A stretch of 64,000 nucleotides of DNA from Nitrosopumilus zosterae (GTDB taxonomy: Archaea; Thermoproteota; Nitrososphaeria; Nitrososphaerales; Nitrosopumilaceae). Numbering within the stretch: position 1 is the stretch's first letter; the number at the start of each line of letters is the position of its first letter. Made by a program: the position numbers and the translations under genes. The notes below the pieces were generated by a model. The model made no database searches, was not told where the DNA came from, and saw only the letters and a program-made list of their open reading frames with translations. Below are positions 1-64,000 of this stretch, one piece after another. The DNA lies in the NCBI RefSeq assembly GCF_025998175.1, contig NZ_AP026695.1, forward strand, positions 1,180,760 through 1,244,759, written 5' to 3'.

Positions 1-591
1 GTGATTGATGGGAAAGGATTTGCATTTGATTTAGCAGGGATGGTAGTAGGATTAGTAGATAAAAAAGATTTGGTGCTTGGAAATAAAATAAACGTAGGGG
101 ATGTGATTGTGGGTGCAAATAGTACAGGAATTCATTCAAACGGATATTCGCTTGCAAGAAAAGCAATTTTAGGAAAATATTCTATAAAAGATAAAGTAAA
201 AGGAATAGGAACAATAGGTAATGCATTATTAGCGCCTACCGAAATATATACAAATCCAGTACTAGAAATAATTCAAAAATGTAAAGTCAATGGTTTGGCC
301 CACATTACAGGAGGAGCATTTACCAAGCTATTACGCCTCAAGAAAATTGGATATGAGATTGAGTCCCTACCAAAAATTCCACCAATCATGGGATTAGTTG
401 AAGAACAAGGGGTAAAGCTCGAAGAAATGTATAAGACGTTTAACATGGGAGTAGGATTCTGTGTTATTGCACCAAAAGAACAGGCAGTGCGAATTAAATC
501 AATATTCAAGAAACACAAGATACAAAGTCAGGAAATAGGAAAGATTATTCCCAAGAAAGGTGTTTTTGTAAACTCGATAAAAATTGCTTAA
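1..591 (+). CDS. purM: Phosphoribosylformylglycinamidine cyclo-ligase, C-terminal part (5' end outside window)
   Basis: PurM closes the imidazole ring of FGAM to give AIR in de novo purine synthesis, using ATP in the cytoplasm. About 196 residues are present; the family is usually about 330-350 long, so roughly the first 140 residues lie upstream of the window and the GTG at position 1 is probably an internal codon. Visible PurM signatures are GANSTGIHSNGYSLAR (about residues 39-54 of this piece), HITGGAFTKLLRL and FNMGVGF near the end, all in the C-terminal AIR-synthase domain. It ends at TAA, and the next gene is convergent across a 160-bp gap. It marks the core-genome edge of the adjoining accessory island. 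Confidence 0.93.
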   Translation: MIDGKGFAFDLAGMVVGLVDKKDLVLGNKINVGDVIVGANSTGIHSNGYSLARKAILGKYSIKDKVKGIGTIGNALLAPTEIYTNPVLEIIQKCKVNGLAHITGGAFTKLLRLKKIGYEIESLPKIPPIMGLVEEQGVKLEEMYKTFNMGVGFCVIAPKEQAVRIKSIFKKHKIQSQEIGKIIPKKGVFVNSIKIA

Positions 592-751
592 TTTAACATT
601 CAAACGTCGTTTTTGTTGATTTAATTTCTTAGAGGAATTATTTTTGAGATGATTAATACGCCATACAAGTGTGAAATATAATTTTGCGTTACAAAGGCTT
701 CTTACAGCTAAAGAATGTTGAGTAAAATCGATCAAATAATAAAAATCAAAT

Positions 752-1612
752 TTAGATTTTTGATTTAGAATAAGCTCGAAATAAACGTGCCGTGTCTTGA
801 CCATCAATGACACCATAATAGATCATTTTATTTTCTTTATTGGACTTATTCTCAGCCAAACTTTTCATCATGTCAAGAATACTATGATCAATTTGAGCAT
901 CATACATAACAAAAAATGCCTGTGAAGGACTTTTGAACAATCTAGAGATTTGATCACCATGCTTGCCCATCTTTTTAATTGTTAAAGTGGGAGGAGTGCC
1001 AGCACCCTTTAAAGCAAAAGAAGTATTAATTCGCTTACCATTAATTTTAAGTCGCGTGGTATTGATATCATTTATCTCACCACCCCAATCAACAAATTTC
1101 CCATCTTCTTTAGTTATCGCCTTCAATAATTGTTTGATATCTTCTTCAGGAATTCTTTTTGTTTTAATTGAGCCAATTTTTTTAACTTTTGAAAAAGAAT
1201 CTATATCATCAACAGTTAATTCTTTTGGAATATGTTTATTATTTTTTAAATTCACAGTTACAGTGATATTCCCATTACCAGATGACAATTCACTAGGAAC
1301 ATTAAATTGTTTTTTATGTACACGCTGAATGATAATAGTTTTATATTTTTTATAGAAGGGGATTTTCCCATAAGCAATTCTCTTATTTTTTTCAGTTTGT
1401 TCTATTACACCTCCAGAAACAAGAGAATTACCGACTTCAAGTACTCTTTTTAAACTTTTTAATCCAGTTTCATTTTGAATATGATCTTGAGTTTTCACAG
1501 GTGATTTATGGAAATAAATTGATTCGAAAACTTTCAAACGGTCTTGAGAACGACCAATTACATTCACAGCATGGGTGATCATTTTTTCTTTATTAGCTGC
1601 TTCATCAATCAC
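752..1612 (-). CDS. Winged-helix protein with conserved, possibly nuclease-like C-terminal domain
   Basis: The frame is open from 1690, but the first part overlaps the upstream 58-residue gene. The strong Shine-Dalgarno-like GGAGGTGA lies near 1630-1637, so I chose the GTG at 1612 (286 residues); the ATG at 1582 is an alternative. Residues ~15-90 look like a winged helix (LKVFESIYFHKSPVKTQDHI through SGGVIEQ). The C-terminal ~110 residues carry DWGGEINDINTTRLKINGKR, FALKGAG, KMGKHGDQISRLFKSPSQAF and YYGVIDGQDTARLFRAY. This alternation of strands with conserved D/E and K resembles restriction-endonuclease-like folds, but no clean PD-(D/E)xK motif is present, so the nuclease idea is inference. 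It is last in an operon behind three small HTH genes, which suggests a shared role in the island. Confidence 0.7.
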   Translation of the reverse strand: MIDEAANKEKMITHAVNVIGRSQDRLKVFESIYFHKSPVKTQDHIQNETGLKSLKRVLEVGNSLVSGGVIEQTEKNKRIAYGKIPFYKKYKTIIIQRVHKKQFNVPSELSSGNGNITVTVNLKNNKHIPKELTVDDIDSFSKVKKIGSIKTKRIPEEDIKQLLKAITKEDGKFVDWGGEINDINTTRLKINGKRINTSFALKGAGTPPTLTIKKMGKHGDQISRLFKSPSQAFFVMYDAQIDHSILDMMKSLAENKSNKENKMIYYGVIDGQDTARLFRAYSKSKI

Positions 1613-1625
1613 GGATACAGGTAAT

Positions 1626-1802
1626 TTAATCACCTCCTTTTGATTTATTTTTTCTTGTTGGAAATTTTTTTCTAATTCCACTAGAATCAACTCCTAAACA
1701 AGTAGCAATCTCACTTGATGTTGCCCCAGATTTAATCAATAAAAGAATCAACAGATTTTTTATAGATTCAAGTTCAGTTTGTTTATTTTTTTCATTACTC
1801 AT
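1626..1802 (-). CDS. Small coiled-coil/HTH protein (58 aa)
   Basis: This 58-residue gene starts at ATG 1802, overlapping the stop of the upstream gene as ATGA, which is strong evidence of translational coupling. It reads MSNEKNKQTELESIKNLLIL, then an HTH-like SGATSSEIATCLGVDSSGIR and a basic end. It lacks the linker between coiled coil and HTH seen in its neighbours, so it is the shortest member of the series. Its 3' end contains AAAGGAGGTGA, probably the ribosome binding site of the following winged-helix gene, which it overlaps. A DNA-binding role is inferred from the HTH; targets are unknown. Confidence 0.72.
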   Translation of the reverse strand: MSNEKNKQTELESIKNLLILLLIKSGATSSEIATCLGVDSSGIRKKFPTRKNKSKGGD

Positions 1803-2032
1803 TGTTCCTTAACCTCTTTTTGAGTAGATTTTTTTTTAATTCCATGAACCGCGACACGAACATTATTTGCTGTTTTTCCTAAACAATCAGCAATTTCAGA
1901 TGGCTGCATACCCATTTCATGAAGAATTTTTACTTGTTCTTGAAATTGTCTACCTTTTACAACATCTAATGCAAGTAATTTAGAAATAATTTTCAAGCGA
2001 TTATCAATAGATTCGAGGGCTTTATCGTTCAT
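1799..2032 (-). CDS. Small coiled-coil/HTH protein (77 aa)
   Basis: The 77-residue product has an N-terminal heptad-like helix (ALESIDNRLKIISKLLALDVV, about residues 5-25), a short connector, and an HTH resembling sigma-70 region 4 (MGMQPSEIADCLGKTANNVRVAV, about 41-63) followed by a Lys-rich tail. It overlaps both neighbours by ATGA junctions at 2029-2032 and 1799-1802, so the three genes are translated as a unit. The coiled coil suggests dimers or hetero-oligomers with its paralogues. No enzymatic motif is visible. Function as a transcriptional regulator is inferred from fold only. Confidence 0.8.
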   Translation of the reverse strand: MNDKALESIDNRLKIISKLLALDVVKGRQFQEQVKILHEMGMQPSEIADCLGKTANNVRVAVHGIKKKSTQKEVKEQ

Positions 2033-2247
2033 TTTTTACCTCTCTTTTTCAATAATGATAATTCCTTTGCCACGTTACTATTGCTAGTGTGAAGAATTCG
2101 AGCAATTTCATGAGTATCAAAATCAAAATCATTCAATAGAGATATCTTATCTTTGGCAGTTTTTTCCTGAACAACCGTCTGTTCCATCAATACTGATAGA
2201 ATAGCATCTAACCTCATACTAATACCATTCAATTCTTCATTAGTCAT
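2029..2247 (-). CDS. Small coiled-coil/HTH protein, first gene of minus-strand operon (72 aa)
   Basis: The 72-residue protein has an amphipathic N-terminal helix (NGISMRLDAILSVLMEQTVV) and a C-terminal HTH (FDFDTHEIARILHTSNSNVAKEL) with a basic tail LLKKRGKK. It begins about 30 bp downstream (minus strand) of a TATA-like TTTATATA at about 2279-2286, consistent with a leaderless mRNA. An 18-bp perfect palindrome at 2252-2269 lies between that box and the start codon. This is where a repressor would bind, so autoregulation by the operon's own HTH proteins is plausible. The stop overlaps the next start. Confidence 0.8.
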   Translation of the reverse strand: MTNEELNGISMRLDAILSVLMEQTVVQEKTAKDKISLLNDFDFDTHEIARILHTSNSNVAKELSLLKKRGKK

Positions 2248-2251
2248 TTTC

Positions 2252-2269
2252 TATCTATATATATAGATA
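2252..2269. promoter_or_regulatory. 18-bp perfect palindrome between TATA box and start codon
   Basis: TATCTATATATATAGATA equals its own reverse complement. It sits 4 bp before the ATG at 2247 and just downstream of the TATA-like box (about 2279-2286, minus strand), overlapping the expected transcription start. This is the classical location for an archaeal repressor operator. The AT-only core lowers its statistical weight, though the GATA arms are less trivial. Confidence 0.5.
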
Positions 2270-2361
2270 TAATTATAGTATATAAATATTATTTACTTTA
2301 ACTAATGTTAAAAATTTCTGATTTTAGGAATTTTAAGTATAAAAATAATGATAAAATATCA

Positions 2362-2380
2362 ATACCATTAGTATTGGTAT
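2362..2380. promoter_or_regulatory. Inverted repeat overlapping plus-strand TATA box
   Basis: ATACCA (2362-2367) and TGGTAT (2375-2380) form a 6-7-6 inverted repeat. The right arm runs into TATAAAAAA (from 2378), the probable TATA box for the plus-strand HTH operon beginning at 2417 (about 35 bp later). Its arms differ from the palindrome of the minus-strand operon, so the two divergent operons may be controlled by different proteins. Confidence 0.45.
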
Positions 2381-2416
2381 AAAAAAGGTTAAATCCACGA
2401 ACATAAGAGAATATTC

Positions 2417-2638
2417 ATGGTCAAAAATTCAGAAGAACAGATGGTAAAAAAATTAAACGAAATAAAAGATCTATTAATGGCATTAAGAGATCTATCAATG
2501 TTACAAGCATCATATTCAGATATTCCCACAGATAAAATCTCAAAAGCTGCACACATGCAAAAAAGCAGAGTGTATGAAATAATTCCAAAACAAAAGAAAA
2601 CATCAAACACGAAGAAGGTAAATAAAAATGCAAAATGA
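2417..2638 (+). CDS. Small coiled-coil/HTH-like protein, first gene of plus-strand operon (73 aa)
   Basis: This 73-residue protein begins with a heptad-like helix (EQMVKKLNEIKDLLMALRDL) and continues to a degenerate HTH (TDKISKAAHMQKSRVYEII, about 38-56) and a basic tail. It resembles the other small proteins around it in layout more than in exact sequence. The start is the first ATG behind the TATA-like box at 2378-2386. It overlaps the next gene by 11 bp. DNA binding is inferred. Confidence 0.75.
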   Translation: MVKNSEEQMVKKLNEIKDLLMALRDLSMLQASYSDIPTDKISKAAHMQKSRVYEIIPKQKKTSNTKKVNKNAK

Positions 2639-2912
2639 ACAAGATAAACAAATTCTAAAAGTTCTCAAAGATATAGACAGTAAACTTTCAATTTTAATTT
2701 CATTGCAAAAAACATCATTCACACCTCCAAAATTAGGAGCTGAAGAAAAAGCAATATTGAAATTATGTAATGGAAAAAATACAATTAAAGAAATTATGGA
2801 AATTACATCTAAGAAAAAAAATAATGTAAAATCCACATTGAGCCATTTACGTAAAAAAGGAATAATAAAATCAACCACAATGAACAAAAAAATAGTATAT
2901 GTGAAGATCTAA
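2628..2912 (+). CDS. Small coiled-coil/winged-helix protein (94 aa)
   Basis: Residues 5-30 (DKQILKVLKDIDSKLSILIS) form a predicted coiled coil. Residues ~38-94 form a winged helix: EEKAILKLCNGKNTIKEIME, KKKNNVKSTLSHLRKKGIIK, then the wing TTMNKKIVYVKI. It differs from the simple HTH of its neighbours, but the same N-terminal helix shows the modular design of the cluster. The stop codon abuts the next start with no spacer, so co-translation is likely. A regulatory role is inferred. Confidence 0.8.
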   Translation: MQNEQDKQILKVLKDIDSKLSILISLQKTSFTPPKLGAEEKAILKLCNGKNTIKEIMEITSKKKNNVKSTLSHLRKKGIIKSTTMNKKIVYVKI

Positions 2913-3116
2913 ATGGCAAAAAAAGAAAAATCTGAAAAATTATTAGAAGAAATTAATAAAAAATTAGACATTATGATAGAAATTCAGATCCTTGAGAAAT
3001 CTGAAGATGATCAATTAAAAATATTGAAAAGATTAGGATATTCCTCAAAAGAAGCAAGTGAATTTACAGGAATTAGTTATTCTTCTATTAGGCATAGAAA
3101 AGGATGGAAAGAATGA
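2913..3116 (+). CDS. Small coiled-coil/HTH protein (67 aa)
   Basis: This 67-residue protein has a coiled coil (EKLLEEINKKLDIMIEIQIL) and a compact HTH (LKRLGYSSKEASEFTGIS through SSIRHRKGWKE). It ends in the sequence RHRKGW, echoed by RDREGW in the next gene, so the two are recent paralogues or share a partner. ATG directly follows the preceding TAA, and its TGA overlaps the next ATG. No other function is visible. Confidence 0.8.
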   Translation: MAKKEKSEKLLEEINKKLDIMIEIQILEKSEDDQLKILKRLGYSSKEASEFTGISYSSIRHRKGWKE

Positions 3117-3340
3117 CAAAGCAAAACGAGAGAAAGAACAAAACAGAGTTGGAACTTCTTAATGATATTAATTTGAAACTAGATAAATTGATCGGAGTAT
3201 TAGCAATTCAAAGTATCAAAGACACAGATGATAAAATTCACTTGCTAAAAAATTTAGATTTTAAATCAGATGAGGTAGGACCGTTGGTGGGAATTAAAGG
3301 AACATCTGTGAGAGACAGAGAAGGTTGGAAGAGAAAATGA
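3113..3340 (+). CDS. Small coiled-coil/HTH protein (75 aa)
   Basis: The start is taken as the ATG at 3113, which overlaps the upstream TGA; an in-frame ATG at 3104 would overlap further. The protein has the coiled coil ELELLNDINLKLDKLIGVLA and an HTH (LKNLDFKSDEVGPLVGIK through TSVRDREGWKRK) that aligns by eye with the preceding gene product. The pair is a clear tandem duplication at the protein level. The stop TGA overlaps the next ATG. Confidence 0.8.
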   Translation: MTKQNERKNKTELELLNDINLKLDKLIGVLAIQSIKDTDDKIHLLKNLDFKSDEVGPLVGIKGTSVRDREGWKRK

Positions 3341-3651
3341 GTGAAGAGATTGTTGAGAAATTAAGTGAGATTCAAAAACAAAATCAAATAATAATAAGTC
3401 TTTTAGCAAAACTTGTTTTAAAAGAAGAAGAAGTTAAGGAGATTATTATCAATAGAAAAACTAATCCAAAAAAATACATTGAAGGTTATAATGCATGTGA
3501 CGGAAAACATACGATTAATGAAATAATAAAAATTGTAGGAGTTAAACAACAAACTCTATCACCAATTCTTCAAGAATGGGAAAATAAAGGAATTTTGTAT
3601 TCCTTTGAAAAAAAAGGTTTGAAATTTTATAATAATTATTTTAAAATCTAA
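3337..3651 (+). CDS. Small coiled-coil/winged-helix protein, last gene of plus-strand operon (104 aa)
   Basis: Starting at the ATGA overlap (3337), the product has a long N-terminal helix (IVEKLSEIQKQNQIIISLLA), a charged linker, and a winged helix (residues ~50-104: EGYNACDGKHTINEIIKIVG, QQTLSPILQEWENKGILYSF, terminal wing). The layout matches the 94-residue protein two genes upstream. It ends the five-gene overlapping operon; a 142-bp AT-rich gap with an inverted repeat follows. Confidence 0.78.
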   Translation: MSEEIVEKLSEIQKQNQIIISLLAKLVLKEEEVKEIIINRKTNPKKYIEGYNACDGKHTINEIIKIVGVKQQTLSPILQEWENKGILYSFEKKGLKFYNNYFKI

Positions 3652-3734
3652 TAGTAAATGTAAACAGTGTTTATTCTAGGTGTTTATTCGAAAAATTATT
3701 TGTGCCTAAAAATATAGTTTATACCTGAAATTTG

Positions 3735-3749
3735 TGCCTAGAGTAGGCA
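3735..3749. promoter_or_regulatory. Inverted repeat downstream of HTH operon
   Basis: TGCCTA-GAG-TAGGCA is a 6-3-6 inverted repeat in the gap between the convergent HTH operon and HNH-like gene. The half-site TTGTGCCTA also occurs once at about 3699-3707 and again at 3732-3740. It could be an operator or recombination site; a terminator is less likely because no T-tract follows directly. Confidence 0.35.
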
Positions 3750-3793
3750 TAGACATTATCAATGCGTAAAATCGAATCTTAATAGATTAAAAA

Positions 3794-3979
3794 CTATGAA
3801 TTCTTTTCCAGTTGTTCTTTAAATTTTGGAATAGCCTGATCTTGATACCATGTAATCACTTTATGACAATCATTACACACCATCATAATTTCACCATTGC
3901 ATTCTTTTACATGATGTTCAGTGAGATTATTTTTGAGAGTATTACATACAAGACATTCACTGATTTTTGTGATAACCAT
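3794..3979 (-). CDS. HNH-like small zinc protein (61 aa)
   Basis: The 61 residues contain CLVC (9-12), LTEHHVKECNGE (about 19-30) and VCNDCHKVITW (about 34-44). The order CxxC, HH, CxxCH is that of small HNH-family domains, where the paired His and the later His bind metal and cut DNA. It is shorter than typical HNH nucleases and may only be a zinc-binding DNA-contact module. It sits between the HTH operon and the integrase, as expected for mobile-element baggage. Activity is inferred. Confidence 0.65.
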   Translation of the reverse strand: MVITKISECLVCNTLKNNLTEHHVKECNGEIMMVCNDCHKVITWYQDQAIPKFKEQLEKNS

Positions 3980-4298
3980 AGAATTTCTCAGACAGACTAA
4001 AAATTAAGGATTTTAGGCGTAATTTGTTTAAGGAAAATCAAACAAAAAGGCATCAAAAAATAACAAAAAACAACGAAGATATAACAAAAATTAAGCAAAA
4101 ATAAGCAAAATTTAGGGTCAAAGTAGGGTCAAAATAACAAAAGAGAGGAAAGAACAAGCACAAAGAAAACAAAAATCAACAAAATTTATCAAAGCATCAT
4201 CGAAAAACAACGAACGTGTAAGAATGATTCTAGCAAAAACACAAAAAAGTAAAGGGATCACATGCAAAAAAATACAAAATAAAAAAAGGTCTAAACCA
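3980..4298. other. A-rich, T-poor noncoding stretch with short tandem repeats
   Basis: No convincing gene is visible in about 320 bp. The plus strand is strikingly A-rich and T-poor. It carries two tandem pairs, TAAGCAAAA at 4092-4100 and 4102-4110, and TAGGGTCAAA at 4113-4122 and 4124-4133. AAACAACGAA is present at 4068-4077 and 4205-4214. Spacing of 10-11 bp places copies on the same helix face, as in protein-binding arrays. Role unknown. Confidence 0.5.
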
Positions 4299-4403
4299 CT
4301 ATACAGTGCTTTTGCACAATTCTAGTGTACAATCAATCAGGTCTTTTTTTGAATGATTCTCCAATGGTTCTTTACAGTTAGTACAAAAATGTGGTGGGCT
4401 CAT
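4299..4403 (-). CDS. Tiny Cys-containing protein (34 aa)
   Basis: The frame extends upstream to 4484, but the internal ATG at 4403 gives a compact 34-residue product starting MSPPHFCTNCKEPLENHSKK, followed by a DC and an ELCKS. The arrangement CxxC, then His and two Cys, suggests a small zinc knuckle. The start lies close to, and divergent from, the next plus-strand gene, with AT-rich promoter-like sequence between. I do not recognise a family with certainty, and at this length it could be fortuitous. Confidence 0.4.
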   Translation of the reverse strand: MSPPHFCTNCKEPLENHSKKDLIDCTLELCKSTV

Positions 4404-4422
4404 TATTATATCATTAAATTTA

Positions 4423-5031
4423 ATGCTTATAACAAACGGTTTTAAAATGAAAACCGATATGGACATTATTCTTGAAGATAGCATATTAGAAAATGCCTCA
4501 GAGTGGATTCACAAAACAGAACTGTGGAGAAAGACAAAATCAGACAAAAAAAGATGTTTTGACACTATTGATTATCTTGTAAAAGAAGGGTTTTTAGAAA
4601 CAAAAAAGGAACAAAATAAGCACAAATTTAGACGTAAAAATGAAATCCTCACAGACAAAGAATTTAGCGAATCACAGATAAGACGTAGAGGATGGATGGT
4701 AGATACAGTAAATGCTATCAACAATATTGAAAAACCATTATTTACATACGTTAAAAGTAGAAAACAATCAGAACCAAGAACTAAATTAATCAAAGGAGGA
4801 TTAGAATCCCTAGATTATTACATGAATGGTTCTACTGCACATATAGCGAGATTAAGACTTGCAAAAGCATATCATATCATCAACAAAAGAACGGCAGATA
4901 AAAGAATCGACGTGATAGAAAATACAATTAATTATATCGCAAATTATTTTCTTAGTACCAATCCAGATGAATCAGAACAGATTAAAGAATATAATCAAAG
5001 GATCAGTAGACGAACAACGTTCAAGATTTAA
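4423..5031 (+). CDS. Winged-helix accessory protein (202 aa)
   Basis: The first ATG is 4423; the ATG at 4447 (MKTDMDIILEDSIL) is equally possible given the AT-rich promoter region around 4404-4431. Residues ~20-65 form a winged helix: NASEWIHKTELWRKTKSD, then RCFDTIDYLVKEGFLETKKE, with a basic wing. The remainder is helical and basic (RRRGWMVDTVNAINNIEKPL, then IARLRLAKAYHIINKR) and not recognised. It ends 8 bp before the convergent integrase gene. It could be a regulator or excision accessory factor of the element, but that is inferred from position only. Confidence 0.7.
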   Translation: MLITNGFKMKTDMDIILEDSILENASEWIHKTELWRKTKSDKKRCFDTIDYLVKEGFLETKKEQNKHKFRRKNEILTDKEFSESQIRRRGWMVDTVNAINNIEKPLFTYVKSRKQSEPRTKLIKGGLESLDYYMNGSTAHIARLRLAKAYHIINKRTADKRIDVIENTINYIANYFLSTNPDESEQIKEYNQRISRRTTFKI

Positions 5032-5038
5032 AATTAAT

Positions 5039-6118
5039 TTAGGAATTATGGCGTTTCTGTAATTCCAACATGTTATTTTGTATTTGGAGAATGGTTTTTT
5101 GTAGATTCTCTATCTCAGTGTTTTTATCTTGTAGTAAATCAATCTCATCTTGCTGAGATTGAATCTGAGATTGTAATCGGTATTTATCATCGATGAATAA
5201 TTTAGGTATTACCTTTTGATATTCATCAAAGAGTTGTTCAAGTAGGGGTTTAAAGTATGAATTATCTAATGGGATGGTAACGGAATGACCAGCTAGTTTT
5301 TCTGCAAGACTAATGTTTACAGAAGGGTTTGATTTTAAAATAGTGATGAACCGTTTTCTAAATCCATGACACGTCATTATTTCATATCTTCCATGTTTGG
5401 ATTCTTCACGACCTAATGACCTTTTGACATGACGGCTCAATGTTGTGGTAGTTGATTCAGTTGATGATGGTTTAGTAGTATCACAAGGTGAACAAAATAC
5501 CCATGAATCAGGGGTGATTGTCTCGCCTTTTCGAGTACGAAATTCCAGATATTCGTCAAGAGCCTCAACAGCTTCTTGATGAATGAAAGTATAGTATTCA
5601 TCTTTAGTGTCTGCATAAACTAGAACGGACTTGCAACCATTTGGCATATCTTTGAGATGTTTCATTTTCAATTCTTCAAAACAACCCACACGAACCCCAC
5701 TAGAAGCCATGAATTGCATTAATGCTCTATACCGTAGAGTTTTGGAACTCTTTACGAGTATTTCAATTTCTTGTGTTGTGTATGGTCTTTCTCCAGTTGA
5801 TTTTGTCTTTTCAGGAATCATTTTTCTTAATTTATCCCAATTCAAAAGAACATCATTCATAACAAAGAATAATTTCAATGCCACAAGTTTGGCACGAATT
5901 GAACTCAACCCCTGTCCTTGATCTCGTGCATACATCACATAATCTTCGATCATTGTTTGAAGTTTTTTTGGTTCAATTTCTACTAATTTATCAAAACTTT
6001 TGATGGCAGAGTATTCCTTGAAACATTTTAACTGATAATCATATTGTCGTTGAGTCTTTTCAGATTTGATAGCCGAATGATATAAAAGTAAAGAACGCTG
6101 ATTCAATGAATTATTCAT
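5039..6118 (-). CDS. Tyrosine recombinase / integrase
   Basis: This XerC/phage-type site-specific recombinase is the best mobility marker of the island. Counting from an upstream in-frame start at 6181 (380 residues), the catalytic set is Arg164 (SSGVRVG), Lys193 (ADTKDE), His272 and Arg275 (CHGFRKRF), His299 (LAGHS) and Tyr309 (DNSYFKP), so it looks intact. The N-terminal core-binding domain covers ~25-125. After the tyrosine, ~70 residues form a coiled coil (QSQIQSQQDEIDLLQDKNTE and on), unusual for XerC-like proteins. I chose the ATG at 6118; ATGs at 6169 and 6181 are alternatives. It is convergent with the winged-helix gene. Confidence 0.92.
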   Translation of the reverse strand: MNNSLNQRSLLLYHSAIKSEKTQRQYDYQLKCFKEYSAIKSFDKLVEIEPKKLQTMIEDYVMYARDQGQGLSSIRAKLVALKLFFVMNDVLLNWDKLRKMIPEKTKSTGERPYTTQEIEILVKSSKTLRYRALMQFMASSGVRVGCFEELKMKHLKDMPNGCKSVLVYADTKDEYYTFIHQEAVEALDEYLEFRTRKGETITPDSWVFCSPCDTTKPSSTESTTTTLSRHVKRSLGREESKHGRYEIMTCHGFRKRFITILKSNPSVNISLAEKLAGHSVTIPLDNSYFKPLLEQLFDEYQKVIPKLFIDDKYRLQSQIQSQQDEIDLLQDKNTEIENLQKTILQIQNNMLELQKRHNS

Positions 6119-6288
6119 GGTAAATTTACTATTAACTAACGGTTTTTTGGATAATACCGATTTTATCATGCAATAAATCATTCTAGGAAGCTAAAGGACA
6201 TAATCATCTAAATAATTAACAACAACAAAATTATTTTCAACCTAATTTACCTTATATGACAGATTTTTACAATATTCAGTAAGAGAAT

Positions 6289-7530
6289 ATGGTAGAGGCA
6301 CACTTAATTGAAACAATTATCGGTATAGGAATTCTTCTTTTTGCAGCTAAACTAATGGCAGAGTTATTCCTCAGATTAAAACTGCCAATTGTATTAGGTG
6401 AACTTTTGGCAGGAATGATTGTAGGACCATTTGCATTAGGGGCATTTTTTGTAGTAGATGGAAAACAGTTGCTGCAAATCAATGATGAGATACGAATACT
6501 AGGAGAGATGGGCGCAATTGTGATTTTGTTTATGGCAGGACTTGAAATGACACCTAAAGAATTCCTAAAGGGTGGAAAAGCATCATTTACTGTAGGTACG
6601 CTGGGAGTGGTGGTCCCATTCTTTGCAGGACTCGTGGTTTTTCAAATGTTCGGATTTGATGCATTACAATCAATGCTTATTGCAACAGCACTAACAGCTA
6701 CAAGTATCGCAATTTCAATTCAAGTTCTAAGTGAATTTGGCAAAATAAAAACTCCCGAAGCTAGACTCATTATTGGCGCAGCAGTTGTAGATGACATTTT
6801 AGCAATTGCAGTATTATCAGTAGTGTCATCTATTGCAGGATCCGATGGAGGAATTGACAATATTGACATTTCTGAAATAGTAATAACAATTTTGCAGGTA
6901 TTAGGATTCTTTGCAATAATGCTTATAGTAGCAGTAGTTGTCATCCCAAAAATAATCACACCACGGCTATGGAAAGCAAAGGGAAGTGTGGAAGGAATAG
7001 CAACGGCATCATTTTTTGGAGCAGCAGCTCTTGCAGGGTCAATAGGACTATCACCTATTGTAGGGGCATTTGCAGTAGGAATGGCATTATCAACTACAAA
7101 AGTATTTGAAAAAGTGGAAAATTACATTGGGAAAATTGGATTGATTTTTGCACCATTATTCTTTGCAATTATTGGTGCACAAGTTGATCTGAGAGCAGTT
7201 GATTTGAATATTTTGATATTAAGTGGCGTAGTTATTGTAGTAGCAATTGTCACAAAATTGTTTGGGTGTGGATTGCCTGCAATGATGTTTTTGAAAAGCA
7301 AACGGCAAGGAATGCGAGTAGGAATCGGAATGATCTCAAGAGGAGAAGTAGGGCTGATTGTTGCTGGAGTAGGAGTAACTGCAGGAATTTTAACATCTGA
7401 AGTTTATTCTACAATCATAATCATGGTAGCAGTGACAACTATTATCACACCAATATGGTTAAAGATGGAATACAGGAAAGAACAAAAAAGTGGTTCAGCA
7501 CCTAGCGAACAAAATATCGAGCAGAAATAA
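6289..7530 (+). CDS. Cation/proton antiporter, CPA2 (KefB/NapA-like)
   Basis: The 413-residue protein has about 12 hydrophobic segments across its length and a hydrophilic C-terminal tail. It shows CPA2 hallmarks: an early LKLPIVLGELLAGMIVGPFA loop, GLEMTPKEF, and TATSIAISIQVLSEFGK leading to AAVVDDILAIAVL (about residues 158-178), where adjacent Asp residues bind the cation. It exchanges Na+ or K+ for H+ across the cytoplasmic membrane. No TrkA-N or other regulatory domain is attached. The gene stands alone, downstream of the integrase in the opposite orientation. Confidence 0.9.
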   Translation: MVEAHLIETIIGIGILLFAAKLMAELFLRLKLPIVLGELLAGMIVGPFALGAFFVVDGKQLLQINDEIRILGEMGAIVILFMAGLEMTPKEFLKGGKASFTVGTLGVVVPFFAGLVVFQMFGFDALQSMLIATALTATSIAISIQVLSEFGKIKTPEARLIIGAAVVDDILAIAVLSVVSSIAGSDGGIDNIDISEIVITILQVLGFFAIMLIVAVVVIPKIITPRLWKAKGSVEGIATASFFGAAALAGSIGLSPIVGAFAVGMALSTTKVFEKVENYIGKIGLIFAPLFFAIIGAQVDLRAVDLNILILSGVVIVVAIVTKLFGCGLPAMMFLKSKRQGMRVGIGMISRGEVGLIVAGVGVTAGILTSEVYSTIIIMVAVTTIITPIWLKMEYRKEQKSGSAPSEQNIEQK

Positions 7531-7604
7531 GAACAAAGTCTTAGATTATATAGAAAATTCTTTAGGATAAAATATGATTTTAGAGAAGAAATTTGCAAGG
7601 GGAA

Positions 7605-8210
7605 ATGACTATAGATTATAATGAATTAACAAAACAAGTTCTCAATTTGTATCCTCAAGTGAAATTTGCCGGAGTTGTAAATATGAAAGGAGAAATTGTT
7701 GCTGGAGGACATAAAGAAAATGTGGAGCAACTGTTAGTAGGGGATGAAATCAACATGTCAATTCATTATGCATTACAAAAAAGAGATCTCTATACAAATC
7801 TGGCATACAAGATTGGTCATGAAACATCTTCAATTACTGAATATGAAAAAGCTGCAATTATCAGCGTTCCAATTAATTCTAATGAATTATTTTTAGTTAG
7901 AACAGATAATGGGACAGATTATCTGAAAATAGTTGATCATATTCATTCAAAACTAGATCCTCAGAAATACATTCGAGATGAAATTAAAGCTATTGAAAAT
8001 GAAATCAATGAATTAAAAAATCTCAAAGAAACAAAATCAAAGAGGAAACCAGCTAGAAAGAGCATAGTAAAGAAAAAGGTGGTAAAGAGAAAACCAGCTA
8101 GAAAGAGCATAGTAAAGAAAAAGGTGGTAAAGAGAAAACCAGCTAGAAAGACAAGTAAATCCAAAAGAAAGACAAGTAAATCCAAAAGAAAAACAATCAA
8201 GCGAAGATAA
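7605..8210 (+). CDS. Roadblock-like (DUF6659-type) domain with histone-H1-like Lys-rich tail
   Basis: A TTG at 7593 is in frame, but the ATG at 7605 preceded by AAGGGGAA is the better start (201 aa). Residues 1-~120 resemble a small alpha/beta domain also present in the gene at 21723 (VKFAGVVNMKGEIVAGG here, IRFAGFLDYMGNLIVGD there). Such domains are common in Thaumarchaeota and resemble roadblock/LC7 folds. The last ~65 residues are almost all Lys, Arg, Ser, Ala, Pro and Val, built from RKPARKSIVKKKVVK twice and TSKSKRK twice. The tail is typical of histone-H1-like DNA- or RNA-binding segments. A nucleoid or ribonucleoprotein role is inferred. Confidence 0.75.
   Translation: MTIDYNELTKQVLNLYPQVKFAGVVNMKGEIVAGGHKENVEQLLVGDEINMSIHYALQKRDLYTNLAYKIGHETSSITEYEKAAIISVPINSNELFLVRTDNGTDYLKIVDHIHSKLDPQKYIRDEIKAIENEINELKNLKETKSKRKPARKSIVKKKVVKRKPARKSIVKKKVVKRKPARKTSKSKRKTSKSKRKTIKRR
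8043..8192 (+). repeat. Tandem coding repeats (45-bp and 21-bp units)
   Basis: Two copies of a 45-bp unit (8043-8087 and 8088-8132) and the start of a third (8133-8150) encode RKPARKSIVKKKVVK. They are followed by two 21-bp units (8151-8171 and 8172-8192) encoding TSKSKRK. Copies are near-identical at the DNA level, so length variation between strains is expected. Confidence 0.85.
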
Positions 8211-8374
8211 TCTAAACTAGTGAAAATCACGAAGTAATTGTATCAACTAATTAGGCTCAAAAGAAGTATAGAATCCAATAATCATCATTTAATACAAATT
8301 TCTCTACAAGATATTCGGATTCAATGAAGGCTAAATTATTTAACGAATTTATGTCCAAATCAAGATGAACATAC

Positions 8375-9961
8375 ATGAGTAATTTAGACCCTGTTTTATC
8401 AAAAGCATGTAGTGAAATTACTCAAAATATTCTAACAATTAATGACCCGAGCAAAAAACAAGTCAAAGAAGAAATCATAAAAATTTGTACAAAATATGCA
8501 TTGGATAGAATTCCTCGAAATTATGAAATCCTATCAATGGCAAAAGAATCAGATTTTAACAAATTACGAAAAGTATTACTAAGAAAACCCGCAAAGACTG
8601 CCTCAGGTGTTGCGGTAGTTGCATTAATGCCAAAACCATATGCATGCCCACATGGCAGATGCACTTATTGTCCAGGTGGAATAGAATACAACTCTCCAAA
8701 TAGTTATACGGGTAAAGAACCATCATCACTTAATGCAATAGAAAATCAATTTGATCCAAAATTGCAAATTACGTCAAAAATTAAAAAACTAATTGCATTT
8801 GGACACGAACCTTCTAAAATGGAAGTAGTAATTGTAGGAGGAACATTTCTATTTATGCCAAAAGACTATCAGGAGAATTTTATTAAATCATGTTATGATG
8901 CATTAAATGGAATTGATTCGAAAAATTTACAGGAGGCCAAATCAAATAATGAACATGCTACAATAAGAAATGTAGGATTCACAATTGAAACAAAACCAGA
9001 TTATTGTAAAAAAGAACATGTTGATTTAATGCTAAACTATGGAATCACTAGAATAGAGATAGGAGTACAATCATTACAAGAAAGAGTTTACAAAAGGGTT
9101 AACAGAGGACATAATTACAATGATGTTGTAACATCATTTCAAATTTCAAAAGACGCAGGTTATAAAATTGTGGCACATATGATGCCAGGATTACCCACAA
9201 TGACTCCAGAAGGAGACATTGCAGATTTTAAAAAATTATTTGCAGATGCACATCTACGTCCTGACATGTTGAAAATTTATCCATCATTAGTTATTGAAAA
9301 TACTCCACTGTATGAAGAATACAAGCAAGGAAAATACATCCCATATTCGGATGAAGATATGATCAAAGTGTTAACCGAAGTCAAAAAGAATGTTCCAAAA
9401 TGGGTAAGAATTATGAGGATTCAAAGAGAAATTTCTCCAAATGAAATCATTGCAGGACCAAAATCAGGAAATCTCAGACAGATAGTTCATCAAAATTTAG
9501 CAAAACAAGGACTTGTATGCAAATGCATCAGGTGTAGAGAAGCAGGACTCTCCAATAAGAAATCAGACCCAAATGATGTAAAATTAAAAAGAATCAACTA
9601 TGATTCATCTGGAGGAAAAGAAGTTTTCTTGTCATATGAGGATAAAAATGAATCAATTTATGGATTTTTGAGATTAAGAAAGCCCAGTAATGATGCCCAC
9701 AGAGACGAAGTAGGAAAAGATAGTTGCATAGTAAGAGAAATTCACGTTTATGGAAAATCATTGAAGCTTGGAGAAAAAGGAGAAAACGAAATACAACATT
9801 CAGGATTAGGAAAAAATTTGATGAATGAAGCTGAAAAGATATCCAAAGAAGAATTTGATGCAAAAAAAATTCTAGTAATCAGTGCAGTTGGTACACGAGA
9901 GTATTATCAAAAGTTAGGGTATTCATTATATGGACCATACATGTCCAAGACATTAAACTAG
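8375..9961 (+). CDS. elp3: Elp3-family tRNA U34 acyltransferase (radical SAM + GNAT)
   Basis: Archaeal Elp3 makes carboxymethyl-type modifications at wobble uridine 34 of tRNA using acetyl-CoA and a radical SAM cluster. The 528-residue protein has the cluster motif CPHGRCTYCPGG (about 90-101), a radical SAM barrel with ETKPDYC and RIEIGVQSLQERVYKRVNRG, and a C-terminal GNAT domain (GFLRLRKP, then REIHVYGKSL, HSGLGKNLMNEAEK). The length is normal for the family. No other Elongator subunits are nearby, as usual in archaea. Its stop overlaps the possible GTG start of lysS, so the pair is co-transcribed. Confidence 0.95.
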   Translation: MSNLDPVLSKACSEITQNILTINDPSKKQVKEEIIKICTKYALDRIPRNYEILSMAKESDFNKLRKVLLRKPAKTASGVAVVALMPKPYACPHGRCTYCPGGIEYNSPNSYTGKEPSSLNAIENQFDPKLQITSKIKKLIAFGHEPSKMEVVIVGGTFLFMPKDYQENFIKSCYDALNGIDSKNLQEAKSNNEHATIRNVGFTIETKPDYCKKEHVDLMLNYGITRIEIGVQSLQERVYKRVNRGHNYNDVVTSFQISKDAGYKIVAHMMPGLPTMTPEGDIADFKKLFADAHLRPDMLKIYPSLVIENTPLYEEYKQGKYIPYSDEDMIKVLTEVKKNVPKWVRIMRIQREISPNEIIAGPKSGNLRQIVHQNLAKQGLVCKCIRCREAGLSNKKSDPNDVKLKRINYDSSGGKEVFLSYEDKNESIYGFLRLRKPSNDAHRDEVGKDSCIVREIHVYGKSLKLGEKGENEIQHSGLGKNLMNEAEKISKEEFDAKKILVISAVGTREYYQKLGYSLYGPYMSKTLN

Positions 9962-9969
9962 TGAAAAAG

Positions 9970-11556
9970 ATGTCTGAGCAAGAAATTATCGGTAAAGGAA
10001 CGTGGATTGACAAGCTAGCTTGGGAACTTCTTGAACGTGAAAAAACTCTTGGAAGAAATTTAGATCTTATTAAAGTAGAAAGTGGTCTTGGAGCATCAGG
10101 TGTTCCACATATTGGAAGTTTAGGAGATGCAGTAAGAGCATACGGTGTAAAACTAGCATTAGAGAATTTGGGTTACAAGTCAGAATTGATTGCATATTCA
10201 GATGATCTAGATGGTTTACGAAAAATACCAGAGGGATTTCCTGACTCTCTTAAAGAGCATTTAGCAAAACCAGTTTCATTAATCCCTGATCCTTATGGAT
10301 GTCATGATTCGTATGGAATGCATATGAGCAGTATTCTTTTAGACGGATTAGATCAAGTTGGAATAAAATATGAATTTAGAAGAGCAATAGACACATACAA
10401 GAAAGGATTGCTTCAAGAACAAATTCACACCATTCTACAAAACAGTGTAAAAATTGGAGAGAAAATTTCAGAACTTGTAGGACAAGAAAAATACCAGAAA
10501 TACCTCCCATACTTTCCAGTTTGTGCAAATTGCAATCGCCTCTATACAGCTGAGGCCACAGAGTACATTACAGATGAAAAGAAAGTAAAGTATCATTGCC
10601 ATGACGCAGAAATTGGCTCAAAGAGGATCAAAGGATGTGATCACCATGGAGAGGCAGACATCACAAAAGATCTTGGGAAATTAGCTTGGAAAGTAGAGTT
10701 TGCAGCAAGATGGGCAGCATTTGACATCAGATTTGAAGCATATGGAAAAGACATCATGGATTCAGTGAAGGTAAATGATTGGGTAGCTGATGAGATTCTA
10801 GAATTCCCACATCCACATCATGTAAAATATGAAATGTTCTTAGATAAGGGTGGAAAGAAAATTTCAAAATCACTTGGAAATGTAATTACTGCACAAAAAT
10901 GGTTAGAGTTCGGGAGTCCAAAATCAATTCTGTTATTACTATACAAAAGAATTACAGGTGCACGTGAATTGGGATTTGAAGATATTCCATCTTTAATGGC
11001 AGAGTATAACGAATTAGAAGACATTTACTTTGGACGAATCAAAGTGGACAATGAAGCAAAACTAGTAAAATCAAAAGGACTCTATGAATACGTAAATTTA
11101 CTCAATCCCCCCAAACAATCAAGCACTCATGTGAACTATAGATTATTAGTAGAACTAGCAAAAATATTCAAAGAAAATAGAGGTGAGCGAATAATGAAAA
11201 AACTACTAGATTACGGAGTAATTAAAAATCCAGAATCAGATGTAGAAGAACTAATCAAACTTGCAGGAAATTATTCAAATGAGTTTGATAAACAAGAAAA
11301 AACACAAGTTGATCTAGATGATTCTGCAAAAAAAGCACTAAAGATGTTAGTAGATAGACTCGGTAACGAAGATGAACCTGAAGACATTCAAAATACAATA
11401 TACCAAATTGCAAAATCAAACGATGTGCAACCAAAAGATTTCTTTAAAATACTATATCAAATAATTCTCGGAACGTCTAGAGGACCAAAAATAGGACCGT
11501 TCATCTCAGATATTGGAAGAAAGCAAGTTGCAAAAACACTTTCAGAGTATGTATAA
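9970..11556 (+). CDS. lysS: Lysyl-tRNA synthetase, class I
   Basis: Class I LysRS charges tRNA-Lys and occurs in most archaea instead of the class II enzyme. The frame begins at GTG 9961, overlapping the elp3 stop; I prefer ATG 9970 (MSEQEIIG). The HIGH-type motif is GVPHIGSLG (about 45-53), and the KMSKS-type motif is KKISKSLGN (about 295-303). A Cys-rich insertion, CANCNRLY through CHDAEIGSKRIKGCDHHGEAD, is the zinc-binding region seen in this class. At about 528 residues it is full length. The next small membrane gene starts 2 bp after the stop. Confidence 0.96.
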   Translation: MSEQEIIGKGTWIDKLAWELLEREKTLGRNLDLIKVESGLGASGVPHIGSLGDAVRAYGVKLALENLGYKSELIAYSDDLDGLRKIPEGFPDSLKEHLAKPVSLIPDPYGCHDSYGMHMSSILLDGLDQVGIKYEFRRAIDTYKKGLLQEQIHTILQNSVKIGEKISELVGQEKYQKYLPYFPVCANCNRLYTAEATEYITDEKKVKYHCHDAEIGSKRIKGCDHHGEADITKDLGKLAWKVEFAARWAAFDIRFEAYGKDIMDSVKVNDWVADEILEFPHPHHVKYEMFLDKGGKKISKSLGNVITAQKWLEFGSPKSILLLLYKRITGARELGFEDIPSLMAEYNELEDIYFGRIKVDNEAKLVKSKGLYEYVNLLNPPKQSSTHVNYRLLVELAKIFKENRGERIMKKLLDYGVIKNPESDVEELIKLAGNYSNEFDKQEKTQVDLDDSAKKALKMLVDRLGNEDEPEDIQNTIYQIAKSNDVQPKDFFKILYQIILGTSRGPKIGPFISDIGRKQVAKTLSEYV

Positions 11557-11558
11557 TT

Positions 11559-11756
11559 ATGGTACATGGGGAACATAACAAAACACGAAACAACGGTGGA
11601 TTTGCTATGATAATTTTTGGGGCATTGCTGCTATTTCTTGCACCAAATATCTATCCAGAAATGCCTGAATTAGGCATAGTTTCCTTGTTTGGCGGAATGG
11701 GTATTGGGGGAATTGGATTTTACTTGAAATTTTTCAGAAATCGTACTAAAAGATAA
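11559..11756 (+). CDS. Small two-helix membrane protein (65 aa)
   Basis: After a polar start (MVHGEHNKTRNNGG), two hydrophobic helices follow (FAMIIFGALLLFLAPNIY and GIVSLFGGMGIGGIGFYL), then a basic tail FRNRTKR expected to stay in the cytoplasm. It lies 2 bp after lysS and is likely in the same transcript. I do not recognise a family. Confidence 0.65.
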   Translation: MVHGEHNKTRNNGGFAMIIFGALLLFLAPNIYPEMPELGIVSLFGGMGIGGIGFYLKFFRNRTKR

Positions 11757-11794
11757 AGAAACGTTCATCTTTTGGAAAAAATGACATAATAACA

Positions 11795-12580
11795 ATGGGA
11801 CTTTTTGGTAAGAAAAAAGAAGAAGCAGAGACAGTATCTCAAAATAGCGAAGAGTATGTGCTAAAAGAAGAACTTGAAGCAGAAGTTGAAAAACTGCAAG
11901 AAGAATTTAGAGCAAAACAAGGTCAACTAGACGAAATTACCCAGAAAATTAAATCAGTAAAAGAAGAGTACGACGCCACAGTTGGCAATTTAATGCTAGT
12001 CAAAAAAGAGCTCAATCAAAAAAAAATGGAGCATGACATTATTCAAAGGGAATGCAAAGAGATGGAAGCAAGAATCAAAAATGCGGAGAAAATTAAAGAT
12101 TCAAAATCAATTGAAGAGTTCAAACAAACAGAAGAGAATTTAGCAAAGTTAAAGCGAGAACTAGAAGAATTTACAGAAAAACAAAAGGAGTTAAAAGAAG
12201 AAATTGAGCAGAGCAAATCAGATTTACATAACATTAGAAAACAGCAAATAGACACTCAAAAAGAGCTTGATGAAGCAAACTCAAGACTTTATAATGCAAA
12301 AGAAGAATTAAACAGAAAAGATCAGTTTCAAGACATAGACGTACTCACTCCTAAAGAAAAACAATTCATTACAGGTGAAAAATCAAATGAGAAAAGTTCT
12401 GCAGGAATTATCGAAGCTGCAAGCGCAGTGGTCGGGTCATTAAAATCAAAACTAAGTATGACTGAAAAAGAATTAGAAACAGTTCAACTGCTTTTGGAAA
12501 AGGAAAGAGAAGAACACCAAGTGACAAAAAAAGAGCTTGATGAAATCAAGACATTATCTAAAAAACTAGAAGAATCATAG
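11795..12580 (+). CDS. Long coiled-coil protein (261 aa)
   Basis: Almost the entire product is predicted coiled coil: heptads run from about residue 22 to 180, rich in E, K and Q (LEAEVEKLQEEF, KELNQKKMEHDI, ELKEEIEQSKSDL). A short region (DVLTPKEKQFITGEKS and GIIEAASAVVGSLKSKLS) breaks it before a final helix. There is no signal peptide or membrane segment. It may be a scaffold or cell-organisation protein, but coiled coils match many families by composition alone, so no function is assigned. It overlaps the convergent next gene by 6 bp. Confidence 0.75.
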   Translation: MGLFGKKKEEAETVSQNSEEYVLKEELEAEVEKLQEEFRAKQGQLDEITQKIKSVKEEYDATVGNLMLVKKELNQKKMEHDIIQRECKEMEARIKNAEKIKDSKSIEEFKQTEENLAKLKRELEEFTEKQKELKEEIEQSKSDLHNIRKQQIDTQKELDEANSRLYNAKEELNRKDQFQDIDVLTPKEKQFITGEKSNEKSSAGIIEAASAVVGSLKSKLSMTEKELETVQLLLEKEREEHQVTKKELDEIKTLSKKLEES

Positions 12581-13015
12581 ACTCTCAAAATGTTTTTTCC
12601 ATTTTGATTTAATTTCTTGCTCAGACATGCCCATATCATAAAGAGGAGATGTCACCTCAGAGACAGATGTAACATCAACTAGCACGATTGAATTAATTGG
12701 ACTCTTGACACCATTTTTTCTATAATGATTGAAAATTTTCTCAAATTCAAGATTTTTTTGAAGGATTTTAGCCTTACCCCTAAACAAGTATCCCTTTCGT
12801 AAAAGAGGATCAATTACGTTAATCTCAATATTGGGATTGGATTGTAGATTTTTTATGGTGTCAGGCGAGCGAATGTTAGCAAATGCCAATGTATTCTCAG
12901 TCCATCCAATTATGGTGCCCTTTGGAGAAAGGTTAGGTGATCCATCAGAATTGACAGTTGCAACATATCCAAGCTTTTGCAGATCTAAAAATTCCTTGAT
13001 TTTAGGAGTAATCAT
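12575..13015 (-). CDS. Pyridoxamine 5'-phosphate oxidase-like flavin-binding protein
   Basis: The 146-residue protein fits the split-barrel PNPOx-like family: LGYVATVNSDGSPNLSPKGT near residues 15-34, then FANIRSPDTIKNLQSNPNIEINVIDP and GYLFRGKAKIL. These bind FMN or F420 and often reduce small quinone-like or tetrapyrrole substrates. It is short, single-domain and lacks the C-terminal dimer segment of true PdxH, so vitamin B6 synthesis is unlikely. Substrate unknown. Confidence 0.8.
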   Translation of the reverse strand: MITPKIKEFLDLQKLGYVATVNSDGSPNLSPKGTIIGWTENTLAFANIRSPDTIKNLQSNPNIEINVIDPLLRKGYLFRGKAKILQKNLEFEKIFNHYRKNGVKSPINSIVLVDVTSVSEVTSPLYDMGMSEQEIKSKWKKHFESL

Positions 13016-13054
13016 AAGAATAATTTAAGTAGATTGCTATAAGGTATTTTGCAA

Positions 13055-13153
13055 TTACCTCATGACTTCTGCCATATACTGAGAAAAGAAGAAAAATGAA
13101 ATTCCTCCTCCAATAATTGCAACCCAAGCAACTATCTGCTTAATTTTAGACAC
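13055..13153 (-). CDS. Tiny single-helix membrane protein (32 aa)
   Basis: From a GTG at 13153, the frame reads MSKIKQIVAWVAIIGGGISF, continuing FFFSQYMAEVMR to TAA at 13055. It has a positively charged start, one helix with a GGG kink and a short polar end. An in-frame stop lies 16 codons upstream, so it cannot be much longer. Composition is that of a genuine small membrane protein, but the GTG start and length leave doubt. Confidence 0.45.
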   Translation of the reverse strand: MSKIKQIVAWVAIIGGGISFFFFSQYMAEVMR

Positions 13154-13237
13154 ATTATAGAAATTTTTGAACTCACTATTGAATCTAATTGAATTTTATT
13201 GAGACAATTTAATTAAACTGCAAGCAAAATAACAACA

Positions 13238-13387
13238 TTGACAAGCATCAAAGATGTTGGAAAATTTTTTCTATTCATTGTTGGAGGATTAGTAGCAATT
13301 ATTGTGGGCTCTTTTATGATTAGAGGAACCATGCATATGTGGGATAATCCAGATAAGGAAAAATCAGAAAACAAGGAAAAGGACTAA
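13238..13387 (+). CDS. Small single-helix membrane protein (49 aa)
   Basis: A TTG start at 13238 gives 49 residues: TSIKDVGKF, a hydrophobic helix (FLFIVGGLVAIIVGSFMI), then RGTMHMWDNPDK and a charged KEKSENKEKD tail. An in-frame stop lies nine codons before the TTG. The sequence is protein-like throughout and lies in a plus-strand run of small genes. No family is recognised. Confidence 0.55.
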   Translation: MTSIKDVGKFFLFIVGGLVAIIVGSFMIRGTMHMWDNPDKEKSENKEKD

Positions 13388-13416
13388 AAAGCAAGCATTA
13401 TCAAATTATTTTAGAA

Positions 13417-13716
13417 TTGTTTCATGAATCATCAATTAGAAAATCATTAGATGAATATATTAAAAGAAGAATTTTGGAAATACCGACTGAAATCAAACAA
13501 ACATTTCCAAATATCAAACAAATTTGGAAGTGTAGTGATGAATTTAGTTTTCTTTATGGATATTATATTGGAAAAATTGAGGAAGGGGCGTTACGTTATT
13601 TATTAAAGGCAACTCGGGCATCGGCTGGAGGTTATGTGGATACTTTTGAGATTAGAGGAATTATTGAAACACATAAAATGGAATTACATGATGCAATAAA
13701 ATCTGCAATCAATTAG
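13417..13716 (+). CDS. Hypothetical protein (99 aa)
   Basis: It begins at a TTG (13417) and is mostly alpha/beta: SIRKSLDEYIKRRILEIPTE, then FSFLYGYYIGKIEEGALRYL and YVDTFEIRGIIETHKMELHD. There are no Cys clusters, membrane segments or known motifs. It appears to be a compact soluble protein of a lineage-specific family. It lies between two small plus-strand genes. Confidence 0.6.
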   Translation: MFHESSIRKSLDEYIKRRILEIPTEIKQTFPNIKQIWKCSDEFSFLYGYYIGKIEEGALRYLLKATRASAGGYVDTFEIRGIIETHKMELHDAIKSAIN

Positions 13717-13750
13717 TGAAGTAGAAATAGGACATCGCTCACATAATAGC

Positions 13751-13924
13751 ATGGTAGGACCGCAAGATGGAGGATTTGGATTTGACCAATCTAAAAAATA
13801 CACAACAGTTGAAAATATTGAAGAGGTTTGTGTTCAGTGTCAAGCAGGACAGCACAAAAAATGTCTAAAAAAATCAAAAGAACAGGAAATTTGTGAATGT
13901 GAGCATTGCATGATTTATGGTTAG
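13751..13924 (+). CDS. Small Cys-rich zinc-binding-like protein (57 aa)
   Basis: ATG at 13751 opens a 57-residue frame with VCVQCQAGQHKKCLKK (about 27-42) and ICECEHCMIYG at the end. The CxxC, HxxxC and CxCxxC pattern could hold one or two zinc ions. The N-terminus (MVGPQDGGFGFDQSKKYTTV) is polar. It is followed 39 bp later by another tiny Cys-rich gene. The family is unnamed to me. Confidence 0.6.
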   Translation: MVGPQDGGFGFDQSKKYTTVENIEEVCVQCQAGQHKKCLKKSKEQEICECEHCMIYG

Positions 13925-13962
13925 ACAATACAAGGTAATCCATTAAAACATTAAAAATCAAC

Positions 13963-14073
13963 ATGAATTGCAATAACAAAAAATCAGGATGTTATCATGA
14001 CAATGCCATACACGAAGATGGAAATGGCAAATGTCTAGTTAGAGGATGCAAGTGCGGAAAATTTCAAAATTAG
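13963..14073 (+). CDS. Tiny Cys-rich protein (36 aa)
   Basis: A 36-residue frame begins MNCNNKKSGCYHDNAIHEDG and ends with KCLVRGCKCGKFQN. Five Cys and two His in 36 residues suggest metal binding. The stop overlaps the end of the convergent gene (from 14070) by 4 bp, a packing typical of real adjacent genes. Function unknown. Confidence 0.5.
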   Translation: MNCNNKKSGCYHDNAIHEDGNGKCLVRGCKCGKFQN

Positions 14074-14402
14074 AGATTTACTAATTTGTTTTCAAGTTCT
14101 TTGATTTCTTTTTGATGTGAATCAGAGATGTTTTGTGCAAACTCTTTGTGTGCGGAAATGATTGAGTTTAATGCATCATGATAATTTGGATGTCCTTTTT
14201 TGAGAACATCACAGGATTCTAGAGACGTTATATGACCTGTAACTGTTGCCATTGCGCCTTTTTGATTAAATTGCACTATTCCACCAAACGCCTCAATTAG
14301 CATGTACGCACATTCTGCTTTACATTTGTAAGTAACTCTGCCAGTTTCAGTATTGAATAGTTGTGTGATTCCACCTGGTTTTCTAGTAACTATAACTGTC
14401 AT
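14070..14402 (-). CDS. Hypothetical protein (110 aa)
   Basis: The N-terminal half looks like a small beta-rich domain (MTVIVTRKPGGITQLFNTET, then YKCKAECAYMLIEAFGGIVQ), and the C-terminal ~35 residues form a helix (SIISAHKEFAQNISDSHQKE). No catalytic motif is recognised. It lies next to ferritin in the same orientation, 43 bp after it. Confidence 0.6.
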   Translation of the reverse strand: MTVIVTRKPGGITQLFNTETGRVTYKCKAECAYMLIEAFGGIVQFNQKGAMATVTGHITSLESCDVLKKGHPNYHDALNSIISAHKEFAQNISDSHQKEIKELENKLVNL

Positions 14403-14444
14403 AGATTGATTTGAGATAAAGAGATATTAATTATTTTAGAAAAT

Positions 14445-14963
14445 TTATGCTGTAGGATCAGTTTGTGGTTTTGCTGCTTGTGTTGCAAGATATTTATCAA
14501 TTTCATTAATTCCTAACTTGTCTCTTCCTAAAAGATCAAACTTTTGCAGGATTGTTTCAAACTTTGTTTCTTCTTGAACTTGTTCATTTACAAACCATTC
14601 TAGAAATGCATATGTGGAATGGTCTTTTTCCTTTTGTGCAATCTCAACCATTTTGTGAATTGCGGCAGTAACTATTTGCTCATTTTTCAGTGCGCTTTTG
14701 ATTAATCCTTCAAGGGATTTGTAGGAACTAACCGGAGCTTTGATTGCAGGGATTGTTGCAACAGCACCTAAAGCATTAAGAAAATGAACTAATTTGAGCA
14801 TATGAGTTCTCTCCTCATCAGATTGTGCATAGAAATAATTTGCTGCACCCTGATATCCTGTTACTTCACACCAAGACGCCATGGCAAGATAACTGTTTGA
14901 TGCGGAAGCCTCAAGGGTGACTTGATCATCAAGTGCTTTTTTCATTTTAGGAGAAAGTTTCAT
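14445..14963 (-). CDS. ftn: Ferritin (iron storage)
   Basis: The 172-residue product from ATG 14963 is a four-helix ferritin: LDDQVTLEASASNSYLAMAS (helix A, with the Glu ligand), SDEERTHMLKLVHFLNALGA (helix B, with ExxH), then HKMVEIAQKEKDHSTYAFLE and NEQVQEETKFETILQKF. Di-iron ligands E, ExxH, E and Q/E are recognisable, so ferroxidase activity is likely. It oxidises Fe(II) and stores Fe(III) in a 24-mer. The frame stays open upstream to 15122, but that extension does not look like ferritin. Confidence 0.93.
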   Translation of the reverse strand: MKLSPKMKKALDDQVTLEASASNSYLAMASWCEVTGYQGAANYFYAQSDEERTHMLKLVHFLNALGAVATIPAIKAPVSSYKSLEGLIKSALKNEQIVTAAIHKMVEIAQKEKDHSTYAFLEWFVNEQVQEETKFETILQKFDLLGRDKLGINEIDKYLATQAAKPQTDPTA

Positions 14964-15164
14964 GATGTATAATTCTAGATTATTTGTTTGTGTTAAAAAA
15001 CTTACTAAAACTAGAGGTTTAGGAGAGATAAATGTGAAAAATGTTCCTCCAGAGGCACTAATCTGTATTGTTTTTAACCCATTCTGGAATTGAATACCAA
15101 GTAGATAATGGAGAGATGACACACAAGATCATAGATATAGAAATTGTGAGAAGTTTTTTCATAA

Positions 15165-16433
15165 TCATTGTAAGAATTTCATAAATACAAAAAACACTGC
15201 AAACCCACTCAGGAAAATAATCCCTGTAAAACTTAGAATTTTTAAAAAAATGGATGGTTGTTGTTCTTTCTCAAGATATTTTCCTGTAACTAATCTAAAA
15301 TTAAAAATTGCAATTATCGGGGCAATTACAAAAGACAGTACGGTTGCAAAATCAACCAATTCTTTGAGATTATTTCCAAATTGAAATATCACTACAAGTG
15401 AACCAACAGATATCACGACTAAGAAAAGCACATAAAATGTACGAAATTTTGTACGTATTGTATTCTCTTTTTTTGTAAAAATTAATTCCACCGTTCTCTG
15501 CAACGACCTTGAATATCCATCAAACACTGCAATGATTGTACCAAACATTACAGTAAATGCAGAAGATGCAATTATGATATAACTCCAGTCACCAATAGTT
15601 TCAGTGTATAGTGTTACAACTTTGTTTGCAAAATCAGAATTGTTGTTTGGCAGTTCCTCACCGGATCCGTAGAAAATAAAAGTTCCAAGAACAATAAACA
15701 TCACTGCAAGAATTCCAGTAATCAGATATGCTAATCGAAATTCAAGTAAAGTTTCTTTTAATTTTGGTTTATAGTTTGTTTGTTTCATTCTTTCTAATGT
15801 CCATAGACTATTCCAGCTTGAAAGATCTACTGCAGTAGGCATCCATCCCATCAATGCAAGTAAGAAGAAAATTCCAGCAACATCCCATAGTTCTTTTGGT
15901 TCAAATCCAGGTATTTGTTCTGTTGGACCATGATACAATGCAAAGAAGAATGCAGAAAGAGTAGATATGAGCAAAACAATTACAATCATTTTAATCAAAC
16001 TATCAAGAACATGGTATTTTCCAACGGCCAATATTCCAACACATACTGCAAATAAAATTACTACAGTCCATTCTCCAATAAAATCAACATCAAACAGATT
16101 CTCAAAAAATCCAGCGGTTACAAATCCTACAGCACCAGTAACAAAAAACATTGATGATATAGTCAGTAGAAAGTATAACAGCAAAGCAGGTTTACCAAGT
16201 TTCTTGTAGCCATCAATTATACTAGTTTGAGTGGAATTTGCATAACGAGAACCATATTCAAAGAAAGGATACTTCATTAACATCACCAATACAACAAATC
16301 CCAACATCATTAGGCCAAAATCAGCGCCAGCCCTTGTAGATTGCACCAAATGAGACACACCAATTGCAGTACATGCAAACAAAATTCCAGGACCCGCAGT
16401 CTTTGAAAAAGATGAAAATTTTCCACCCAACAT
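15165..16433 (-). CDS. NRAMP-related metal ion transporter with altered metal site
   Basis: The 422-residue membrane protein has about 11 hydrophobic segments with NRAMP-family order. The first reads GPGILFACTAIGVSHLVQST, where classical NRAMPs have DPGN, and the sixth has MGWMPTAVDLS where they have MPHN. Both metal-coordinating motifs are therefore altered, so Mn/Fe transport cannot be assumed; NRAMP-related Mg2+ carriers and other divergent members also lack the canonical site. The start is ATG 16433. Ferritin lies next in the same direction, about 200 bp away, making a metal link attractive but unproven. Confidence 0.8.
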   Translation of the reverse strand: MLGGKFSSFSKTAGPGILFACTAIGVSHLVQSTRAGADFGLMMLGFVVLVMLMKYPFFEYGSRYANSTQTSIIDGYKKLGKPALLLYFLLTISSMFFVTGAVGFVTAGFFENLFDVDFIGEWTVVILFAVCVGILAVGKYHVLDSLIKMIVIVLLISTLSAFFFALYHGPTEQIPGFEPKELWDVAGIFFLLALMGWMPTAVDLSSWNSLWTLERMKQTNYKPKLKETLLEFRLAYLITGILAVMFIVLGTFIFYGSGEELPNNNSDFANKVVTLYTETIGDWSYIIIASSAFTVMFGTIIAVFDGYSRSLQRTVELIFTKKENTIRTKFRTFYVLFLVVISVGSLVVIFQFGNNLKELVDFATVLSFVIAPIIAIFNFRLVTGKYLEKEQQPSIFLKILSFTGIIFLSGFAVFFVFMKFLQ

Positions 16434-16525
16434 AATCAATGATTGTAAAAGATGAATATAATTGAGAATCTAAAAAATGAACAACAAAAAATCAGAGTTA
16501 AATATAAGAAAGAATTAGTCCAGTC

Positions 16526-16825
16526 ATGTTGTTTGGAGTTTTCGCAGTTCACAGTCCTGAATCATGTCCCATGAATAACGAGTCAAGCAGAAAAATGTTC
16601 GTTCAAGTTCAGAAAAAAATAGAAGAAAACTCTGAGAAATTTAAAATATCAAAAATTATTGGGTTTTACATGTCAGTTTTGGAACATGAATGGATAATTA
16701 TTTTGGATGCGGACAATTCACATGATATTGAAAAGTTATGTATTGAAGTTGGTATTTCATCAGTTAGTACTGTAAAGATAGTTCCAATAAATGCATATTC
16801 AGACGCAATTAAAAAAATGCAATAA
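16526..16825 (+). CDS. Hypothetical alpha/beta protein (99 aa)
   Basis: MLFGVFAVHSPESCPMNNES, KIIGFYMSVLEHEWIIILDA and IEVGISSVSTVKIVPINAYS suggest a ferredoxin-like alpha/beta barrel of the type used by small dimeric proteins. The motif HSPESCPMNN near the start is distinctive and may bind a ligand or metal. It is divergent from the NRAMP-related gene. No function is assigned. Confidence 0.6.
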   Translation: MLFGVFAVHSPESCPMNNESSRKMFVQVQKKIEENSEKFKISKIIGFYMSVLEHEWIIILDADNSHDIEKLCIEVGISSVSTVKIVPINAYSDAIKKMQ

Positions 16826-16845
16826 TAAAAATTAAATTTAGAAAA

Positions 16846-17397
16846 TTATTTTTCAAATAAATAACAATCCATTGTATGATCATTAACCATTCCTACAGCC
16901 TGCATCAAAGCATAACAAATTGTCGGCCCAACAAACGTAAATCCATGCTTTTTCATATCCAAACTTATTTTCTTGGAAAGAGAAGTTGATGAGGGTAATT
17001 CGGATGATTTTTTAAAGCTATTTTTAATTGGCGTATGATTTACAAAACCCCACAGATAATTGTCAAAGGAGCCAAATTCTATCTGAATCTTGAGAAACTG
17101 TTTTGCATTATTAATGGCAGAATTAATTTTGAGTTTATTTCGTATTATGGACTCATCTCTGAGTAGTTTCTCGATGTGTTTTTTGTCATATCTTGAAACT
17201 TTGAGAGCATTAAAATCTGAAAACGCCTTTCTATAGCCATCCCTACGCTTGAGAATAGTAGTCCAAGATAGACCAGCTTGTGCTCCTTCCAATATCAGAA
17301 ACTCAAATAATTTCTGATCATCATGTTGGGGTTTTCCCCATTCCTTATCATGATAAGTAATATTGGGTTCATCTTTTGCCCATTCACATCTATTCAT
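16846..17397 (-). CDS. tag: DNA-3-methyladenine glycosylase I
   Basis: Tag removes 3-methyladenine from alkylated DNA in base excision repair. From ATG 17397 (183 aa), the family signatures are MNRCEWAKDEPNITYHDKEW at the N-terminus, LFEFLILEGAQAGLSWTTIL (about 32-51), then FVGPTICYALMQAVGMVNDH and DCYLFEK. The zinc-binding Cys and His near each end are conserved. Length is normal. It is a single gene. Confidence 0.94.
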   Translation of the reverse strand: MNRCEWAKDEPNITYHDKEWGKPQHDDQKLFEFLILEGAQAGLSWTTILKRRDGYRKAFSDFNALKVSRYDKKHIEKLLRDESIIRNKLKINSAINNAKQFLKIQIEFGSFDNYLWGFVNHTPIKNSFKKSSELPSSTSLSKKISLDMKKHGFTFVGPTICYALMQAVGMVNDHTMDCYLFEK

Positions 17398-17446
17398 AAT
17401 TTGAGTAAGAGTTAACACAAAATATTAGTTATTACATAAAATTTTT

Positions 17447-17872
17447 GTGAAACTAAATCAGCAATTACTCCAAATTAACAGGAGTTTCATAATTTGTTTT
17501 GTTGTTTCTGCATCACTTTCAGCAGTTGTATCTCAGTTGTTATCAGATTATGACAATTATCTAAACACCACAATCACCATAGTCATAGGATATATCATAT
17601 ACTTTGGAATTTTTTCTAGTTTGTTTTACTGGAACAACATTGAAAGGTATAGAGGAATGGAATCAAATTTAATTAAAAAAGAATTATTTGCATTAATCAC
17701 ATCATTTGGACTAGGCGAGATAATATATCTTGGAATAAGATGGCCAACACTATACTATTTCCTCGAACTAGGGATTGAACCGTATATAGCATCTGTTATT
17801 TCGGAAATAATTGCAACTGCATGTTATATGACATCAATCACAGTATTTCTTAGAAAGACCAAGACGTTTTAA
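17447..17872 (+). CDS. Four-helix membrane protein (141 aa)
   Basis: The frame starts at GTG 17447. Hydrophobic segments are SFIICFVVSASLSAVVSQLL, TITIVIGYIIYFGIFSSLFY, LFALITSFGLGEIIYLGI and SVISEIIATACYMTSITVFL, separated by short charged loops. It resembles small archaeal membrane proteins of unknown function. It is convergent with the CBS gene, with no gap between stops. Confidence 0.65.
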   Translation: MKLNQQLLQINRSFIICFVVSASLSAVVSQLLSDYDNYLNTTITIVIGYIIYFGIFSSLFYWNNIERYRGMESNLIKKELFALITSFGLGEIIYLGIRWPTLYYFLELGIEPYIASVISEIIATACYMTSITVFLRKTKTF

Positions 17873-18271
17873 TTATTTTGCCAGTTGTGTAACCAAATCA
17901 GTCGATGTAACTATACCAACTATTTTGCCGTTATCGGTAACTGCAAGTTTTCTAATTTTTTTACTCGTCATTCTTTCTGCAGCTGCAGACAAGGGTTCGT
18001 TATGATTAATTGTGATCAGTGGGGAAGACATTATTTTTTTAGCTGGAGTGTCAAGGGACAGACCATTTGCTGCAATTTTTGTTGCAAAATCTCTATCAGT
18101 TACAATTCCTACAGGATTGTCATTTTCTTTTACAAATATTGCACCAATTCCTCCTTGTTGCATCATTTTTGCAATTTGTTGTGCAGTGGTTGCAGAATTT
18201 ACCGTAATCATTGTTCTAGTCATAATATCTTGAACCGTGATGGAATTAGAATTGAAATCTTGTCTGCTCAT
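17873..18271 (-). CDS. CBS-domain pair protein (132 aa)
   Basis: It has two CBS domains, at about 12-70 and 75-132. Each shows the repeating pattern VQDIMTRTMITVNSATTAQQ / NPVGIVTDRDFATKIA and AKKIMSSPLITINHNEPLSA / KIVGIVTSTDLVTQLAK. CBS pairs bind adenosine nucleotides and act as energy sensors. There is no attached effector domain, so it probably acts on a partner or as a free sensor. Two longer CBS proteins lie within 3.5 kb. Confidence 0.9.
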   Translation of the reverse strand: MSRQDFNSNSITVQDIMTRTMITVNSATTAQQIAKMMQQGGIGAIFVKENDNPVGIVTDRDFATKIAANGLSLDTPAKKIMSSPLITINHNEPLSAAAERMTSKKIRKLAVTDNGKIVGIVTSTDLVTQLAK

Positions 18272-18384
18272 TACCGAATTACAACGTAATAATATTTAAG
18301 AAATTCATAAAGAGGACAGATTTATTTCAAATTTATTCAAAAGATACAATATTTTTACTCCAGACATCTTGATTCAGCAGGAGC

Positions 18385-18746
18385 ATGCAATTCACCGAAG
18401 GATTTGCAAAGGCATCATAAGTGAGACTAAATGCATTTGAGTCTACATTAAATAAATTGGAAATTGAGAGTGAAAGTATCATTTATCCTGATATTGATCA
18501 CCCCTTTGTCCAAGTCTGCAAAGATGTCAAGTATAGATCAATGAATTGAAGGAGTTCCTCAGTATAGGCAATAAGACTCTCATAGTATTACCAAAGCATA
18601 CAACAGTTTCAGATGCGGTCATGAACATGAGATGTAAAAGATGTAATAGAATCTAAACTGTTTTCAGATATTGCATGATAAATGAAAGAGGATCCAAAAT
18701 AGTTACACAAACAAGGCAGTCAATATCAAAACTTAGGGAAAAATAA
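18385..18746 (+). pseudogene. Degraded gene (stops and a frameshift)
   Basis: Protein-like sequence runs across 360 bp but is interrupted. MQFTEGFAKAS ends at TAA 18418-18420; the same frame continues through LNAFESTLNKLEIESESIIY and HPFVQVCKDVKYRS. Near 18540 the frame shifts by one to NELKEFLSIGNKTLIVLPKH and VMNMRCKRCNRI. It then hits TAA 18654-18656 and reads on to INERGSKIVTQTRQSISKLR before TAA 18744-18746. I do not recognise the parent family. The surrounding 18272-18384 shows nothing else. Confidence 0.45.
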
Positions 18747-18766
18747 TTTACAAACTAATCATAATT

Positions 18767-19294
18767 CTAGATTTTAGAAAGTATTTTTTTCTTTTTTTCC
18801 AGAAATTCTTTTTTGGTGATGATACCTGCTTTTTGTAAATCTCCCAATTTTTCCAATAATTCCAGTTCATCAACAGAGGACGATTTTATATTCTTTCCCG
18901 CATTTATTCCGCTCTTGATTCCAGATGTTGTGCCTTTTTTTAATTTTGAACCTAAAATACCACCTTTGTAGGACAGTTTTTCACTAATTTCAAATCCTTT
19001 TTTCTTTGCCTGTTTGAAAATTTCTTCAGATTTTTGTTTAGTAACATCGTCTACAAATTTGTGTTTTTTTGCTATCTTACCAAATTCTCTGGTTTTTTTA
19101 TGAGCAAAGCGTGCTTGTGTTTTTAGATCTTTGAGAATTTCATCTTTAGTTTTACGCTTGAAACGTCTTGTATATTCTTCAATGACCAATACAGGAAAAG
19201 GGCTATACTCTACATCTAGATAATATTTGATTATATCATCATCAGGTAGTGTCTTTAGAAATTCTTTAATGGATTTTTCTGATTTTATTTCCAT
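18767..19294 (-). CDS. SHOCT-domain protein (175 aa)
   Basis: The C-terminal ~30 residues (ELLEKLGDLQKAGIITKKEF) match the short SHOCT helix pair often found at the ends of small bacterial and archaeal proteins and thought to aid oligomerisation. The N-terminal half is helical and basic (EYTRRFKRKTKDEILKDLKT). A Gly/Lys/Ser-rich segment (KGGILGSKLKKGTTSGIKSG) joins the two. No catalytic residues are seen. Confidence 0.65.
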   Translation of the reverse strand: MEIKSEKSIKEFLKTLPDDDIIKYYLDVEYSPFPVLVIEEYTRRFKRKTKDEILKDLKTQARFAHKKTREFGKIAKKHKFVDDVTKQKSEEIFKQAKKKGFEISEKLSYKGGILGSKLKKGTTSGIKSGINAGKNIKSSSVDELELLEKLGDLQKAGIITKKEFLEKKKKILSKI

Positions 19295-19332
19295 GACATT
19301 ATATCAACACATCATCATAAAAGGATTCAAGG

Positions 19333-19752
19333 TTATTTTTCAATTGCGTGCTGGTCTAAAACCCCAATACAGTCATTTAGAACAGCATTATCAGATATTG
19401 CTTCAGTCTCCGGTAGATGGAATTCCTGACTCAGTTGTTGATCATATTCTATGAGATCATTTCTGTATGTGTGACATGCAGAACGCAGTAATCGCCAAAA
19501 GTAGTAACCTTTATTCATTTCAACCCTCATTTGTTCTGATTCAAGTTTTAGAATTTGAGAAAGGTGTTCATAGTCTTCTTTGTAACTATCAAATTTTCCC
19601 TTAACAATTTTAGGAAGTTCATCATACCAATCTCTGCCTTCGTTTGTTCTTTGAACATTTTGAATTTTTTGTAATTGGTAGGAAACAGAATCATCCAACA
19701 TATTTAGAACATCACTTGTTTCAAGTAGTTTCAGTAATTCTGGATTTATCAT
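19333..19752 (-). CDS. Hypothetical helical protein (139 aa)
   Basis: The product appears all-helical: INPELLKLLETSDVLNMLDD, LPKIVKGKFDSYKEDYEHLS, LESEQMRVEMNKGYYFWRLL, then RNDLIEYDQQLSQEFHLPE. No motifs, Cys clusters or membrane segments are seen. Start ATG 19752 is preceded by AT-rich sequence. It is probably specific to this lineage. Confidence 0.6.
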   Translation of the reverse strand: MINPELLKLLETSDVLNMLDDSVSYQLQKIQNVQRTNEGRDWYDELPKIVKGKFDSYKEDYEHLSQILKLESEQMRVEMNKGYYFWRLLRSACHTYRNDLIEYDQQLSQEFHLPETEAISDNAVLNDCIGVLDQHAIEK

Positions 19753-19820
19753 AGAATTTCTCCAATAGATACAAAATTAAGCGTTTGGGAGATACATTTT
19801 GATTGGAGAGAAATTATTCA

Positions 19821-20666
19821 TCATAACAAAAAGGCCAAAGCCCTAACAATGTCTGTTTTGCTGATGATCCCAATAATATTTCTGTGTACAGATAGGACTG
19901 CCACACCATTGATATTTTTCTCTAAAATCAATTTTGCTGCTTTGGTCAAATCATCATCATAATTTACAGAAACAATATTTTTGGTCATAATTTCATTAAT
20001 TTGTGTGCTGCCCCCAAATCCAGACTCAGAAATGAAACCTTTTCTGGGAAATATTACAGATATTAGAGGATCAGTATTATCAAGCACATCTTCTTTATCA
20101 CCTAAAGTCAATGCCAAATTGAATAAATCTCTAAATGTCACAATTCCAACAGGAGTTTCTTCATGATCACGAAGGATCACTCTGGAGATTTTTTCATCAA
20201 CCATTTTCAGTACTACTTTGTACAATGGAGTATCATAGTATTGCCATGCATAATAAGGAGACATGTACTCACCAACAATTTTTTGTGAATCTAATTTAGT
20301 AAAATACCTAACAAGATCAGTCTTTGTCAAAATTCCAACAACCTCATCATTACTAGTAACAACCAAAGAACCAATTTCATTTGTCATCATTAATTGAGCA
20401 CACTTATCCATTCCTGTTTTTTCATCAACACTGATTATTTTTTTGATAATTTCTGATAAGGGGATCTCATCAAGTTTTCGTTCAGTAGTATCAGTTAAAA
20501 GAAAAATCCCCAAATCCTTTTCAGATATCAAACCAATGATTTTACCATTTTGAGTTACTAACAATCTACTTTTCTTTTCATCGATTATTTTTTTTAAAAC
20601 ATCTGCCAAATTAGATTCATACTTTATAGTTCTAGGAGTATTCATGAAATCTTTTGCGTATTTCAA
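19821..20666 (-). CDS. Four-CBS-domain protein (281 aa)
   Basis: Four CBS repeats span the protein (~5-60, 70-125, 130-195, 220-280), each with a GI(I/L/V)(S/T)xxD(L/I) ending, for example GKIIGLISEKDLGIF, DEVVGILTKTDLVRYF, ETPVGIVTFRDLFNLA and RNIIGIISKTDIVRAL. It likely binds AMP, ATP or S-adenosyl compounds. TTG 20666 is chosen because it lies ~26 bp from the palindromic TATA region at 20685-20700, fitting a leaderless transcript; ATG 20645 is the alternative. It resembles its neighbour at 20731 and may be its duplicate. Confidence 0.9.
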   Translation of the reverse strand: MKYAKDFMNTPRTIKYESNLADVLKKIIDEKKSRLLVTQNGKIIGLISEKDLGIFLLTDTTERKLDEIPLSEIIKKIISVDEKTGMDKCAQLMMTNEIGSLVVTSNDEVVGILTKTDLVRYFTKLDSQKIVGEYMSPYYAWQYYDTPLYKVVLKMVDEKISRVILRDHEETPVGIVTFRDLFNLALTLGDKEDVLDNTDPLISVIFPRKGFISESGFGGSTQINEIMTKNIVSVNYDDDLTKAAKLILEKNINGVAVLSVHRNIIGIISKTDIVRALAFLL

Positions 20667-20684
20667 CGATTAGAAAAAATATTC

Positions 20685-20700
20685 GAGTTATAAATAACTC
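20685..20700. promoter_or_regulatory. Perfect 7-2-7 inverted repeat covering the TATA box
   Basis: GAGTTAT-AA-ATAACTC is a perfect inverted repeat whose centre contains TTATAAATAA, a good TATA box. It is placed 19-34 bp upstream of the TTG start of the CBS gene. A protein bound here would block TBP, so it is a candidate operator. Confidence 0.5.
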
Positions 20701-20730
20701 TAGTTAATTACCACATATGAAAATCAAACT

Positions 20731-21624
20731 CTAAAAGTTGGGGTTTCCTTTTGACGCTAGGATATTTACAATATCGGTTTTTGTAATTATACCAACCATC
20801 TTTTTACCACGAATTACTGGCAGACCACTAATTCCATGTCTTATCATGATAATAGCTGCAGTATACACCACATCATCTGCAGAAACAAAGAAAGGATTTT
20901 TGGTCATAATGTCTTTTGCAGAAAATGTTAGCAAGTAACTAAGTTTGTTTACGTTAAGTTCATTGAGATGGGCATTCCAGAATATTTCAGATCTTTCCTC
21001 AGGATCTGTAAACTCGTTGTGTAAATCAAAAGTCTTTGCAGGTATAAAATCGCGATATGTGATAATTCCTACAGGAATTTTGTTGTTTGTCACTATTACT
21101 CTATGAATTTGGTTGTTTAACAGAACGCTTTCAACTTCAAAAATGGAATCATTAGGGGATACGGTGATTACTTTTTTGGTCATGATTTTTGATATTGGTA
21201 GTGATGCAGTACTTTGAATTAAAAATGTAGATACAAGATCAGTTTTTGTTACCACTCCAACTAGTTTACCTTTAGAAGTTTTAATTATAATTGAACTTAT
21301 TCCATGTTTTTGCATAAGTTTTGCGCAATCATAAATTGACGCTTCAGGTTGTAGGGTAATCAAATCTTTTGTCATTATATCACGAATTAGAATTTTTGAA
21401 ACTGGTTTTTGATTGAAAACAGAAACACTTCTTGAAAGGTCTTTCTCAGTAATGATTCCAACGGGTTTTTGATTTAATTCAACCACAAGCCTTCCAATTT
21501 TATATCGAAGGAAAATATCTCGTGCATCAAGAATGCTAGTATTAGGAGAAATTGAAATTGGTTGTTTAATGATAGATGCCAAGTGTACAGGAATATTTAC
21601 AAGAACTTTTGGTTGCCTCTTCAT
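20731..21624 (-). CDS. Four-CBS-domain protein (297 aa)
   Basis: Four CBS repeats are visible: IIKQPISISPNTSILDARDI / KPVGIITEKDLSRSV, IMTKDLITLQPEASIYDCAK / KLVGVVTKTDLVSTF, IMTKKVITVSPNDSIFEVES / IPVGIITYRDFIPAK, IMTKNPFFVSADDVVYTAAI / KMVGIITKTDIVNIL. Start is ATG 21624; an in-frame TTG is at 21627. Tandem four-CBS sensors with no effector domain are common in ammonia-oxidising archaea. It is in the same orientation as the preceding CBS gene, but a promoter lies between them. Confidence 0.9.
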   Translation of the reverse strand: MKRQPKVLVNIPVHLASIIKQPISISPNTSILDARDIFLRYKIGRLVVELNQKPVGIITEKDLSRSVSVFNQKPVSKILIRDIMTKDLITLQPEASIYDCAKLMQKHGISSIIIKTSKGKLVGVVTKTDLVSTFLIQSTASLPISKIMTKKVITVSPNDSIFEVESVLLNNQIHRVIVTNNKIPVGIITYRDFIPAKTFDLHNEFTDPEERSEIFWNAHLNELNVNKLSYLLTFSAKDIMTKNPFFVSADDVVYTAAIIMIRHGISGLPVIRGKKMVGIITKTDIVNILASKGNPNF

Positions 21625-21722
21625 CAAAAATGAACATTTATTTTTGTTATATCAATTAGTAATAAAATATCAAAGATGAGAATGGGAATGCTATTTAATT
21701 ATGAATTAGATTTGGTGAAAAT

Positions 21723-22079
21723 ATGAATTCAGAAGAGGATTTAGATCAACAAAGATGCCATAAAATATTAGAATTACCTGAAATAAGATTTGCAGGGTTC
21801 TTAGACTATATGGGAAATCTAATAGTAGGAGATTTCAAATCAGGAATAATTCCGCTCAAAAATGAAAATGAGCGAAAAAAAATGTTTATGGAGGCAGTTC
21901 TTAGAATTAGAACTAGACAAGAATTTGACGAGAATTTAGGTCAGGTAGAATATGCTGCAGCTAGAAGGAAGAATGTAGTTACAATGACTATCCCTCTTGA
22001 AAAAAAAATATTGTTCATTGCAGCAGAGTCTAATGCAGATATTGATAAGACTGCAAGGAAAATTATAGACATATTATAA
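21723..22079 (+). CDS. DUF6659-like small alpha/beta protein (118 aa)
   Basis: It resembles the N-terminal domain of the protein at 7605: IRFAGFLDYMGNLIVGDFKS, then an FMEAVLRIRTRQEFDENLGQ helix, VEYAAARRKNVVTMTIPLEK and a closing helix. The YAAARRKNV element and sheet order suggest a roadblock-like fold. Paralogues are plentiful in Thaumarchaeota. No tail is present here. Function unknown. Confidence 0.72.
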   Translation: MNSEEDLDQQRCHKILELPEIRFAGFLDYMGNLIVGDFKSGIIPLKNENERKKMFMEAVLRIRTRQEFDENLGQVEYAAARRKNVVTMTIPLEKKILFIAAESNADIDKTARKIIDIL

Positions 22080-22180
22080 CAAAAAGAACTTTTAAAAATT
22101 TTAATTCACAATTTCTTTTATTCTCACATTTGAAAATTTAGGCGTGACTTTTAATCAGAAGATTTGTAAAAATCAATAAC

Positions 22181-22903
22181 TTGAAAATTACAAAACCAGA
22201 TACTAATGAAAACACATTGATTGTAGGATTTCCTAGTAATGGACTTGTAGGCACTTTTTCAATATCATATCTTATTCATTACCTAAAGATGAACCAAATT
22301 GAAGAGATCGAAGTACCAGAACTGCCATCAACATTATTTGTAGAAGGGGGAGAAATACTTGGTCCGATCAGAGCATATAGTAAGAAAAATATTTTTGTGA
22401 TAATTTCGGATGTTCCATTTAATCAATATTTAGCAGAGAGATTTGCACTTGCAGTTCATGAATTTTGTAAGAAGTACGTAATTAAAAAAATCATAATGAT
22501 TAGCGGTATGGAAACGATAAATCAACAAAACGACACATCCAAAATTTATGGCTTAGCATCACATCCATCATTAGAGAACATACTTTACAACAACAAAATT
22601 ATGAAATTTTTAGATGGTTCAATCTTTGGAACAGATGCTGCGATAATCTCAGTGTTTAGAAAAACAAAGATTCCAGTACTTGTTTTGTATGCAGAGTGCC
22701 ATCCGTTCTTTCCAGATCCCGAAGCATCAATTATTGCAATAGTTACACTTGCGAAAATTTTAGATATTCAAGTAGATACAAAAGATATTCAATCTAGAAT
22801 AGACAAATTACGTATACAGCACAGAAATCTAATGGAACAGACAATTCGTGCATTGCAGGAACAGCAAGAAAAACAGACAAGGGCACCACAAATCTACAGG
22901 TAA
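22181..22903 (+). CDS. PAC2-family protein (proteasome assembly chaperone-like)
   Basis: The 240-residue protein starts at TTG 22181 (KITKPDTNENTLIVGFPSNG). It shows the PAC2 pattern: GFPSNGLVGTFSISYLI, PELPSTLFVEGGEILGPIRA, VIISDVPFN, IIMISGMETIN and LVLYAECHPFFPDPEASIIA. Archaeal PAC2 proteins are homologues of eukaryotic proteasome assembly chaperones; their role in archaea is less clear. The last 40 residues are a coiled coil. The Hsp20 gene follows 4 bp later, which fits a protein quality-control operon. Confidence 0.88.
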   Translation: MKITKPDTNENTLIVGFPSNGLVGTFSISYLIHYLKMNQIEEIEVPELPSTLFVEGGEILGPIRAYSKKNIFVIISDVPFNQYLAERFALAVHEFCKKYVIKKIIMISGMETINQQNDTSKIYGLASHPSLENILYNNKIMKFLDGSIFGTDAAIISVFRKTKIPVLVLYAECHPFFPDPEASIIAIVTLAKILDIQVDTKDIQSRIDKLRIQHRNLMEQTIRALQEQQEKQTRAPQIYR

Positions 22904-22907
22904 TAAA

Positions 22908-23291
22908 ATGAAAAGAAATGATGATGAATTTAAAATAACACTTTCAACAGTGAATTCAATATTTGATGATGTTGAACATAAAATTCTCTCACCACTTTCA
23001 TGTCTAAGAGAGTTTGACAATCATTGGATGCTAGAGTTTGATTTACCGCTTGTAAATAAAAAAGATATCAAAGTTACTTTTGATGGAAATTACATTAATG
23101 TAGAAGCTAAACTCAAGGAAAAATATTCTGAAGAAAAATTAGGCAGGATTACAAAGTTCGAATATTTTAAAAAATCAATTTTGTTACCGGGAAGAATTGA
23201 TTCCAAGAAAACAATTGCAAAATTTCAAAAAGGCAGACTGGAAATAAAAATTTCAAAAAAGGTTGTAGGAAATACCATTAAAATCAACTAG
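22908..23291 (+). CDS. Small heat-shock protein, Hsp20/alpha-crystallin family
   Basis: From ATG 22908 (127 aa), the alpha-crystallin domain covers ~33-125: WMLEFDLPLVNKKDIKVTFD, YINVEAKLKEKY, FEYFKKSILLPGRIDSKKTI and KGRLEIKISKK. The C-terminal anchoring I-x-I/V motif is represented by IKIN at the very end. It holds unfolding proteins in an ATP-independent way. It follows the PAC2 gene closely, suggesting co-expression. Confidence 0.88.
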   Translation: MKRNDDEFKITLSTVNSIFDDVEHKILSPLSCLREFDNHWMLEFDLPLVNKKDIKVTFDGNYINVEAKLKEKYSEEKLGRITKFEYFKKSILLPGRIDSKKTIAKFQKGRLEIKISKKVVGNTIKIN

Positions 23292-23476
23292 AAGGTAATT
23301 TTCAAGATACAATAGTCATTTCACAGCCATATTTTCTACGTTTATCCCTAACTTTGGGTCGGAATTGGATTCAATGTGGCCAGATTTTTTCACATTACTG
23401 ATGAAAGGTTGTTGAAACACCACATATGTGAAATAAGCTTCCAGGTATGAGATATTCTTTAAAAATAGAAAAATAA

Positions 23477-23842
23477 TTATTTTGACAGGAATTTATCGTC
23501 ATTGGCAGCATGTTTTTTTGTAACATGCTCCATAAATTCGGATTGAACTTCTGATTTAAAATCACACAAAGAACAACTGTAAGTTCTGGTAATGATTGAT
23601 TTTGCTTTAGAAGCTGCACGAGCAATAAAGATTGTTAAAATAACTGCAATTACTGTAACGACCACAGCATATCCAATCATTGGACCTAGTTGATCAGTAG
23701 TTCCAAAGATTTCTTTGAAGAGTGCTTTGATGGCATCATTCCATGCAAGTGCTGCCACCAATCCAAAGGCAGCTGCAATAAGGGCAGCAATTTTATCTAA
23801 AATTTCAAATTTAATTGATTTTGGACCTTCGTCATCTGTCAA
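23477..23842 (-). CDS. DUF5654-like membrane protein with C-terminal C2H2 zinc finger (121 aa)
   Basis: Residues ~14-80 match the DUF5654 pattern of two hydrophobic helices flanking a short loop (LIAAAFGLVAALAWNDAIKA and MIGYAVVVTVIAVILTIFIA). A single C2H2 finger follows at ~89-110: YSCSLCDFKSEVQSEFMEHV then TKKHA. Both topologies leave the finger cytoplasmic, where it could contact protein or nucleic acid. This combination is unusual. Confidence 0.78.
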   Translation of the reverse strand: MTDDEGPKSIKFEILDKIAALIAAAFGLVAALAWNDAIKALFKEIFGTTDQLGPMIGYAVVVTVIAVILTIFIARAASKAKSIITRTYSCSLCDFKSEVQSEFMEHVTKKHAANDDKFLSK

Positions 23843-23891
23843 ACTATCTGAAATTTTATTTTTAAACCAATATTAAAAGATGAATGTTGAA

Positions 23892-23966
23892 CGGACCCGA
23901 TCGGATTCGAACCGACGACCTATTGCTCCGCAAGCAATCGCACTATCCAAGCTATGCAACGAGTCC
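23892..23966 (-). tRNA. tRNA-Arg (anticodon GCG)
   Basis: The minus strand folds as a cloverleaf: acceptor GGACTCG/CGGGTCC with one G-T pair, D-arm GCATAGC region, anticodon stem ATTGC/GCAAT with loop TTGCGGA giving GCG, and T-arm GTCGG-TTCGAAT-CCGAT. The discriminator base is G and CCA is not encoded. The anticodon reads CGC, and by wobble CGU, arginine codons. Confidence 0.94.
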
Positions 23967-24004
23967 AAAGATTTTTGTGAGTTTACGCTTAATTTGGATT
24001 GCGA

Positions 24005-24826
24005 TTATCTAGATACTGCAAAAATGTATGGAGTTTCATCGGGTTCATGAAAAGTCCAGACGGTTGGCAAAGAAATTGTTTGGACATACTTTAGATTATT
24101 TTTCTCAATCAGAGTACCCCAACCAGCCTTGTTTTTTGGATCTGGAGTATATTTTTTAGAATGGGTTCCAGCAAAAACCCAACCAGAATTTTTTCTCAAG
24201 TTAGGGATGGAATAAATTTTTTCTAAAACCCCAGAAGATAAAGTAATCCCACCCATCTGTGCAAGGCCACCAATGAAGAATATAGGATGTGTTAAATTCA
24301 AAGAAAGGTAATCAAAATGGACAGCATCAGCACAAAAAGGACGAAAATCAAGTATTGTAGTCAATTGTTTTTGTAATTCGACTAGCACGTCATCGATTTC
24401 TATGCTATATGATTCTAAACCCAAGACTTTAGCGCAGAATGCAATCCTTCCATCACCAGATCCAATATCAATCACTTCAGAGTACCCAAATTTCTTTGCA
24501 AATAATGCACCAATATAGCCAGACATTATCCAAGTAGGGGAAAATGGAGCTCGGCTTGAGGAATGCTGAATGCTATTTAGCCAATATTTGTTAATATCTC
24601 CTTCATACACAATACAATCAGTTTGACCAATTGTTTTCTCAAAGGAATCATAGTAGATAGGATTCTTTGTTGCAAACTCATGCAATAATTTTAAATCATG
24701 ATCTTCAATTGGGAATAATTCTGATTTTGATTTAGGGATTATCTCTTGAATTTGACTTCCGCCATCATACATTTTTGAAAATTCTTTTTTTAATTCAACT
24801 AGGTTCTTTGCAAGGTGTTCAACCAT
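24005..24826 (-). CDS. SAM-dependent methyltransferase-like protein (273 aa)
   Basis: A Rossmann-type SAM site is visible at about 119-137: EVIDIGSGDGRIAFCAKVLG, followed by the acidic strand SYSIEIDD and the ADAVHFDYLS loop. The N-terminal ~100 residues are helical (VELKKEFSKMYDGGSQIQEI). There are no clear DNA/RNA target motifs (no NPPY or DPPY), so the substrate is unknown. It overlaps the upstream gene by 8 bp. Confidence 0.72.
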   Translation of the reverse strand: MVEHLAKNLVELKKEFSKMYDGGSQIQEIIPKSKSELFPIEDHDLKLLHEFATKNPIYYDSFEKTIGQTDCIVYEGDINKYWLNSIQHSSSRAPFSPTWIMSGYIGALFAKKFGYSEVIDIGSGDGRIAFCAKVLGLESYSIEIDDVLVELQKQLTTILDFRPFCADAVHFDYLSLNLTHPIFFIGGLAQMGGITLSSGVLEKIYSIPNLRKNSGWVFAGTHSKKYTPDPKNKAGWGTLIEKNNLKYVQTISLPTVWTFHEPDETPYIFAVSR

Positions 24827-25250
24827 TTAAAAGCCCTTGGTCATATTGTTCAACAAATTCTTTTGTGCTCATTTTTTGGCGTAATTCTTCAAATAATTTT
24901 GCTTCTGATTCTGTTTCTTCTTTTGATTTTTCTCTATTTCCTAATTGAAGACTTTGTGTATCTTGTTGAATACAAATTTTAAGATAGTCCATGATTTTTG
25001 GATGAATGTCAGAATTGAATTTTTCAGAGACCAGTTTTTCAGTTTCGTGAATTTTATCCAACAATGACGCATTTCCAGAATTAATTTTCTCTTTAAGCAT
25101 TGTAATCATAGAGGAGACATTAATTATTTGGTAATATGTTTCAATTATTTCGTGTATAGGCAAATTGATTTTTGTTGCATTATTAATTAGATTATAGAGT
25201 TTTTCTGATTCTGTATCAAACATTTGAGTAATTTCATCATTAGAGGTCAT
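24819..25250 (-). CDS. Hypothetical helical protein (143 aa)
   Basis: The product appears all alpha-helical: DEITQMFDTESEKLYNLINN, IHEIIETYYQIINVSSMITM, then a charged tail (EEKFEELRQKM-like). No known motif is present. It overlaps the methyltransferase-like gene by 8 bp, so the two are translationally coupled and may work together. Confidence 0.62.
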   Translation of the reverse strand: MTSNDEITQMFDTESEKLYNLINNATKINLPIHEIIETYYQIINVSSMITMLKEKINSGNASLLDKIHETEKLVSEKFNSDIHPKIMDYLKICIQQDTQSLQLGNREKSKEETESEAKLFEELRQKMSTKEFVEQYDQGLLNG

Positions 25251-25288
25251 AATAAAAAATAAATTTTAAATTTTTAAAAATGTTGGGA

Positions 25289-25993
25289 TTATGCTTCTTT
25301 CTCAGCAGGTTTGACAAATACATAGTTCATGATTAAACCTGCAATGATTCCCCCCAAGATTGGAGCTGCCCAATACAACCAATGGAATTCCCAGAATCCG
25401 GAAATTAGTGCAGGACCAAATGTTCTTGCAGGATTTACGGATGCGCCAGTCAAAGGTACTGCAATTAGATGAATTAGGAAAACCATACCACCAATTGTAA
25501 ATCCGTGCCATCCAGGAGATGCTTTCTTGTGAACCGCAACCATGAAAATTACTGTCACTAGGAAGAATGTCAGTATTGCTTCAATTAAAAATCCAGAACT
25601 AATGCTGTTATTGATTAAATCACTTGGACCTCCTTGGGTTGCAAAGTTTACTTTGGCACCAAGTTCGGGCAAGATTACCTTTAATGTTGCAGCAGCAGTT
25701 ATGGCACCGATTAATTGTGAAATGATATATCCAACTCCATCTGCGATTCCAATTTTTCTTGTAATTATCATTGGAATTGTAACCGCAGGATTGATGTGAG
25801 CACCAGAAACATGACCAAAGGTGTAGACCATTAATGCTATTGCGCCACCGTGACCTAGAGAGATAAACAAGACAGAGATTGTTGTCAGTTCCTCACCAAA
25901 GGATGCAATAGCCAAAATTACTGAAAGAGGACCAAAGAACACTAAACCATAAGTTGCTATTGCCTCGGCAAGATACGCTCTTGGATTAACCAT
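25289..25993 (-). CDS. Aquaporin / MIP-family channel
   Basis: The 234-residue channel from ATG 25993 has six membrane helices and the two NPA half-helices: SGAHINPAVTIP (about 65-76) and GASVNPARTFGPA (about 183-195). The Arg after the second NPA, part of the selectivity filter, is present. It conducts water or small neutral solutes; glycerol selectivity cannot be judged by eye. The frame is open 22 codons upstream (to 26059), but that leader is not MIP-like. Confidence 0.93.
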   Translation of the reverse strand: MVNPRAYLAEAIATYGLVFFGPLSVILAIASFGEELTTISVLFISLGHGGAIALMVYTFGHVSGAHINPAVTIPMIITRKIGIADGVGYIISQLIGAITAAATLKVILPELGAKVNFATQGGPSDLINNSISSGFLIEAILTFFLVTVIFMVAVHKKASPGWHGFTIGGMVFLIHLIAVPLTGASVNPARTFGPALISGFWEFHWLYWAAPILGGIIAGLIMNYVFVKPAEKEA

Positions 25994-26095
25994 TAAGCAA
26001 AAGCCACTTGAGTAACCATATAAAACATTCGGACATGATTTTTGATCTAATTTTGTCAAAAAGTAATTAATTATGGATTAATCCAGTAGAATTAT

Positions 26096-26554
26096 ATGAT
26101 TTCTGAAGGGGACACTGTTCCAAAATTTGAGATAAGCGATGCCAATGGCAAAAAAATCAAATCGTCAGATTTCAAAGGTAAAAAACACGTCATATACTTT
26201 TATCCAAAAGATTTCACTCCAGGATGCACTACAGAGGCTGATGAATTTTCAAGAGACTATAAAAAATTCCAAAAGGCAGGGATTGAGATAATAGGGATTA
26301 GTCCGGATGATGTAGAATCTCATAAAAAGTTCTGTGACAAAATGAGTATCAAATATCCGCTTTTAGCAGATGTAGACAAAGAAGTATCAAAAATGTTTGG
26401 CGTATGGGATAAGAAAAAATTTATGGGCAGAGAATACATGGGAGTTATACGAAGTACGTTTCTTGTTGATGAAAAAGGAAAAATTTTCAAAATTTATCCC
26501 AAAGTAAAACCAGCTGGACATTCAAAAGAAGTACTAGATGATTTTCTAAATTAA
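26096..26554 (+). CDS. bcp: Peroxiredoxin, Bcp/PrxQ type
   Basis: This thiol peroxidase reduces H2O2 and organic peroxides. Its 152 residues are full length. The peroxidatic Cys is at 44 (FTPGCTTEADEF). Position 49, where many Bcp proteins have the resolving Cys five residues on, is Asp here; another Cys lies at 80 (HKKFCDK). It may therefore act as a 1-Cys enzyme or resolve through Cys80. It is a single gene divergent from aquaporin. Confidence 0.93.
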   Translation: MISEGDTVPKFEISDANGKKIKSSDFKGKKHVIYFYPKDFTPGCTTEADEFSRDYKKFQKAGIEIIGISPDDVESHKKFCDKMSIKYPLLADVDKEVSKMFGVWDKKKFMGREYMGVIRSTFLVDEKGKIFKIYPKVKPAGHSKEVLDDFLN

Positions 26555-26585
26555 AAATAAAGTAAAAGAAAAGGTTTTAGAAAGA

Positions 26586-27527
26586 TTAGAAACCTTTTGG
26601 AAGTGTACCTTTAGAAGCTTTTGGTGCTTCAGGTTCTGGTTGTGGTTCAAATCCTTTTGGTAATGCACCACGTTTTGTTTGAGAAGCGGATTTTGCCTTA
26701 GCTTCAGCCGCAACGGATTCAAGGTATGCTTGTTCTTGTTCAATTCTTTCTTGTTCTATTCTTTGCAAGTATTCGTTTTCATATTCTTCTAACAATTCTT
26801 TTCTGGATTTGCCTTCATTTCCACCATAATTGGTTTGTTGCTGAGGAGTTTGTTGTGGTTGCCCCATTCCTTTTGGCAAAGTACCTTTTGCTGGCTTTGG
26901 AGGTTCTGGTGGTGGAGATTGTACTTGTGCAGTAACACCTTCAACACTCATATTGACGCCACTAAATGATCCAAATCTTTTGTCAGCTGGATGATACGCC
27001 AATCTTTGTCTTGTTGCAAAGTATTGGTTTGATGGTGAGGTATAACCAGTAACGGTTGCTTTTTGATCATTCCAGTTTCTTGTTGGAACTTTTCCTACAG
27101 GAGCAGTTAGTCTAACAAAGTATCTGTTAGGTGCTGGAGAATAACCTGTTACTTTAGCTCTGTACTGATGAAAATCAGTCATTGGAGCAGTATAGTATGC
27201 ATTCTCTAAAGCATCTTGTACTGTTGCAGGAGGTTGAGATGTTGTTTCAGCTGGTTTTGGAGCATCCTGTGGTTTAGGAGCTTCTGCTGGTTTTTCAAAT
27301 CCTTTTGGTAGAGTACCTTTAGGCTTGGTTGTTGCAGCAGGTTTTTCAGCTGGTTTTGTTTCAGCTGGCTTAGCTTCAGCCGGTTTTGCTTCAGCAGGTT
27401 TAGTTTCAGCTGGTTTTGGTGCTGGTTTGGCTTCAAGTTGTGTAGATAATTTTGTTAATTTTGCTTCAAGTTCTGCTATTTTGTCCTCTAGATCTTTTTT
27501 CGTACTTGCTTTACGTTTTGCTGCCAT
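26586..27527 (-). CDS. Pro/Ala/Lys-rich protein with PKGTLPKGF motifs, long copy (313 aa)
   Basis: The protein has a short N-terminal coiled coil (~8-37: KKDLEDKIAELEAKLTKLST), a KPAE-rich linker (~40-75) and a folded-looking middle (~105-200). The middle holds two repeats, YRAKVTGYSPAPNRYFVRLT and QKATVTGYTSPSNQYFATRQ. A low-complexity C-terminal half follows with a coiled coil (KELLEEYENEYLQRIEQERI). The short motif (K/R)G(T/A)LPKG(F/M) occurs four times. Residues ~35-220 are identical to the neighbouring gene at 27928. Function is unknown; the layout suggests a scaffold with repeated docking motifs. Confidence 0.75.
   Translation of the reverse strand: MAAKRKASTKKDLEDKIAELEAKLTKLSTQLEAKPAPKPAETKPAEAKPAEAKPAETKPAEKPAATTKPKGTLPKGFEKPAEAPKPQDAPKPAETTSQPPATVQDALENAYYTAPMTDFHQYRAKVTGYSPAPNRYFVRLTAPVGKVPTRNWNDQKATVTGYTSPSNQYFATRQRLAYHPADKRFGSFSGVNMSVEGVTAQVQSPPPEPPKPAKGTLPKGMGQPQQTPQQQTNYGGNEGKSRKELLEEYENEYLQRIEQERIEQEQAYLESVAAEAKAKSASQTKRGALPKGFEPQPEPEAPKASKGTLPKGF
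26893..27446. repeat. 554-bp direct repeat, copy A
   Basis: This segment matches 27959-28512 base for base as far as I could compare by reading, at a constant offset of 1066 bp. It lies inside the coding part of both flanking genes; the sequence outside diverges sharply. This points to recent duplication or gene conversion. Confidence 0.85.
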
Positions 27528-27668
27528 TCCTTACACTAAATAGAACATTGTTTATTTACATTTTGATCAGTCTCATATTTTTGGTCAAATAAATTTGGAA
27601 AATCAAACAATAATTTGTAAAAATTTCAAATGTTTTGAAACATAGTTTTGTTATGATCGTTAGGCAAA

Positions 27669-27860
27669 TTAATCAGGTTCCCAAAAATGCATGACATACA
27701 TACAATTGTTACATCGCCACAGATGTACATGAATTCCATTTTTGGTATCAGCAACATATTTTCCGTCTTCCATCTTGGTAACCCTTGGCAAATAATTCAA
27801 TTCTTCATTTTCAAGCCATTCATTTTGTTGACAGTTAGGACATACAATTTTTGGAGGCAT
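27669..27860 (-). CDS. Small zinc-ribbon protein (63 aa)
   Basis: From ATG 27860, the frame has CPNCQQNEW near the start and WRCNNCMYVMHFWEPD at the end, a two-CxxC zinc ribbon with an aromatic-rich C-terminus. The middle is ELNYLPRVTKMEDGKYVADT. It sits between the two duplicated PKGTLPKGF genes and in the same orientation. No enzyme function is evident. Confidence 0.68.
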   Translation of the reverse strand: MPPKIVCPNCQQNEWLENEELNYLPRVTKMEDGKYVADTKNGIHVHLWRCNNCMYVMHFWEPD

Positions 27861-27927
27861 ATTCAATATAGAAAATAATCAAAAATGAACATTACTATTA
27901 AAAATAGAAAATAAAGGAATGATTGAA

Positions 27928-28590
27928 TTAGAAACCTTTTGGAAGTGTACCCCTTTTAGGCTTTGGAGGTTCTGGTGGTGGAGATTGTACTTGTGCAGTA
28001 ACACCTTCAACACTCATATTGACGCCACTAAATGATCCAAATCTTTTGTCAGCTGGATGATACGCCAATCTTTGTCTTGTTGCAAAGTATTGGTTTGATG
28101 GTGAGGTATAACCAGTAACGGTTGCTTTTTGATCATTCCAGTTTCTTGTTGGAACTTTTCCTACAGGAGCAGTTAGTCTAACAAAGTATCTGTTAGGTGC
28201 TGGAGAATAACCTGTTACTTTAGCTCTGTACTGATGAAAATCAGTCATTGGAGCAGTATAGTATGCATTCTCTAAAGCATCTTGTACTGTTGCAGGAGGT
28301 TGAGATGTTGTTTCAGCTGGTTTTGGAGCATCCTGTGGTTTAGGAGCTTCTGCTGGTTTTTCAAATCCTTTTGGTAGAGTACCTTTAGGCTTGGTTGTTG
28401 CAGCAGGTTTTTCAGCTGGTTTTGTTTCAGCTGGCTTAGCTTCAGCCGGTTTTGCTTCAGCAGGTTTAGTTTCAGCTGGTTTTGGTGCTGGTTTGGCTTC
28501 AAGTTGTGTAGAAAGTTGATTTAGTTTTGCTTCTAATTCGGCAATCTTGTTTTCAAGATCTTGCTTTGTTTGCTTCTTAGCAGATGCCAT
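27928..28590 (-). CDS. Pro/Ala/Lys-rich protein with PKGTLPKGF motifs, short copy (220 aa)
   Basis: It has the same architecture as the protein at 26586, but stops right after the shared middle domain with a final RGTLPKGF. It therefore has two motif copies rather than four and lacks the C-terminal coiled coil. The N-terminus differs in detail (ASAKKQTKQDLENKIAELEA), showing it is a separate gene and not an assembly copy. The shared region is identical at DNA level. It could be a truncated partner that co-assembles with the longer protein. Confidence 0.75.
   Translation of the reverse strand: MASAKKQTKQDLENKIAELEAKLNQLSTQLEAKPAPKPAETKPAEAKPAEAKPAETKPAEKPAATTKPKGTLPKGFEKPAEAPKPQDAPKPAETTSQPPATVQDALENAYYTAPMTDFHQYRAKVTGYSPAPNRYFVRLTAPVGKVPTRNWNDQKATVTGYTSPSNQYFATRQRLAYHPADKRFGSFSGVNMSVEGVTAQVQSPPPEPPKPKRGTLPKGF
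27959..28512. repeat. 554-bp direct repeat, copy B
   Basis: This is the partner of 26893-27446, in direct orientation. The two copies are separated by 512 bp holding the end of one gene, the zinc-ribbon gene and unique spacer. The arrangement allows loss or expansion by homologous recombination. Confidence 0.85.
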
Positions 28591-28631
28591 AGTTGGGATG
28601 AACTATCTGGGGTTTATGTACATTTGGGTTG

Positions 28632-28689
28632 ATTACCTCAACAGAAGTTGATCAAGTTTTATATGCACTAAGAGAGTAATTGAGGTAAT
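28632..28689. promoter_or_regulatory. 10-bp inverted repeat flanking promoter
   Basis: ATTACCTCAA at 28632-28641 and its exact complement TTGAGGTAAT at 28680-28689 bracket a TATA-like TTTTATATGC (about 28656-28665). The right arm includes the A and T of the ATG at 28688. The 48-bp centre spacing, about 4.5 helical turns, suggests either looping or two separate operators. Confidence 0.5.
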
Positions 28690-29062
28690 GGATGACTTTG
28701 AAAAAGAATTTCCGGAGTTTGATTGGAAAAATATTCCAGCATACAAGCATCCAGGAGGAAAAGATTGTCCATGTCCAAAGCATGAATATATTCGAGAGCA
28801 GATCAATTTTACAAAGCAAGTAAATGAGAAAGGCAAAGAACCATCCAAAGTGACACTAAAGTTCTGTCCAGATCATTATAGAGTATACATGAATGAGGTA
28901 ATTCCTGCAATGCCACTAAAATACAAAATTTTGACAAAAATTGCTCTAAAACTCGGGGCAATTCAAGTGGAGCAATTAAAGTATATGGAGTCAGAATTAT
29001 GCTTTTATTGTAAATTTGGATCTGGAGGCCATGATAGAAAGAATGAACTTCCACCAATGTAA
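28688..29062 (+). CDS. Hypothetical Cys-rich protein (124 aa)
   Basis: The product has three Cys regions: KHPGGKDCPCPKHEYIREQI (about 20-39), LKFCPDHY (about 57-64) and ELCFYCKFGSGGHDRKNELP at the end. These could bind zinc or an iron-sulfur cluster. A central helix is amphipathic, not membrane. It starts within the right arm of the promoter inverted repeat, so its expression is probably tightly controlled. Family not recognised. Confidence 0.68.
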   Translation: MDDFEKEFPEFDWKNIPAYKHPGGKDCPCPKHEYIREQINFTKQVNEKGKEPSKVTLKFCPDHYRVYMNEVIPAMPLKYKILTKIALKLGAIQVEQLKYMESELCFYCKFGSGGHDRKNELPPM

Positions 29063-29244
29063 TCATTCAAGACTCGGAAGAATTTTTGGTTGTTTGGCGC
29101 GGATCATAATGGCATAGTTTCTCATATTTGTCAATGTATTTTCTGTCAATATGAATTCAAATACGTGTGTTAAAAGAATTTTAAGAAAATTCTGATTTGG
29201 ATAAATCCAGTTAAGCTTATACTTGAACTAACTTCAAAGTTATT

Positions 29245-30687
29245 GTGGCAATAAAAGATATTCGGGAGTTTATTTCAGAACTAGAAAAACATGGAGAATT
29301 AAAAAGAGTTAAAGTTCAAGTTGACACGGATTTAGAAATTGCAGAAATTCTAAGAAGAGAAGTGTATTCCAATGGCTCTGCAATTCTTTTTGAAAATGTA
29401 AAAGGGTTTGATATACCAGTTTTAGGAAATGCATTTGGTTCAATGAAAAGATTAGAGATAGGATTGGAAATGACAGATTTTACTGAAATTGGTCAGCGTA
29501 TTGCAGATATGACAAAGATGGACATACCATCAGGGATACTAGACAAAATTAAAAAACTTCCAGAACTCTCAAAGATGACAGCATCATTTCCTAAATTAGA
29601 AACAAATGGACCAGTGACAGAAATTACATCAAATAATGCATCTTTTGATGATTTACCAATTCTAAAATCATGGCCAAATGATGCTGGGAGATTTATCACT
29701 TTAGGATTGGTTGCAACCAAACATCCTGAAACAGGTGTGAGAAATCTTGGCGTATACAGAATGCAAATAATTGACAAAACACATGCATCCATGCATTGGC
29801 AAAAACATAAGAGAGGAGCCCATCATGGAGATATTTCAAAAGACAGAGGGGAGAAAATCCCAACCGCAATAATTATTGGCGGAGAGCCTGCAACAATATT
29901 TTCATCTATTGCTCCGGTTCCAGAGGGACTTGACAAATATTTGTTTGCAGGAATTACAAGGAAAGAAGGAATCAAAATGGTGAAATGCAAAACAATTGAT
30001 TTAGATGTTCCAGCTAATGCAGAGATTGTTTTAGAAGGATACGTTGATCCTGCAGACATTAGAGATGAAGGACCATTTGGAGATCATACGGGATATTATA
30101 CTCCAGTTGAACCATATCCAACATTTACATTGACTGGAATTATGAGAAGAAAAGATCCAATTTATGTAACAACAGTAGTTGGAAAACCAATTCTAGAGGA
30201 TGCATATATTGGAAAAGTAATTGAAAGATCATTTTTGCCATTAATACAAATGTTCCATCCAGAAGTGATAGATTTTAGCATGCCAGCTGCAGGATGGTTC
30301 CAAGGATTTGCAATAATTTCAATAAAAAAGAGATATCCAGGTCAAGCAAAGAAAGTGATGATGGGATTATGGGGAATGGGACAGTTATCATTAACGAAAA
30401 TGTTTGTAGTAGTAGATGAAGACATCAATGTTCATGACATTAATGATGTGATTTGGGCAATTACTACAAGGGCCGATGCTGCAAGAGATACTATGATTAT
30501 CAATAATACACCAACTGATACTCTAGATCCTGCATCACCTCTAATCAATCTAGGTTCAAAGATGGGAATTGACGCAACTCAAAAAACAAGAGATGAGGGA
30601 TATGAAAGAGAGATCCAACAACAAGTAAAAGTTGATGATAAAACAAAGAGTCTAGTAGATGCCAAATGGTCCGATTATGGATTATAA
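29245..30687 (+). CDS. ubiD: UbiD-family decarboxylase (prenylated-FMN dependent)
   Basis: UbiD enzymes reversibly decarboxylate aromatic or unsaturated acids; in archaea with futalosine-type menaquinone synthesis a UbiD-like (MqnP/MqnL-type) enzyme acts late in the pathway. The 480-residue length is typical. Visible segments include RIGLEMTDF-like helices, YRMQIIDKTHASMHWQKHKR, ITRKEGIKMVKCKTIDLDVP and EGPFGDHTGYYTPVEPYPTF, part of the active site. The start is GTG 29245. It converges with the MqnC-like gene, overlapping by 6 bp. The exact substrate is inferred from this neighbour. Confidence 0.9.
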   Translation: MAIKDIREFISELEKHGELKRVKVQVDTDLEIAEILRREVYSNGSAILFENVKGFDIPVLGNAFGSMKRLEIGLEMTDFTEIGQRIADMTKMDIPSGILDKIKKLPELSKMTASFPKLETNGPVTEITSNNASFDDLPILKSWPNDAGRFITLGLVATKHPETGVRNLGVYRMQIIDKTHASMHWQKHKRGAHHGDISKDRGEKIPTAIIIGGEPATIFSSIAPVPEGLDKYLFAGITRKEGIKMVKCKTIDLDVPANAEIVLEGYVDPADIRDEGPFGDHTGYYTPVEPYPTFTLTGIMRRKDPIYVTTVVGKPILEDAYIGKVIERSFLPLIQMFHPEVIDFSMPAAGWFQGFAIISIKKRYPGQAKKVMMGLWGMGQLSLTKMFVVVDEDINVHDINDVIWAITTRADAARDTMIINNTPTDTLDPASPLINLGSKMGIDATQKTRDEGYEREIQQQVKVDDKTKSLVDAKWSDYGL

Positions 30688-31797
30688 AGTAACAGGATTA
30701 TAGAAATTATCTCGTTCTTCTACATCATACCCAATCTGATGAATTGCATCCATGATTATTTTATCAGTCAGTTCAGTTGAGCGTGCACCAGTACATGAGA
30801 CTACTTCTTCACCAATTAGAGTTCCACCAAAATCATCAGCACCATACTGTAAAGCAAGTTGTGCCATGCCAACACCATTTGTAAGCCATGAAGATTGAAT
30901 GTGCGAAATTAATCCATCAAAGACCAATCTAGAGATTGCAATCATCTTCAAAAGTTGAATTCCGCCAGTTCCATATTCTACCAAACCTTCTTCGTGCATC
31001 AAAGTATTATTTGGTTCAAAATTCCATGGAATAAATGCCATGAAGCCTTTGGTTTTTTCTTGGAGTTTTACAATTTTAAAAAAGTGTTCAACAATATCAT
31101 TTTTGTTTTCTACATGACCATACATCATGGTTGCAGAAGATGGAATTCCAAGGGAATGCGCCTCATCCATTATTCGAATCCAATCATCACTAGAGATTTT
31201 CTTTGGACTGATAATATTCTTAACAGAATCAGTTAAAATTTCAGCACCTGCACCAGGGATAGACTGTAGTCCTGCATTCTTTAATCTAGATAAAATTTCT
31301 TTAGTGGATGATTTTTCCACTTTTGCAATCATATCAATTTCAGATGTAGATAATCCATGAACACCAACTTTCGGGAATTTTTCTCTAATCATTCTAAATG
31401 CATCTTCATAATATTCTATCTTTAAGCTTGGATTGTGTCCACCTTGTATCAAAACTTGACGAATCTTAAACATATCCCATGCAGTTTTTACTCTTGATTC
31501 TATTTGATCAAGGGTTAATGTGTAAGAATCCGCTGCTCCAGGAGATCTATAAAATGCACAAAATTTACAATCAGTGATGCACACATTAGTATAATTCAAG
31601 ATAATATTATTTACGAATGAGGCTTTTTTGCCAAATTTCTTTTGAGTTAAATGGCCTGAAACAAGACCCATCAAATGAACATCATCAGATTCCAAGAGTC
31701 TCAAACAATCCTTAGATCCAGGTCTTTGACCGTTAAGAGAATTTTCCAAAATATCTTTAATATCACTTTTTTGTATTTGTTCAGTAGTCTGACTCAA
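30682..31797 (-). CDS. mqnC: MqnC-like radical SAM enzyme (dehypoxanthine futalosine cyclase)
   Basis: MqnC cyclises dehypoxanthine futalosine in the alternative menaquinone pathway. The 371-residue protein has the radical SAM motif CITDCKFCAFYR (about 72-83), preceded by NYTNV, which is typical of MqnC rather than CofG. CofH and MqnE share this fold, so confidence in the exact role is moderate. Other features are VLIQGGHNPSLKIEYYED and the C-terminal WLTNGVGMAQLALQYGADDF. The overlap with a UbiD-type gene supports menaquinone synthesis, which ammonia-oxidising archaea need for respiration. Confidence 0.85.
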   Translation of the reverse strand: MSQTTEQIQKSDIKDILENSLNGQRPGSKDCLRLLESDDVHLMGLVSGHLTQKKFGKKASFVNNIILNYTNVCITDCKFCAFYRSPGAADSYTLTLDQIESRVKTAWDMFKIRQVLIQGGHNPSLKIEYYEDAFRMIREKFPKVGVHGLSTSEIDMIAKVEKSSTKEILSRLKNAGLQSIPGAGAEILTDSVKNIISPKKISSDDWIRIMDEAHSLGIPSSATMMYGHVENKNDIVEHFFKIVKLQEKTKGFMAFIPWNFEPNNTLMHEEGLVEYGTGGIQLLKMIAISRLVFDGLISHIQSSWLTNGVGMAQLALQYGADDFGGTLIGEEVVSCTGARSTELTDKIIMDAIHQIGYDVEERDNFYNPVTL

Positions 31798-31907
31798 TCG
31801 TTGTACATCCTTTGCATTTTCTATTTAATCCTTGATAGAAATAACGAATATGCCCAGTGAGTGATTTGTGCTCGTTTTTTGAAAAATAGTAGAGTGATGG
31901 ATCACGT

Positions 31908-31942
31908 TATTTTTAAGTAGGGCACAAAAAGCAGATCAACGC
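31908..31942 (+). promoter_or_regulatory. Promoter of aromatic amino acid operon
   Basis: TTATTTTTAAG at 31908-31918 is a good archaeal TATA box; the ATG at 31943 lies about 28 bp downstream, consistent with a leaderless transcript. No clear operator palindrome is visible. The operon that follows has tightly packed genes through aroA. Confidence 0.6.
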
Positions 31943-32731
31943 ATGGTATCAGGTAATCAAATTAGACTAAATCGAATTCTTCGAAAAGGAAGAATGTTAT
32001 GCATCCCAATGGATCATGGAATTTCAAATGGACCGATTGAGGGTCTTGAAGATCCAGCATCGACAATTTACAAATGTGAAGGACATGGACTTACTAGCGT
32101 AATTATCAATAAGGGAATTCTTAAAACACTACCAAAACCAACCAAAGTAGGGATTTTAGTACATTTTTCAAGTAGCACATCACTATCACTATCACCTAAT
32201 CGAAAAATGTTAACGGGAACAGTAAAGGAAGCAGTAGCAATGGGTGCAGATGGAGTTTCACTGCACATCAACATTGGAGGCAAAGAAGAACCAGAGATGC
32301 TTGAACAATTAGGAATGACTGCTGATCAATGTCACAAATGGGGAATGCCACTTTTAGCTATGATGTATCCAAGAGGAGAAAACATCAAAGATCCGCATGA
32401 TCCTGAAATTGTTGCACATGTTGCAAGAATTGGAGCAGAGTGTGGAGCAGATATTGTTAAGACATTATACACAGGAGATATTGAATCATTTGCAAAAATT
32501 GTAAAGAGTACACCAGTTCCAATAGTAATTGCAGGCGGTCCTAAAACAAAAACAGATTTAGATATTCTGCAAATGACTGAAGATGCAATGACAGCAGGAG
32601 CTAAAGGCATCACATATGGTAGAAATATCTTTGCACATAAAACACCTGAAAAAATGGTTGAAGCATTAGCAGATATAATTTTTAGAAAAGTAACTGCAAA
32701 GGAAGCAATGAAGAAAATTGAGCAAGAATAG
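31943..32731 (+). CDS. aroA': 2-amino-3,7-dideoxy-D-threo-hept-6-ulosonate (ADH) synthase
   Basis: This aldolase-fold enzyme makes the first dedicated intermediate of the archaeal aromatic pathway, replacing DAHP synthase. The 262-residue protein shows [18 protein letters not shown], with the conserved Asp, then [11 protein letters not shown] with the Schiff-base Lys ([12 protein letters not shown]), and [17 protein letters not shown]. It is homologous to class I archaeal fructose-bisphosphate aldolase, but the next gene (DHQ synthase II) settles the assignment. It overlaps that gene by 14 bp. Confidence 0.93.
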
Positions 32732-33779
32732 AGAATTAATTATTTCACCTAAAGTTTCACAAACACAGCTAGCTAAATTTCTCCCACAGTTAGAATCAGA
32801 AGGCATTAAGATGTTATACATTGATCCTAAAAAAATAGGAAATAAAAAAACAAAAATTCAAACAGTCTATCCGTCACCCACATCAAACTATGTAGTCCTT
32901 GAAAAAGAAGAAGTTGTAAAACCAAAAGGAAAAAAAATCGGGATGAAATTTCAGGTATTATCTAATTCAGATATCGAGCACATCCTTACTGTTGCAAAAA
33001 AAGGATTAGACTTTGTGATTGTAGAGGTAAAGGATTGGAAGATAATCCCACTTGAAAACATCATTGCAAAACTCCATAAAATACACACAAAAATTTTTGC
33101 AATAGCAAAGACCCCTGAAGAAGTAAGAAAGATGTTCTCAATTTTAGAGGTAGGTGTAGATGGAGTAATTTTCAACACAGATTCAATTAATGAAGTAAGA
33201 GAGGCAATGCTATACCTAGGAACCAGAAGTTTTGAGATGAAGCCTGCAAAGATTATTGAGATTAAAGAAGTAGGTGATGGTGAACGTGTATGTGTAGATA
33301 CAGCATCAATGCTCCATAAAGGAGAGGGTATGCTAATTGGAAGTAGATCAAACTTTTTGTTTCTTGTTCATAATGAATCTGTGGGTTCATCGTTTACATC
33401 GCCTAGACCATTCAGAGTTAATGCAGGTGCAGTTCACTGTTACACTTTATCACCTGACGGAACAACAAACTATCTCTCAGAAATTGAAACAGGTTCTGAA
33501 GTTTTGATCCTAAATTCAAAAGGGAATGCAAGGAGAGCAACTGTAGGAAGATCAAAAATAGAGAGAAGACCAATGTTAATGATCAAAGCTTCTATAGAAG
33601 GCGAGGTTGGAGGGATTATTGCACAAGATGCGGAAACGATTAGATTTGTAAAACCTAATGGGCAACTAGTGTCAGTTACGCATTTAAAAAAAGGAGATAT
33701 GGTCATGGTGCATTCAAAGCCTGCAACAGGAAGACATTTCGGAATGGAAGTTTCAGATGAATATATTTTAGAAAAATAA
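32718..33779 (+). CDS. aroB': 3-dehydroquinate synthase II (archaeal type)
   Basis: This NAD-dependent enzyme deaminates and cyclises ADH to 3-dehydroquinate. It has no homology to AroB. The 353-residue product starts at TTG 32718, inside the end of the preceding gene. Conserved blocks are [79 protein letters not shown] and [15 protein letters not shown]. The length is normal. The aroD start follows 2 bp after its stop. Confidence 0.94.
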
Positions 33780-33780
33780 A

Positions 33781-34449
33781 ATGAAGTACAAAACTTGTGT
33801 ATCAATTGCAGAAACAACACCAAACAAAGTCAAGCAAGTATTAAAAAATGCATTAAAAAAATCAGATTTTGTTGAAGTAAGATTTGATTTTTTAAAAATG
33901 GAGCAAATTCCACAAACACTAGAATTAATCAAAAAGGATCTAAACAAAATTGTATGCACATTAAGACCAAAAACTGAGGGCGGAAAATTTCCAGGTAATG
34001 AAAAAGAAAGAATGTCAATCATAAAATTGATTGCGGAATACAACCCATTTTTGTTAGATGTTGAATTCAACATGCTAAAAAAAAATCCACAGCTAACAGA
34101 ATATCTAAAATCAACAAAAACAGAATTGCTTGTTTCATGGCATGACTTTAAGAAAACTCCCAAGGCCACAGAATTAAAAAAGAAGATTACTCAAATGAGC
34201 AAGTTTTCAAATAATATAAAAATTGTAAGCACTGCAAAAACAACAGATGATGCAACAAGGATGTTAGAATTGTATAGTAAGAAAGGAAAAAACAACTTGA
34301 TATCATTTGCAATGGGGGACATGGGAAGAATTTCAAGGATTTTGTGCCTGTATTTGGGTAGTCCATACACATACGTTTCTTTAGGAAAAGCGGTTGCACC
34401 AGGACAATTTAGTGTAGATGAAGTAAAGAAGATTGCAAGTCTAAAATAA
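33781..34449 (+). CDS. aroD: 3-dehydroquinate dehydratase, type I
   Basis: It converts 3-dehydroquinate to 3-dehydroshikimate through a Schiff-base lysine. The 222 residues contain DFVEVRFDFLKM (catalytic/substrate region), CTLRPKTEGGKFPGNE, then KTELLVSWHDFKKTP with the conserved His and NNIKIVSTAKTTDD bearing the lysine, and SFAMGDMGRISRILCLYLGS. Type I AroD is usual for archaea. It lies between DHQ synthase and aroE. Confidence 0.92.
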   Translation: MKYKTCVSIAETTPNKVKQVLKNALKKSDFVEVRFDFLKMEQIPQTLELIKKDLNKIVCTLRPKTEGGKFPGNEKERMSIIKLIAEYNPFLLDVEFNMLKKNPQLTEYLKSTKTELLVSWHDFKKTPKATELKKKITQMSKFSNNIKIVSTAKTTDDATRMLELYSKKGKNNLISFAMGDMGRISRILCLYLGSPYTYVSLGKAVAPGQFSVDEVKKIASLK

Positions 34450-34500
34450 TCATCTAGTCAATTGAGAGTTTAAATCAATCATTATACTGAGAAAAATAAG

Positions 34501-35322
34501 ATGGCAAAATCATTTGCAGTAATTGGAGATCCAATTGATCATTCATTATCTCCAAACATACACAATGCAGCATTCAGAGAATTAAATTTAGATTGTTCAT
34601 ACATTGCGTATAGGATCCCAAAAGGAGAATTAGAAGATGGAATAGAAGGACTCAAAAAAATAAAGATTGATGGGTTCAATGTTACAATTCCACACAAAGT
34701 AGAGATGATGAAGTATTTGAACAAAATGGATGAATCTTGTAGTTTGATCGGTGCAGTAAATACTGTAACAAACAATGATGGGATTTTAAAAGGATACAAT
34801 ACAGATATGGATGGATTTTTAGAACCATTCAAAAAAAAGAAATTAAATATTGAAAACACCAAGGTACTCCTCCTTGGCGCAGGCGGTGCTGCAAGAGCAA
34901 TAGTTGCAGCTTTTGCAAAAGAGAAAGCAAAGAGCATAACCATAGCAAACAGAACCTTAGAAAATGCAAGAAATCTCTCAGAATTCGCAAAAAAGATTGG
35001 GCTGGACGTAAATGTGATTAGGATTGAAGATGTAAAGGATTCTGCAAAAAATTATGACATTATTGTTAATGCCACATCAGTTGGACTAAAAAATGAGCCA
35101 ACTATCATTTCGTTAGATAACATCAACGAAAAGACAATTGTTTATGATATTGTATACATGCCAATAAATACAGATTTTATAAAAAAGGCAAAAGAGAAAA
35201 ATGCAGTCATAATTTTTGGTTATGAAATGCTATTAGGTCAAGCAACAAGAGCCTTTGAAATATGGCATGGTATGAAAGCACCTTATAATGCCATGAAAAA
35301 AGCATTGTTAGGAGGATTTTGA
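34501..35322 (+). CDS. aroE: Shikimate dehydrogenase
   Basis: The NADP-dependent enzyme reduces 3-dehydroshikimate to shikimate. The 273-residue protein has GDPIDHSLSPNIHNAAF (substrate site, with Ser-x-Ser), GFNVTIPHK with the catalytic Lys, NTDMDGFL with the Asp, and the Rossmann motif VLLLGAGGAARAIVAAFAKE (about 123-142). All catalytic residues are present. The stop TGA overlaps the ATG of the shikimate kinase gene at 35322. Confidence 0.95.
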   Translation: MAKSFAVIGDPIDHSLSPNIHNAAFRELNLDCSYIAYRIPKGELEDGIEGLKKIKIDGFNVTIPHKVEMMKYLNKMDESCSLIGAVNTVTNNDGILKGYNTDMDGFLEPFKKKKLNIENTKVLLLGAGGAARAIVAAFAKEKAKSITIANRTLENARNLSEFAKKIGLDVNVIRIEDVKDSAKNYDIIVNATSVGLKNEPTIISLDNINEKTIVYDIVYMPINTDFIKKAKEKNAVIIFGYEMLLGQATRAFEIWHGMKAPYNAMKKALLGGF

Positions 35323-36176
35323 TGGCAAAGGTAAAGGCTACAGTCCATGGCGCAGTTTCATTAGTTAATGCCATTGCAACTCAAAAGGGAGCAACGTTAG
35401 GAATTGAACTTAAAGTAGAAGCATTAGTAGAAACAAGTTCAGGAAAGGGAATTGTCATTGAATCAGACAACAAAATGCTTAGTTCCAGATTAATCAACAA
35501 AACTGTTGAAAAGATTGTATCAAACAAAGATTTGGAACAAAATAAAATATCAATTAGATTAGATTCTGAAATTCCTACAGGATATGGATTGAAAAGTTCA
35601 AGTGCCATTTCATCTGCAGTTGCACTTGCATGTGCAAAAATATTCAAACCAAAAATGACTGATCAACAAATTTTACTTGCAGGTGTTGACGCATCTATTG
35701 AATCCAAAGTCAGCATTACAGGTGCATATGATGACGCATGTTCATGTTACTATGGAGGATTTAATGTAACAGACAATGCAAAGAAGAGACGAATTCACTT
35801 TGAAAAAGGACCATCTAATTTGATAGCAGTGATTTTTATTCCAAAAAACAGAAAACGTGGAAATATTAAAAATCTAAAAGTATTGTCCGCCGTATTTGAC
35901 AATGCTTGGAAATTAGCAAAAAAATCAAATTATTGGGAAGCGATGATAATTAATGGGCTAGCTACAGCATCTATTCTAAATTCAGATCCTAAAATTATTA
36001 CTAATTTAATTGAAAAAGGTGCACTTGCAGCTTCAGTTTCTGGAAATGGTCCGTCAATAGCAGCAATAGTAAAAAAAGAAAATGAAGCAAACATCAAAAA
36101 GATATTTGCAACATTAGAAGGAAATGTGTTAGTTTCTAAAATTAATAACAAAAAGGCAGAAGTTTATGAAGTGTAA
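35322..36176 (+). CDS. aroK: Shikimate kinase, archaeal GHMP type
   Basis: This GHMP-superfamily kinase phosphorylates shikimate and is unrelated to bacterial AroK. It has the GHMP ATP loop PTGYGLKSSSAISSAVALAC (about 85-104) and the C-terminal GHMP motif KGALAASVSGNGPSIAAIVK. Length (284 aa) fits the archaeal enzyme. The ATG at 35322 overlaps the aroE stop, preferred to the TTG at 35319. It overlaps the start of aroA by 11 bp. Confidence 0.92.
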   Translation: MAKVKATVHGAVSLVNAIATQKGATLGIELKVEALVETSSGKGIVIESDNKMLSSRLINKTVEKIVSNKDLEQNKISIRLDSEIPTGYGLKSSSAISSAVALACAKIFKPKMTDQQILLAGVDASIESKVSITGAYDDACSCYYGGFNVTDNAKKRRIHFEKGPSNLIAVIFIPKNRKRGNIKNLKVLSAVFDNAWKLAKKSNYWEAMIINGLATASILNSDPKIITNLIEKGALAASVSGNGPSIAAIVKKENEANIKKIFATLEGNVLVSKINNKKAEVYEV

Positions 36177-37434
36177 AGTTGAGAAATCAAGGATTTCAGG
36201 AAAAATAGTTTGTCCTCCAAACAAAAGTTATACTCATAGAGCAATTTTTCTTGCATCACTGGCAGGAAACAATAGCAAAGTTGAAAATATTTTGCATTCA
36301 GCTGATACGATTGCCACCATAGAGGCATGTAAAAAATTTGGAGCCGATTTGGAAATTCAGAATTCGGCAATTATTGTGAAAAAATCCATAAAATTTGATA
36401 AAAACGTGCCTGAAATCAATACAGAGAACTCTGGCACTACAATTAGAATAGCATCAGGTATTGCAAGTCTATTTTCTGAAGAAATTACACTAACGGGTGA
36501 TGACAGTTTACAAAAAAGACCAATGCAGCCACTCCTTGATGCATTATCAAGCATGGGTGCACAGTGTAGTTCAACGGATGGAAAACCACCAATCAAAATT
36601 AAAGGAAAGATTTTGGGCGGAGATGTCAAAATTCCAGGAAATTTTTCTAGTCAGTTTATTTCAGCATTATTAATTAGCGCACCTCTTACAGAAAAGGGAA
36701 TTAATCTTACAATAGAAGGGAATTTAGTATCAAAACCATATCTTGATGCAACAATTGCAACAATGAGAAAATTTGGAATAACAGTTCAAACATTAATTCC
36801 ATATAAAAGATACAATATAGCACCACAGATATACAAAGAGACAACATTTATAGTTCCGATTGACTTTTCCAGTCTTGCATTACTTCTTTCAGCAACTGTA
36901 CTTATTGGAGACGATATTACAATCAAGGGAAACATTGGAAATTTACCTCAAGGGGATGAAGCATTTATAGATATTTTAGAACAGTTAGGAGTTTCTGTAT
37001 CCATTAGCGAGGAAGAAATTAAAATTAAATCACCTGAAAAACTAACAGGAGGTAAATTTGATTTAAGTAATTCTCCGGATCTTCTTCCTCCACTAGCTAT
37101 TTTATCATTGAATTCATCAGCACCAATTGAAATTGTAAATGTAAAGCATGCAAGATTAAAAGAAACAGACAGAATTGCAATCATTTCAAGAGAATTAGTC
37201 AAAATTGGAATTAAAATTCAAGAAAAAGAAGACGGTTTAATTTTAGAAAAAACAGATAATTTGAATGGTGCTGATTTGAATTCTGAAAATGATCATAGAT
37301 TATTCATGTCTTTTTGCATAGCTGGAATGTATGTAGGAAATTGTATTGTCACAGATCCAGAATCAGTAAATGTCTCATACCCTAATTTTATCGATGAGAT
37401 GAATCGGTTAGGTGCAAAAATTCAACTAAACTAA
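36166..37434 (+). CDS. aroA: 3-phosphoshikimate 1-carboxyvinyltransferase (EPSP synthase)
   Basis: EPSP synthase joins phosphoenolpyruvate to shikimate 3-phosphate. The 422 residues show VCPPNKSYTHRAIFLASLAG at the N-terminus (conserved Lys and Arg), NTENSGTTIRIASGIASLF, DDSLQKRPMQPLLDAL, GNFSSQFISALLISAPL, and NVKHARLKETDRIAI then NSENDHRLFMSFCIAG. It is a typical full-length two-domain enzyme. It is the sixth gene of the operon; after it the array is interrupted by a structured RNA region and an aroC promoter. Confidence 0.95.
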   Translation: MKCKVEKSRISGKIVCPPNKSYTHRAIFLASLAGNNSKVENILHSADTIATIEACKKFGADLEIQNSAIIVKKSIKFDKNVPEINTENSGTTIRIASGIASLFSEEITLTGDDSLQKRPMQPLLDALSSMGAQCSSTDGKPPIKIKGKILGGDVKIPGNFSSQFISALLISAPLTEKGINLTIEGNLVSKPYLDATIATMRKFGITVQTLIPYKRYNIAPQIYKETTFIVPIDFSSLALLLSATVLIGDDITIKGNIGNLPQGDEAFIDILEQLGVSVSISEEEIKIKSPEKLTGGKFDLSNSPDLLPPLAILSLNSSAPIEIVNVKHARLKETDRIAIISRELVKIGIKIQEKEDGLILEKTDNLNGADLNSENDHRLFMSFCIAGMYVGNCIVTDPESVNVSYPNFIDEMNRLGAKIQLN

Positions 37435-37468
37435 AATTGCTTTTAAAAAAAATCAAGTGAGTAGAAAG
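37435..37468 (+). promoter_or_regulatory. TATA-like box for the downstream small RNA
   Basis: TTTTAAAAAAAAT begins at 37441, directly after the aroA stop. A transcription start 25-27 bp from its centre would fall at about 37468-37470, precisely at the 5' strand of the long terminal helix of the RNA. Sequence-based inference only. Confidence 0.4.
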
Positions 37469-37581
37469 GCGCGACCCTGTATAGAGTGAAAAGCATTCTC
37501 CTCACCCGCATCGCTCTCGCGAAGATAACATGTCTCTTTCGCAGGGCCGCGCAAATTATGGTTTATAATTTACACGTTTTT
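37469..37581 (+). ncRNA. Structured, GC-rich small RNA of unknown class
   Basis: In an AT-rich gap between aroA and aroC there is a GC-rich block. Bases 37469-37479 (GCGCGACCCTG) pair with 37542-37552 (CAGGGCCGCGC): ten pairs with one A/C mismatch. Inside are a hairpin GAGTG-AAAAG-CATTC (37484-37498) and a second stem CGAAGA/TCT-TTCG (37520-37541). After it, AAATTAT-GGTTT-ATAATTT (37553-37571) and a T5 run (37577-37581) look like a terminator. A TATA box sits at the right distance upstream. No coding frame or known Rfam class is recognised. GUGAG at 37457-37461 could also pair with CUCAC at 37501-37505. Confidence 0.65.
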
Positions 37582-37755
37582 GCATATATCTTATACGTAA
37601 TCATGATATTTAAAATTATATTATAAATATTTCATAAAATAATTCATTTTTTTATAATTTATAATCAGTCATGCAGGTTAACGAAAAGGATATTCCAAAT
37701 AAACGAAAAATTTCAGGATGAGGAATTATAAGCATCATTTAACTTTGATAGGTTA
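37582..37755 (+). promoter_or_regulatory. aroC promoter region
   Basis: About 175 bp of AT-rich DNA without an open frame. AATTATAA at 37724-37731 is a clear TATA box 28 bp before the TTG start of aroC at 37756, so aroC probably has its own leaderless transcript, separate from the upstream operon. Confidence 0.55.
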
Positions 37756-38850
37756 TTGCCAGGAAGTTCAATTGGTCAACGACTTGTTTTAACAAGTTTT
37801 GGTGAAAGTCATGGAAAAGTTATCGGTACAGTACTAGAGGGATGTCCTGCAGGTTTAGCAATTGAAGAAAAAGAAATTCAAAAAATGCTTGACCTAAGAA
37901 AGCCAGGTCAAAATGTTATCTCAACACAAAGAAAAGAAGGAGATGTTGTAGAAATTGTATCAGGAGTTTTTAGAGGATATACCACGGGAGCCCCAATTAC
38001 AATGTTAATTTGGAATAGTGATCAAAAATCAAAAGATTATGAAAATTTAAAAACTAAACTTAGACCGGGTCATTCAGATTATCCTGCCATGGTAAAATAT
38101 AATCATTATAATGATTATAGAGGAGGGGGCAGATTTTCAGGAAGACTTACTGCCACACATGTGATGGGAGGTGCAATTGCAAGAAAATTACTCAAAGTAG
38201 CATTAGGAATTGAAACCAATTCATTTACATCACAGATTGGAAAAATAAGAATGGAAAAAGAATTTAACGAAAAAATGATTTCATCAATTTATAAAAATGA
38301 TGTAAGATGTCCTGAAAACAAAACTGCAAAAATAATGCGTGATAATATTTTGATTGCAAAAAAAAATGGAGATTCACTTGGAGGGATTATTGAATCAGTT
38401 ACAACAAATGTTCCAGTAGGTTTAGGAGAACCAATTTTCAGTTCGTTAGAATCAGATTTGAGTAAGGCAATTTTTTCGATTCCATCAGTTAAGGGAGTTG
38501 AATTTGGTTCAGGATTTAGAGGTTCAGAGATGCATGGTTCTGAAAATAATGACTTGTACACAATAAAGAAAGGCAAAATAGTAACAAAGACAAATAATTC
38601 AGGAGGCATTCTTGGAGGAATTTCAAATGGAATGCCAATAACAATGAGAATTGCATTCAAACCTGCGTCATCGATTGCACAAAAACAAAGTACAGTAGAT
38701 ATTAAAACCAAAAAAGAAGCAATACTTCAAGTAAAAGGCAGACATGATCCATGTGTAGTTCCCAGAGCACCACCAGTAGTTGACTCACTTGTAGCCTTAA
38801 CAATAGCAGATCATGCTCTTATTGCAGGAGCAATCAAGCCTGTTTTATAA
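37756..38850 (+). CDS. aroC: Chorismate synthase
   Basis: AroC eliminates phosphate from EPSP to form chorismate and needs reduced FMN. The start is TTG 37756 (PGSSIGQRLVLTSFGESHGK). Family motifs present are GESHGKVIGTVLEGCPAG, RPGHSDYPAMVKYNHYNDYR, RGGGRFSGRLTATHVMGGAI and GRHDPCVVPRAPPVVDSLVA. The length of 364 is typical. The next gene, the chorismate mutase fusion, starts 4 bp after its stop. Confidence 0.95.
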   Translation: MPGSSIGQRLVLTSFGESHGKVIGTVLEGCPAGLAIEEKEIQKMLDLRKPGQNVISTQRKEGDVVEIVSGVFRGYTTGAPITMLIWNSDQKSKDYENLKTKLRPGHSDYPAMVKYNHYNDYRGGGRFSGRLTATHVMGGAIARKLLKVALGIETNSFTSQIGKIRMEKEFNEKMISSIYKNDVRCPENKTAKIMRDNILIAKKNGDSLGGIIESVTTNVPVGLGEPIFSSLESDLSKAIFSIPSVKGVEFGSGFRGSEMHGSENNDLYTIKKGKIVTKTNNSGGILGGISNGMPITMRIAFKPASSIAQKQSTVDIKTKKEAILQVKGRHDPCVVPRAPPVVDSLVALTIADHALIAGAIKPVL

Positions 38851-38854
38851 GAAA

Positions 38855-40225
38855 ATGTCAGACATCAATGATCTTCGAAACCATATGGACGAAGTAACTC
38901 TTGAAATGATAAAGTTATTAAAAATTAGAATAGATATTGCAAAAGAGATTGGAGAAGTTAAAAAACATATTGGGAAAGGTGTAACTGATGAAGTTCGAGA
39001 AGATAATTTACGTGGGAAAGTAATTTCACTATGTAAAGAAATAGGACTGGATGAAACCATAGCTACAAAATTTTTTAATTTCTTACTAAATGAATCAGTA
39101 AAAGTTCAGTCAACCAACAAGCAGACACATTTTTCAATTTTCCTCAAAGCAAAATCATTAGAGCAGCAAGGGAAAAAAATTATTCATATGGAAGTAGGAG
39201 AGCCAGACTTTTTACCACCAACAATTGTTAAGAAGGCATTAGAAGAAGTATACGAGAAAGGGTTTTTGAAATATGGTCAAGCAAGAGGAATGCCAATATT
39301 TAGAGATGCGCTTGCAAAATATGTTTCAAAGAAATTTAGTACAAACATTACAGAAAATAACATTCTTGTAAGTCCAGGTGCAAGATTTTCAATATTTACT
39401 GCAATCACAACATTACTCAATCCAGGCGATGAGATAATCGTGATTGAACCTGCATGGCCTGCATACAAAGATTGTGCGTTAAATGCAGGAATCAAAGTTA
39501 GAACTATCAATACAACTCTAGAAGACAAATGGGAACCATCATTAGAGCAAATTAAAAGTACAATTAATTCAAACACAAAGATGATTATTTTAAATTATCC
39601 AAATAACCCGACAGGAAAAATTCTTTCTGAAAAACTACAAGACGATATTATAGATATCGCAAGAAAAAATAATCTATACATTCTAAGTGATGAGATCTAT
39701 TCACAATATGCAAAAACCAACTGGAAAAGCATTCTGTCTTACAATTATAAGAAAAGTATTGTCACTCAATCATTTTCAAAATCTCATGCCATGACAGGGT
39801 TTAGAATAGGATATGCTATAGCAGACAATGAAATTATTGAAAAAATGGCAAAATTAGAGGCCATGTGCCTAACAAACGTGTCTGAACCTATCCAATATGT
39901 TGCCATGAAAGCCCTCGAGGCAGACATATCCAACAATTCTAATACAGTGCAAAACAGACTAGATATGTTGACAGAAAAAGCATCTAAAATGGGGTTGGAT
40001 TTTGTAGTCCCAGATGGTGCAATGTATATTTTTGCTAGAATTAATCAAGAGGGATTTGATGGGATCCAGTTTGCAAATAGTACTCTTGAGAAAGGACTTG
40101 CCATAGCTCCAGGAGAGGGATTTGGAAATTATAAGAATTTCATCAGAATTTCCGCATGTCAAGACGAAAAAACACTAATTGAGGGAATGAATATACTGAG
40201 TAACATTATGAGTGAAACACAATGA
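38855..40225 (+). CDS. Chorismate mutase (AroQ type) fused to class I aminotransferase
   Basis: From ATG 38855 (456 aa), residues 1-~90 form an AroQ-type chorismate mutase: SDINDLRNHMDEVTLEMIKL, IRIDIAKEIGEVKKHIGKGV, TDEVREDNLRGKV. Residues ~95-456 are a PLP aminotransferase of the aspartate/aromatic class: GEPDFLPPTIVKKAL, YPNNPTGKILS, ILSDEIYSQY, QSFSKSHAMTGFRIGYAIAD with the PLP-binding Lys, and FIRISAC. Together they would convert chorismate to prephenate and transaminate phenylpyruvate, hydroxyphenylpyruvate or prephenate. The fusion links two pathway steps and leads into tyrA. It overlaps tyrA by 4 bp. Confidence 0.92.
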   Translation: MSDINDLRNHMDEVTLEMIKLLKIRIDIAKEIGEVKKHIGKGVTDEVREDNLRGKVISLCKEIGLDETIATKFFNFLLNESVKVQSTNKQTHFSIFLKAKSLEQQGKKIIHMEVGEPDFLPPTIVKKALEEVYEKGFLKYGQARGMPIFRDALAKYVSKKFSTNITENNILVSPGARFSIFTAITTLLNPGDEIIVIEPAWPAYKDCALNAGIKVRTINTTLEDKWEPSLEQIKSTINSNTKMIILNYPNNPTGKILSEKLQDDIIDIARKNNLYILSDEIYSQYAKTNWKSILSYNYKKSIVTQSFSKSHAMTGFRIGYAIADNEIIEKMAKLEAMCLTNVSEPIQYVAMKALEADISNNSNTVQNRLDMLTEKASKMGLDFVVPDGAMYIFARINQEGFDGIQFANSTLEKGLAIAPGEGFGNYKNFIRISACQDEKTLIEGMNILSNIMSETQ

Positions 40226-41073
40226 AAAAGATGACAGTTGTTGGTGCAGGTGGTCAAATGGGACAATGGTTTGCCAGATATTTTGCAGACAAAGGTTTTG
40301 AAGTGACAGGTTATGATTCAGAAAATAAAATCACAGGAAAAAACATCATAGCGTCAGATTCATTGGTTGGCTCAATCCTAAAAGCTGATTATGTAGTGTT
40401 ATGTACTCCAACAAGAAGAACACCAGAAATTATCAGACTCATTGCAAAAGAAATGAAAAGAGGAACATATCTAATTGAGATATCATCAGAGAAATCAAAA
40501 GTGGTTTCATCATTGTCAAAAATGCCAGACAAGATCAATCCAATTTGCATTCATCCAATGTTTGGTCCCGGAACAAAAATAATAAAAGGTCAAAATATAA
40601 TTTCAGTTCCAATTAAAGATGCTAAAAAAGAATTAACGGTTGCAAAATCATTATTTGATGGAGCGAACTTTGTAACAATTGATGCTGCAGAGCATGACAA
40701 AAAGATCGCGGTAATTTTAGGATTAACACATTTAATGAATTTGGTTTTTGCAAATATTATTTCAAAGGATGAAAAAATGAATCTCACAGAAAAAATGTCG
40801 GGAACAACTTTCAGAGTTCAAAAAACATTAGCTGAAAGCATAATGACAGAATCTCCAGAATTAATTGAAACAATTATCGCTAATCCAGAAATTAGAAGAG
40901 TTGCTGAAGAGCTATGGAAAGATATAGGCAGGTTACTTACTGCTGTCCAGGAATCAAAAACTGAAGAAGTAACCACATACATTAGAGAATGTCAAGAAAG
41001 ACTTGCCAAACACACCGACATCAATGAGTCCTACAAAAAACTAACAAAAATGGTAAAATCCGTTGAAAAATAG
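40222..41073 (+). CDS. tyrA: Prephenate dehydrogenase
   Basis: TyrA oxidatively decarboxylates prephenate (or arogenate) to the tyrosine precursor. The 283-residue protein has the NAD(P) motif VVGAGGQMGQWFARYFADKG (about 5-24), LCTPTRRTPEIIRLIAK, CIHPMFGPGTK with the conserved His, and helical C-terminal LTHLMNLVFANIISKDEK. The tight overlap with the mutase-aminotransferase supports prephenate as substrate; cofactor preference is not clear. A Nudix gene follows 5 bp later. Confidence 0.92.
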   Translation: MKKMTVVGAGGQMGQWFARYFADKGFEVTGYDSENKITGKNIIASDSLVGSILKADYVVLCTPTRRTPEIIRLIAKEMKRGTYLIEISSEKSKVVSSLSKMPDKINPICIHPMFGPGTKIIKGQNIISVPIKDAKKELTVAKSLFDGANFVTIDAAEHDKKIAVILGLTHLMNLVFANIISKDEKMNLTEKMSGTTFRVQKTLAESIMTESPELIETIIANPEIRRVAEELWKDIGRLLTAVQESKTEEVTTYIRECQERLAKHTDINESYKKLTKMVKSVEK

Positions 41074-41078
41074 CAGGC

Positions 41079-41483
41079 ATGCGTTCAACAAAAATTGTAA
41101 CATCATTCATTAGAAATAATGAAAAATTATTGATTCTCAAAAGAAGCGATAAAGTCAAATCAATGAAAGGGTTATGGGCAGGAATTAGTGGAATCATAGA
41201 AAATAATGAAGAACCATTGAAAAGGGCAAAGATCGAAATTTTTGAAGAAGTTGGAATTACAGAAGACAAAATCACACTTGTGAAATCAGCTGAAGGTATG
41301 CGAGTGAATTCGCCACAATATGAAAATCATGAATGGGAGATCTATCCATTTTTGTTTGAAGTAGAAAATACAGAGATAGAACTTAACTGGGAAAATTCGG
41401 AATTTGAGTGGATAGACATAAAAGAGTTAGAAAATTATGAGACAGTTCCGAGCCTTCAACAAGTTTTACTCAATTTGTTGTAA
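41079..41483 (+). CDS. Nudix hydrolase (134 aa)
   Basis: The Nudix box is recognisable as GIIENNEEPLKRAKIEIFEE followed by VGI (about 33-55), preceded by KGLWAGIS. In the canonical GX5EX7REUXEEXGU the Arg is replaced by Ile here, while the two catalytic Glu (EE) remain. Such enzymes hydrolyse nucleoside diphosphate derivatives; the substrate cannot be deduced. It is 5 bp after tyrA, and its 3' end overlaps the convergent thiC by 18 bp. Confidence 0.85.
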   Translation: MRSTKIVTSFIRNNEKLLILKRSDKVKSMKGLWAGISGIIENNEEPLKRAKIEIFEEVGITEDKITLVKSAEGMRVNSPQYENHEWEIYPFLFEVENTEIELNWENSEFEWIDIKELENYETVPSLQQVLLNLL

Positions 41484-42794
41484 ATTTTTATTTTCTTTTT
41501 CATATTTTTTTTGTTGTGGCAACATCATGTAAACACATGCACCACCACACATTGTACAAGGAACATTATTTCCAGGATGCTGTCCTGTCCTACTATGAAT
41601 TTTAGCTGCTTCTTCAGGATCTATAGATAATGCAAGTTGTTTCTCCCAATCCAAAGTACGTCTAGCTTCAGTCATTTCCATATCCCATTTGATTACTTTA
41701 TCACGAATTTTTACAAGGTCTCCTGCATGAGCTGCAATTCTATATGCAATTAGTCCAGCCTTTACTTCTTCAGCATTTGGCAATGCCAAATGTTCAGAAG
41801 GGGTAAGATAACACAAAAGATCTACGCCTTCACTTGCTGAAACAGCAGCTCCTATTGCACTTGCAATATGATCATGACCAGATGCAATGTCAGTTACCAA
41901 AGGACCAAGAACATAATATGGAACATCCCCAATCAGAGATTTTGCCAATCTAACATTTGCAGCAACCTCATTTAATGGAACGTGTCCCGGACCTTCAACC
42001 ATTACTTGAATGTCTTGTTCATGTGCTCGTTTTGTTAATTGTGAAATGTTGATCATCTCTTGAACTTGTAATTCATCGTGAGAGTCCAAAATTGAGCCTG
42101 GTCTAAGTGCATCACCAAGGCTAAATGTCACATCGTATTTTTTAGCAACTTCAATCAAATAATCATAATGAGTCAAGTAAGGGTTTTCTTTATCATGTTT
42201 TAACATCCATGCAGCAGTAATTGTTCCACCTTTACTTACAACACCTCCATATCTCTGAACTTTTAGAATTCTTTTTGCAATATCTTTAGTAATCCCACAA
42301 TGGATTGTTGTGTAATCCACTCCATCTTTGGCATTATTTTCAAATGCGTTTAGATAATCATCTTCTGTCAAGTTCAAAGGATTTTTGTGTATTTCAACAC
42401 CAAAATTGTAAGCCTCGTAAATCGGAACAGTTCCAAATGTAATTGGTGCATGCTCCATTAGAGTTTGTCTTATTTTTTTAACATCTCCGCCATCACTTAG
42501 ATCCATGATTGTATCTGCATGATATTTTATAGCAACTTTGGCTTTTTCGATTTCCTCATCCAGATTTACATTTAGGGTGGAGGTTCCAATATTAACATTA
42601 ACTTTAGTTTTAAGACCTTTACCAATTCCAACATTGTGAATTTTTTGTGGTCTAGCATTATTACTTGGAATTATTATTGAGCCACTAGCAATCTTAGGAA
42701 TCAACCAATCCAATGAAACACTTTCATCTTTTGCAACTTGTTTCATCTCATCAGTTGCTACTCCACGTCGAGCTGAAGTCATCTGAGTTGCCAT
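41466..42794 (-). CDS. thiC: Phosphomethylpyrimidine synthase
   Basis: ThiC rearranges AIR into HMP-phosphate, the pyrimidine of thiamine, by a radical SAM reaction. ATG 42794 gives 442 residues (MATQMTSARRGVATDEMKQV). Family blocks include NVNIGTSTLNVNLDEEIEKA, IMDLSDGGDV, VPIYEAYNFGVEIHKN, TTIHCGIT, SLGDALRPGS and VEGPGHVPLNEV. The C-terminal cluster motif is CTMCGGAC (Cx2Cx3C) rather than the Cx2Cx4C of many bacterial ThiC, a spacing I believe is common in archaeal forms. ThiDN lies 0.75 kb away. Confidence 0.94.
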   Translation of the reverse strand: MATQMTSARRGVATDEMKQVAKDESVSLDWLIPKIASGSIIIPSNNARPQKIHNVGIGKGLKTKVNVNIGTSTLNVNLDEEIEKAKVAIKYHADTIMDLSDGGDVKKIRQTLMEHAPITFGTVPIYEAYNFGVEIHKNPLNLTEDDYLNAFENNAKDGVDYTTIHCGITKDIAKRILKVQRYGGVVSKGGTITAAWMLKHDKENPYLTHYDYLIEVAKKYDVTFSLGDALRPGSILDSHDELQVQEMINISQLTKRAHEQDIQVMVEGPGHVPLNEVAANVRLAKSLIGDVPYYVLGPLVTDIASGHDHIASAIGAAVSASEGVDLLCYLTPSEHLALPNAEEVKAGLIAYRIAAHAGDLVKIRDKVIKWDMEMTEARRTLDWEKQLALSIDPEEAAKIHSRTGQHPGNNVPCTMCGGACVYMMLPQQKKYEKENKNLQQIE

Positions 42795-42926
42795 AACACA
42801 TTCTATGTTTTTGCCTGATTTAAACAATCGTGAGAATTAGCATAATTTCTGATCGGCACATAATTTCTTAGAGATATATTAAGAAAATAGATCGACCTTA
42901 AATGCGATAATGTCGTATAAGAGCAT

Positions 42927-43025
42927 ATGAGAACAATAAAGGAATGCATCCATTGTGGAAGGGAATTCAATAGTATGAAGGACGAATTTTGTTCTTTTGA
43001 GTGTGTCAAACAATCATCGGAATAA
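42927..43025 (+). CDS. Tiny zinc-finger-like protein (32 aa)
   Basis: ATG 42927 gives MRTIKECIHCGREFNSMKDE and then FCSFECVKQSSE to TAA. CxxC and CSFEC pairs resemble a single treble-clef or FCS-like zinc knuckle. It is divergent from thiC. The rest of the gap to 43255 (about 230 bp) is AT-rich with no visible gene. Short, but the Cys spacing argues for a real product. Confidence 0.55.
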   Translation: MRTIKECIHCGREFNSMKDEFCSFECVKQSSE

Positions 43026-43255
43026 TTTCGAAGTTAATCCAGAGATAATTCTTTTTGAAGAGCTAGTCTTTCAAATTTAATTATTCAGATTCTATTTAAA
43101 GTAGGCTTGATTAGACATTCAGAATCATCAAAATTGGAAGAATTTCTTTGATTTTACTTACACTTTAAATTAATTCAATTTCAAAGGAGATGAAATAAGT
43201 GTAATCTCTTAGTTTTGATTTTCAGAGTTTAGAGACCCAATTTCAGATATTTTAT

Positions 43256-43444
43256 TCATCTGGGAGGACTCCAATTCTCTTCAACATCACCAGTGTTTAC
43301 TGATACAAGATATTGCTTTCCACATTTGAAACATTGCCATAGAAATTGTCCATCTTTTTTTGTTTGATACTGCATTGGCAGTAAACAAGTGGTGCATCGT
43401 AATTCCTCTGGTAGTGGATCAGTAATTATTGGAATTTTAATCAT
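43256..43444 (-). CDS. Small zinc-ribbon protein (62 aa)
   Basis: LRCTTCLLPMQYQTKKDGQF and LWQCFKCGKQYLVSVN form a two-CxxC zinc ribbon (about 16-48), flanked by a proline-rich start (IKIPIITDPLPEE) and an ENWSPPR end. Such ribbons mediate protein or nucleic-acid contacts. It is divergent from thiDN. The family is not named to me. Confidence 0.7.
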   Translation of the reverse strand: MIKIPIITDPLPEELRCTTCLLPMQYQTKKDGQFLWQCFKCGKQYLVSVNTGDVEENWSPPR

Positions 43445-43546
43445 CGATTGTTTGAAAGTTATTCTACTATAAAATAGATATTAGAAATTAAAAGATTTGA
43501 AAAAACACAAAGTAAAACAAATTAGTGCATAGAAGAATAGATCATC

Positions 43547-44839
43547 ATGAATTTACTTTCAATTGGAGGCTCGGATCCTTCGTCAGGGGCCGGAATTCAA
43601 AGTGATATTAAAACATTTTATACACTTAATGTTCATGGGTTAACAATTATTACAGCTATTACAAGCCAGAACACTTCTAGTTTTGGTAACGTAGAACCAG
43701 TATCACAAAAAATTTTAAAAAATCAAATAGAGTCGATAATGACAGATTTTAAAATTGATGGGATAAAAATTGGGATGGTGTATAATTCACAGATTATTAA
43801 AATTCTAAGCAAACAATTACAGAAATTAAAAATTCCAATTGTAGTAGACCCCGTAATCAAATCAACAACAGGCGGAGCATTGATAGAAAAATCAGCAATG
43901 ATAGATTTTCAAAAATATATCATTCCTCTTGCAACAGTAATTACACCAAACAGATTCGAAGCTGAAATTTTATCAAAAATAAAAATAAATTCAAAAAAGT
44001 CACTTAGATCGGCAGCAAAAAAAATTCAAAAAATGGGAGCAAAAAATGTGGTCATCACAGGAATAGAAACTGGAAGTAAAGGAATATCAGATTTTATTTT
44101 TGAGAAAAATAAAGAGTGTTTTATTTCAGGAGATAAGATTAATTTGTCAAATCACGGTAGCGGCTGTAATTATTCAGCAGCAGTTATTTTTGCTCTAGCA
44201 AAAAACAAGACAATTAAAGAATCATTAAGATTTGCACAACAATTTACTCAGAATTCAATTAAAAATGCAAGGAAAATAGGAAAAGGAATAGCCGTAACAG
44301 ACGTTCAAGATTATATCAGCAAGGATTTATCAGATGCAATAGAAAAATTTGTTCATATTAAAAATATTTACAAAAATATTCCTGAATGTCAAATAAATTT
44401 TGTATATTCCAAACAAAAACCAAAATCGCCAGAAGACATACTAGGTATTTCAGGGAGAATAGTCAAATCAGGAAAAGAAGCAATTGTTGCAGGCGAATTG
44501 ACTTATGGTGGTTCAAAGCATGTAGCAACAGCATTATTAACTATGAATAAAAAATATCCAAAAATTCGCTCTGCAATTAATCTAAAATATCAAGATAAAA
44601 CAATTTTAAAAATAAAAAAATCAAAACTATGTATTTCAAGTTACGATAGAACAGAAGAACCAAAGAATGTGAAAAATAAGGGCTCTACAATTGAGTGGGG
44701 AATAAAAAAAGCAGTCAAAGATTCAACGAAAATGCCAGATGTAATTTATCATAAAGGGGATTTTGGAAAGGAACCAATGATCATAGTATTTGGAGAAACC
44801 CCAGAAAAGGTTTTAAAAAAAATTTTAAAAATAATTTGA
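43547..44839 (+). CDS. thiDN: Bifunctional HMP/HMP-P kinase and thiamine-phosphate synthase (ThiDN)
   Basis: Residues 1-~255 are ThiD, which phosphorylates HMP and HMP-phosphate: GGSDPSSGAGIQSDIKTF at the N-terminus, PIVVDPVIKSTTGGALIEKS, NRFEAEILSKIKINSKKSL and NHGSGCNYSAAVIFALAKNK, with the catalytic GSGC. Residues ~265-430 are ThiN, the archaeal thiamine-phosphate synthase that joins HMP-PP to the thiazole: GISGRIVKSGKEAIVAGELT, GGSKHVATALLTMNKKYPKI, STIEWGIKKAVKD and DVIYHKGDFGKEPMIIVFGE. The fusion is typical in archaea, replacing ThiE. Confidence 0.94.
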   Translation: MNLLSIGGSDPSSGAGIQSDIKTFYTLNVHGLTIITAITSQNTSSFGNVEPVSQKILKNQIESIMTDFKIDGIKIGMVYNSQIIKILSKQLQKLKIPIVVDPVIKSTTGGALIEKSAMIDFQKYIIPLATVITPNRFEAEILSKIKINSKKSLRSAAKKIQKMGAKNVVITGIETGSKGISDFIFEKNKECFISGDKINLSNHGSGCNYSAAVIFALAKNKTIKESLRFAQQFTQNSIKNARKIGKGIAVTDVQDYISKDLSDAIEKFVHIKNIYKNIPECQINFVYSKQKPKSPEDILGISGRIVKSGKEAIVAGELTYGGSKHVATALLTMNKKYPKIRSAINLKYQDKTILKIKKSKLCISSYDRTEEPKNVKNKGSTIEWGIKKAVKDSTKMPDVIYHKGDFGKEPMIIVFGETPEKVLKKILKII

Positions 44840-44892
44840 GTACGGACAAAATTCATCCTTGAACATAAATAGTCAATTCTCAAATAGAATTT

Positions 44893-45594
44893 GTGAAAGC
44901 AGTGATTCTTGCAGGAGGATTAGGTACAAGACTCCAACCATATACAACATTCCTTCCAAAACCAATGCTGCCTTTAGGGGAAAAACCAATCTTAGAGCAC
45001 CTGGTTGATTGGACAAGAAAAAATGGGGTGAAATCAGTTGTGCTATGTGTAAGCTATCTGAGAAAAACAATTGAAGATTATTTTGAAGATGGTAAAAGAT
45101 TTGGGGTGAATATAGAATATGCCATTTCAGATAAACCACTTGCTACAGCAGGTCAATTGAAAACCGCAGAAGAATTCATTGATGATACATTTGTTTGCAT
45201 ATATGGAGATTCAATTTTTAATTTCAGTCTTAGAAATATGATAAAACAACACCAAAAGAAAAAATCATTTGTTACAATGAGTCTCAACGAATACAAAACT
45301 AACTTGCCATATGGAGTAATTGAGACTACAAAGAATGGAAAGGTACTAAGTTGGAATGAAAAACCTGAGATCAAGGCCAATGTAAATATGGGATGCTACG
45401 TCATGGAACCTGAAATTTTAAAATTCATACCAAAAAACAAGCCATTTGGAATGGATGATGTAATAAAAAAAGCCATGGATAGAAAAAAATTAGTAAACAG
45501 TTTTCTTACAAAGAACGGTTTTACAGATATTGGAAACAAAACATCATACAAAAAAGCATATCAAGAATATATTCAAAAACTAGGTAAGATCTGA
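44893..45594 (+). CDS. Sugar nucleotidyltransferase (NTP_transferase family)
   Basis: It forms NDP-sugars from NTP and a sugar 1-phosphate. The start is GTG 44893. The nucleotide-binding motif is ILAGGLGTRLQPYTTFLPKP (about 5-24), then GEKPILEHLVDWTRKNGVKS, ADKPLATAGQ-like SDKPLATAGQLKTAEEFIDD, FVCIYGDSIFNF and VNMGCYVMEPEILKF. There is no left-handed beta-helix. It could be a GlcNAc-1-P uridyltransferase, mannose-1-P guanylyltransferase or dTDP-sugar enzyme. The GNA1-like acetyltransferase next door favours amino-sugar use. Confidence 0.85.
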   Translation: MKAVILAGGLGTRLQPYTTFLPKPMLPLGEKPILEHLVDWTRKNGVKSVVLCVSYLRKTIEDYFEDGKRFGVNIEYAISDKPLATAGQLKTAEEFIDDTFVCIYGDSIFNFSLRNMIKQHQKKKSFVTMSLNEYKTNLPYGVIETTKNGKVLSWNEKPEIKANVNMGCYVMEPEILKFIPKNKPFGMDDVIKKAMDRKKLVNSFLTKNGFTDIGNKTSYKKAYQEYIQKLGKI

Positions 45595-45602
45595 AAATAA
45601 AA

Positions 45603-46040
45603 ATGAGTCAACCAATCATCAGAGAATTACGAAAAGAGGACATTCTAAACGGATTTCTAACAACACTAGATGCCTTGAGAAAGGCAAGCGACATTAGAAC
45701 AGATAAAGCAATGAAAATTTTTGAGAAGATAAATTCCAACCCAGATCACATTATTGCAGTTGCAGAATTAGATGGGAAAATCGTTGGAACCACAACACTC
45801 CTAATAGAACAAAAATTTATTCATGACGGGGGAGTTGTGGGGCATATTGAAGATGTTGTAGTGAATAAAGATTATCACGGACAAAAAATAGGAGAGAAAA
45901 TTATGAAATACGTTCTAGAAATTGCAAAAAATAGAGGGTGTTACAAAACAATTTTGGACTGCACTGATGATGTAAAACCATTTTATGAAAAACTTGGATT
46001 CAAAGAGATTGCAAATGAATTAAGATTTGATCACGTTTAG
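45603..46040 (+). CDS. GNAT acetyltransferase, GNA1 (glucosamine 6-phosphate) like
   Basis: The 145-residue GNAT protein reads IIRELRKEDILNGFLTTLDA, then VAELDGKIVGTTTLLIEQKF, GGVVGHIEDVVVNKDYHGQK, and GCYKTILDCTDDVKPFYEKL. GHIEDVVV and GCYK-x-ILDC with FYEKLGF match eukaryotic glucosamine 6-phosphate N-acetyltransferase. It lies 8 bp after the sugar nucleotidyltransferase and overlaps the convergent membrane gene by 4 bp. The pair could complete UDP-GlcNAc synthesis. The acceptor is inferred from similarity by eye. Confidence 0.85.
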   Translation: MSQPIIRELRKEDILNGFLTTLDALRKASDIRTDKAMKIFEKINSNPDHIIAVAELDGKIVGTTTLLIEQKFIHDGGVVGHIEDVVVNKDYHGQKIGEKIMKYVLEIAKNRGCYKTILDCTDDVKPFYEKLGFKEIANELRFDHV

Positions 46041-46477
46041 AAATATTCTTTTTTTGGTCGTAATTTTTTATGCTTGATCAAGTATGCACCAACTATGATT
46101 ACAGGTGCAGATAACACCATAAACAATAATGGAATTAGTTTTACAGCATCTGTAAGATATTTTTCATCAATTGAATTCAACATAGAATAAGATACAGTCA
46201 TTCCGGCAAATAGAATTATTCCACCTGCAATGATCAATCCACCCACAGTTTTTGATCCATAATGCTTTGACATGATAAATGCAACTGCAGCCAAGACACC
46301 AGCTGGTGCAATACCAATTGAGACAAATTGAATGATTTTAGGATCAGGTTCAAATGTTATTGAAAATTCTATTTCTTCCGGAACATTAGTCATAAAATGG
46401 TAAACTGAAATCATTTCACCCGCAAACATTGCAAACAACGCAACACTAGTGATTGCCAACCATTTTTCCAACCCCAT
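46037..46477 (-). CDS. Four-helix membrane protein (146 aa)
   Basis: Hydrophobic segments are WLAITSVALFAMFAGEMISV, FVSIGIAPAGVLAAVAFIMS, VGGLIIAGGIILFAGMTVSY and LIPLLFMVLSAPVIIVGAYL, followed by a basic tail LIKHKKLRPKKEYF. A polar acidic loop (PEEIEFSITFEPDPK) lies between the first two helices and probably faces outside. No family is recognised. Confidence 0.65.
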   Translation of the reverse strand: MGLEKWLAITSVALFAMFAGEMISVYHFMTNVPEEIEFSITFEPDPKIIQFVSIGIAPAGVLAAVAFIMSKHYGSKTVGGLIIAGGIILFAGMTVSYSMLNSIDEKYLTDAVKLIPLLFMVLSAPVIIVGAYLIKHKKLRPKKEYF

Positions 46478-46519
46478 AGTTCTAGATCATTTTTCGTTAA
46501 TAATAAACCATTCAGAAAA

Positions 46520-47587
46520 TTATACAATACCAACTAAGTTAGCCAATTCTTTTCTGCAAGACGCTCCAAGTTTTTCAGCAGCTTGCTCTGGAGACACATC
46601 ATTTAAGAATATTCCATATCCACGTTCTAATCCAGACCAAGATTTTGTGATTGGGTAAACTTCAATATGCCAATGAATTTGTCTGCTATTTTTCTTTTCA
46701 GGAGAAAGATGAAAAACAAGATTATACGAGACATTTTTTACAGTTTTTGACAATCCACCTAATGTTGCACGTAAAATCAAAGATAAATCATTAATTTCTT
46801 TTTGAGTGATTTTTGAAAAACTAGTAGTATGTTTTTTTGGTGAAATCCAAAATTCGTAAGGATATGAGGGAGACCAAGGACAAAATGCGATAAAGCCTTC
46901 TGTTTGAAGAACCTGTCTTGGACCGCTGATTTCTTCATTTACTGTCTGACATACTGGACATACGCCTTTTTCATTTAGAATTTTGTGTGATGCTTCAGCT
47001 TCACTCTCAATTACTGGAGGTATGGTAGAAAATGTAATAAGGTTAAGATGAGGATGGGGGTTTGTACTTCCAGCCAAGTCACCATGATCAGCATAAATTG
47101 AGACATAGGTCACACCTTTTTGAGTATAGAGCCATCGCAATCTATCCTGAACCACAACTAAGACATTTGACCATTGTTCAGGATCAATTGTTGCAAATGT
47201 GTCTTTTTCTTTTGGAGATGCCACAACAATATAGTGATATCCATAAGCAGGTTCGCTATAGAAAGGTCTGTCACTGTAAGAATTTTCAGTATCAATTGAA
47301 ACAATTGGGTTTTTGCTTTCAAATACTCTAATAGCCCAACCCTCAACATATTCATCTTCATTATCTTGAAGACGCTGCAGCATTCCATCTTTTGCAACAA
47401 GTGACAATACCGAAGGGTTTGTCATAGATTCATTGCCTGGAGCAAAGGGAGATTTTTTTGGATCAACGATTTTGTCATCTTTTTTTGTTACAATCATGAA
47501 ACGCTCAGAAACGTAATCTTTACGCATGTCCCCCATATTTGTAACTGAAAGTAAATGTCTGTTAAAACGTTTGCTAAGAGAAGACAT
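46520..47587 (-). CDS. galT: Galactose-1-phosphate uridylyltransferase-like (HIT superfamily)
   Basis: The 355-residue protein has GalT features: STNPHPHLNLITFSTIPP (about 172-189), VCPVCQTVNEE (zinc-type Cys pair), FIAFCPWSPSYPYEFWISPK and SRQIHWHIEVYPITKSW with the catalytic H-x-H. These enzymes move a nucleotidyl group between hexose 1-phosphates via a His intermediate. Archaeal members may act on other sugars or diadenosine-type substrates. ATG 47587 is chosen over a TTG six bases earlier. Confidence 0.88.
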   Translation of the reverse strand: MSSLSKRFNRHLLSVTNMGDMRKDYVSERFMIVTKKDDKIVDPKKSPFAPGNESMTNPSVLSLVAKDGMLQRLQDNEDEYVEGWAIRVFESKNPIVSIDTENSYSDRPFYSEPAYGYHYIVVASPKEKDTFATIDPEQWSNVLVVVQDRLRWLYTQKGVTYVSIYADHGDLAGSTNPHPHLNLITFSTIPPVIESEAEASHKILNEKGVCPVCQTVNEEISGPRQVLQTEGFIAFCPWSPSYPYEFWISPKKHTTSFSKITQKEINDLSLILRATLGGLSKTVKNVSYNLVFHLSPEKKNSRQIHWHIEVYPITKSWSGLERGYGIFLNDVSPEQAAEKLGASCRKELANLVGIV

Positions 47588-47757
47588 TATCAAATTAAAA
47601 AGTCGCGTTGCATCATTTGGGATAGAAATTAAAAAATAATAAAAATATTAAATTGAAAAATCAAAAACGGAAAATAATTTTATTGTAAATTTTTGATCGC
47701 ATTTTTTGTTGCAAGCTTTAAAGGAGAGCACCTGATGTTGCTAAAACAGGGAATATT

Positions 47758-49044
47758 ATGGACAATTCAGATATTCACATGATTTACGTTTTATTAGATG
47801 GTGTTGGAGATCTTCCACACCCAGATTTACAAGGAAAAACACCATTGGAGGCTGCAAATACCCCAATCTTGGATAAAATTGCAAGAAACGGATGCATAGG
47901 AGAAGTGATTTCAGTTGGAAAAGGAATTGCACCAGAATCAGACATTGCCGTTTTCAATATGTTAGGATACAAATTCAATCATGCAGAGTATGCAGGTAGA
48001 GGAGTAATTGAAGCAATTGGAATTGGAATTGATTTCAAAAACGGGGATTTAGCATTAAGAGGAAATTATTCAACGCTAAATGACGAACAAGTAATCATAG
48101 ATAGAAGGGCAGGAAGGAATATTGAAAAAGAGGATGCAGAAGGAATTGCAAAAGAGATTGAAGAAAAAATAAAATTTTCAAGTCCAGGCATATCCGTAGT
48201 AGTATCACCTACAATCGGTCATAGAGTCACAGTTAGAATCAGAGCAGACTCTCAAAAACTTTCTTCTAAAATTACCAATACAGACCCAGCGTATAGTAAC
48301 ATTGGAGGAATGGGTGTCGCAAAGGCCGTAGGAGATTTTCTAAAAATTGAAAAATGTTTACCATTAGAAGATGATGAAGATTCAAAATTCACAGCAAAGA
48401 TTGTTAATGAATTTTCAGAACAATCAATTAGAATTATGAAAGAGAGTCAGATTAATAAAAAAAGGAAAGAATTAGGGAAAAAACAGCTTAGTTGTATTTT
48501 ACTAAGAGATGCAGGAAACAAATATCCAGACGTTACTCCAATTAACGAAAAGTATTCTATGCAATTTTCATGTATTGTAGATATGCCAGTTGAGCTTGGA
48601 ATATCAGATGTTTTAAAGATGAAAGCCTTTGAAGCTGGAGGATTAACAGATTATGAAGAGAAAGCTAGAGTTGCAGCAAAAGCCATGGAGACACAAAATT
48701 CAATTTATGTTCATCTTAAAGGACCAGACGAATTTGGCCATGACGGAGATGCAATAGGCAAGATGAGAAATATTGAAGAGATTGATCAGAGATTTTTCAA
48801 AACACTTGTTGAGAATATTGATTCAAACAAAGTTGCAATCATTATATCTGCTGATCATTCCACACCTTGTATTAACAAAGGCCACAGCGATGATCCTGTA
48901 CCAGTTCTAGTTTCAGCAGACTTTATTCAAAATGATGGAACCACTAGAATGACTGAAGGCCAAGCAAAAAAAGGCAGCATAGGTCTGCTTCAAGGTGCAG
49001 AGGTAGTTACAAAATCTCTGGAATTAATTAAATCTCAAACCTAG
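47758..49044 (+). CDS. apgM: 2,3-bisphosphoglycerate-independent phosphoglycerate mutase, archaeal (ApgM)
   Basis: It interconverts 3- and 2-phosphoglycerate in gluconeogenesis/glycolysis. The 428-residue alkaline-phosphatase-fold protein shows MIYVLLDGVGDLPHPDLQGK (metal ligand Asp), ESDIAVFNMLGYKF with the catalytic Ser region, YAGRGVIEAIGIGIDF, HLKGPDEFGHDGDAIGKMRN and IISADHSTPCINKGHSDDPV. All metal-binding Asp and His are visible. It overlaps the convergent DUF309 gene by 17 bp. Confidence 0.95.
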   Translation: MDNSDIHMIYVLLDGVGDLPHPDLQGKTPLEAANTPILDKIARNGCIGEVISVGKGIAPESDIAVFNMLGYKFNHAEYAGRGVIEAIGIGIDFKNGDLALRGNYSTLNDEQVIIDRRAGRNIEKEDAEGIAKEIEEKIKFSSPGISVVVSPTIGHRVTVRIRADSQKLSSKITNTDPAYSNIGGMGVAKAVGDFLKIEKCLPLEDDEDSKFTAKIVNEFSEQSIRIMKESQINKKRKELGKKQLSCILLRDAGNKYPDVTPINEKYSMQFSCIVDMPVELGISDVLKMKAFEAGGLTDYEEKARVAAKAMETQNSIYVHLKGPDEFGHDGDAIGKMRNIEEIDQRFFKTLVENIDSNKVAIIISADHSTPCINKGHSDDPVPVLVSADFIQNDGTTRMTEGQAKKGSIGLLQGAEVVTKSLELIKSQT

Positions 49045-49636
49045 TTAATTTTTTTGCTTGCTGCATTTCAACTGCTTTCTTTCTTATTCTATCAACATCA
49101 ATGGAATGATACATCGAGGGCGAAGAACCTAGTTTTTCTAATGCTCTGCTTAACATGCCAATTCCAATACTTTCTTCATTTTCTTGCTCATGAGCAAATG
49201 CAACTGCAACCAAGATAATCCCTTGTACTAGTTCCTTTTCTCGTCCATAACATTGATTCCAAACTCCTTCAAATGCTTCATGGCATTCCCAAAATCTTTC
49301 ATTATTAAAGAAAAATACCCCATCTTCAATGCCCTTCTCTTTTTCAATGTGTTCTTCAAAAACATGTCTTACATTATCAATCTCCCCAATTGGAGACAAT
49401 TTATCAACCAGTGCATCCAGATCTTCTTTTTCAGCAGCTACATCAAATTCAATAAATTTAGTGGCAACTCGGGCTAGTCGCACTGAGACATTTTTCATGT
49501 CAGATGCAAGATCTCTTGCTTTGTGAGCAAGCTCTCTACAATTTTGAGGCAAGTATTTCTCATTTTTAAAATGAAGCAGATAACGTTCCACAATAGACTT
49601 TCGAAGGAATTTCTTAAATTTCTTCTGGAATTCCAA
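49028..49636 (-). CDS. DUF309 domain protein (202 aa)
   Basis: The C-terminal half carries the DUF309 signature: FFNNERFWECHEAFEGVWNQ (about 99-118), then GREKELVQGIILVAVAFAHE and LEKLGSSPSMYHSIDVDRIR. The N-terminal half is helical (ERYLLHFKNEKYLPQNCREL). DUF309 proteins are widespread and of unknown biochemical function; the His and Glu in the signature suggest metal binding. The S24e gene starts divergently 38 bp away. Confidence 0.88.
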   Translation of the reverse strand: MEFQKKFKKFLRKSIVERYLLHFKNEKYLPQNCRELAHKARDLASDMKNVSVRLARVATKFIEFDVAAEKEDLDALVDKLSPIGEIDNVRHVFEEHIEKEKGIEDGVFFFNNERFWECHEAFEGVWNQCYGREKELVQGIILVAVAFAHEQENEESIGIGMLSRALEKLGSSPSMYHSIDVDRIRKKAVEMQQAKKLTRFEI

Positions 49637-49674
49637 TCAAGGTTTATATGAAATATCTGAAGGATTTTTGATAC

Positions 49675-50040
49675 ATGTCCATCATCGAGACAATCACAGA
49701 TGTAGATAACACCTTCCTATCAAGAAGGGAGCTTACCTGTAATTTTGCAGGATTGGGTGGAAAACTCAAAAGTCTAGAAGCGGCAGATATGATTTCAAAA
49801 GAATTCAAGTTGGACGGCAAGGTTGTAATTCCAATGAGACTAAAAACTCATGTAGGAAAATCTCATGTTACAGGAACATTCTATGTTTATGATGATGAAG
49901 GGTTGGCAAAGAAGCATGTTAATCCAACAATTTTCTCAAGACTAGAAAAAATTAAAGCTAAATTGGCAGAGGCTCAAGCAGCCGAAACTCCTGCAGAAGA
50001 GGCTCCAACTGAAGAAGTAAAAGAGGAGAAAGAAGAGTAA
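49675..50040 (+). CDS. rps24e: Small-subunit ribosomal protein eS24
   Basis: eS24 belongs to the 30S body. The core is residues ~1-98: [20 protein letters not shown], then [40 protein letters not shown]. The last ~25 residues are an acidic/Ala-rich tail ([20 protein letters not shown]), common in Thaumarchaeota. The stop overlaps the ATG of S27ae by 1 bp, giving the usual archaeal pairing. Confidence 0.94.
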
Positions 50041-50225
50041 TGCCAGTAGAACAAAAAGGCAAGAAAGGTTCTAGTCCAAATGTTTACAAATATTTTAAAG
50101 TGGATGGAGACAAGGTAACAAGAGTCAGAAAAATCTGTTCAAGATGTGGAAAAGGTGTTTTCATGTCGGAACATAAAAACAGGCATACTTGTGGAAAGTG
50201 TGGGTTGACAGAATTCAATCAGTAA
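50040..50225 (+). CDS. rps27ae: Small-subunit ribosomal protein eS31 (S27ae)
   Basis: This is the 61-residue zinc-ribbon ribosomal protein: [45 protein letters not shown]. The CxxC/CxxC zinc site is intact. In eukaryotes the homologue is fused to ubiquitin; here, as in other archaea, it is free. It is co-transcribed with S24e. Confidence 0.95.
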
Positions 50226-50252
50226 AAGGAATTATTTTTCCCAATTATTCAA

Positions 50253-50960
50253 TTAGTATAATCGCTTTTTTGTGATTTTAGAACTTTTTTCTTCTAGTTG
50301 TTCAATTTTTGAAATAAATTCGGGTGCAAGTTTTATTCTAGAAAGTGATTCGGCAGATAATTTCACATTATTTGCATCCAACGAGATGTTAGATTTTGGA
50401 AGACTTTTGTCAGCCCAAAATTTCATCACTTTATCTTCCAATTTATAATCACGAAAACCTGATGGGAATTTTTTTGTAATATGATTTAATAGAGTACGAT
50501 CTTTAAAGACAACTCTAGGTTCAAACAAACGAGTTTCATCACTGTAAATATTTTCAAATAAATTCCCAGATATTTCATCAGAGAGCAATTCCATCTTTGA
50601 AATTTTTCTCATCAAGTCTAAAAAATGTAAAAACTCATGGGCAAGAATAGCATGGATGGTACCTTTAAGCCCATAAGCAATTAGAGGAGCAGAAATCTGA
50701 ATTACCACTTGGAATTTCTCATCAAACATTATAGGAATTGTCCTGGCAAACAATATTCCGAATTCATATGAATTAGGATTAGGAGAGGACAAGACAAGAG
50801 ATGGTTCTACATACGCAACAGGATATTTTATTCCCGACGCCTTTTCTATTCTGTTTATACCTGAAACAACAATTGGAAAACGTTCGATTACAAGATCATA
50901 TACATCATCTGGGATAATTCCTTTAGAATGTGCATCTTTGAAACGTATTAGTGGATCCAA
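50253..50960 (-). CDS. Putative zinc metalloprotease-like protein (HExxH; 235 aa)
   Basis: The motif HAILAHEFLHFLDLM (about 104-118) contains HEFLH, the HExxH zinc-protease core. Upstream is a beta-rich region (YPVAYVEPSLVLSSPNPNSY, KFQVVIQISAPLIAYGLKGT), and downstream ELLSDEISGNLFENIYSDET could supply the third ligand (Glu or Asp). There is no signal peptide or membrane helix, so it is cytoplasmic. No specific family is recognised; peptidase activity is inferred from the motif and setting. Confidence 0.68.
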   Translation of the reverse strand: MDPLIRFKDAHSKGIIPDDVYDLVIERFPIVVSGINRIEKASGIKYPVAYVEPSLVLSSPNPNSYEFGILFARTIPIMFDEKFQVVIQISAPLIAYGLKGTIHAILAHEFLHFLDLMRKISKMELLSDEISGNLFENIYSDETRLFEPRVVFKDRTLLNHITKKFPSGFRDYKLEDKVMKFWADKSLPKSNISLDANNVKLSAESLSRIKLAPEFISKIEQLEEKSSKITKKRLY

Positions 50961-51002
50961 TATTACTCCTCGACAATTTTGAATGTAAAAGGGTTAATTT
51001 GT

Positions 51003-51101
51003 TTAGGATCTTGGCTTTCCAGATTTTGCTTTCTTCTTTTTACGGGTTTCAGCTCTTTGATCAGCATGTCTTTGATGTTTACCCTTTTTTCTTAATGGCA
51101 T
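51003..51101 (-). CDS. Tiny highly basic protein (32 aa)
   Basis: ATG 51101 opens MPLRKKGKHQRHADQRAETR, ending KKKKAKSGKPRS. More than half the residues are Lys, Arg or His, resembling the size and charge of tiny ribosome-associated proteins such as eL41, but sequence identity to it is not evident. It lies between the HExxH gene and pus10 in the same orientation, near many translation genes. A role in RNA binding is inferred. Confidence 0.6.
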   Translation of the reverse strand: MPLRKKGKHQRHADQRAETRKKKKAKSGKPRS

Positions 51102-51135
51102 GATATTTTACAATATGGGAGCTAGTTAATTGTTA

Positions 51136-52278
51136 TCATTGTACTTCAATATCAATAAAATCAAATTCATGACACTTACACGATGTATTTAGAATTTGAG
51201 ATATTCCAGGAGATACATCATCACCATCGATAAATCTCCTAACGGGTAAACCGCCTTCAGTCTTCATAATAAGAGTAAAAGTATTTTTGGAATTTTTTTT
51301 ATATTTTACAAAGAATATTTGTTTCTCTGAACGTTTTCCAGATTTATCATAAACTACCACAGGATGTTTCCTAAGATCCTTTAATTTTTGAAGATTTTTT
51401 GGATCAAGAAAAGATGCTGTAGAAATTTTTAGTTGTATTAGTGAATTAAATTTTAGAGGGTTTTTAGGAGACTCGTTTACAAGTTTGATTTTAGATATTT
51501 TCAATCCATCGGTACTGAATGATGTTAATCGTAGATTTCTTTTGACAGGATTTTTAAGTTTAACAAAAAATGGCCTTCCAGTTCCTAAAACTAAACTAGA
51601 TTTGTCTTCACCACCAATCCAAGTAAATTTTGCAGTAGTACAACCAATTTTTTTAAAGAGAAGTTTGGAGATAAAACCCTCAACGCTTTGAAATTCAGAA
51701 ATTCCATGAAAATCACACATTCTGCACCCTTTTCCAGAACAATTTTCACATGATCTTTGTTTCTGAGGAATGTTCCTCATAGTTTTTACATATCTTCCTG
51801 AAAAAGTAATGGGTTTAGAACGTAATTGGATAGAATTATCTTTTAGATTTACTGTAAAAATAATCTCAGGATTCTGGGTGTCAAAAGTTTTTTTTGTTTT
51901 TCTTGAAAAAGATTTTCCCAGTTCTCTTGTAATGTCAGTCTTTATACTATCAATTCCTTTTAGTTTGTATTGTGAACGAATTGAATCATCTCTATCCACA
52001 ATCGAGGGTTTTAGCATGACCCCCACACCAAAAGTACGATAAGAATAATTTATTGATGCATCAAGCATCAATTTTAGAAAATAATTTAAATTTTCAAACA
52101 GATTTTTACAAATATAGCACTTTGAAAGATTTTGATTGCTTGCTAGTTTTTTACCAAGAAGTTTGTTAGAGGATAAACGTAATTGTTTTGAGAATAATCT
52201 TCCCAAGCAATTATCACATAAAGAGTATTTTTTTAAGATTTTATTTGCAATAGGAATAATTTTTTGATAGTCAGACAT
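51136..52278 (-). CDS. pus10: tRNA pseudouridine synthase Pus10
   Basis: Pus10 makes pseudouridine 54 and/or 55 in archaeal tRNA. The 380 residues begin with zinc-binding Cys pairs (CDNCLGRLFSKQLRLSSNKL, then CYICKNLFE) and a THUMP-like region. A second Cys-rich knot is CENCSGKGCRMCDFHG. The catalytic domain has WIGGEDKSSLVLGTGRPFFV (about 214-233), with the catalytic Asp before the conserved LGTGRPF. The end (DGDDVSPGISQILNTSCKCH) is typical. It is 22 bp after srp54 in the same orientation. Confidence 0.93.
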   Translation of the reverse strand: MSDYQKIIPIANKILKKYSLCDNCLGRLFSKQLRLSSNKLLGKKLASNQNLSKCYICKNLFENLNYFLKLMLDASINYSYRTFGVGVMLKPSIVDRDDSIRSQYKLKGIDSIKTDITRELGKSFSRKTKKTFDTQNPEIIFTVNLKDNSIQLRSKPITFSGRYVKTMRNIPQKQRSCENCSGKGCRMCDFHGISEFQSVEGFISKLLFKKIGCTTAKFTWIGGEDKSSLVLGTGRPFFVKLKNPVKRNLRLTSFSTDGLKISKIKLVNESPKNPLKFNSLIQLKISTASFLDPKNLQKLKDLRKHPVVVYDKSGKRSEKQIFFVKYKKNSKNTFTLIMKTEGGLPVRRFIDGDDVSPGISQILNTSCKCHEFDFIDIEVQ

Positions 52279-52300
52279 TCTAGAAAATTTATTTGAAAGA

Positions 52301-53626
52301 TTATCCCAATCCCATTTTTCTAAGAGTACCCTGCATTTGGCGTCCTTTAGATGCTTTCATCATACTTTTAGAATTTTTGTAATTTTTTAGTAGTTCTTTA
52401 ACTTCGCCTTCTGGCCATCCTGAGCCACGTGCAATTCTTTTGATTCGAGATGAATTAATTAAATCAGGATCTGCTTTTTCGTCTTTAGTCATACTTTGAA
52501 TAATGTATCTCCATTTTGATACCCTATCTTCCATTTGATCTAATTGATCATTTTTCACCATCCCAGAAAAACCAGGCATGCTATCAAGTAGTCCTTTTAG
52601 TGAACCGACTTTTGTGACTTCTTCTAATTGATAAAAGAAATCCTCCATATTCATTTTTCCACTAGAGATTCTTTTCATCCTAACATCATCTCCCTCATTT
52701 TCTAATCGTTTAGCCAAATCCAAAACAGCTTGAATGTCACCCATTCCAAGTAGTCTACCAACAAATCTTGTTGGAGAAAATTTTTCTAAATCATCTATTC
52801 TTTCGCCAGTACCAATGTACATTATTTGTGCACCAGTAGCTGCAGATGCGGCAAGTGCGCCTCCACCTTTAGCAGAACTATCCAATTTTGTGATGATTAC
52901 GCCACCTACCGGGACAGTTTTGTGAAATGCTTCTGCCTGGTTAAAGCATTGTTGTCCTATGGTACCATCAATCACAAGTAATGCCAAATCAGGTTCCGCA
53001 GCTTTGTTTATTCGTGCCATCTCTTCAAGTAAATCTTGCTCTTCTTTGTGACGGCCAGCAGTATCAATCAGAATCACATCTAATGGTTGTACCTCAAAAT
53101 GTTTTAATCCATTTTTAACAATGCTTGGAGAATCTTTGTTGTTTTCTTCACCATAAACTTCCACATTAGATTTCTCACACATTGTTCTAAGTTGAACCAA
53201 CGCGCCTGGTCTGTAGGTATCAGCACCTATTACACCTACTTTGTATCCTTGTCTTGTCAAAAATTTTGCTAGTTTTGATGCGACGGTAGTTTTTCCACTT
53301 CCTTGAATTCCAAGCAGAATTATCTTGTTTTGTCTACCTGCCTTAAAATCAAATTCAGATTCTTTACCAAGTAATTTTGAGAGTTCGTCGTAGAGAATTT
53401 TTATAATATGATCCTTTCGAGAAAGACCGGGAGGAGGAGTCTCATTTAGTGCCCTCTCTTCCAGATGCTTTGTAATTTCTAAAACTAATCGTACATTTAC
53501 ATCAGATTGTAATAATGCTCTTTGAACATCTTTTGAAAGTTCTTTGATTAATTCTTCATCAATTCCTGAAGATTTTACAATTTTTTTTATTGCATCACTT
53601 AAACTATTCTTGAGTCCATCAAGCAT
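52301..53626 (-). CDS. srp54: Signal recognition particle GTPase SRP54
   Basis: SRP54 binds signal sequences and targets ribosomes to the translocon. Of 441 residues, the N domain is ~1-90, and the G domain has GIQGSGKTTVASKLAKFLTR (G1), DTYRPGALVQLRTM, IDTAGRHKEEQDLLEEM (G3), TKLDSSAKGGGALAA (G4) and GTGERIDDLEKFSP (G5). The Met-rich M domain follows from ~300 (RIARGSGWPEGEVKELLKNY). It is full length. It overlaps dph6 by 8 bp; SRP19 lies at 61.3 kb. Confidence 0.96.
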   Translation of the reverse strand: MLDGLKNSLSDAIKKIVKSSGIDEELIKELSKDVQRALLQSDVNVRLVLEITKHLEERALNETPPPGLSRKDHIIKILYDELSKLLGKESEFDFKAGRQNKIILLGIQGSGKTTVASKLAKFLTRQGYKVGVIGADTYRPGALVQLRTMCEKSNVEVYGEENNKDSPSIVKNGLKHFEVQPLDVILIDTAGRHKEEQDLLEEMARINKAAEPDLALLVIDGTIGQQCFNQAEAFHKTVPVGGVIITKLDSSAKGGGALAASAATGAQIMYIGTGERIDDLEKFSPTRFVGRLLGMGDIQAVLDLAKRLENEGDDVRMKRISSGKMNMEDFFYQLEEVTKVGSLKGLLDSMPGFSGMVKNDQLDQMEDRVSKWRYIIQSMTKDEKADPDLINSSRIKRIARGSGWPEGEVKELLKNYKNSKSMMKASKGRQMQGTLRKMGLG

Positions 53627-54308
53627 TGTAATTCAATCCTGCATCCACTATTTCAAACCTTCCTCTGTAACCATCCCATTCTTTTTTTGATTCATAAATA
53701 ATGATCGGATTTGAAAAGAGAGGACAATTAACAACAAATGTTTCGGCTTCACCCCCTTCAAAGTTCAAGTTGAATCCAAATTTCTCAGATAGATTTCTCA
53801 AAGTATCAACATCAGATTTTGAAATAGATTTACCAAGCCATGCGTCATCTAATCCATCAGATGATACAGAAGTGATAATGAATTCAAAATTCGAATCAAC
53901 TAAATCATTCATATAATTTTCGGGGTCTGTACCCCATAAAGGTGTAAATGGAATTAGATTTAATTTTGTGCAAAGAGTTTCAAATTTTTCTTTTTGAAAA
54001 TTGCTTTTAATTCCACCGTGAACTAAACCTTCAATTTTGTATTCATCTATTGCTTTTTGCAATAGTTTTTCTAGCAAAAGTAATTCGTTATCAGTATCAT
54101 CAGAATCAGATGCCATAGTTAATTGTGGAATTTTCATGGTTTCTGATTGTAATTTTGTCCATTGCAGAGTTGGATGATGTAACAAATGACTTTCATCAGA
54201 TTTTGTAAAAATACTCAAAAGACATGAAACTATATGTCCCTGTTTTTGAGCAAGATGAATTGCAAAAGTACTGTCTTTCCCGCCTGAAAAAAGAGAAGCT
54301 AATTTCAT
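53619..54308 (-). CDS. dph6: Diphthine-ammonia ligase
   Basis: Dph6 amidates diphthine on elongation factor 2, the last step of diphthamide formation. The 229-residue PP-loop ATPase starts MKLASLFSGGKDSTFAIHLA, with the SGGKDS motif at ~8-13. Further family blocks are IEGLVHGGIKSNFQKEKFET, LIPFTPLWGTDPENYMNDLV and NFEGGEAETFVVNCPLF. Length is typical for the archaeal form. It is coupled with srp54; an sRNA and aIF5A lie upstream in the same direction. Confidence 0.92.
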   Translation of the reverse strand: MKLASLFSGGKDSTFAIHLAQKQGHIVSCLLSIFTKSDESHLLHHPTLQWTKLQSETMKIPQLTMASDSDDTDNELLLLEKLLQKAIDEYKIEGLVHGGIKSNFQKEKFETLCTKLNLIPFTPLWGTDPENYMNDLVDSNFEFIITSVSSDGLDDAWLGKSISKSDVDTLRNLSEKFGFNLNFEGGEAETFVVNCPLFSNPIIIYESKKEWDGYRGRFEIVDAGLNYNA

Positions 54309-54354
54309 AATCTAAAAAATAATTCATTCAACAAATTTTTGAGATTTGTTGAAA

Positions 54355-54419
54355 GGATGCTTCATTACTCATAATCCTCATCAACAATCAGACGGCTTTT
54401 CCGCTCATCATCAGCATCC
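54355..54419 (-). ncRNA. Box C/D sRNA (2'-O-methylation guide), downstream of aIF5A
   Basis: The minus strand reads terminal stem GGATGC (54419-54414), box C ATGATGA (54411-54405), guide of 13 nt (54404-54392, GCGGAAAAGCCGT), box D' CTGA (54391-54388), box C' TGATGA (54383-54378), guide of 12 nt (54377-54366, GGATTATGAGTA), box D ATGA (54365-54362, one mismatch to CTGA) and closing GCATCC (54360-54355). Spacing and a 6-bp terminal stem match archaeal C/D sRNAs. It starts 3 bp after the aIF5A stop, so it is probably processed from that mRNA. Targets would be rRNA or tRNA matching the guides. Confidence 0.8.
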
Positions 54420-54422
54420 ACA

Positions 54423-54833
54423 CTAAGACTTGATGCGCATGATTTTAGTTTTATCCATAACAACCCAATATTCAACATTTTGTCCATTTTCTAATTTGCC
54501 TTTGACTTCATCATCGATTAATGAAATATCAATGGTCTCGAATGTTTCAGAATCCATTACTTGAACTGTGTCGCCGTTAATTGAAATGATTTGTCCAACT
54601 TTTTTGTTAATCATGGGAACGTGAATTTGCATGCTGACTGGACCTACAAGAGGTCTTTTTTGTCCATCAAAAATTCCCTCACCTACAATTCGGGCTTTAG
54701 CTGCACCGTGTTTTCCTGGTTTTGATGTATCATATTCAACAATTCTACATGGTTCACCGCTTGGTTGATCAGTATGAGGTAATAGAATGTAAGATCCTAT
54801 TTTCAATGAACCAAGATCTGATGGTTTACTCAT
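54423..54833 (-). CDS. eif5a: Translation factor aIF5A
   Basis: aIF5A aids peptide-bond formation at stalls such as polyproline, and is modified by deoxyhypusine. The 136 residues include CRIVEYDTSKPGKHGAAKAR (about 27-46), where the Lys in KPGKHG is the modification site, and a C-terminal OB fold (VQVMDSETFETIDISLI). The length is typical of archaeal IF5A. A C/D sRNA follows 3 bp after the stop. Confidence 0.95.
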   Translation of the reverse strand: MSKPSDLGSLKIGSYILLPHTDQPSGEPCRIVEYDTSKPGKHGAAKARIVGEGIFDGQKRPLVGPVSMQIHVPMINKKVGQIISINGDTVQVMDSETFETIDISLIDDEVKGKLENGQNVEYWVVMDKTKIMRIKS

Positions 54834-54866
54834 GAAAAACAGTTTTTGGTCGAATATTTAACTTTT

Positions 54867-55478
54867 CTACTTCAATTGATCAAGAATAGATAAGCTCAAC
54901 AAATTAGTCATTGTCATGCCTTTTCGGTTTACATCTCGTCTTGTCTGTTCACAGTATTTCTTAACGCTCTGATGGCTCTTTTCACTTGCAACTTCAATTA
55001 CTACAACATGTTCAGAATATGGAAAAGTGAATTTTGATGGTGTTAAGCAAAACAGATTCATGTTTCCAAATCCTGCTTTCTCAATTTTCTCTCTTTTTAG
55101 TAGAAGGTTTGCAATTTCCTGAAAGTCTTCACCATCCTCCCCATATTCTAAATAGTAGATAGTTACAAAATTTGTTTCTCCTTGCACCTCTCTTTGGAAC
55201 AAATCATCTTGTATATTGAATACAAATGAAGTCTTGTCTTGATTGTGTTGAAGAAGATCTTTTGAGATATGTGAACTATCTTTGAATTTAGCTAGAAGGT
55301 AATGATTGGTAGAATCTGAAAAATAGGGTTTACTTTCAGTAGAGAATGTACCTGTAACAAAAAACAATTTTTCAATATTTTTTGATTTTATCCATGTTTC
55401 TTTAAGTTCTACAGATTCATGAGTATGCAGATAAGGAGCACAGACATAACCGGAATAAGATAATGCTAGTTTAGACAT
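54867..55478 (-). CDS. Hypothetical protein (203 aa)
   Basis: The sequence looks like an alpha/beta soluble protein: LALSYSGYVCAPYLHTHESV, KNIEKLFFVTGTFSTESKPY, NFVTIYYLEYGEDGEDFQEI, YSEHVVVIEVASEKSHQSVK. No family motif is recognised and no membrane segment is seen. A promoter-like AT-rich region and the divergent tRNA-Tyr lie upstream. Confidence 0.65.
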   Translation of the reverse strand: MSKLALSYSGYVCAPYLHTHESVELKETWIKSKNIEKLFFVTGTFSTESKPYFSDSTNHYLLAKFKDSSHISKDLLQHNQDKTSFVFNIQDDLFQREVQGETNFVTIYYLEYGEDGEDFQEIANLLLKREKIEKAGFGNMNLFCLTPSKFTFPYSEHVVVIEVASEKSHQSVKKYCEQTRRDVNRKGMTMTNLLSLSILDQLK

Positions 55479-55587
55479 TTAGTAATCAAGGATATTTCAG
55501 ACTATTTATCCTTATAATCAACTAAACGATCATAAATGAAATGACCTACGATAGTTTTTTAATACGAGAGATCCTCGTTTTTCTTGT

Positions 55588-55714
55588 CCCAAGCTAGCTC
55601 AGCCTGGTAGAGCTTCCGGCTGTAGTTGTTGGCTTTAGATGGCTGACCGAATAACAGCATATCAGGCATACAGAAACCGGGTTGTCGAAGGTTCAATTCC
55701 TTCGCTTGGGACCA
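55588..55714 (+). tRNA. tRNA-Tyr (anticodon GTA) with intron
   Basis: Acceptor CCCAAGC pairs with GCTTGGG (C1-G72 as in archaeal tRNA-Tyr), discriminator A, and CCA is encoded at 55712-55714. D-arm GCTC/GAGC, anticodon stem TCCGG/CCGGG, anticodon GTA at 55622-55624, T-arm GAAGG-TTCAATT-CCTTC. A 50-nt intron occupies 55626-55675 between positions 37 and 38, the canonical site. Mature length excluding CCA is 74 nt. Confidence 0.95.
55626..55675 (+). other. tRNA-Tyr intron (50 nt)
   Basis: The insertion lies directly after the base following the anticodon and would be removed by tRNA splicing endonuclease at a bulge-helix-bulge. Boundaries are set by requiring a 7-nt anticodon loop and 5-bp stem; a shift of one or two nucleotides is possible. 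Confidence 0.85.
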
Positions 55715-55809
55715 CAAATTATTCTACAAAAATACGAAATTAAAAATAATAAAAAGATAGACTGATTTAAGAAAACATTGTTGAACTCTTAAATTGAAAA
55801 AGTTGTTGC

Positions 55810-56001
55810 CTATGCTGTTTTTTTAACTTTTTGGGCTGCTGGTCCTTTTTGACCTTCGCCTACTTCAAACTCGACTTTATCGCCTTCGTTGATGAATCCG
55901 TCAACATCTGATTTGTGAACAAACAGATCGTCTCCACCTTCTCTTTCGATAAAACCAAAGCCCTTAGTACGGTTAAACCACTTTACGGTGCCTTGTTCCA
56001 T
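55810..56001 (-). CDS. cspA: Cold-shock protein, CspA family
   Basis: The 63-residue CSD protein starts [20 protein letters not shown], carries RNP-1-like KGFGFIE and RNP-2-like DLFVHKSDV, and ends [11 protein letters not shown]. It binds single-stranded RNA or DNA as an RNA chaperone. Bacterial-type CspA is rare among archaea overall but found in Thaumarchaeota, and is thought to have been acquired from bacteria. It is a monocistronic gene. Confidence 0.95.
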
Positions 56002-56061
56002 TTGATACTGAAGTAAAGTATTCGCTATATTAACTAAACAAACTAAAACAATATAACAAAA

Positions 56062-56373
56062 TTAGAAATCTTTTGGAATGTGATTATTATCTTTTAACCA
56101 TTCAACTTGTGGCAGGGTAAATCTCCAAACGATGTCACCACGCTCAGCATCGTTAAAATCCCAAGGTGCGATTATCACAATATCATTGTCACGAATCCAA
56201 ACTCTTCTCTTTAATTTTCCTCTAATACGTCCTCTTCGAATCAAATTATCAGCACATTTTACCATGACGTTTTCACCCCCAAGCATTTTCATTACACGGC
56301 CAAATTGCTCACCTTCTTCAGGAAGGCGAATTTCTTTTAATGCACTTTCATTTTTTACTTGACGCTTACCCAT
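56062..56373 (-). CDS. eif1a: Translation initiation factor aIF1A
   Basis: aIF1A binds the A site of the small subunit. Starting at ATG 56373 (MGKRQVKNESALKEIRLPEE), 103 residues contain the OB fold: EQFGRVMKMLGGENVMVKCA, RGRIRGKLKRRVWIRDNDIV, IIAPWDFNDAERGDIVWRFT. The frame is open upstream to 56439, but the upstream part does not resemble the family. Length and motifs are typical. Confidence 0.94.
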   Translation of the reverse strand: MGKRQVKNESALKEIRLPEEGEQFGRVMKMLGGENVMVKCADNLIRRGRIRGKLKRRVWIRDNDIVIIAPWDFNDAERGDIVWRFTLPQVEWLKDNNHIPKDF

Positions 56374-56472
56374 GCCATACATTAACAATTTGAGCATATA
56401 ACTGGTAGGGTTTTCGGTTACAATAACAGGGCAAAACACAAGAGATTTTATCTAATATGATGAAGAAAACAT

Positions 56473-57036
56473 GTGGAATTCAAATGTGTCGAAGAATGCT
56501 CACAGTGTTGTATTGAGAGAGAATATTATCCAAGTAAAGAATTTGGAAAAATTGGAGTGTTAATACTTCCCGAAGAAAAAGAAAAGATTGAAAAAATATC
56601 AGCAATTAATAAAGTAGATATCAAAATTTTGCCAAGAATTGGAGTTTCAGAAGAAAGAGATTCTTTGCCAACAAAAATTTTAGCATATCAACTTATGGGA
56701 GTTGAAAAAAATGGGAACACCTGTCCATTCCTAGATACCGCAAGTGAAACCAAATCGCCGCATGGAGGATTCCCATGCAAAATTTATGAGAATAGGCCAC
56801 TGGCTTGTAGGGCATATCCATTAATTGAATCAGAACCAATCACGCTTGATCAAAAATGCAAGTTTTGCAAAGAACATGGAAATGCAGATAAAAATCTAAA
56901 TTCAGAAATGGAAGCACTTGTAAAAATTAAAGATAGCATGAATGCAGAACTCCCCACCATTTGGAGATTTGCAACAAAAGTTGGAGAAGATGAAGATCAA
57001 GAGATATTAAAAACAGGTTGGATTTTAGAAGGCTAA
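56473..57036 (+). CDS. YkgJ-family cysteine cluster protein (187 aa)
   Basis: Starting at GTG 56473, the protein has FKCVEECSQCCIEREYYPSK, CPFLDT, HGGFPCKIYENRPLACRAYP and KCKFCKEHG, the YkgJ/UPF0153 pattern of conserved Cys expected to bind zinc or an Fe-S cluster. The biochemical function of the family is unclear. It is divergent from aIF1A and followed by an Lrp-type regulator. Confidence 0.88.
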   Translation: MEFKCVEECSQCCIEREYYPSKEFGKIGVLILPEEKEKIEKISAINKVDIKILPRIGVSEERDSLPTKILAYQLMGVEKNGNTCPFLDTASETKSPHGGFPCKIYENRPLACRAYPLIESEPITLDQKCKFCKEHGNADKNLNSEMEALVKIKDSMNAELPTIWRFATKVGEDEDQEILKTGWILEG

Positions 57037-57109
57037 ACTGTTCCTAAAAATAAGATGTGCGACAAAGAATCAACCAAAAATTCAAAAGGCATTAGAACTT
57101 TTGCTCGGT

Positions 57110-57610
57110 ATGAGTGAGGATGCATGGTCAAATCTAGACAAAGTTGATCAAAAAATTATAGAGATTTTAAACAGCAATGCAAGAACGCCGTCAAAAGAAA
57201 TTGCATCAGAATTAAAAAAGTCGGGCCATGACGTTTCAGATAGAACAATTCGAAAAAGAATAGAGAGACTCGAAAAAAGTGGAATCATTAAGGGATACAA
57301 GGCGGTTCTAACAGACGTATCAGGAATTAATGAATATCAAGTAGTTTTAATGAAAATCAAACCTTCAAAATCGCTTGAAGCAGTAAAGGACTCCATCAAA
57401 GACTTTATCACAAAATTAGATAACTATCTCCTTGTTGCAAATATGAATGGAGAATGGAATATGTTAGTCATCATGCAATTGAATTCAGAAAAATCAAATC
57501 CAGCACAAAAAATTGTTGAAAAGTTTTCAGACGAATTAATTGACTATAGAATTAATGAAGTAGATATCAAGGATGTAAATATCCTAAATATGTCATTGTT
57601 GTTATTGTAG
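57110..57610 (+). CDS. Lrp/AsnC-family transcriptional regulator
   Basis: From ATG 57110 (a TTG is at 57101), 166 residues contain an N-terminal winged helix (LDKVDQKIIEILNSNARTPS, then DRTIRKRIERLEKSGIIKGY) and a RAM-like C-terminal domain (EYQVVLMKIKPSKSLEAVKD, YLLVANMNGEWNMLVIMQLN). Lrp proteins form dimers and octamers and sense amino acids. The target is unknown. It overlaps the convergent receiver gene by 9 bp. Confidence 0.9.
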   Translation: MSEDAWSNLDKVDQKIIEILNSNARTPSKEIASELKKSGHDVSDRTIRKRIERLEKSGIIKGYKAVLTDVSGINEYQVVLMKIKPSKSLEAVKDSIKDFITKLDNYLLVANMNGEWNMLVIMQLNSEKSNPAQKIVEKFSDELIDYRINEVDIKDVNILNMSLLLL

Positions 57611-58351
57611 AAGAGAGTATTCTGATTCTGTAATATCTATAGATTTTTTGAGTTCATCCAGAGTGAATGGTTTTTGAATAAATGCAGACACTCCTGAACT
57701 AATTGTCTTGTTTACTCGAGACGTATTTTTTTCATCTGCAGTAATGACTATAATTTGCAAATGTAGATTTTCCTTGAGTAATTTTGATGCAACAACATCA
57801 CCTTCAAGATCAGGTAACCCCATATCAAGAAGTACTATAGGAGATTTATTTTCAGAATAAAGTTTTTTGCATCCTTTGATTGCATCTTTTCCATTTTCAA
57901 AAATATGAATTTCATTGTAACCTAATTTTTCAACATAGTTTTGCAATTTCATTGAAATTGCTTTACTATCATCTACGATAACAATAGGTCTCGTAACATG
58001 AATTTTTGGCGGAATCATAACTTTTGCTTTTTGATATGCATCCTTTGCTTTGTCAAATTCTCCCTGCAACAGAAAACATTTTGAAGCACAAAGTAACGCA
58101 CCTCGCATATTTGGAGAATTTTCCAATTTTGAATATTTTACAAATAAATTTCCAGCTTCTCGGATTTCATTTTCAGATTCTTTCCCCTGCCTTTTTTTGC
58201 ATTCAGCTGCCAACATAAACAATAAAGCAGATTTCAAATACTCAGATTTTTTTAAGGATTCTGCTTGATCAAGAAATAGATTATGTGCTGTTATGAACTG
58301 TTTATTCTTTAGATGAGTAAGGGCAATTTCACAATTTATTTTAGTATTCAA
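57602..58351 (-). CDS. Receiver-domain protein with N-terminal TPR-like helices (249 aa)
   Basis: The C-terminal ~120 residues are a response-regulator receiver: PIVIVDDSKAISMKLQNYVE (acidic pair), PIVLLDMGLPDLEGDVVASK with the phospho-acceptor Asp, IIVITADEKNTS (Thr) and GVSAFIQKPFTLDELKKSI (Lys). The N-terminal ~110 residues look like TPR-type helical pairs (NCEIALTHLKNKQFITAHNL, NMRGALLCASKCFLLQGEFD). There is no DNA-binding output domain, so it likely acts by protein contact. No kinase is nearby. The start is TTG 58351. Confidence 0.86.
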   Translation of the reverse strand: MNTKINCEIALTHLKNKQFITAHNLFLDQAESLKKSEYLKSALLFMLAAECKKRQGKESENEIREAGNLFVKYSKLENSPNMRGALLCASKCFLLQGEFDKAKDAYQKAKVMIPPKIHVTRPIVIVDDSKAISMKLQNYVEKLGYNEIHIFENGKDAIKGCKKLYSENKSPIVLLDMGLPDLEGDVVASKLLKENLHLQIIVITADEKNTSRVNKTISSGVSAFIQKPFTLDELKKSIDITESEYSLLQ

Positions 58352-58402
58352 TATCCATATCCAATTTTTTTATTTTATAAGATTTTGTAGTATTCTTTCA
58401 AA

Positions 58403-59479
58403 CTATGGGTTAATTACAGCACGACCAACAATTTTCCTAGCCTTTAGATCCTCTAAAGCATTATTTGCTTCATCAAGTTTGTATCTTTTTGAAATCACAG
58501 GATTGATTATTCCCTTTCTTGCAAGATCAAGCAGTTCTACCATATCTGTATAATTTCCAGTGTAAGCTCCCTGAATAACAATGGATTTGAGAGGGATTGT
58601 GACAAGAGACACCTCAAGGGAACCTCCAAACAAGCCAACTAAAACAATATTTCCTCTTTTTCTAATAACACCTAAGGCGGTTCTAACAGTTTGTGGAGCA
58701 TTAACAAAATCAATAACACTGTCAGCTCCCTTTCCATTACAAATTGAAATTATTTTATCAACTGGACTTCCGGTTCCGCTAGAAAGAGAACCTGATACGT
58801 TAGTATTAACAACAAAATCAGCTCCCATCTTTTTTGCAGTATCAAATTTTTTGTCATCACTGTCAATGCAGATAATTTTTGCTTTTGTTATGGCTTTTGC
58901 AATTTGTATTGCCATTAGTCCTAGACCACCAGCACCGATAATTAGTAGAAATTCAGGAGAATTGGCATTTGCTTTTTTCACAGCATTGTATGCAGTAAGT
59001 CCAGAACATGCAAGTGAAGTTGCAGAATCAGGATCAACACCGTCAAGCTTAGCTAAATATTTAAAATTTGGAATCAAAGCATAATCAGAATAACCGCCAT
59101 CTTGAAAAACACCCATTGATCGTGGAGCATCACACAAGTTTTCATTTCCAACTTTACATGCGGGACATTCCCCACATCCAATCCATGGAAAAACTAGAAC
59201 GGAATCTCCTTTTGAAATCCCAGATACATCGTCTCCTAGATCTTCAACAGTTCCAACAATTTCATGCCCAGGAGTTACAGGATATTTTACTCCTCTATCG
59301 GTAACTTTCATAAATTGTCCATCACCTAGATCATATCCACCTTCCCACAAGTGTAAATCACTGTGACATACACCAACAGATTTTACCTTTAGAAGAACTT
59401 GACTTCCCTGAGGCTTTGGAGTGTCAGATTCAGATACTGCAAGAGGCTCGTTGGGGCCTGTAATTCTAGCTGATTTCAC
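58403..59479 (-). CDS. Zinc-dependent alcohol dehydrogenase (MDR family)
   Basis: The 358-residue protein has catalytic-zinc motifs (VGVCHSDLHLWEGG, then TPGHEIVGTVEDLGDDVSG), structural zinc Cys (CGECPACKVGNENLCDAP), and an NAD(P) Rossmann motif (LLIIGAGGLGLMAIQIAKAI). It would oxidise or reduce a primary or secondary alcohol or an unsaturated aldehyde; the substrate is not determinable by eye. It is a single gene. Confidence 0.93.
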   Translation of the reverse strand: MKSARITGPNEPLAVSESDTPKPQGSQVLLKVKSVGVCHSDLHLWEGGYDLGDGQFMKVTDRGVKYPVTPGHEIVGTVEDLGDDVSGISKGDSVLVFPWIGCGECPACKVGNENLCDAPRSMGVFQDGGYSDYALIPNFKYLAKLDGVDPDSATSLACSGLTAYNAVKKANANSPEFLLIIGAGGLGLMAIQIAKAITKAKIICIDSDDKKFDTAKKMGADFVVNTNVSGSLSSGTGSPVDKIISICNGKGADSVIDFVNAPQTVRTALGVIRKRGNIVLVGLFGGSLEVSLVTIPLKSIVIQGAYTGNYTDMVELLDLARKGIINPVISKRYKLDEANNALEDLKARKIVGRAVINP

Positions 59480-59574
59480 AAATGGGTTTTTTTTCTGAAC
59501 AATATAAGAGTTGACTGGAAGTGAGAAAAAAATAGAGCCCTAAGATATTATTGAATAAGTAAGAAAAGTACTAT

Positions 59575-60252
59575 GTGAGCGAAGCGCAAATTCCAAACAG
59601 TATTTCTCAAGAACCTGTAAACATCTTATTTAGTCCATCATCTGTTGCAAAAAAAGATGTATGGGAAATTGATCTTATTCAAATTTTAAATTTATTAATA
59701 AAAATTCTTGAAAAAACAGGCAAAAAAGATCTAAAAGTAGCAGGAATGGCAGCATTATCATCATCATTAATTTACAGAATGAAAGTTGAAAGTATTTTTG
59801 CGTTACAAAAAGCAGCAATGGAGAAAAAACCAATGTATCAAAGAACAGATGTAGACATAGAATTAATCGATATTCCATATAGACATGAATCGACTTATCC
59901 AGTTTCATTAGATGACTTGTTAGGATTACTGCAAAATTTGATTGGGACAATTGCAAATCCTCAATCAAGAAGAAACAGGCAATTAGACATTGAGCCAATC
60001 GTAGCTCCTGATTTTCAAGAATATTTCATTTCACTTGAAAGCATAATAGGAAAATACGAAGATTTGGTTATGAAAAAAATTTCATTGACAGGATTTGGAT
60101 TACTGCAAGACATTATTTCAGAGTTGGATCAAGTAGATTCAATCAGATGCTTCTTTGCAATATTGTTTCTGGCAAGAGACCAAAAAGTAGATCTTGAGCA
60201 AATTGGCGATGATATAAAAATCACCATAATAAAAGAAGAATTAACAAACTAA
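59575..60252 (+). CDS. scpA: Segregation and condensation protein A
   Basis: ScpA is the kleisin that bridges SMC heads in chromosome condensation. It starts at GTG 59575. The N-terminal helix after WEIDLIQILNLLIKILEKTG contacts SMC, the middle is helical, and the C-terminal winged helix reads IRCFFAILFLARDQKVDLEQ. At 225 residues it is in the range for archaeal ScpA. scpB follows after 54 bp, supporting the assignment. Confidence 0.92.
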   Translation: MSEAQIPNSISQEPVNILFSPSSVAKKDVWEIDLIQILNLLIKILEKTGKKDLKVAGMAALSSSLIYRMKVESIFALQKAAMEKKPMYQRTDVDIELIDIPYRHESTYPVSLDDLLGLLQNLIGTIANPQSRRNRQLDIEPIVAPDFQEYFISLESIIGKYEDLVMKKISLTGFGLLQDIISELDQVDSIRCFFAILFLARDQKVDLEQIGDDIKITIIKEELTN

Positions 60253-60306
60253 TCAAAAATGGAGAAAAGATTTCTTTAACTATATTTTAGAGGAGATAAT
60301 GAGCGA

Positions 60307-60879
60307 TTGACCAAAATTGAAGATATGAATGAGGCAACTGCAAGAATAGAGGCCGCACTATATTCATCAGGAAGGCCACTAAGAGTAGAAGACATAATCA
60401 AAGCATCAGGCACGGAATCTAGGACAAAAACACTAGAATTGCTCGATACTATTATGAAAAAAACAAAGAACACATTCAAAGCACTTGAAGTGGTAATTCT
60501 TCCAGACGGATCATATGTAATGCAATTAAAACCAGAGTACAGTTCAACTGTTAAAAGATATGCATCAAAACCAGTACTTCCAAATGCAACACTGAAAACA
60601 TTATCATATATTGCATATATGCAACCAATATCATCAAAACAACTTGTTGAAACAAGAGGTTCGGGTGTTTATTCACATCTAAAGGAACTACGACAGTTAG
60701 ACTACATCAATCATCAAAATGTTGGGCGATTAAAAATTTACAGTACAACAGAGAAATTCCAAAAATATTTTGGCATTCAAGGAGATGTAGAGGATCTTAA
60801 ACAACGACTGTTTTCCAAAGTTAGAAAAACTGCAAGTATGAGTCATGCAAATCCCACACCCCAAATAGTACAAAACTAA
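60307..60879 (+). CDS. scpB: Segregation and condensation protein B
   Basis: ScpB is a dimer of tandem winged helices that binds the ScpA kleisin. It starts at TTG 60307. N-terminal winged helix: EATARIEAALYSSGRPLRVE; second: LPNATLKTLSYIAYMQPISS then GVYSHLKELRQLDYINHQNV. The 190-residue length is typical. It is co-oriented with scpA, while the S8e operon starts behind its own promoter about 70 bp later. Confidence 0.92.
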   Translation: MTKIEDMNEATARIEAALYSSGRPLRVEDIIKASGTESRTKTLELLDTIMKKTKNTFKALEVVILPDGSYVMQLKPEYSSTVKRYASKPVLPNATLKTLSYIAYMQPISSKQLVETRGSGVYSHLKELRQLDYINHQNVGRLKIYSTTEKFQKYFGIQGDVEDLKQRLFSKVRKTASMSHANPTPQIVQN

Positions 60880-60916
60880 TTTAAGAAAAAGTGATCACGG
60901 CTAGTTTTTTGCGTTT

Positions 60917-60948
60917 TGTATAAATTAGAGTAATTTAGTCAAGTTTTT
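60917..60948 (+). promoter_or_regulatory. Promoter of S8e-SRP19-gar1-TFB cluster
   Basis: TTGTATAAAT at 60917-60926 is a strong archaeal TATA box about 27 bp before the GTG start of the S8e gene, again implying a leaderless mRNA. Confidence 0.55.
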
Positions 60949-61332
60949 GTGAGAAAATCCGTAGAGAATTTAGCAACAAGTAAAATTACTGGAGGAAGAA
61001 GACATCCACTAAGAATTAGAAGAAAATATGAAATTGACAGATATCCAAATGAGCCTATCAACGCGGCTCAAATATCGATTACAAGAAGAGTTCGTGGAAA
61101 TAATAGAAAAACAGCATTGAAGTCAATTGATTTTGTCAATCTAGCAACAGGTGATGCTAAAGTAAAGAAAACAAAAATTATCAAAGTACTAGATAACACT
61201 ACAAACAATGATTACAAAAGACGAGGCATTATTACAAAAGGTGCAATACTTGAAACACAAGAAGGAAAATGTAAAGTTGTTTCAAAACCAGGACAAACAG
61301 GAATAGTTAACGCAATTTTACTAAAGGAATAA
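60949..61332 (+). CDS. rps8e: Small-subunit ribosomal protein eS8
   Basis: eS8 binds 16S rRNA. The 127 residues start at GTG 60949 with RKSVENLATSKITGGRRHPL, the family-typical N-terminal basic segment, followed by VRGNNRKTALKSIDFVNLAT and GIITKGAILETQEGKCKVVS and ending with GQTGIVNAILLKE. Length is normal. It lies 1 bp before SRP19. Confidence 0.95.
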   Translation: MRKSVENLATSKITGGRRHPLRIRRKYEIDRYPNEPINAAQISITRRVRGNNRKTALKSIDFVNLATGDAKVKKTKIIKVLDNTTNNDYKRRGIITKGAILETQEGKCKVVSKPGQTGIVNAILLKE

Positions 61333-61333
61333 A

Positions 61334-61633
61334 ATGAAAGATTACGAACACATCGTAATCTGGTTGGATTATTTCAACAAGAATTTAAAAAAATCAAAAG
61401 GTAGACGGGTGGGATTGGAAAAATGTGTTTTTGATCCTTCACTAAAAGAATTGATGGATGCAACAAAAGATGCAGGATTTGAAATTACAGAATCTAATGA
61501 CAAAGTGAGATTCCCTAAACGGCCATTTGTCAGATCAGGGTATGTTATTTTACCAAAAGAATCTTCTAAGACAAAAATTTTAAACAAAATTTCAGAAAAA
61601 CTAGTGTCAAAAAGAAGCAAACAAACAAGATAA
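61334..61633 (+). CDS. srp19: Signal recognition particle protein SRP19
   Basis: SRP19 folds SRP RNA for SRP54 binding. The 99 residues contain HIVIWLDYFNKNLKKSKGRR (about 6-25), CVFDPSLKELMDATKDAGFE and RFPKRPFVRSGYVILPKESS. Its tail is basic. It sits right after S8e in the same transcript; SRP54 is at 52.3 kb. Confidence 0.94.
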   Translation: MKDYEHIVIWLDYFNKNLKKSKGRRVGLEKCVFDPSLKELMDATKDAGFEITESNDKVRFPKRPFVRSGYVILPKESSKTKILNKISEKLVSKRSKQTR

Positions 61634-61728
61634 AATCAAATCTAGCTCTTAGCTAAAGTAAAGTTGACAGAAGTCTATGATAGGAATATGATAATTACTA
61701 TTCTTAATTGCAGGAGGTAGGCGAAATA

Positions 61729-61974
61729 ATGCACCTAGCCGGTAGTGGCAGGGTTATCATTCAACTATCTAAAGAATTAGTTGAAGGACAAATACTCTGT
61801 GACGAAAAAGGAACTAGAGTTGCAAAAGTAAACGAAATGATTGGTCCAGTAAGTAGGCCATATGCGTCAGCTACGCCATTAACGAATAGTATAAAAAAAT
61901 ACATCGGCAAAAGCGTTTACGCAATAGAGCAATCTCCTGTCAATAAACCAAAAAAATTTAGGAGAAGAAAATAA
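61729..61974 (+). CDS. gar1: H/ACA RNP protein Gar1
   Basis: Gar1 is part of the archaeal H/ACA pseudouridylation complex with Cbf5, Nop10 and L7Ae. The frame opens at TTG 61708, but GGAGGT at 61712-61717 lies ahead of ATG 61729, so I chose that (81 aa). Core: SGRVIIQLSKELVEGQILCD, VAKVNEMIGPVSRPYASATP and YIGKSVYAIEQSP, with a basic tail. It overlaps the TFB start by 1 bp. Confidence 0.9.
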   Translation: MHLAGSGRVIIQLSKELVEGQILCDEKGTRVAKVNEMIGPVSRPYASATPLTNSIKKYIGKSVYAIEQSPVNKPKKFRRRK

Positions 61975-62930
61975 TGAACATACTAGAAAAACAAAACTGT
62001 CCTGAATGTAAATCTACATTAGTAGACGACATGCAGAATGGTGAAATCATCTGTTCTGGTTGCGGCGTAGTAGTCGATGATCAGATATCAGATTACGGTC
62101 CAGAAACTATTAGCTCAAATTTCGAAGACAAAATGAAATTAGCAAGAGCTACGGGACAAACAACTTATTCCCAACACGATTTGGGAATAACAACTGAGAT
62201 TTCAATCAGTGCAAAAGACTTTAGCGGAAAAACAATCAACCGTGAAGTTGCAAATCAAATGCACAATCTCAGAAAGTGGCAACAAAGAGTTAGAGTTTCC
62301 TCACCAAAAGAGAGAAGACTTGCAAATGTATTAACAAAGATGGGAGAAACATGCGATAGTCTTAATCTTTCAAAAAACGTGTTGGAAACCGCTTCTATGA
62401 TATACAGAAACTTGGACGGACATGTTGATGTGAAGGGAAAATCAGTAGTCAGCATAACTGCAGCTACAATTTACATGGCATGCAAGCAATGTGATGTAGT
62501 AAGATCACTAGAAGAAATTTGTCGCGGAGTTTGTCCACCAAAAGACGTAAAATCCAAAACAAAACTTGCAGCAAGATACTATAGAACCATGGTAATGGAA
62601 ATGGGACATTTAACAGCCCCAGTTGTAACCATGGACAAATACATCTCAAAGATAGCAAACATGACACAAACTGAGGTCAGAGTTGAAAGACTGGCCTTGG
62701 AAATTGCAGAAAAAACAAAAGATAGCAGCATTGCAGATGGAAAAGCTCCAAATGGAATTGCTGCAGCATATCTATATGTTGCATCGGTATTACTTGGACA
62801 AAATGTTCTACAAAGAGACGTTTCAAGTATTGCAGGAGTAACAGAAGTCACTATCAGAAATAGATGTAAAGAAATTCTAACATGCTACAAACTCAAAATT
62901 ACTTTAAGACCATCTCTGGCCAAATATTAA
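61974..62930 (+). CDS. tfb: Transcription initiation factor TFB
   Basis: TFB bridges TBP-DNA and RNA polymerase. The zinc ribbon is CPECKSTLVDD through CSGCGVVVDD (about 9-40), the B-reader/linker follows, and two cyclin-fold repeats cover ~115-310 (LNLSKNVLETASMIYRNLDG; KSVVSITAATIYMACKQCDV; KAPNGIAAAYLYVASVLLGQ). Length 318 is standard. Archaea often carry several tfb genes; this one is with gar1 and SRP19. Confidence 0.96.
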   Translation: MNILEKQNCPECKSTLVDDMQNGEIICSGCGVVVDDQISDYGPETISSNFEDKMKLARATGQTTYSQHDLGITTEISISAKDFSGKTINREVANQMHNLRKWQQRVRVSSPKERRLANVLTKMGETCDSLNLSKNVLETASMIYRNLDGHVDVKGKSVVSITAATIYMACKQCDVVRSLEEICRGVCPPKDVKSKTKLAARYYRTMVMEMGHLTAPVVTMDKYISKIANMTQTEVRVERLALEIAEKTKDSSIADGKAPNGIAAAYLYVASVLLGQNVLQRDVSSIAGVTEVTIRNRCKEILTCYKLKITLRPSLAKY

Positions 62931-62931
62931 A

Positions 62932-62941
62932 CCCCCCCCCC
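62932..62941. other. Run of ten C residues just after tfb
   Basis: Ten consecutive C follow the tfb stop, in DNA otherwise poor in C and G. It precedes TCTTTT, so it might act in termination, or the run length may be a sequencing artefact. Confidence 0.5.
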
Positions 62942-63022
62942 TCTTTTCATTTTATTAAAAAATCCTATTAGGATCAGCTAAATTTCGTCGGTATTATATA
63001 GAGAATCAGAGGAATGTGCGTC

Positions 63023-63793
63023 ATGGCAGTATTGGAAATCAAAGATCTTCATGTTTCACGAGAAGGAAAAGAAATTCTCAAAGGCGTAAATCTAAAGACA
63101 GGACCAGGAGAAGTACATGCCATTATGGGACCAAACGGTTCAGGTAAAAGCACTCTAGCTTACACATTACTTGCACATCCAAAATATGAAGTGACTAAAG
63201 GAGATATTTTGTTAGATGGGGAGAGCATTTTAGAATTATCAGCAGATGAAAGAGCAAAGAAAGGGTTATTCTTAGGATTCCAGTATCCAACCGAAGTTTC
63301 TGGTGTAGGGTTTTCTCATTTTCTAAGAACAGCATACAATTCTTTGAGCAAAGCACTAGAAGGTGACGACAGAGAAGTATTCATCACAGTTAGAGAATTT
63401 CAAAAATATCTAAAAGAGAACCTGGAAAAAGTTGGATTAAAAGAAGAATTCCTATCAAGATATCTCAATGAAGGATTCTCTGGCGGAGAGAAAAAACGTG
63501 CAGAGGTTTTACAAATGGCAGTACTAAAGCCAAAGATTTCAATTTTAGATGAACCGGATTCAGGATTAGATATTGATGCAGTTCAAGCAGTAGCACAAGC
63601 AATAAGCAAGGTTTCAGGAAAAGATGCAACAGTAATTGTAATTACTCACTACGCCAGAATATTGAAATTCTTAGATAAGCTAGATTTTGTTCATGTTTTT
63701 GCCAGAGGTCAAGTTCTAAAAACAGGTGATGCAACCCTTGCAGACAAACTAGAAGCAGAGGGATATGATTGGGTATTAGAACAACCTGCATGA
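63023..63793 (+). CDS. sufC: Fe-S cluster assembly ATPase SufC
   Basis: SufC is the ABC-type ATPase of the SUF iron-sulfur assembly complex. From ATG 63023 (an in-frame ATG lies at 63014), it has Walker A GPNGSGKSTLAYTLL (about 37-51), the Suf-specific insert FLGFQYPTEVSGVGF, signature FSGGEKKRAEVLQM, Walker B ISILDEPDSGLDIDA and the H-loop ITHYARIL. The SufB/SufD genes are not in this window and probably lie elsewhere or downstream. Confidence 0.95.
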   Translation: MAVLEIKDLHVSREGKEILKGVNLKTGPGEVHAIMGPNGSGKSTLAYTLLAHPKYEVTKGDILLDGESILELSADERAKKGLFLGFQYPTEVSGVGFSHFLRTAYNSLSKALEGDDREVFITVREFQKYLKENLEKVGLKEEFLSRYLNEGFSGGEKKRAEVLQMAVLKPKISILDEPDSGLDIDAVQAVAQAISKVSGKDATVIVITHYARILKFLDKLDFVHVFARGQVLKTGDATLADKLEAEGYDWVLEQPA

Positions 63794-63827
63794 TCAAATT
63801 TAACCTAAAAATTTTATCAAAGACGTA

Positions 63828-64000
63828 TTGATTTACAAAGTACATGTTACATTTTCTAAAGAATTTTTAGAAATAAATGAAAATCAAATCAAAATAGGAA
63901 TAAAATCAAAACCACTCAAGGGTGAAGCAAACAAGGAGATAATCAAAAAAATTGCAAAACATTTTGGCATATCCACAAGTCTAGTTCAAATCAAATCAGG
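63828..64000 (+). CDS. DUF167 (YggU-like) protein, 5' part
   Basis: The frame from TTG 63828 reads IYKVHVTFSKEFLEINENQI, KIGIKSKPLKGEANKEIIKK, IAKHFGISTSLVQIKSG and leaves the window. The KPLKGEANKE and IAKHFGIS elements match the small DUF167 family of unknown function. About 57 of an expected ~90-100 residues are present. The start is uncertain. Confidence 0.75.
   Translation, partial: MIYKVHVTFSKEFLEINENQIKIGIKSKPLKGEANKEIIKKIAKHFGISTSLVQIKS

Follow-up and report, generated by a model that had tools for sequence, protein, structure and literature searches.

Gene content of the island

The window, the 64,000-nucleotide stretch of Nitrosopumilus zosterae DNA analyzed in this study, includes a 5.6 kb island that carries two operons of small genes together with a tyrosine integrase. 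Its features are as follows.

600 to 6212: whole inserted island, between purM (which ends at 591) and an antiporter gene (which starts at 6289), with TTAAC at either junction
752 to 1612, minus strand: effector, 286 aa, GTG start, with an N-terminal winged-helix adaptor (residues ~1-105) and a C-terminal PD-(D/E)XK-like domain (~130-286)
1626 to 1802, minus strand: m3, 58 aa, S family (helix plus HTH), HMM S 3e-22; best relative in an acidobacterium (3e-14)
1799 to 2032, minus strand: m2, 77 aa, L family, HMM L 5e-25
2029 to 2247, minus strand: m1, 72 aa, L family, HMM L 2e-22; best relative in Bathyarchaeota
2248 to 2416: divergent spacer of 169 bp; sequence inspection reveals operator-like dyad-symmetric sequences (TTAAC-TAAT-GTTAA; ATACCA-N7-TGGTAT; TCTATATATAGA)
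2417 to 2638, plus strand: p1, 73 aa, S-like, HMM S 3e-10
2628 to 2912, plus strand: p2, 94 aa, W family (winged helix), HMM W 1e-25; TrmB 5.9e-5, sub-threshold
2913 to 3116, plus strand: p3, 67 aa, L family; 88% identity over 60 aa to a small gene in locus L095
3113 to 3340, plus strand: p4, 75 aa (78 from an upstream ATG), L family, HMM L 5e-17
3337 to 3651, plus strand: p5, 104 aa, W family, HMM W 8e-27
3692 to 3796: conserved non-coding stretch 3′ of the plus-strand operon; 76% identity over 106 bp to L095:5010-5114
3794 to 3979, minus strand: ORF for a Cys/His-rich protein, 61 aa (C-x2-C ... HH ... C-x2-CH), HNH-like by eye only
4036 to 4230: A-rich repetitive stretch
4423 to 5031, plus strand: putative winged-helix gene, 202 aa; DnaD_N 0.0016, sub-threshold
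5039 to 6118, minus strand: tyrosine recombinase (integrase), PF00589 Phage_integrase, E=2.5e-12

The site occupied by the island is empty of the cassette in all 12 informative relatives, where the purM-antiporter spacer is typically ~74-84 bp and in three cases 309-502 bp. A search of the island ends for long direct repeats returned none, and only the 5-bp TTAAC was recognized by eye. The small genes are tightly packed, as evident by junctions of -4, -4 and 13 bp along the minus strand (m1-m2-m3-effector) and of -11, 0, -4 and -4 bp from p1 to p5 along the plus strand. This packing of reading frames greatly exceeds that of shuffled sequence, given that 11 ATG ORFs of at least 55 aa lie within positions 752 to 3651, whereas 300 dinucleotide shuffles gave 1.2 on average and never more than 5.

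An earlier note on this DNA described two divergent, overlapping operons of eight small helix-plus-HTH genes beside a 286-aa winged-helix protein. The gene calls bear out the eight genes and their neighbor, as do homologous loci (12 of 12). The operons are indeed divergent, but they do not overlap one another because the spacer, which has a palindrome at 2249-2272, separates them. The sigma-70 r4-like character given to the HTH domains amounts to a sub-threshold resemblance in Pfam (E 0.01-0.14), and the DnaD_N match of the further winged-helix gene likewise falls below the cut-off. The A-rich repeat region and the tyrosine recombinase proved to be real, whereas a Pfam search gives no support to HNH for the 61-aa protein.

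Several parts of the island have counterparts in L095. The p4 protein shares 56% identity across 54 aa with the product of the L095 gene that neighbors the match of p3, and the island integrase is 36% identical to the one adjoining the HEPN-effector array of that locus. The L095 segment that matches the conserved non-coding stretch is located directly after the small-gene operon of L095 itself. The effector of L095 is a HEPN protein.

A nuclease-like effector

The C-terminal domain of the 286-aa protein resembles a nuclease, and we infer from its sequence and predicted structure that it may act as one. An AF2 model built from 26 homologues reached a pLDDT of 88, and it replaced a model from four sequences (pLDDT 64) that was too poor for use. 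Thirteen residues are invariant among the 26 sequences (E156, D175, W176, G178, E179, D182, R194, K202, G203, G216, D220, Q221 and R224). The PD-(D/E)XK superfamily is built on an alpha-beta-beta-beta-alpha-beta core with a conserved acidic/Lys motif. In the model, the C-terminal domain adopts an alpha-beta-beta-alpha-beta topology that is a rough fit to this core, and its invariant residues E156, D175, E179, D182, K202 and Q221 resemble those of PD-(D/E)XK nucleases in order and position. However, the (D/E) position of the (D/E)xK motif is not acidic, and the domain has no significant profile or fold match. Specifically, searches of the C-terminal domain against Pfam and PDB profiles returned nothing, and Foldseek found no significant nuclease match for the effector model. 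The top Foldseek ranks were held by the ArsR/MarR-like wHTH half, and weak matches to RPB5 and to one phage restriction endonuclease were not counted as proof. Related C-terminal domains also occur with other N-termini in the absence of the small genes, for example between type III restriction-modification-like genes, which is a further likeness to PD-(D/E)XK nucleases.

The effector family was reached only by alignment-based search, as the 286-aa protein used as a single-sequence query had no match among genome contigs or viral contigs. Weak family-level matches at L005-L014 (E ~1e-3), which lie in longer frames, were judged unrelated and excluded. Likewise rejected was phrog_7593, which matches the window effector weakly (4.9e-5) and no other family member, and with which a genome search came back empty.

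Conserved small genes and interchangeable effectors

Homologues of the effector are present in many phyla of both archaea and bacteria, and small coil-HTH genes adjoin the effector in 18 of 18 full-length copies for which upstream sequence is available. With leave-one-locus-out HMMs, small genes were found beside the effector in all 12 loci tested, again from many phyla, with 48 matches near the effector versus seven in the remaining flanks (~23-fold denser). Three families, S, L and W, can be recognized across phyla; a locus holds between one and about nine small genes, and the window has eight. For 65 of 66 small proteins, the best relative is in another locus, often of another phylum or domain, and the small proteins therefore appear to be old, distinct subunits rather than fresh tandem duplicates. 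They form paralogous families, as the earlier note held, and these recur beside the 286-aa protein.

The distribution of the cassette is sparse. Among 95 congeneric genomes, S-family genes occur only in G000 and G118, apart from one weak match in a larger ORF. Both genomes carry the effector family of the window, with the G118 copy broken and its small genes still open. Including the seed genome, effector carriers make up 2/297 of the Acidobacteriota and 2/294 of the Planctomycetota sampled, and L genes are present in 11/141 Bathyarchaeia. A single clade of the effector tree spans four bacterial phyla (support 100/99). The small genes tested have no match in 72,556 plasmid and 50,697 phage records, where only distant matches to the effector C-terminal domain were found, and viral contigs yielded one match to this domain (L049). 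The adjacency seen in relatives is the opposite of what the earlier note named as refuting its reading, scattered homologues that never neighbor each other, and the genes are truly inherited together. The generic nature of the individual HTH domains, with their sub-threshold Pfam scores, might suggest a chance pile-up of regulators beside a hypothetical gene, but we give this reading almost no weight given the co-occurrence at all 18 loci, drawn from many phyla, the enrichment beside the effector and the fact that S-family genes are almost missing from the rest of the genus.

The 286-aa protein is one of many interchangeable effectors, which the earlier note did not foresee, nor did it anticipate the nuclease-like C-terminal domain. 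At the equivalent position, S/L/W arrays also adjoin effectors with CHAT protease-like (1.9e-8), Ymh (3.7e-13, 1.9e-10), Swt1-HEPN (7e-12, 3e-12, 3e-10), HNH (7.5e-12) and Schlafen AlbA (SLFN_AlbA_2, 3.5e-7) domains, as well as other HEPN and PD-(D/E)XK-like proteins and a recurrent membrane protein. Such toxic domains are stock effectors of conflict systems. The adaptors are exchanged as well. L099 has CHAT joined to the wHTH of the window family (5e-29 to a Bathyarchaeal effector, 5e-11 to the window effector), one HTH adaptor is common to Ymh and Swt1 effectors (~1e-8), a third is common to HNH and a PD-(D/E)XK-like effector (2e-15), and HEPN and AlbA effectors use the W-family winged helix itself as their adaptor (6e-12, 2e-7). 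The same ordered W1-W2-W3-W4-L set is paired with different effectors, REase-like in Bathyarchaeota and Swt1-HEPN in a congener of the window genome, and the W genes of the two sets are 39-44% identical. Cas1, Eco57I-type methylase or OLD-like genes adjoin some arrays, in favor of a conflict role, and the ordinary genes that flank many arrays speak against it. The presence of S, L or W small genes adjoining an adaptor-effector gene is what we define here as a coil-HTH array system, and the window cassette has this arrangement.

A candidate modular conflict system

We judge it probable, although by no means certain, that the cassette is one case of a modular conflict system acting in defense or abortive infection. 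One to about nine small S/L/W proteins, each composed of an N-terminal helix followed by an HTH or winged helix, would be made together with one effector, in which an N-terminal adaptor precedes an exchangeable toxic domain (PD-(D/E)XK-like in the window). From their sequence pattern, the small proteins are predicted to join via their helices into a hetero-oligomer with several kinds of HTH presented on DNA, a complex that the effector would enter through the wHTH of its adaptor. The trigger might be DNA that invades or replicates abnormally, or lost occupancy by the small proteins; either would nucleate or release the effector, which would then degrade nucleic acid and thereby confer protection by stopping the invader or the cell.

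An alternative that we regard as unlikely, yet deserving of serious consideration, is a multi-antitoxin addiction module in which the small HTH proteins autorepress and neutralize the effector, such that the unit mainly stabilizes the island or a chromosome segment. As in type II toxin-antitoxin systems, small HTH genes lie upstream in tight operons with a gene for a toxic domain of the HEPN or nuclease kind. The dyad sequences in the divergent spacer, the integrase-bearing islands in the window, L095 and L116, and the broken effector with open small genes in G118 are also consistent with this reading. However, toxin-antitoxin modules normally carry one antitoxin, whereas these loci depart from the one-toxin/one-antitoxin layout with eight small genes in the window and up to ~8-9 elsewhere. 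These conserved subunits are of several distinct types, their order is maintained across phyla, and the effector bears an HTH adaptor. Moreover, plasmids and phages are common homes of addiction modules, and it is in these records that the tested small genes are unmatched.

A very improbable reading makes the effector a recombination factor or site-specific endonuclease, with small proteins that direct or control how the cassette transposes or integrates. This idea gains from the precise insertion of an integrase-bearing island and from recombinases near L023, L095 and L116, but CHAT, HEPN-RNase and membrane effectors fit transposition poorly. Most relatives have no recombinase adjoining the cassette, and the integrase is therefore best viewed as incidental. 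Among the roles that had been offered earlier (defense, immunity or element maintenance), defense or conflict remains the best fit.

Among the closest known parallels to the modular conflict system favored here are the effector-swapping CHAT, EAD, Death-like and TRADD-N systems, which likewise pair an adaptor with interchangeable effectors such as CHAT/caspase, HEPN or REase; the described members rely on NTPases or death-like adaptors and come mostly from multicellular bacteria (PMC7159879, PMC8195603). Unlike these, the accessory part here is composed of one to nine small helix-plus-HTH proteins, the cassettes are frequent in archaea, and neither the window cassette nor the neighborhood of the L099 CHAT array contains a signaling NTPase. 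Some arrays use the toxic HEPN domains Ymh and Swt1, for which passages of PMC3710099 describe operons with restriction-modification genes as well as fusions to paraMORC, AbiJ-NTD and AbiTii, and make no mention of small coil-HTH arrays. The island differs from restriction-modification systems in that no cognate DNA methyltransferase was found among its annotated genes or by Pfam.

The cassette is widely transferred among archaea and bacteria and was previously uncatalogued, with no matching system in Pfam, NCBIfam, PADLOC or the open-access literature searched. In PADLOC-DB 2.0.0, the matches of p2 and p5 are confined to the wHTH portion of Csa3/CasR-type regulators, and the three effectors tested have no match. 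We tentatively propose, with some reservation, that these cassettes may represent a new immune class of archaea and bacteria, wherein variable hetero-oligomers of small helix-HTH proteins would form a combinatorial DNA-reading sensor linked by HTH adaptors to interchangeable effectors (nuclease, HEPN RNase, CHAT protease, Schlafen or membrane protein). If confirmed, this would be a widespread type of system whose sensing layer is unlike those of STAND, CD-NTase, Argonaute or CRISPR systems, and in which many tiny HTH proteins could read DNA combinatorially. Its constant small genes and varying effectors would offer a modular set open to testing in laboratory hosts. Confirmation would also predict a function for several unnamed effector families and explain a set of small genes that currently belong to archaeal ‘dark matter’.

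A nine-gene cassette on an integrase-bearing island

The window lies at 1.18 Mb of a closed genome of 1.775 Mb, and two divergent operons with nine genes in total occupy positions 752-3651. The eight small genes and tightly packed 286-aa gene described in the earlier note were recovered, as were the A-rich repeat region and tyrosine recombinase, both downstream. The operons are divergent as had been claimed, but they do not overlap each other because a 169-bp spacer separates them. Junctions inside the operons show overlaps of 4 or 11 bp or gaps of 0 or 13 bp, and ORF density greatly exceeds that of shuffled sequence (11 ORFs versus a shuffle mean of 1.2 and maximum of 5).

Features of the cassette and its island (window positions)
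752-2247, minus strand: operon encoding proteins of 72, 77, 58 and 286 aa (the last, at 752-1612, is the effector)
2417-3651, plus strand: operon encoding proteins of 73, 94, 67, 75 and 104 aa (the 67-aa gene, p3, is at 2913-3116)
3692-3796: non-coding stretch in which TGCCTA motifs recur; sequence past the small-gene operon of L095, a congener locus, matches it at 76% identity; possibly a regulatory or recombination site
Downstream of the cassette: 61-aa Cys/His-rich ORF
4036-4230: A-rich stretch of degenerate repeats that separates the 61-aa ORF from the 202-aa gene within the island
Downstream of the cassette: putative 202-aa winged-helix gene
Downstream of the cassette: tyrosine recombinase

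In relatives, the purM-like gene (ending at 591) and the antiporter gene (starting at 6289) adjoin without the cassette. Of the 12 informative genomes, three have a spacer of 309-502 bp and most have one of about 74-84 bp. Homology between the window and this empty site breaks off at about 600 and restarts at about 6212. The cassette is therefore carried on a 5.6-kb integrase-bearing island. The motif TTAAC is present at both island ends.

A sparsely distributed effector family

The 286-aa effector matches no family in Pfam or PADLOC, and its related members belong to no NCBIfam or Pfam family. The AF2 model (pLDDT 88), built with 26 homologues, begins with a winged helix of ArsR/MarR-like type, followed by a linker and a C-domain of alpha-beta-beta-alpha-beta-alpha-beta-alpha topology. 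The invariant residues (E156, D175, E179, D182, K202 and Q221) fall roughly at the positions expected of a PD-(D/E)XK nuclease, a resemblance that makes such an assignment possible but not proven.

Elsewhere in the same family of organisms, only the genomes G141, G209 and G118 carry close relatives. In G118, a stop divides the effector gene into two ORFs (L018:8949-9844) while adjacent small genes remain open; a 418-aa ORF of no known family (L018:11081-12337) is divergent from this array. Divergent from the G141 array, a 144-aa protein without a Pfam match (L016:5522-5956) is paired with a small L-family gene and could be a further system component.

Searching 84,980 species genomes with an alignment yielded 21 effector loci, always one copy per carrying genome. 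Archaeal loci include Thaumarchaeota, Bathyarchaeota and Nanoarchaeota; bacterial loci include Ignavibacteria, Acidobacteria, Planctomycetes, Verrucomicrobia, Alphaproteobacteria, Betaproteobacteria, Actinomycetota and Magasanikbacteria. One Bathyarchaeal effector (L026:148-1248) is extended at its C-terminus by a low-complexity tail of about 65-75 aa. The effector tree is consistent with horizontal transfer, since a single clade (100/99) unites four bacterial phyla and archaea and bacteria are intermixed, but the latter in poorly supported parts.

The C-domain is joined to other N-termini at five loci (L036-L040), beside which no small coil-HTH genes were found. One such protein (L038:7305-8477) is encoded in a type III restriction-like locus, flanked by its modification-type and helicase-type genes. 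Plasmids of Gordonia and Rhodococcus (L046, L047) also encode related proteins.

Small-gene arrays and interchangeable effectors

At least one small gene adjoins the effector in 18 of 18 full-length copies with upstream sequence, a tally that takes in the window and the broken G118 copy and leaves out two further copies at contig starts. The small genes fall into an S family (55-70 aa, HTH directly after the helix), an L family (70-95 aa, longer linker) and a W family (90-140 aa, winged helix). When the flanks of 12 loci were scanned with HMMs built leaving out the tested locus, 48 matches, nearly all with E values of 1e-8 to 1e-28, lay within 2.5 kb of the effector versus 7 in the remaining flanks. 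Of 95 congeneric genomes, just two, the window's own and G118, have S-family genes, except for one weak match within a larger ORF.

For 65 of 66 small proteins the closest relative sits in another locus, and pairs within a locus are no more often alike (22/110) than pairs between loci (399/2035). The small genes thus encode ancient, separate subunits rather than fresh tandem copies.

L-family genes also occur in congeners that lack the 286-aa effector, where a different effector-like gene adjoins the array.

Effectors adjoining small-gene arrays. Ymh, Swt1, CHAT, HNH, AlbA_2 and the L097 Cas1 are Pfam-backed; other HEPN-like or nuclease-like calls are motifs recognised by eye. L118, L120-L122, L162-L164, L167-L169 and L171 come from class-wide searches.
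L095, again L116: wHTH-HEPN protein with RN..DH motif (congener search)
L096, L117: Ymh HEPN (L096 from congener search)
L097: Swt1 HEPN, near Cas1 (congener search)
L098, again L165: 208-aa membrane protein (L098 from congener search)
L118, L120, L121: HEPN-like family
L122, L169: wHTH plus PD-(D/E)XK-like; L122 near a Cas1-like ORF
L162: Swt1 HEPN plus HNH
L163: Swt1 HEPN
L164, L167, L168: other nuclease-like effectors
L171: wHTH plus Schlafen AlbA

The array at L098:2403-10296 also adjoins a DUF6036 nucleotidyltransferase and an Eco57I-type methylase.

Adaptors are shared between effector types. At L099, a CHAT protease domain is fused to the wHTH of the window effector family (5e-29 to a Bathyarchaeal effector across the wHTH), with S and L genes immediately upstream. 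One adaptor is common to Ymh and Swt1 effectors and another to HNH and PD-(D/E)XK-like ones; HEPN and AlbA effectors use the W-family domain itself as adaptor. Arrays are shared as well: the ordered set W1-W2-W3-W4-L is paired in Bathyarchaeota with a REase-like effector and in a window congener with one of HEPN type, and the W genes of the two sets are 39-44% identical. On the HEPN-effector island L095, the counterpart of window p3 is 88% identical to it, the integrase is related to the window's, and a non-coding stretch is similar.

Predicted role in conflict

The most economical mechanism suggested by these sequences is that the small proteins would assemble on DNA as a mixed oligomer, which the effector would enter via its own HTH adaptor. 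Such co-assembly would require the kind of homology seen between small W proteins and the W-family adaptor that some effectors carry. The small proteins may sense invader DNA and then activate the effector. An antitoxin-type role, wherein they keep the effector in check, would fit the G118 locus, where the effector is broken and the small genes stay open. The number of subunits and the conservation of their order favor sensing and activation.

The effector family and arrays have no match in the libraries searched and no description in the open-access papers found. Against that literature the system type would be new as a gene cassette, and an earlier description may exist; effector swapping as a principle has precedents in other conflict systems. 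Because toxic effectors are interchangeable on common adaptors beside a conserved multi-gene accessory layer, and because the distribution is sparse and cross-phylum with some arrays adjoining CRISPR, OLD-like or restriction genes, the cassette bears the marks of a conflict system, and we predict that its role is protective.
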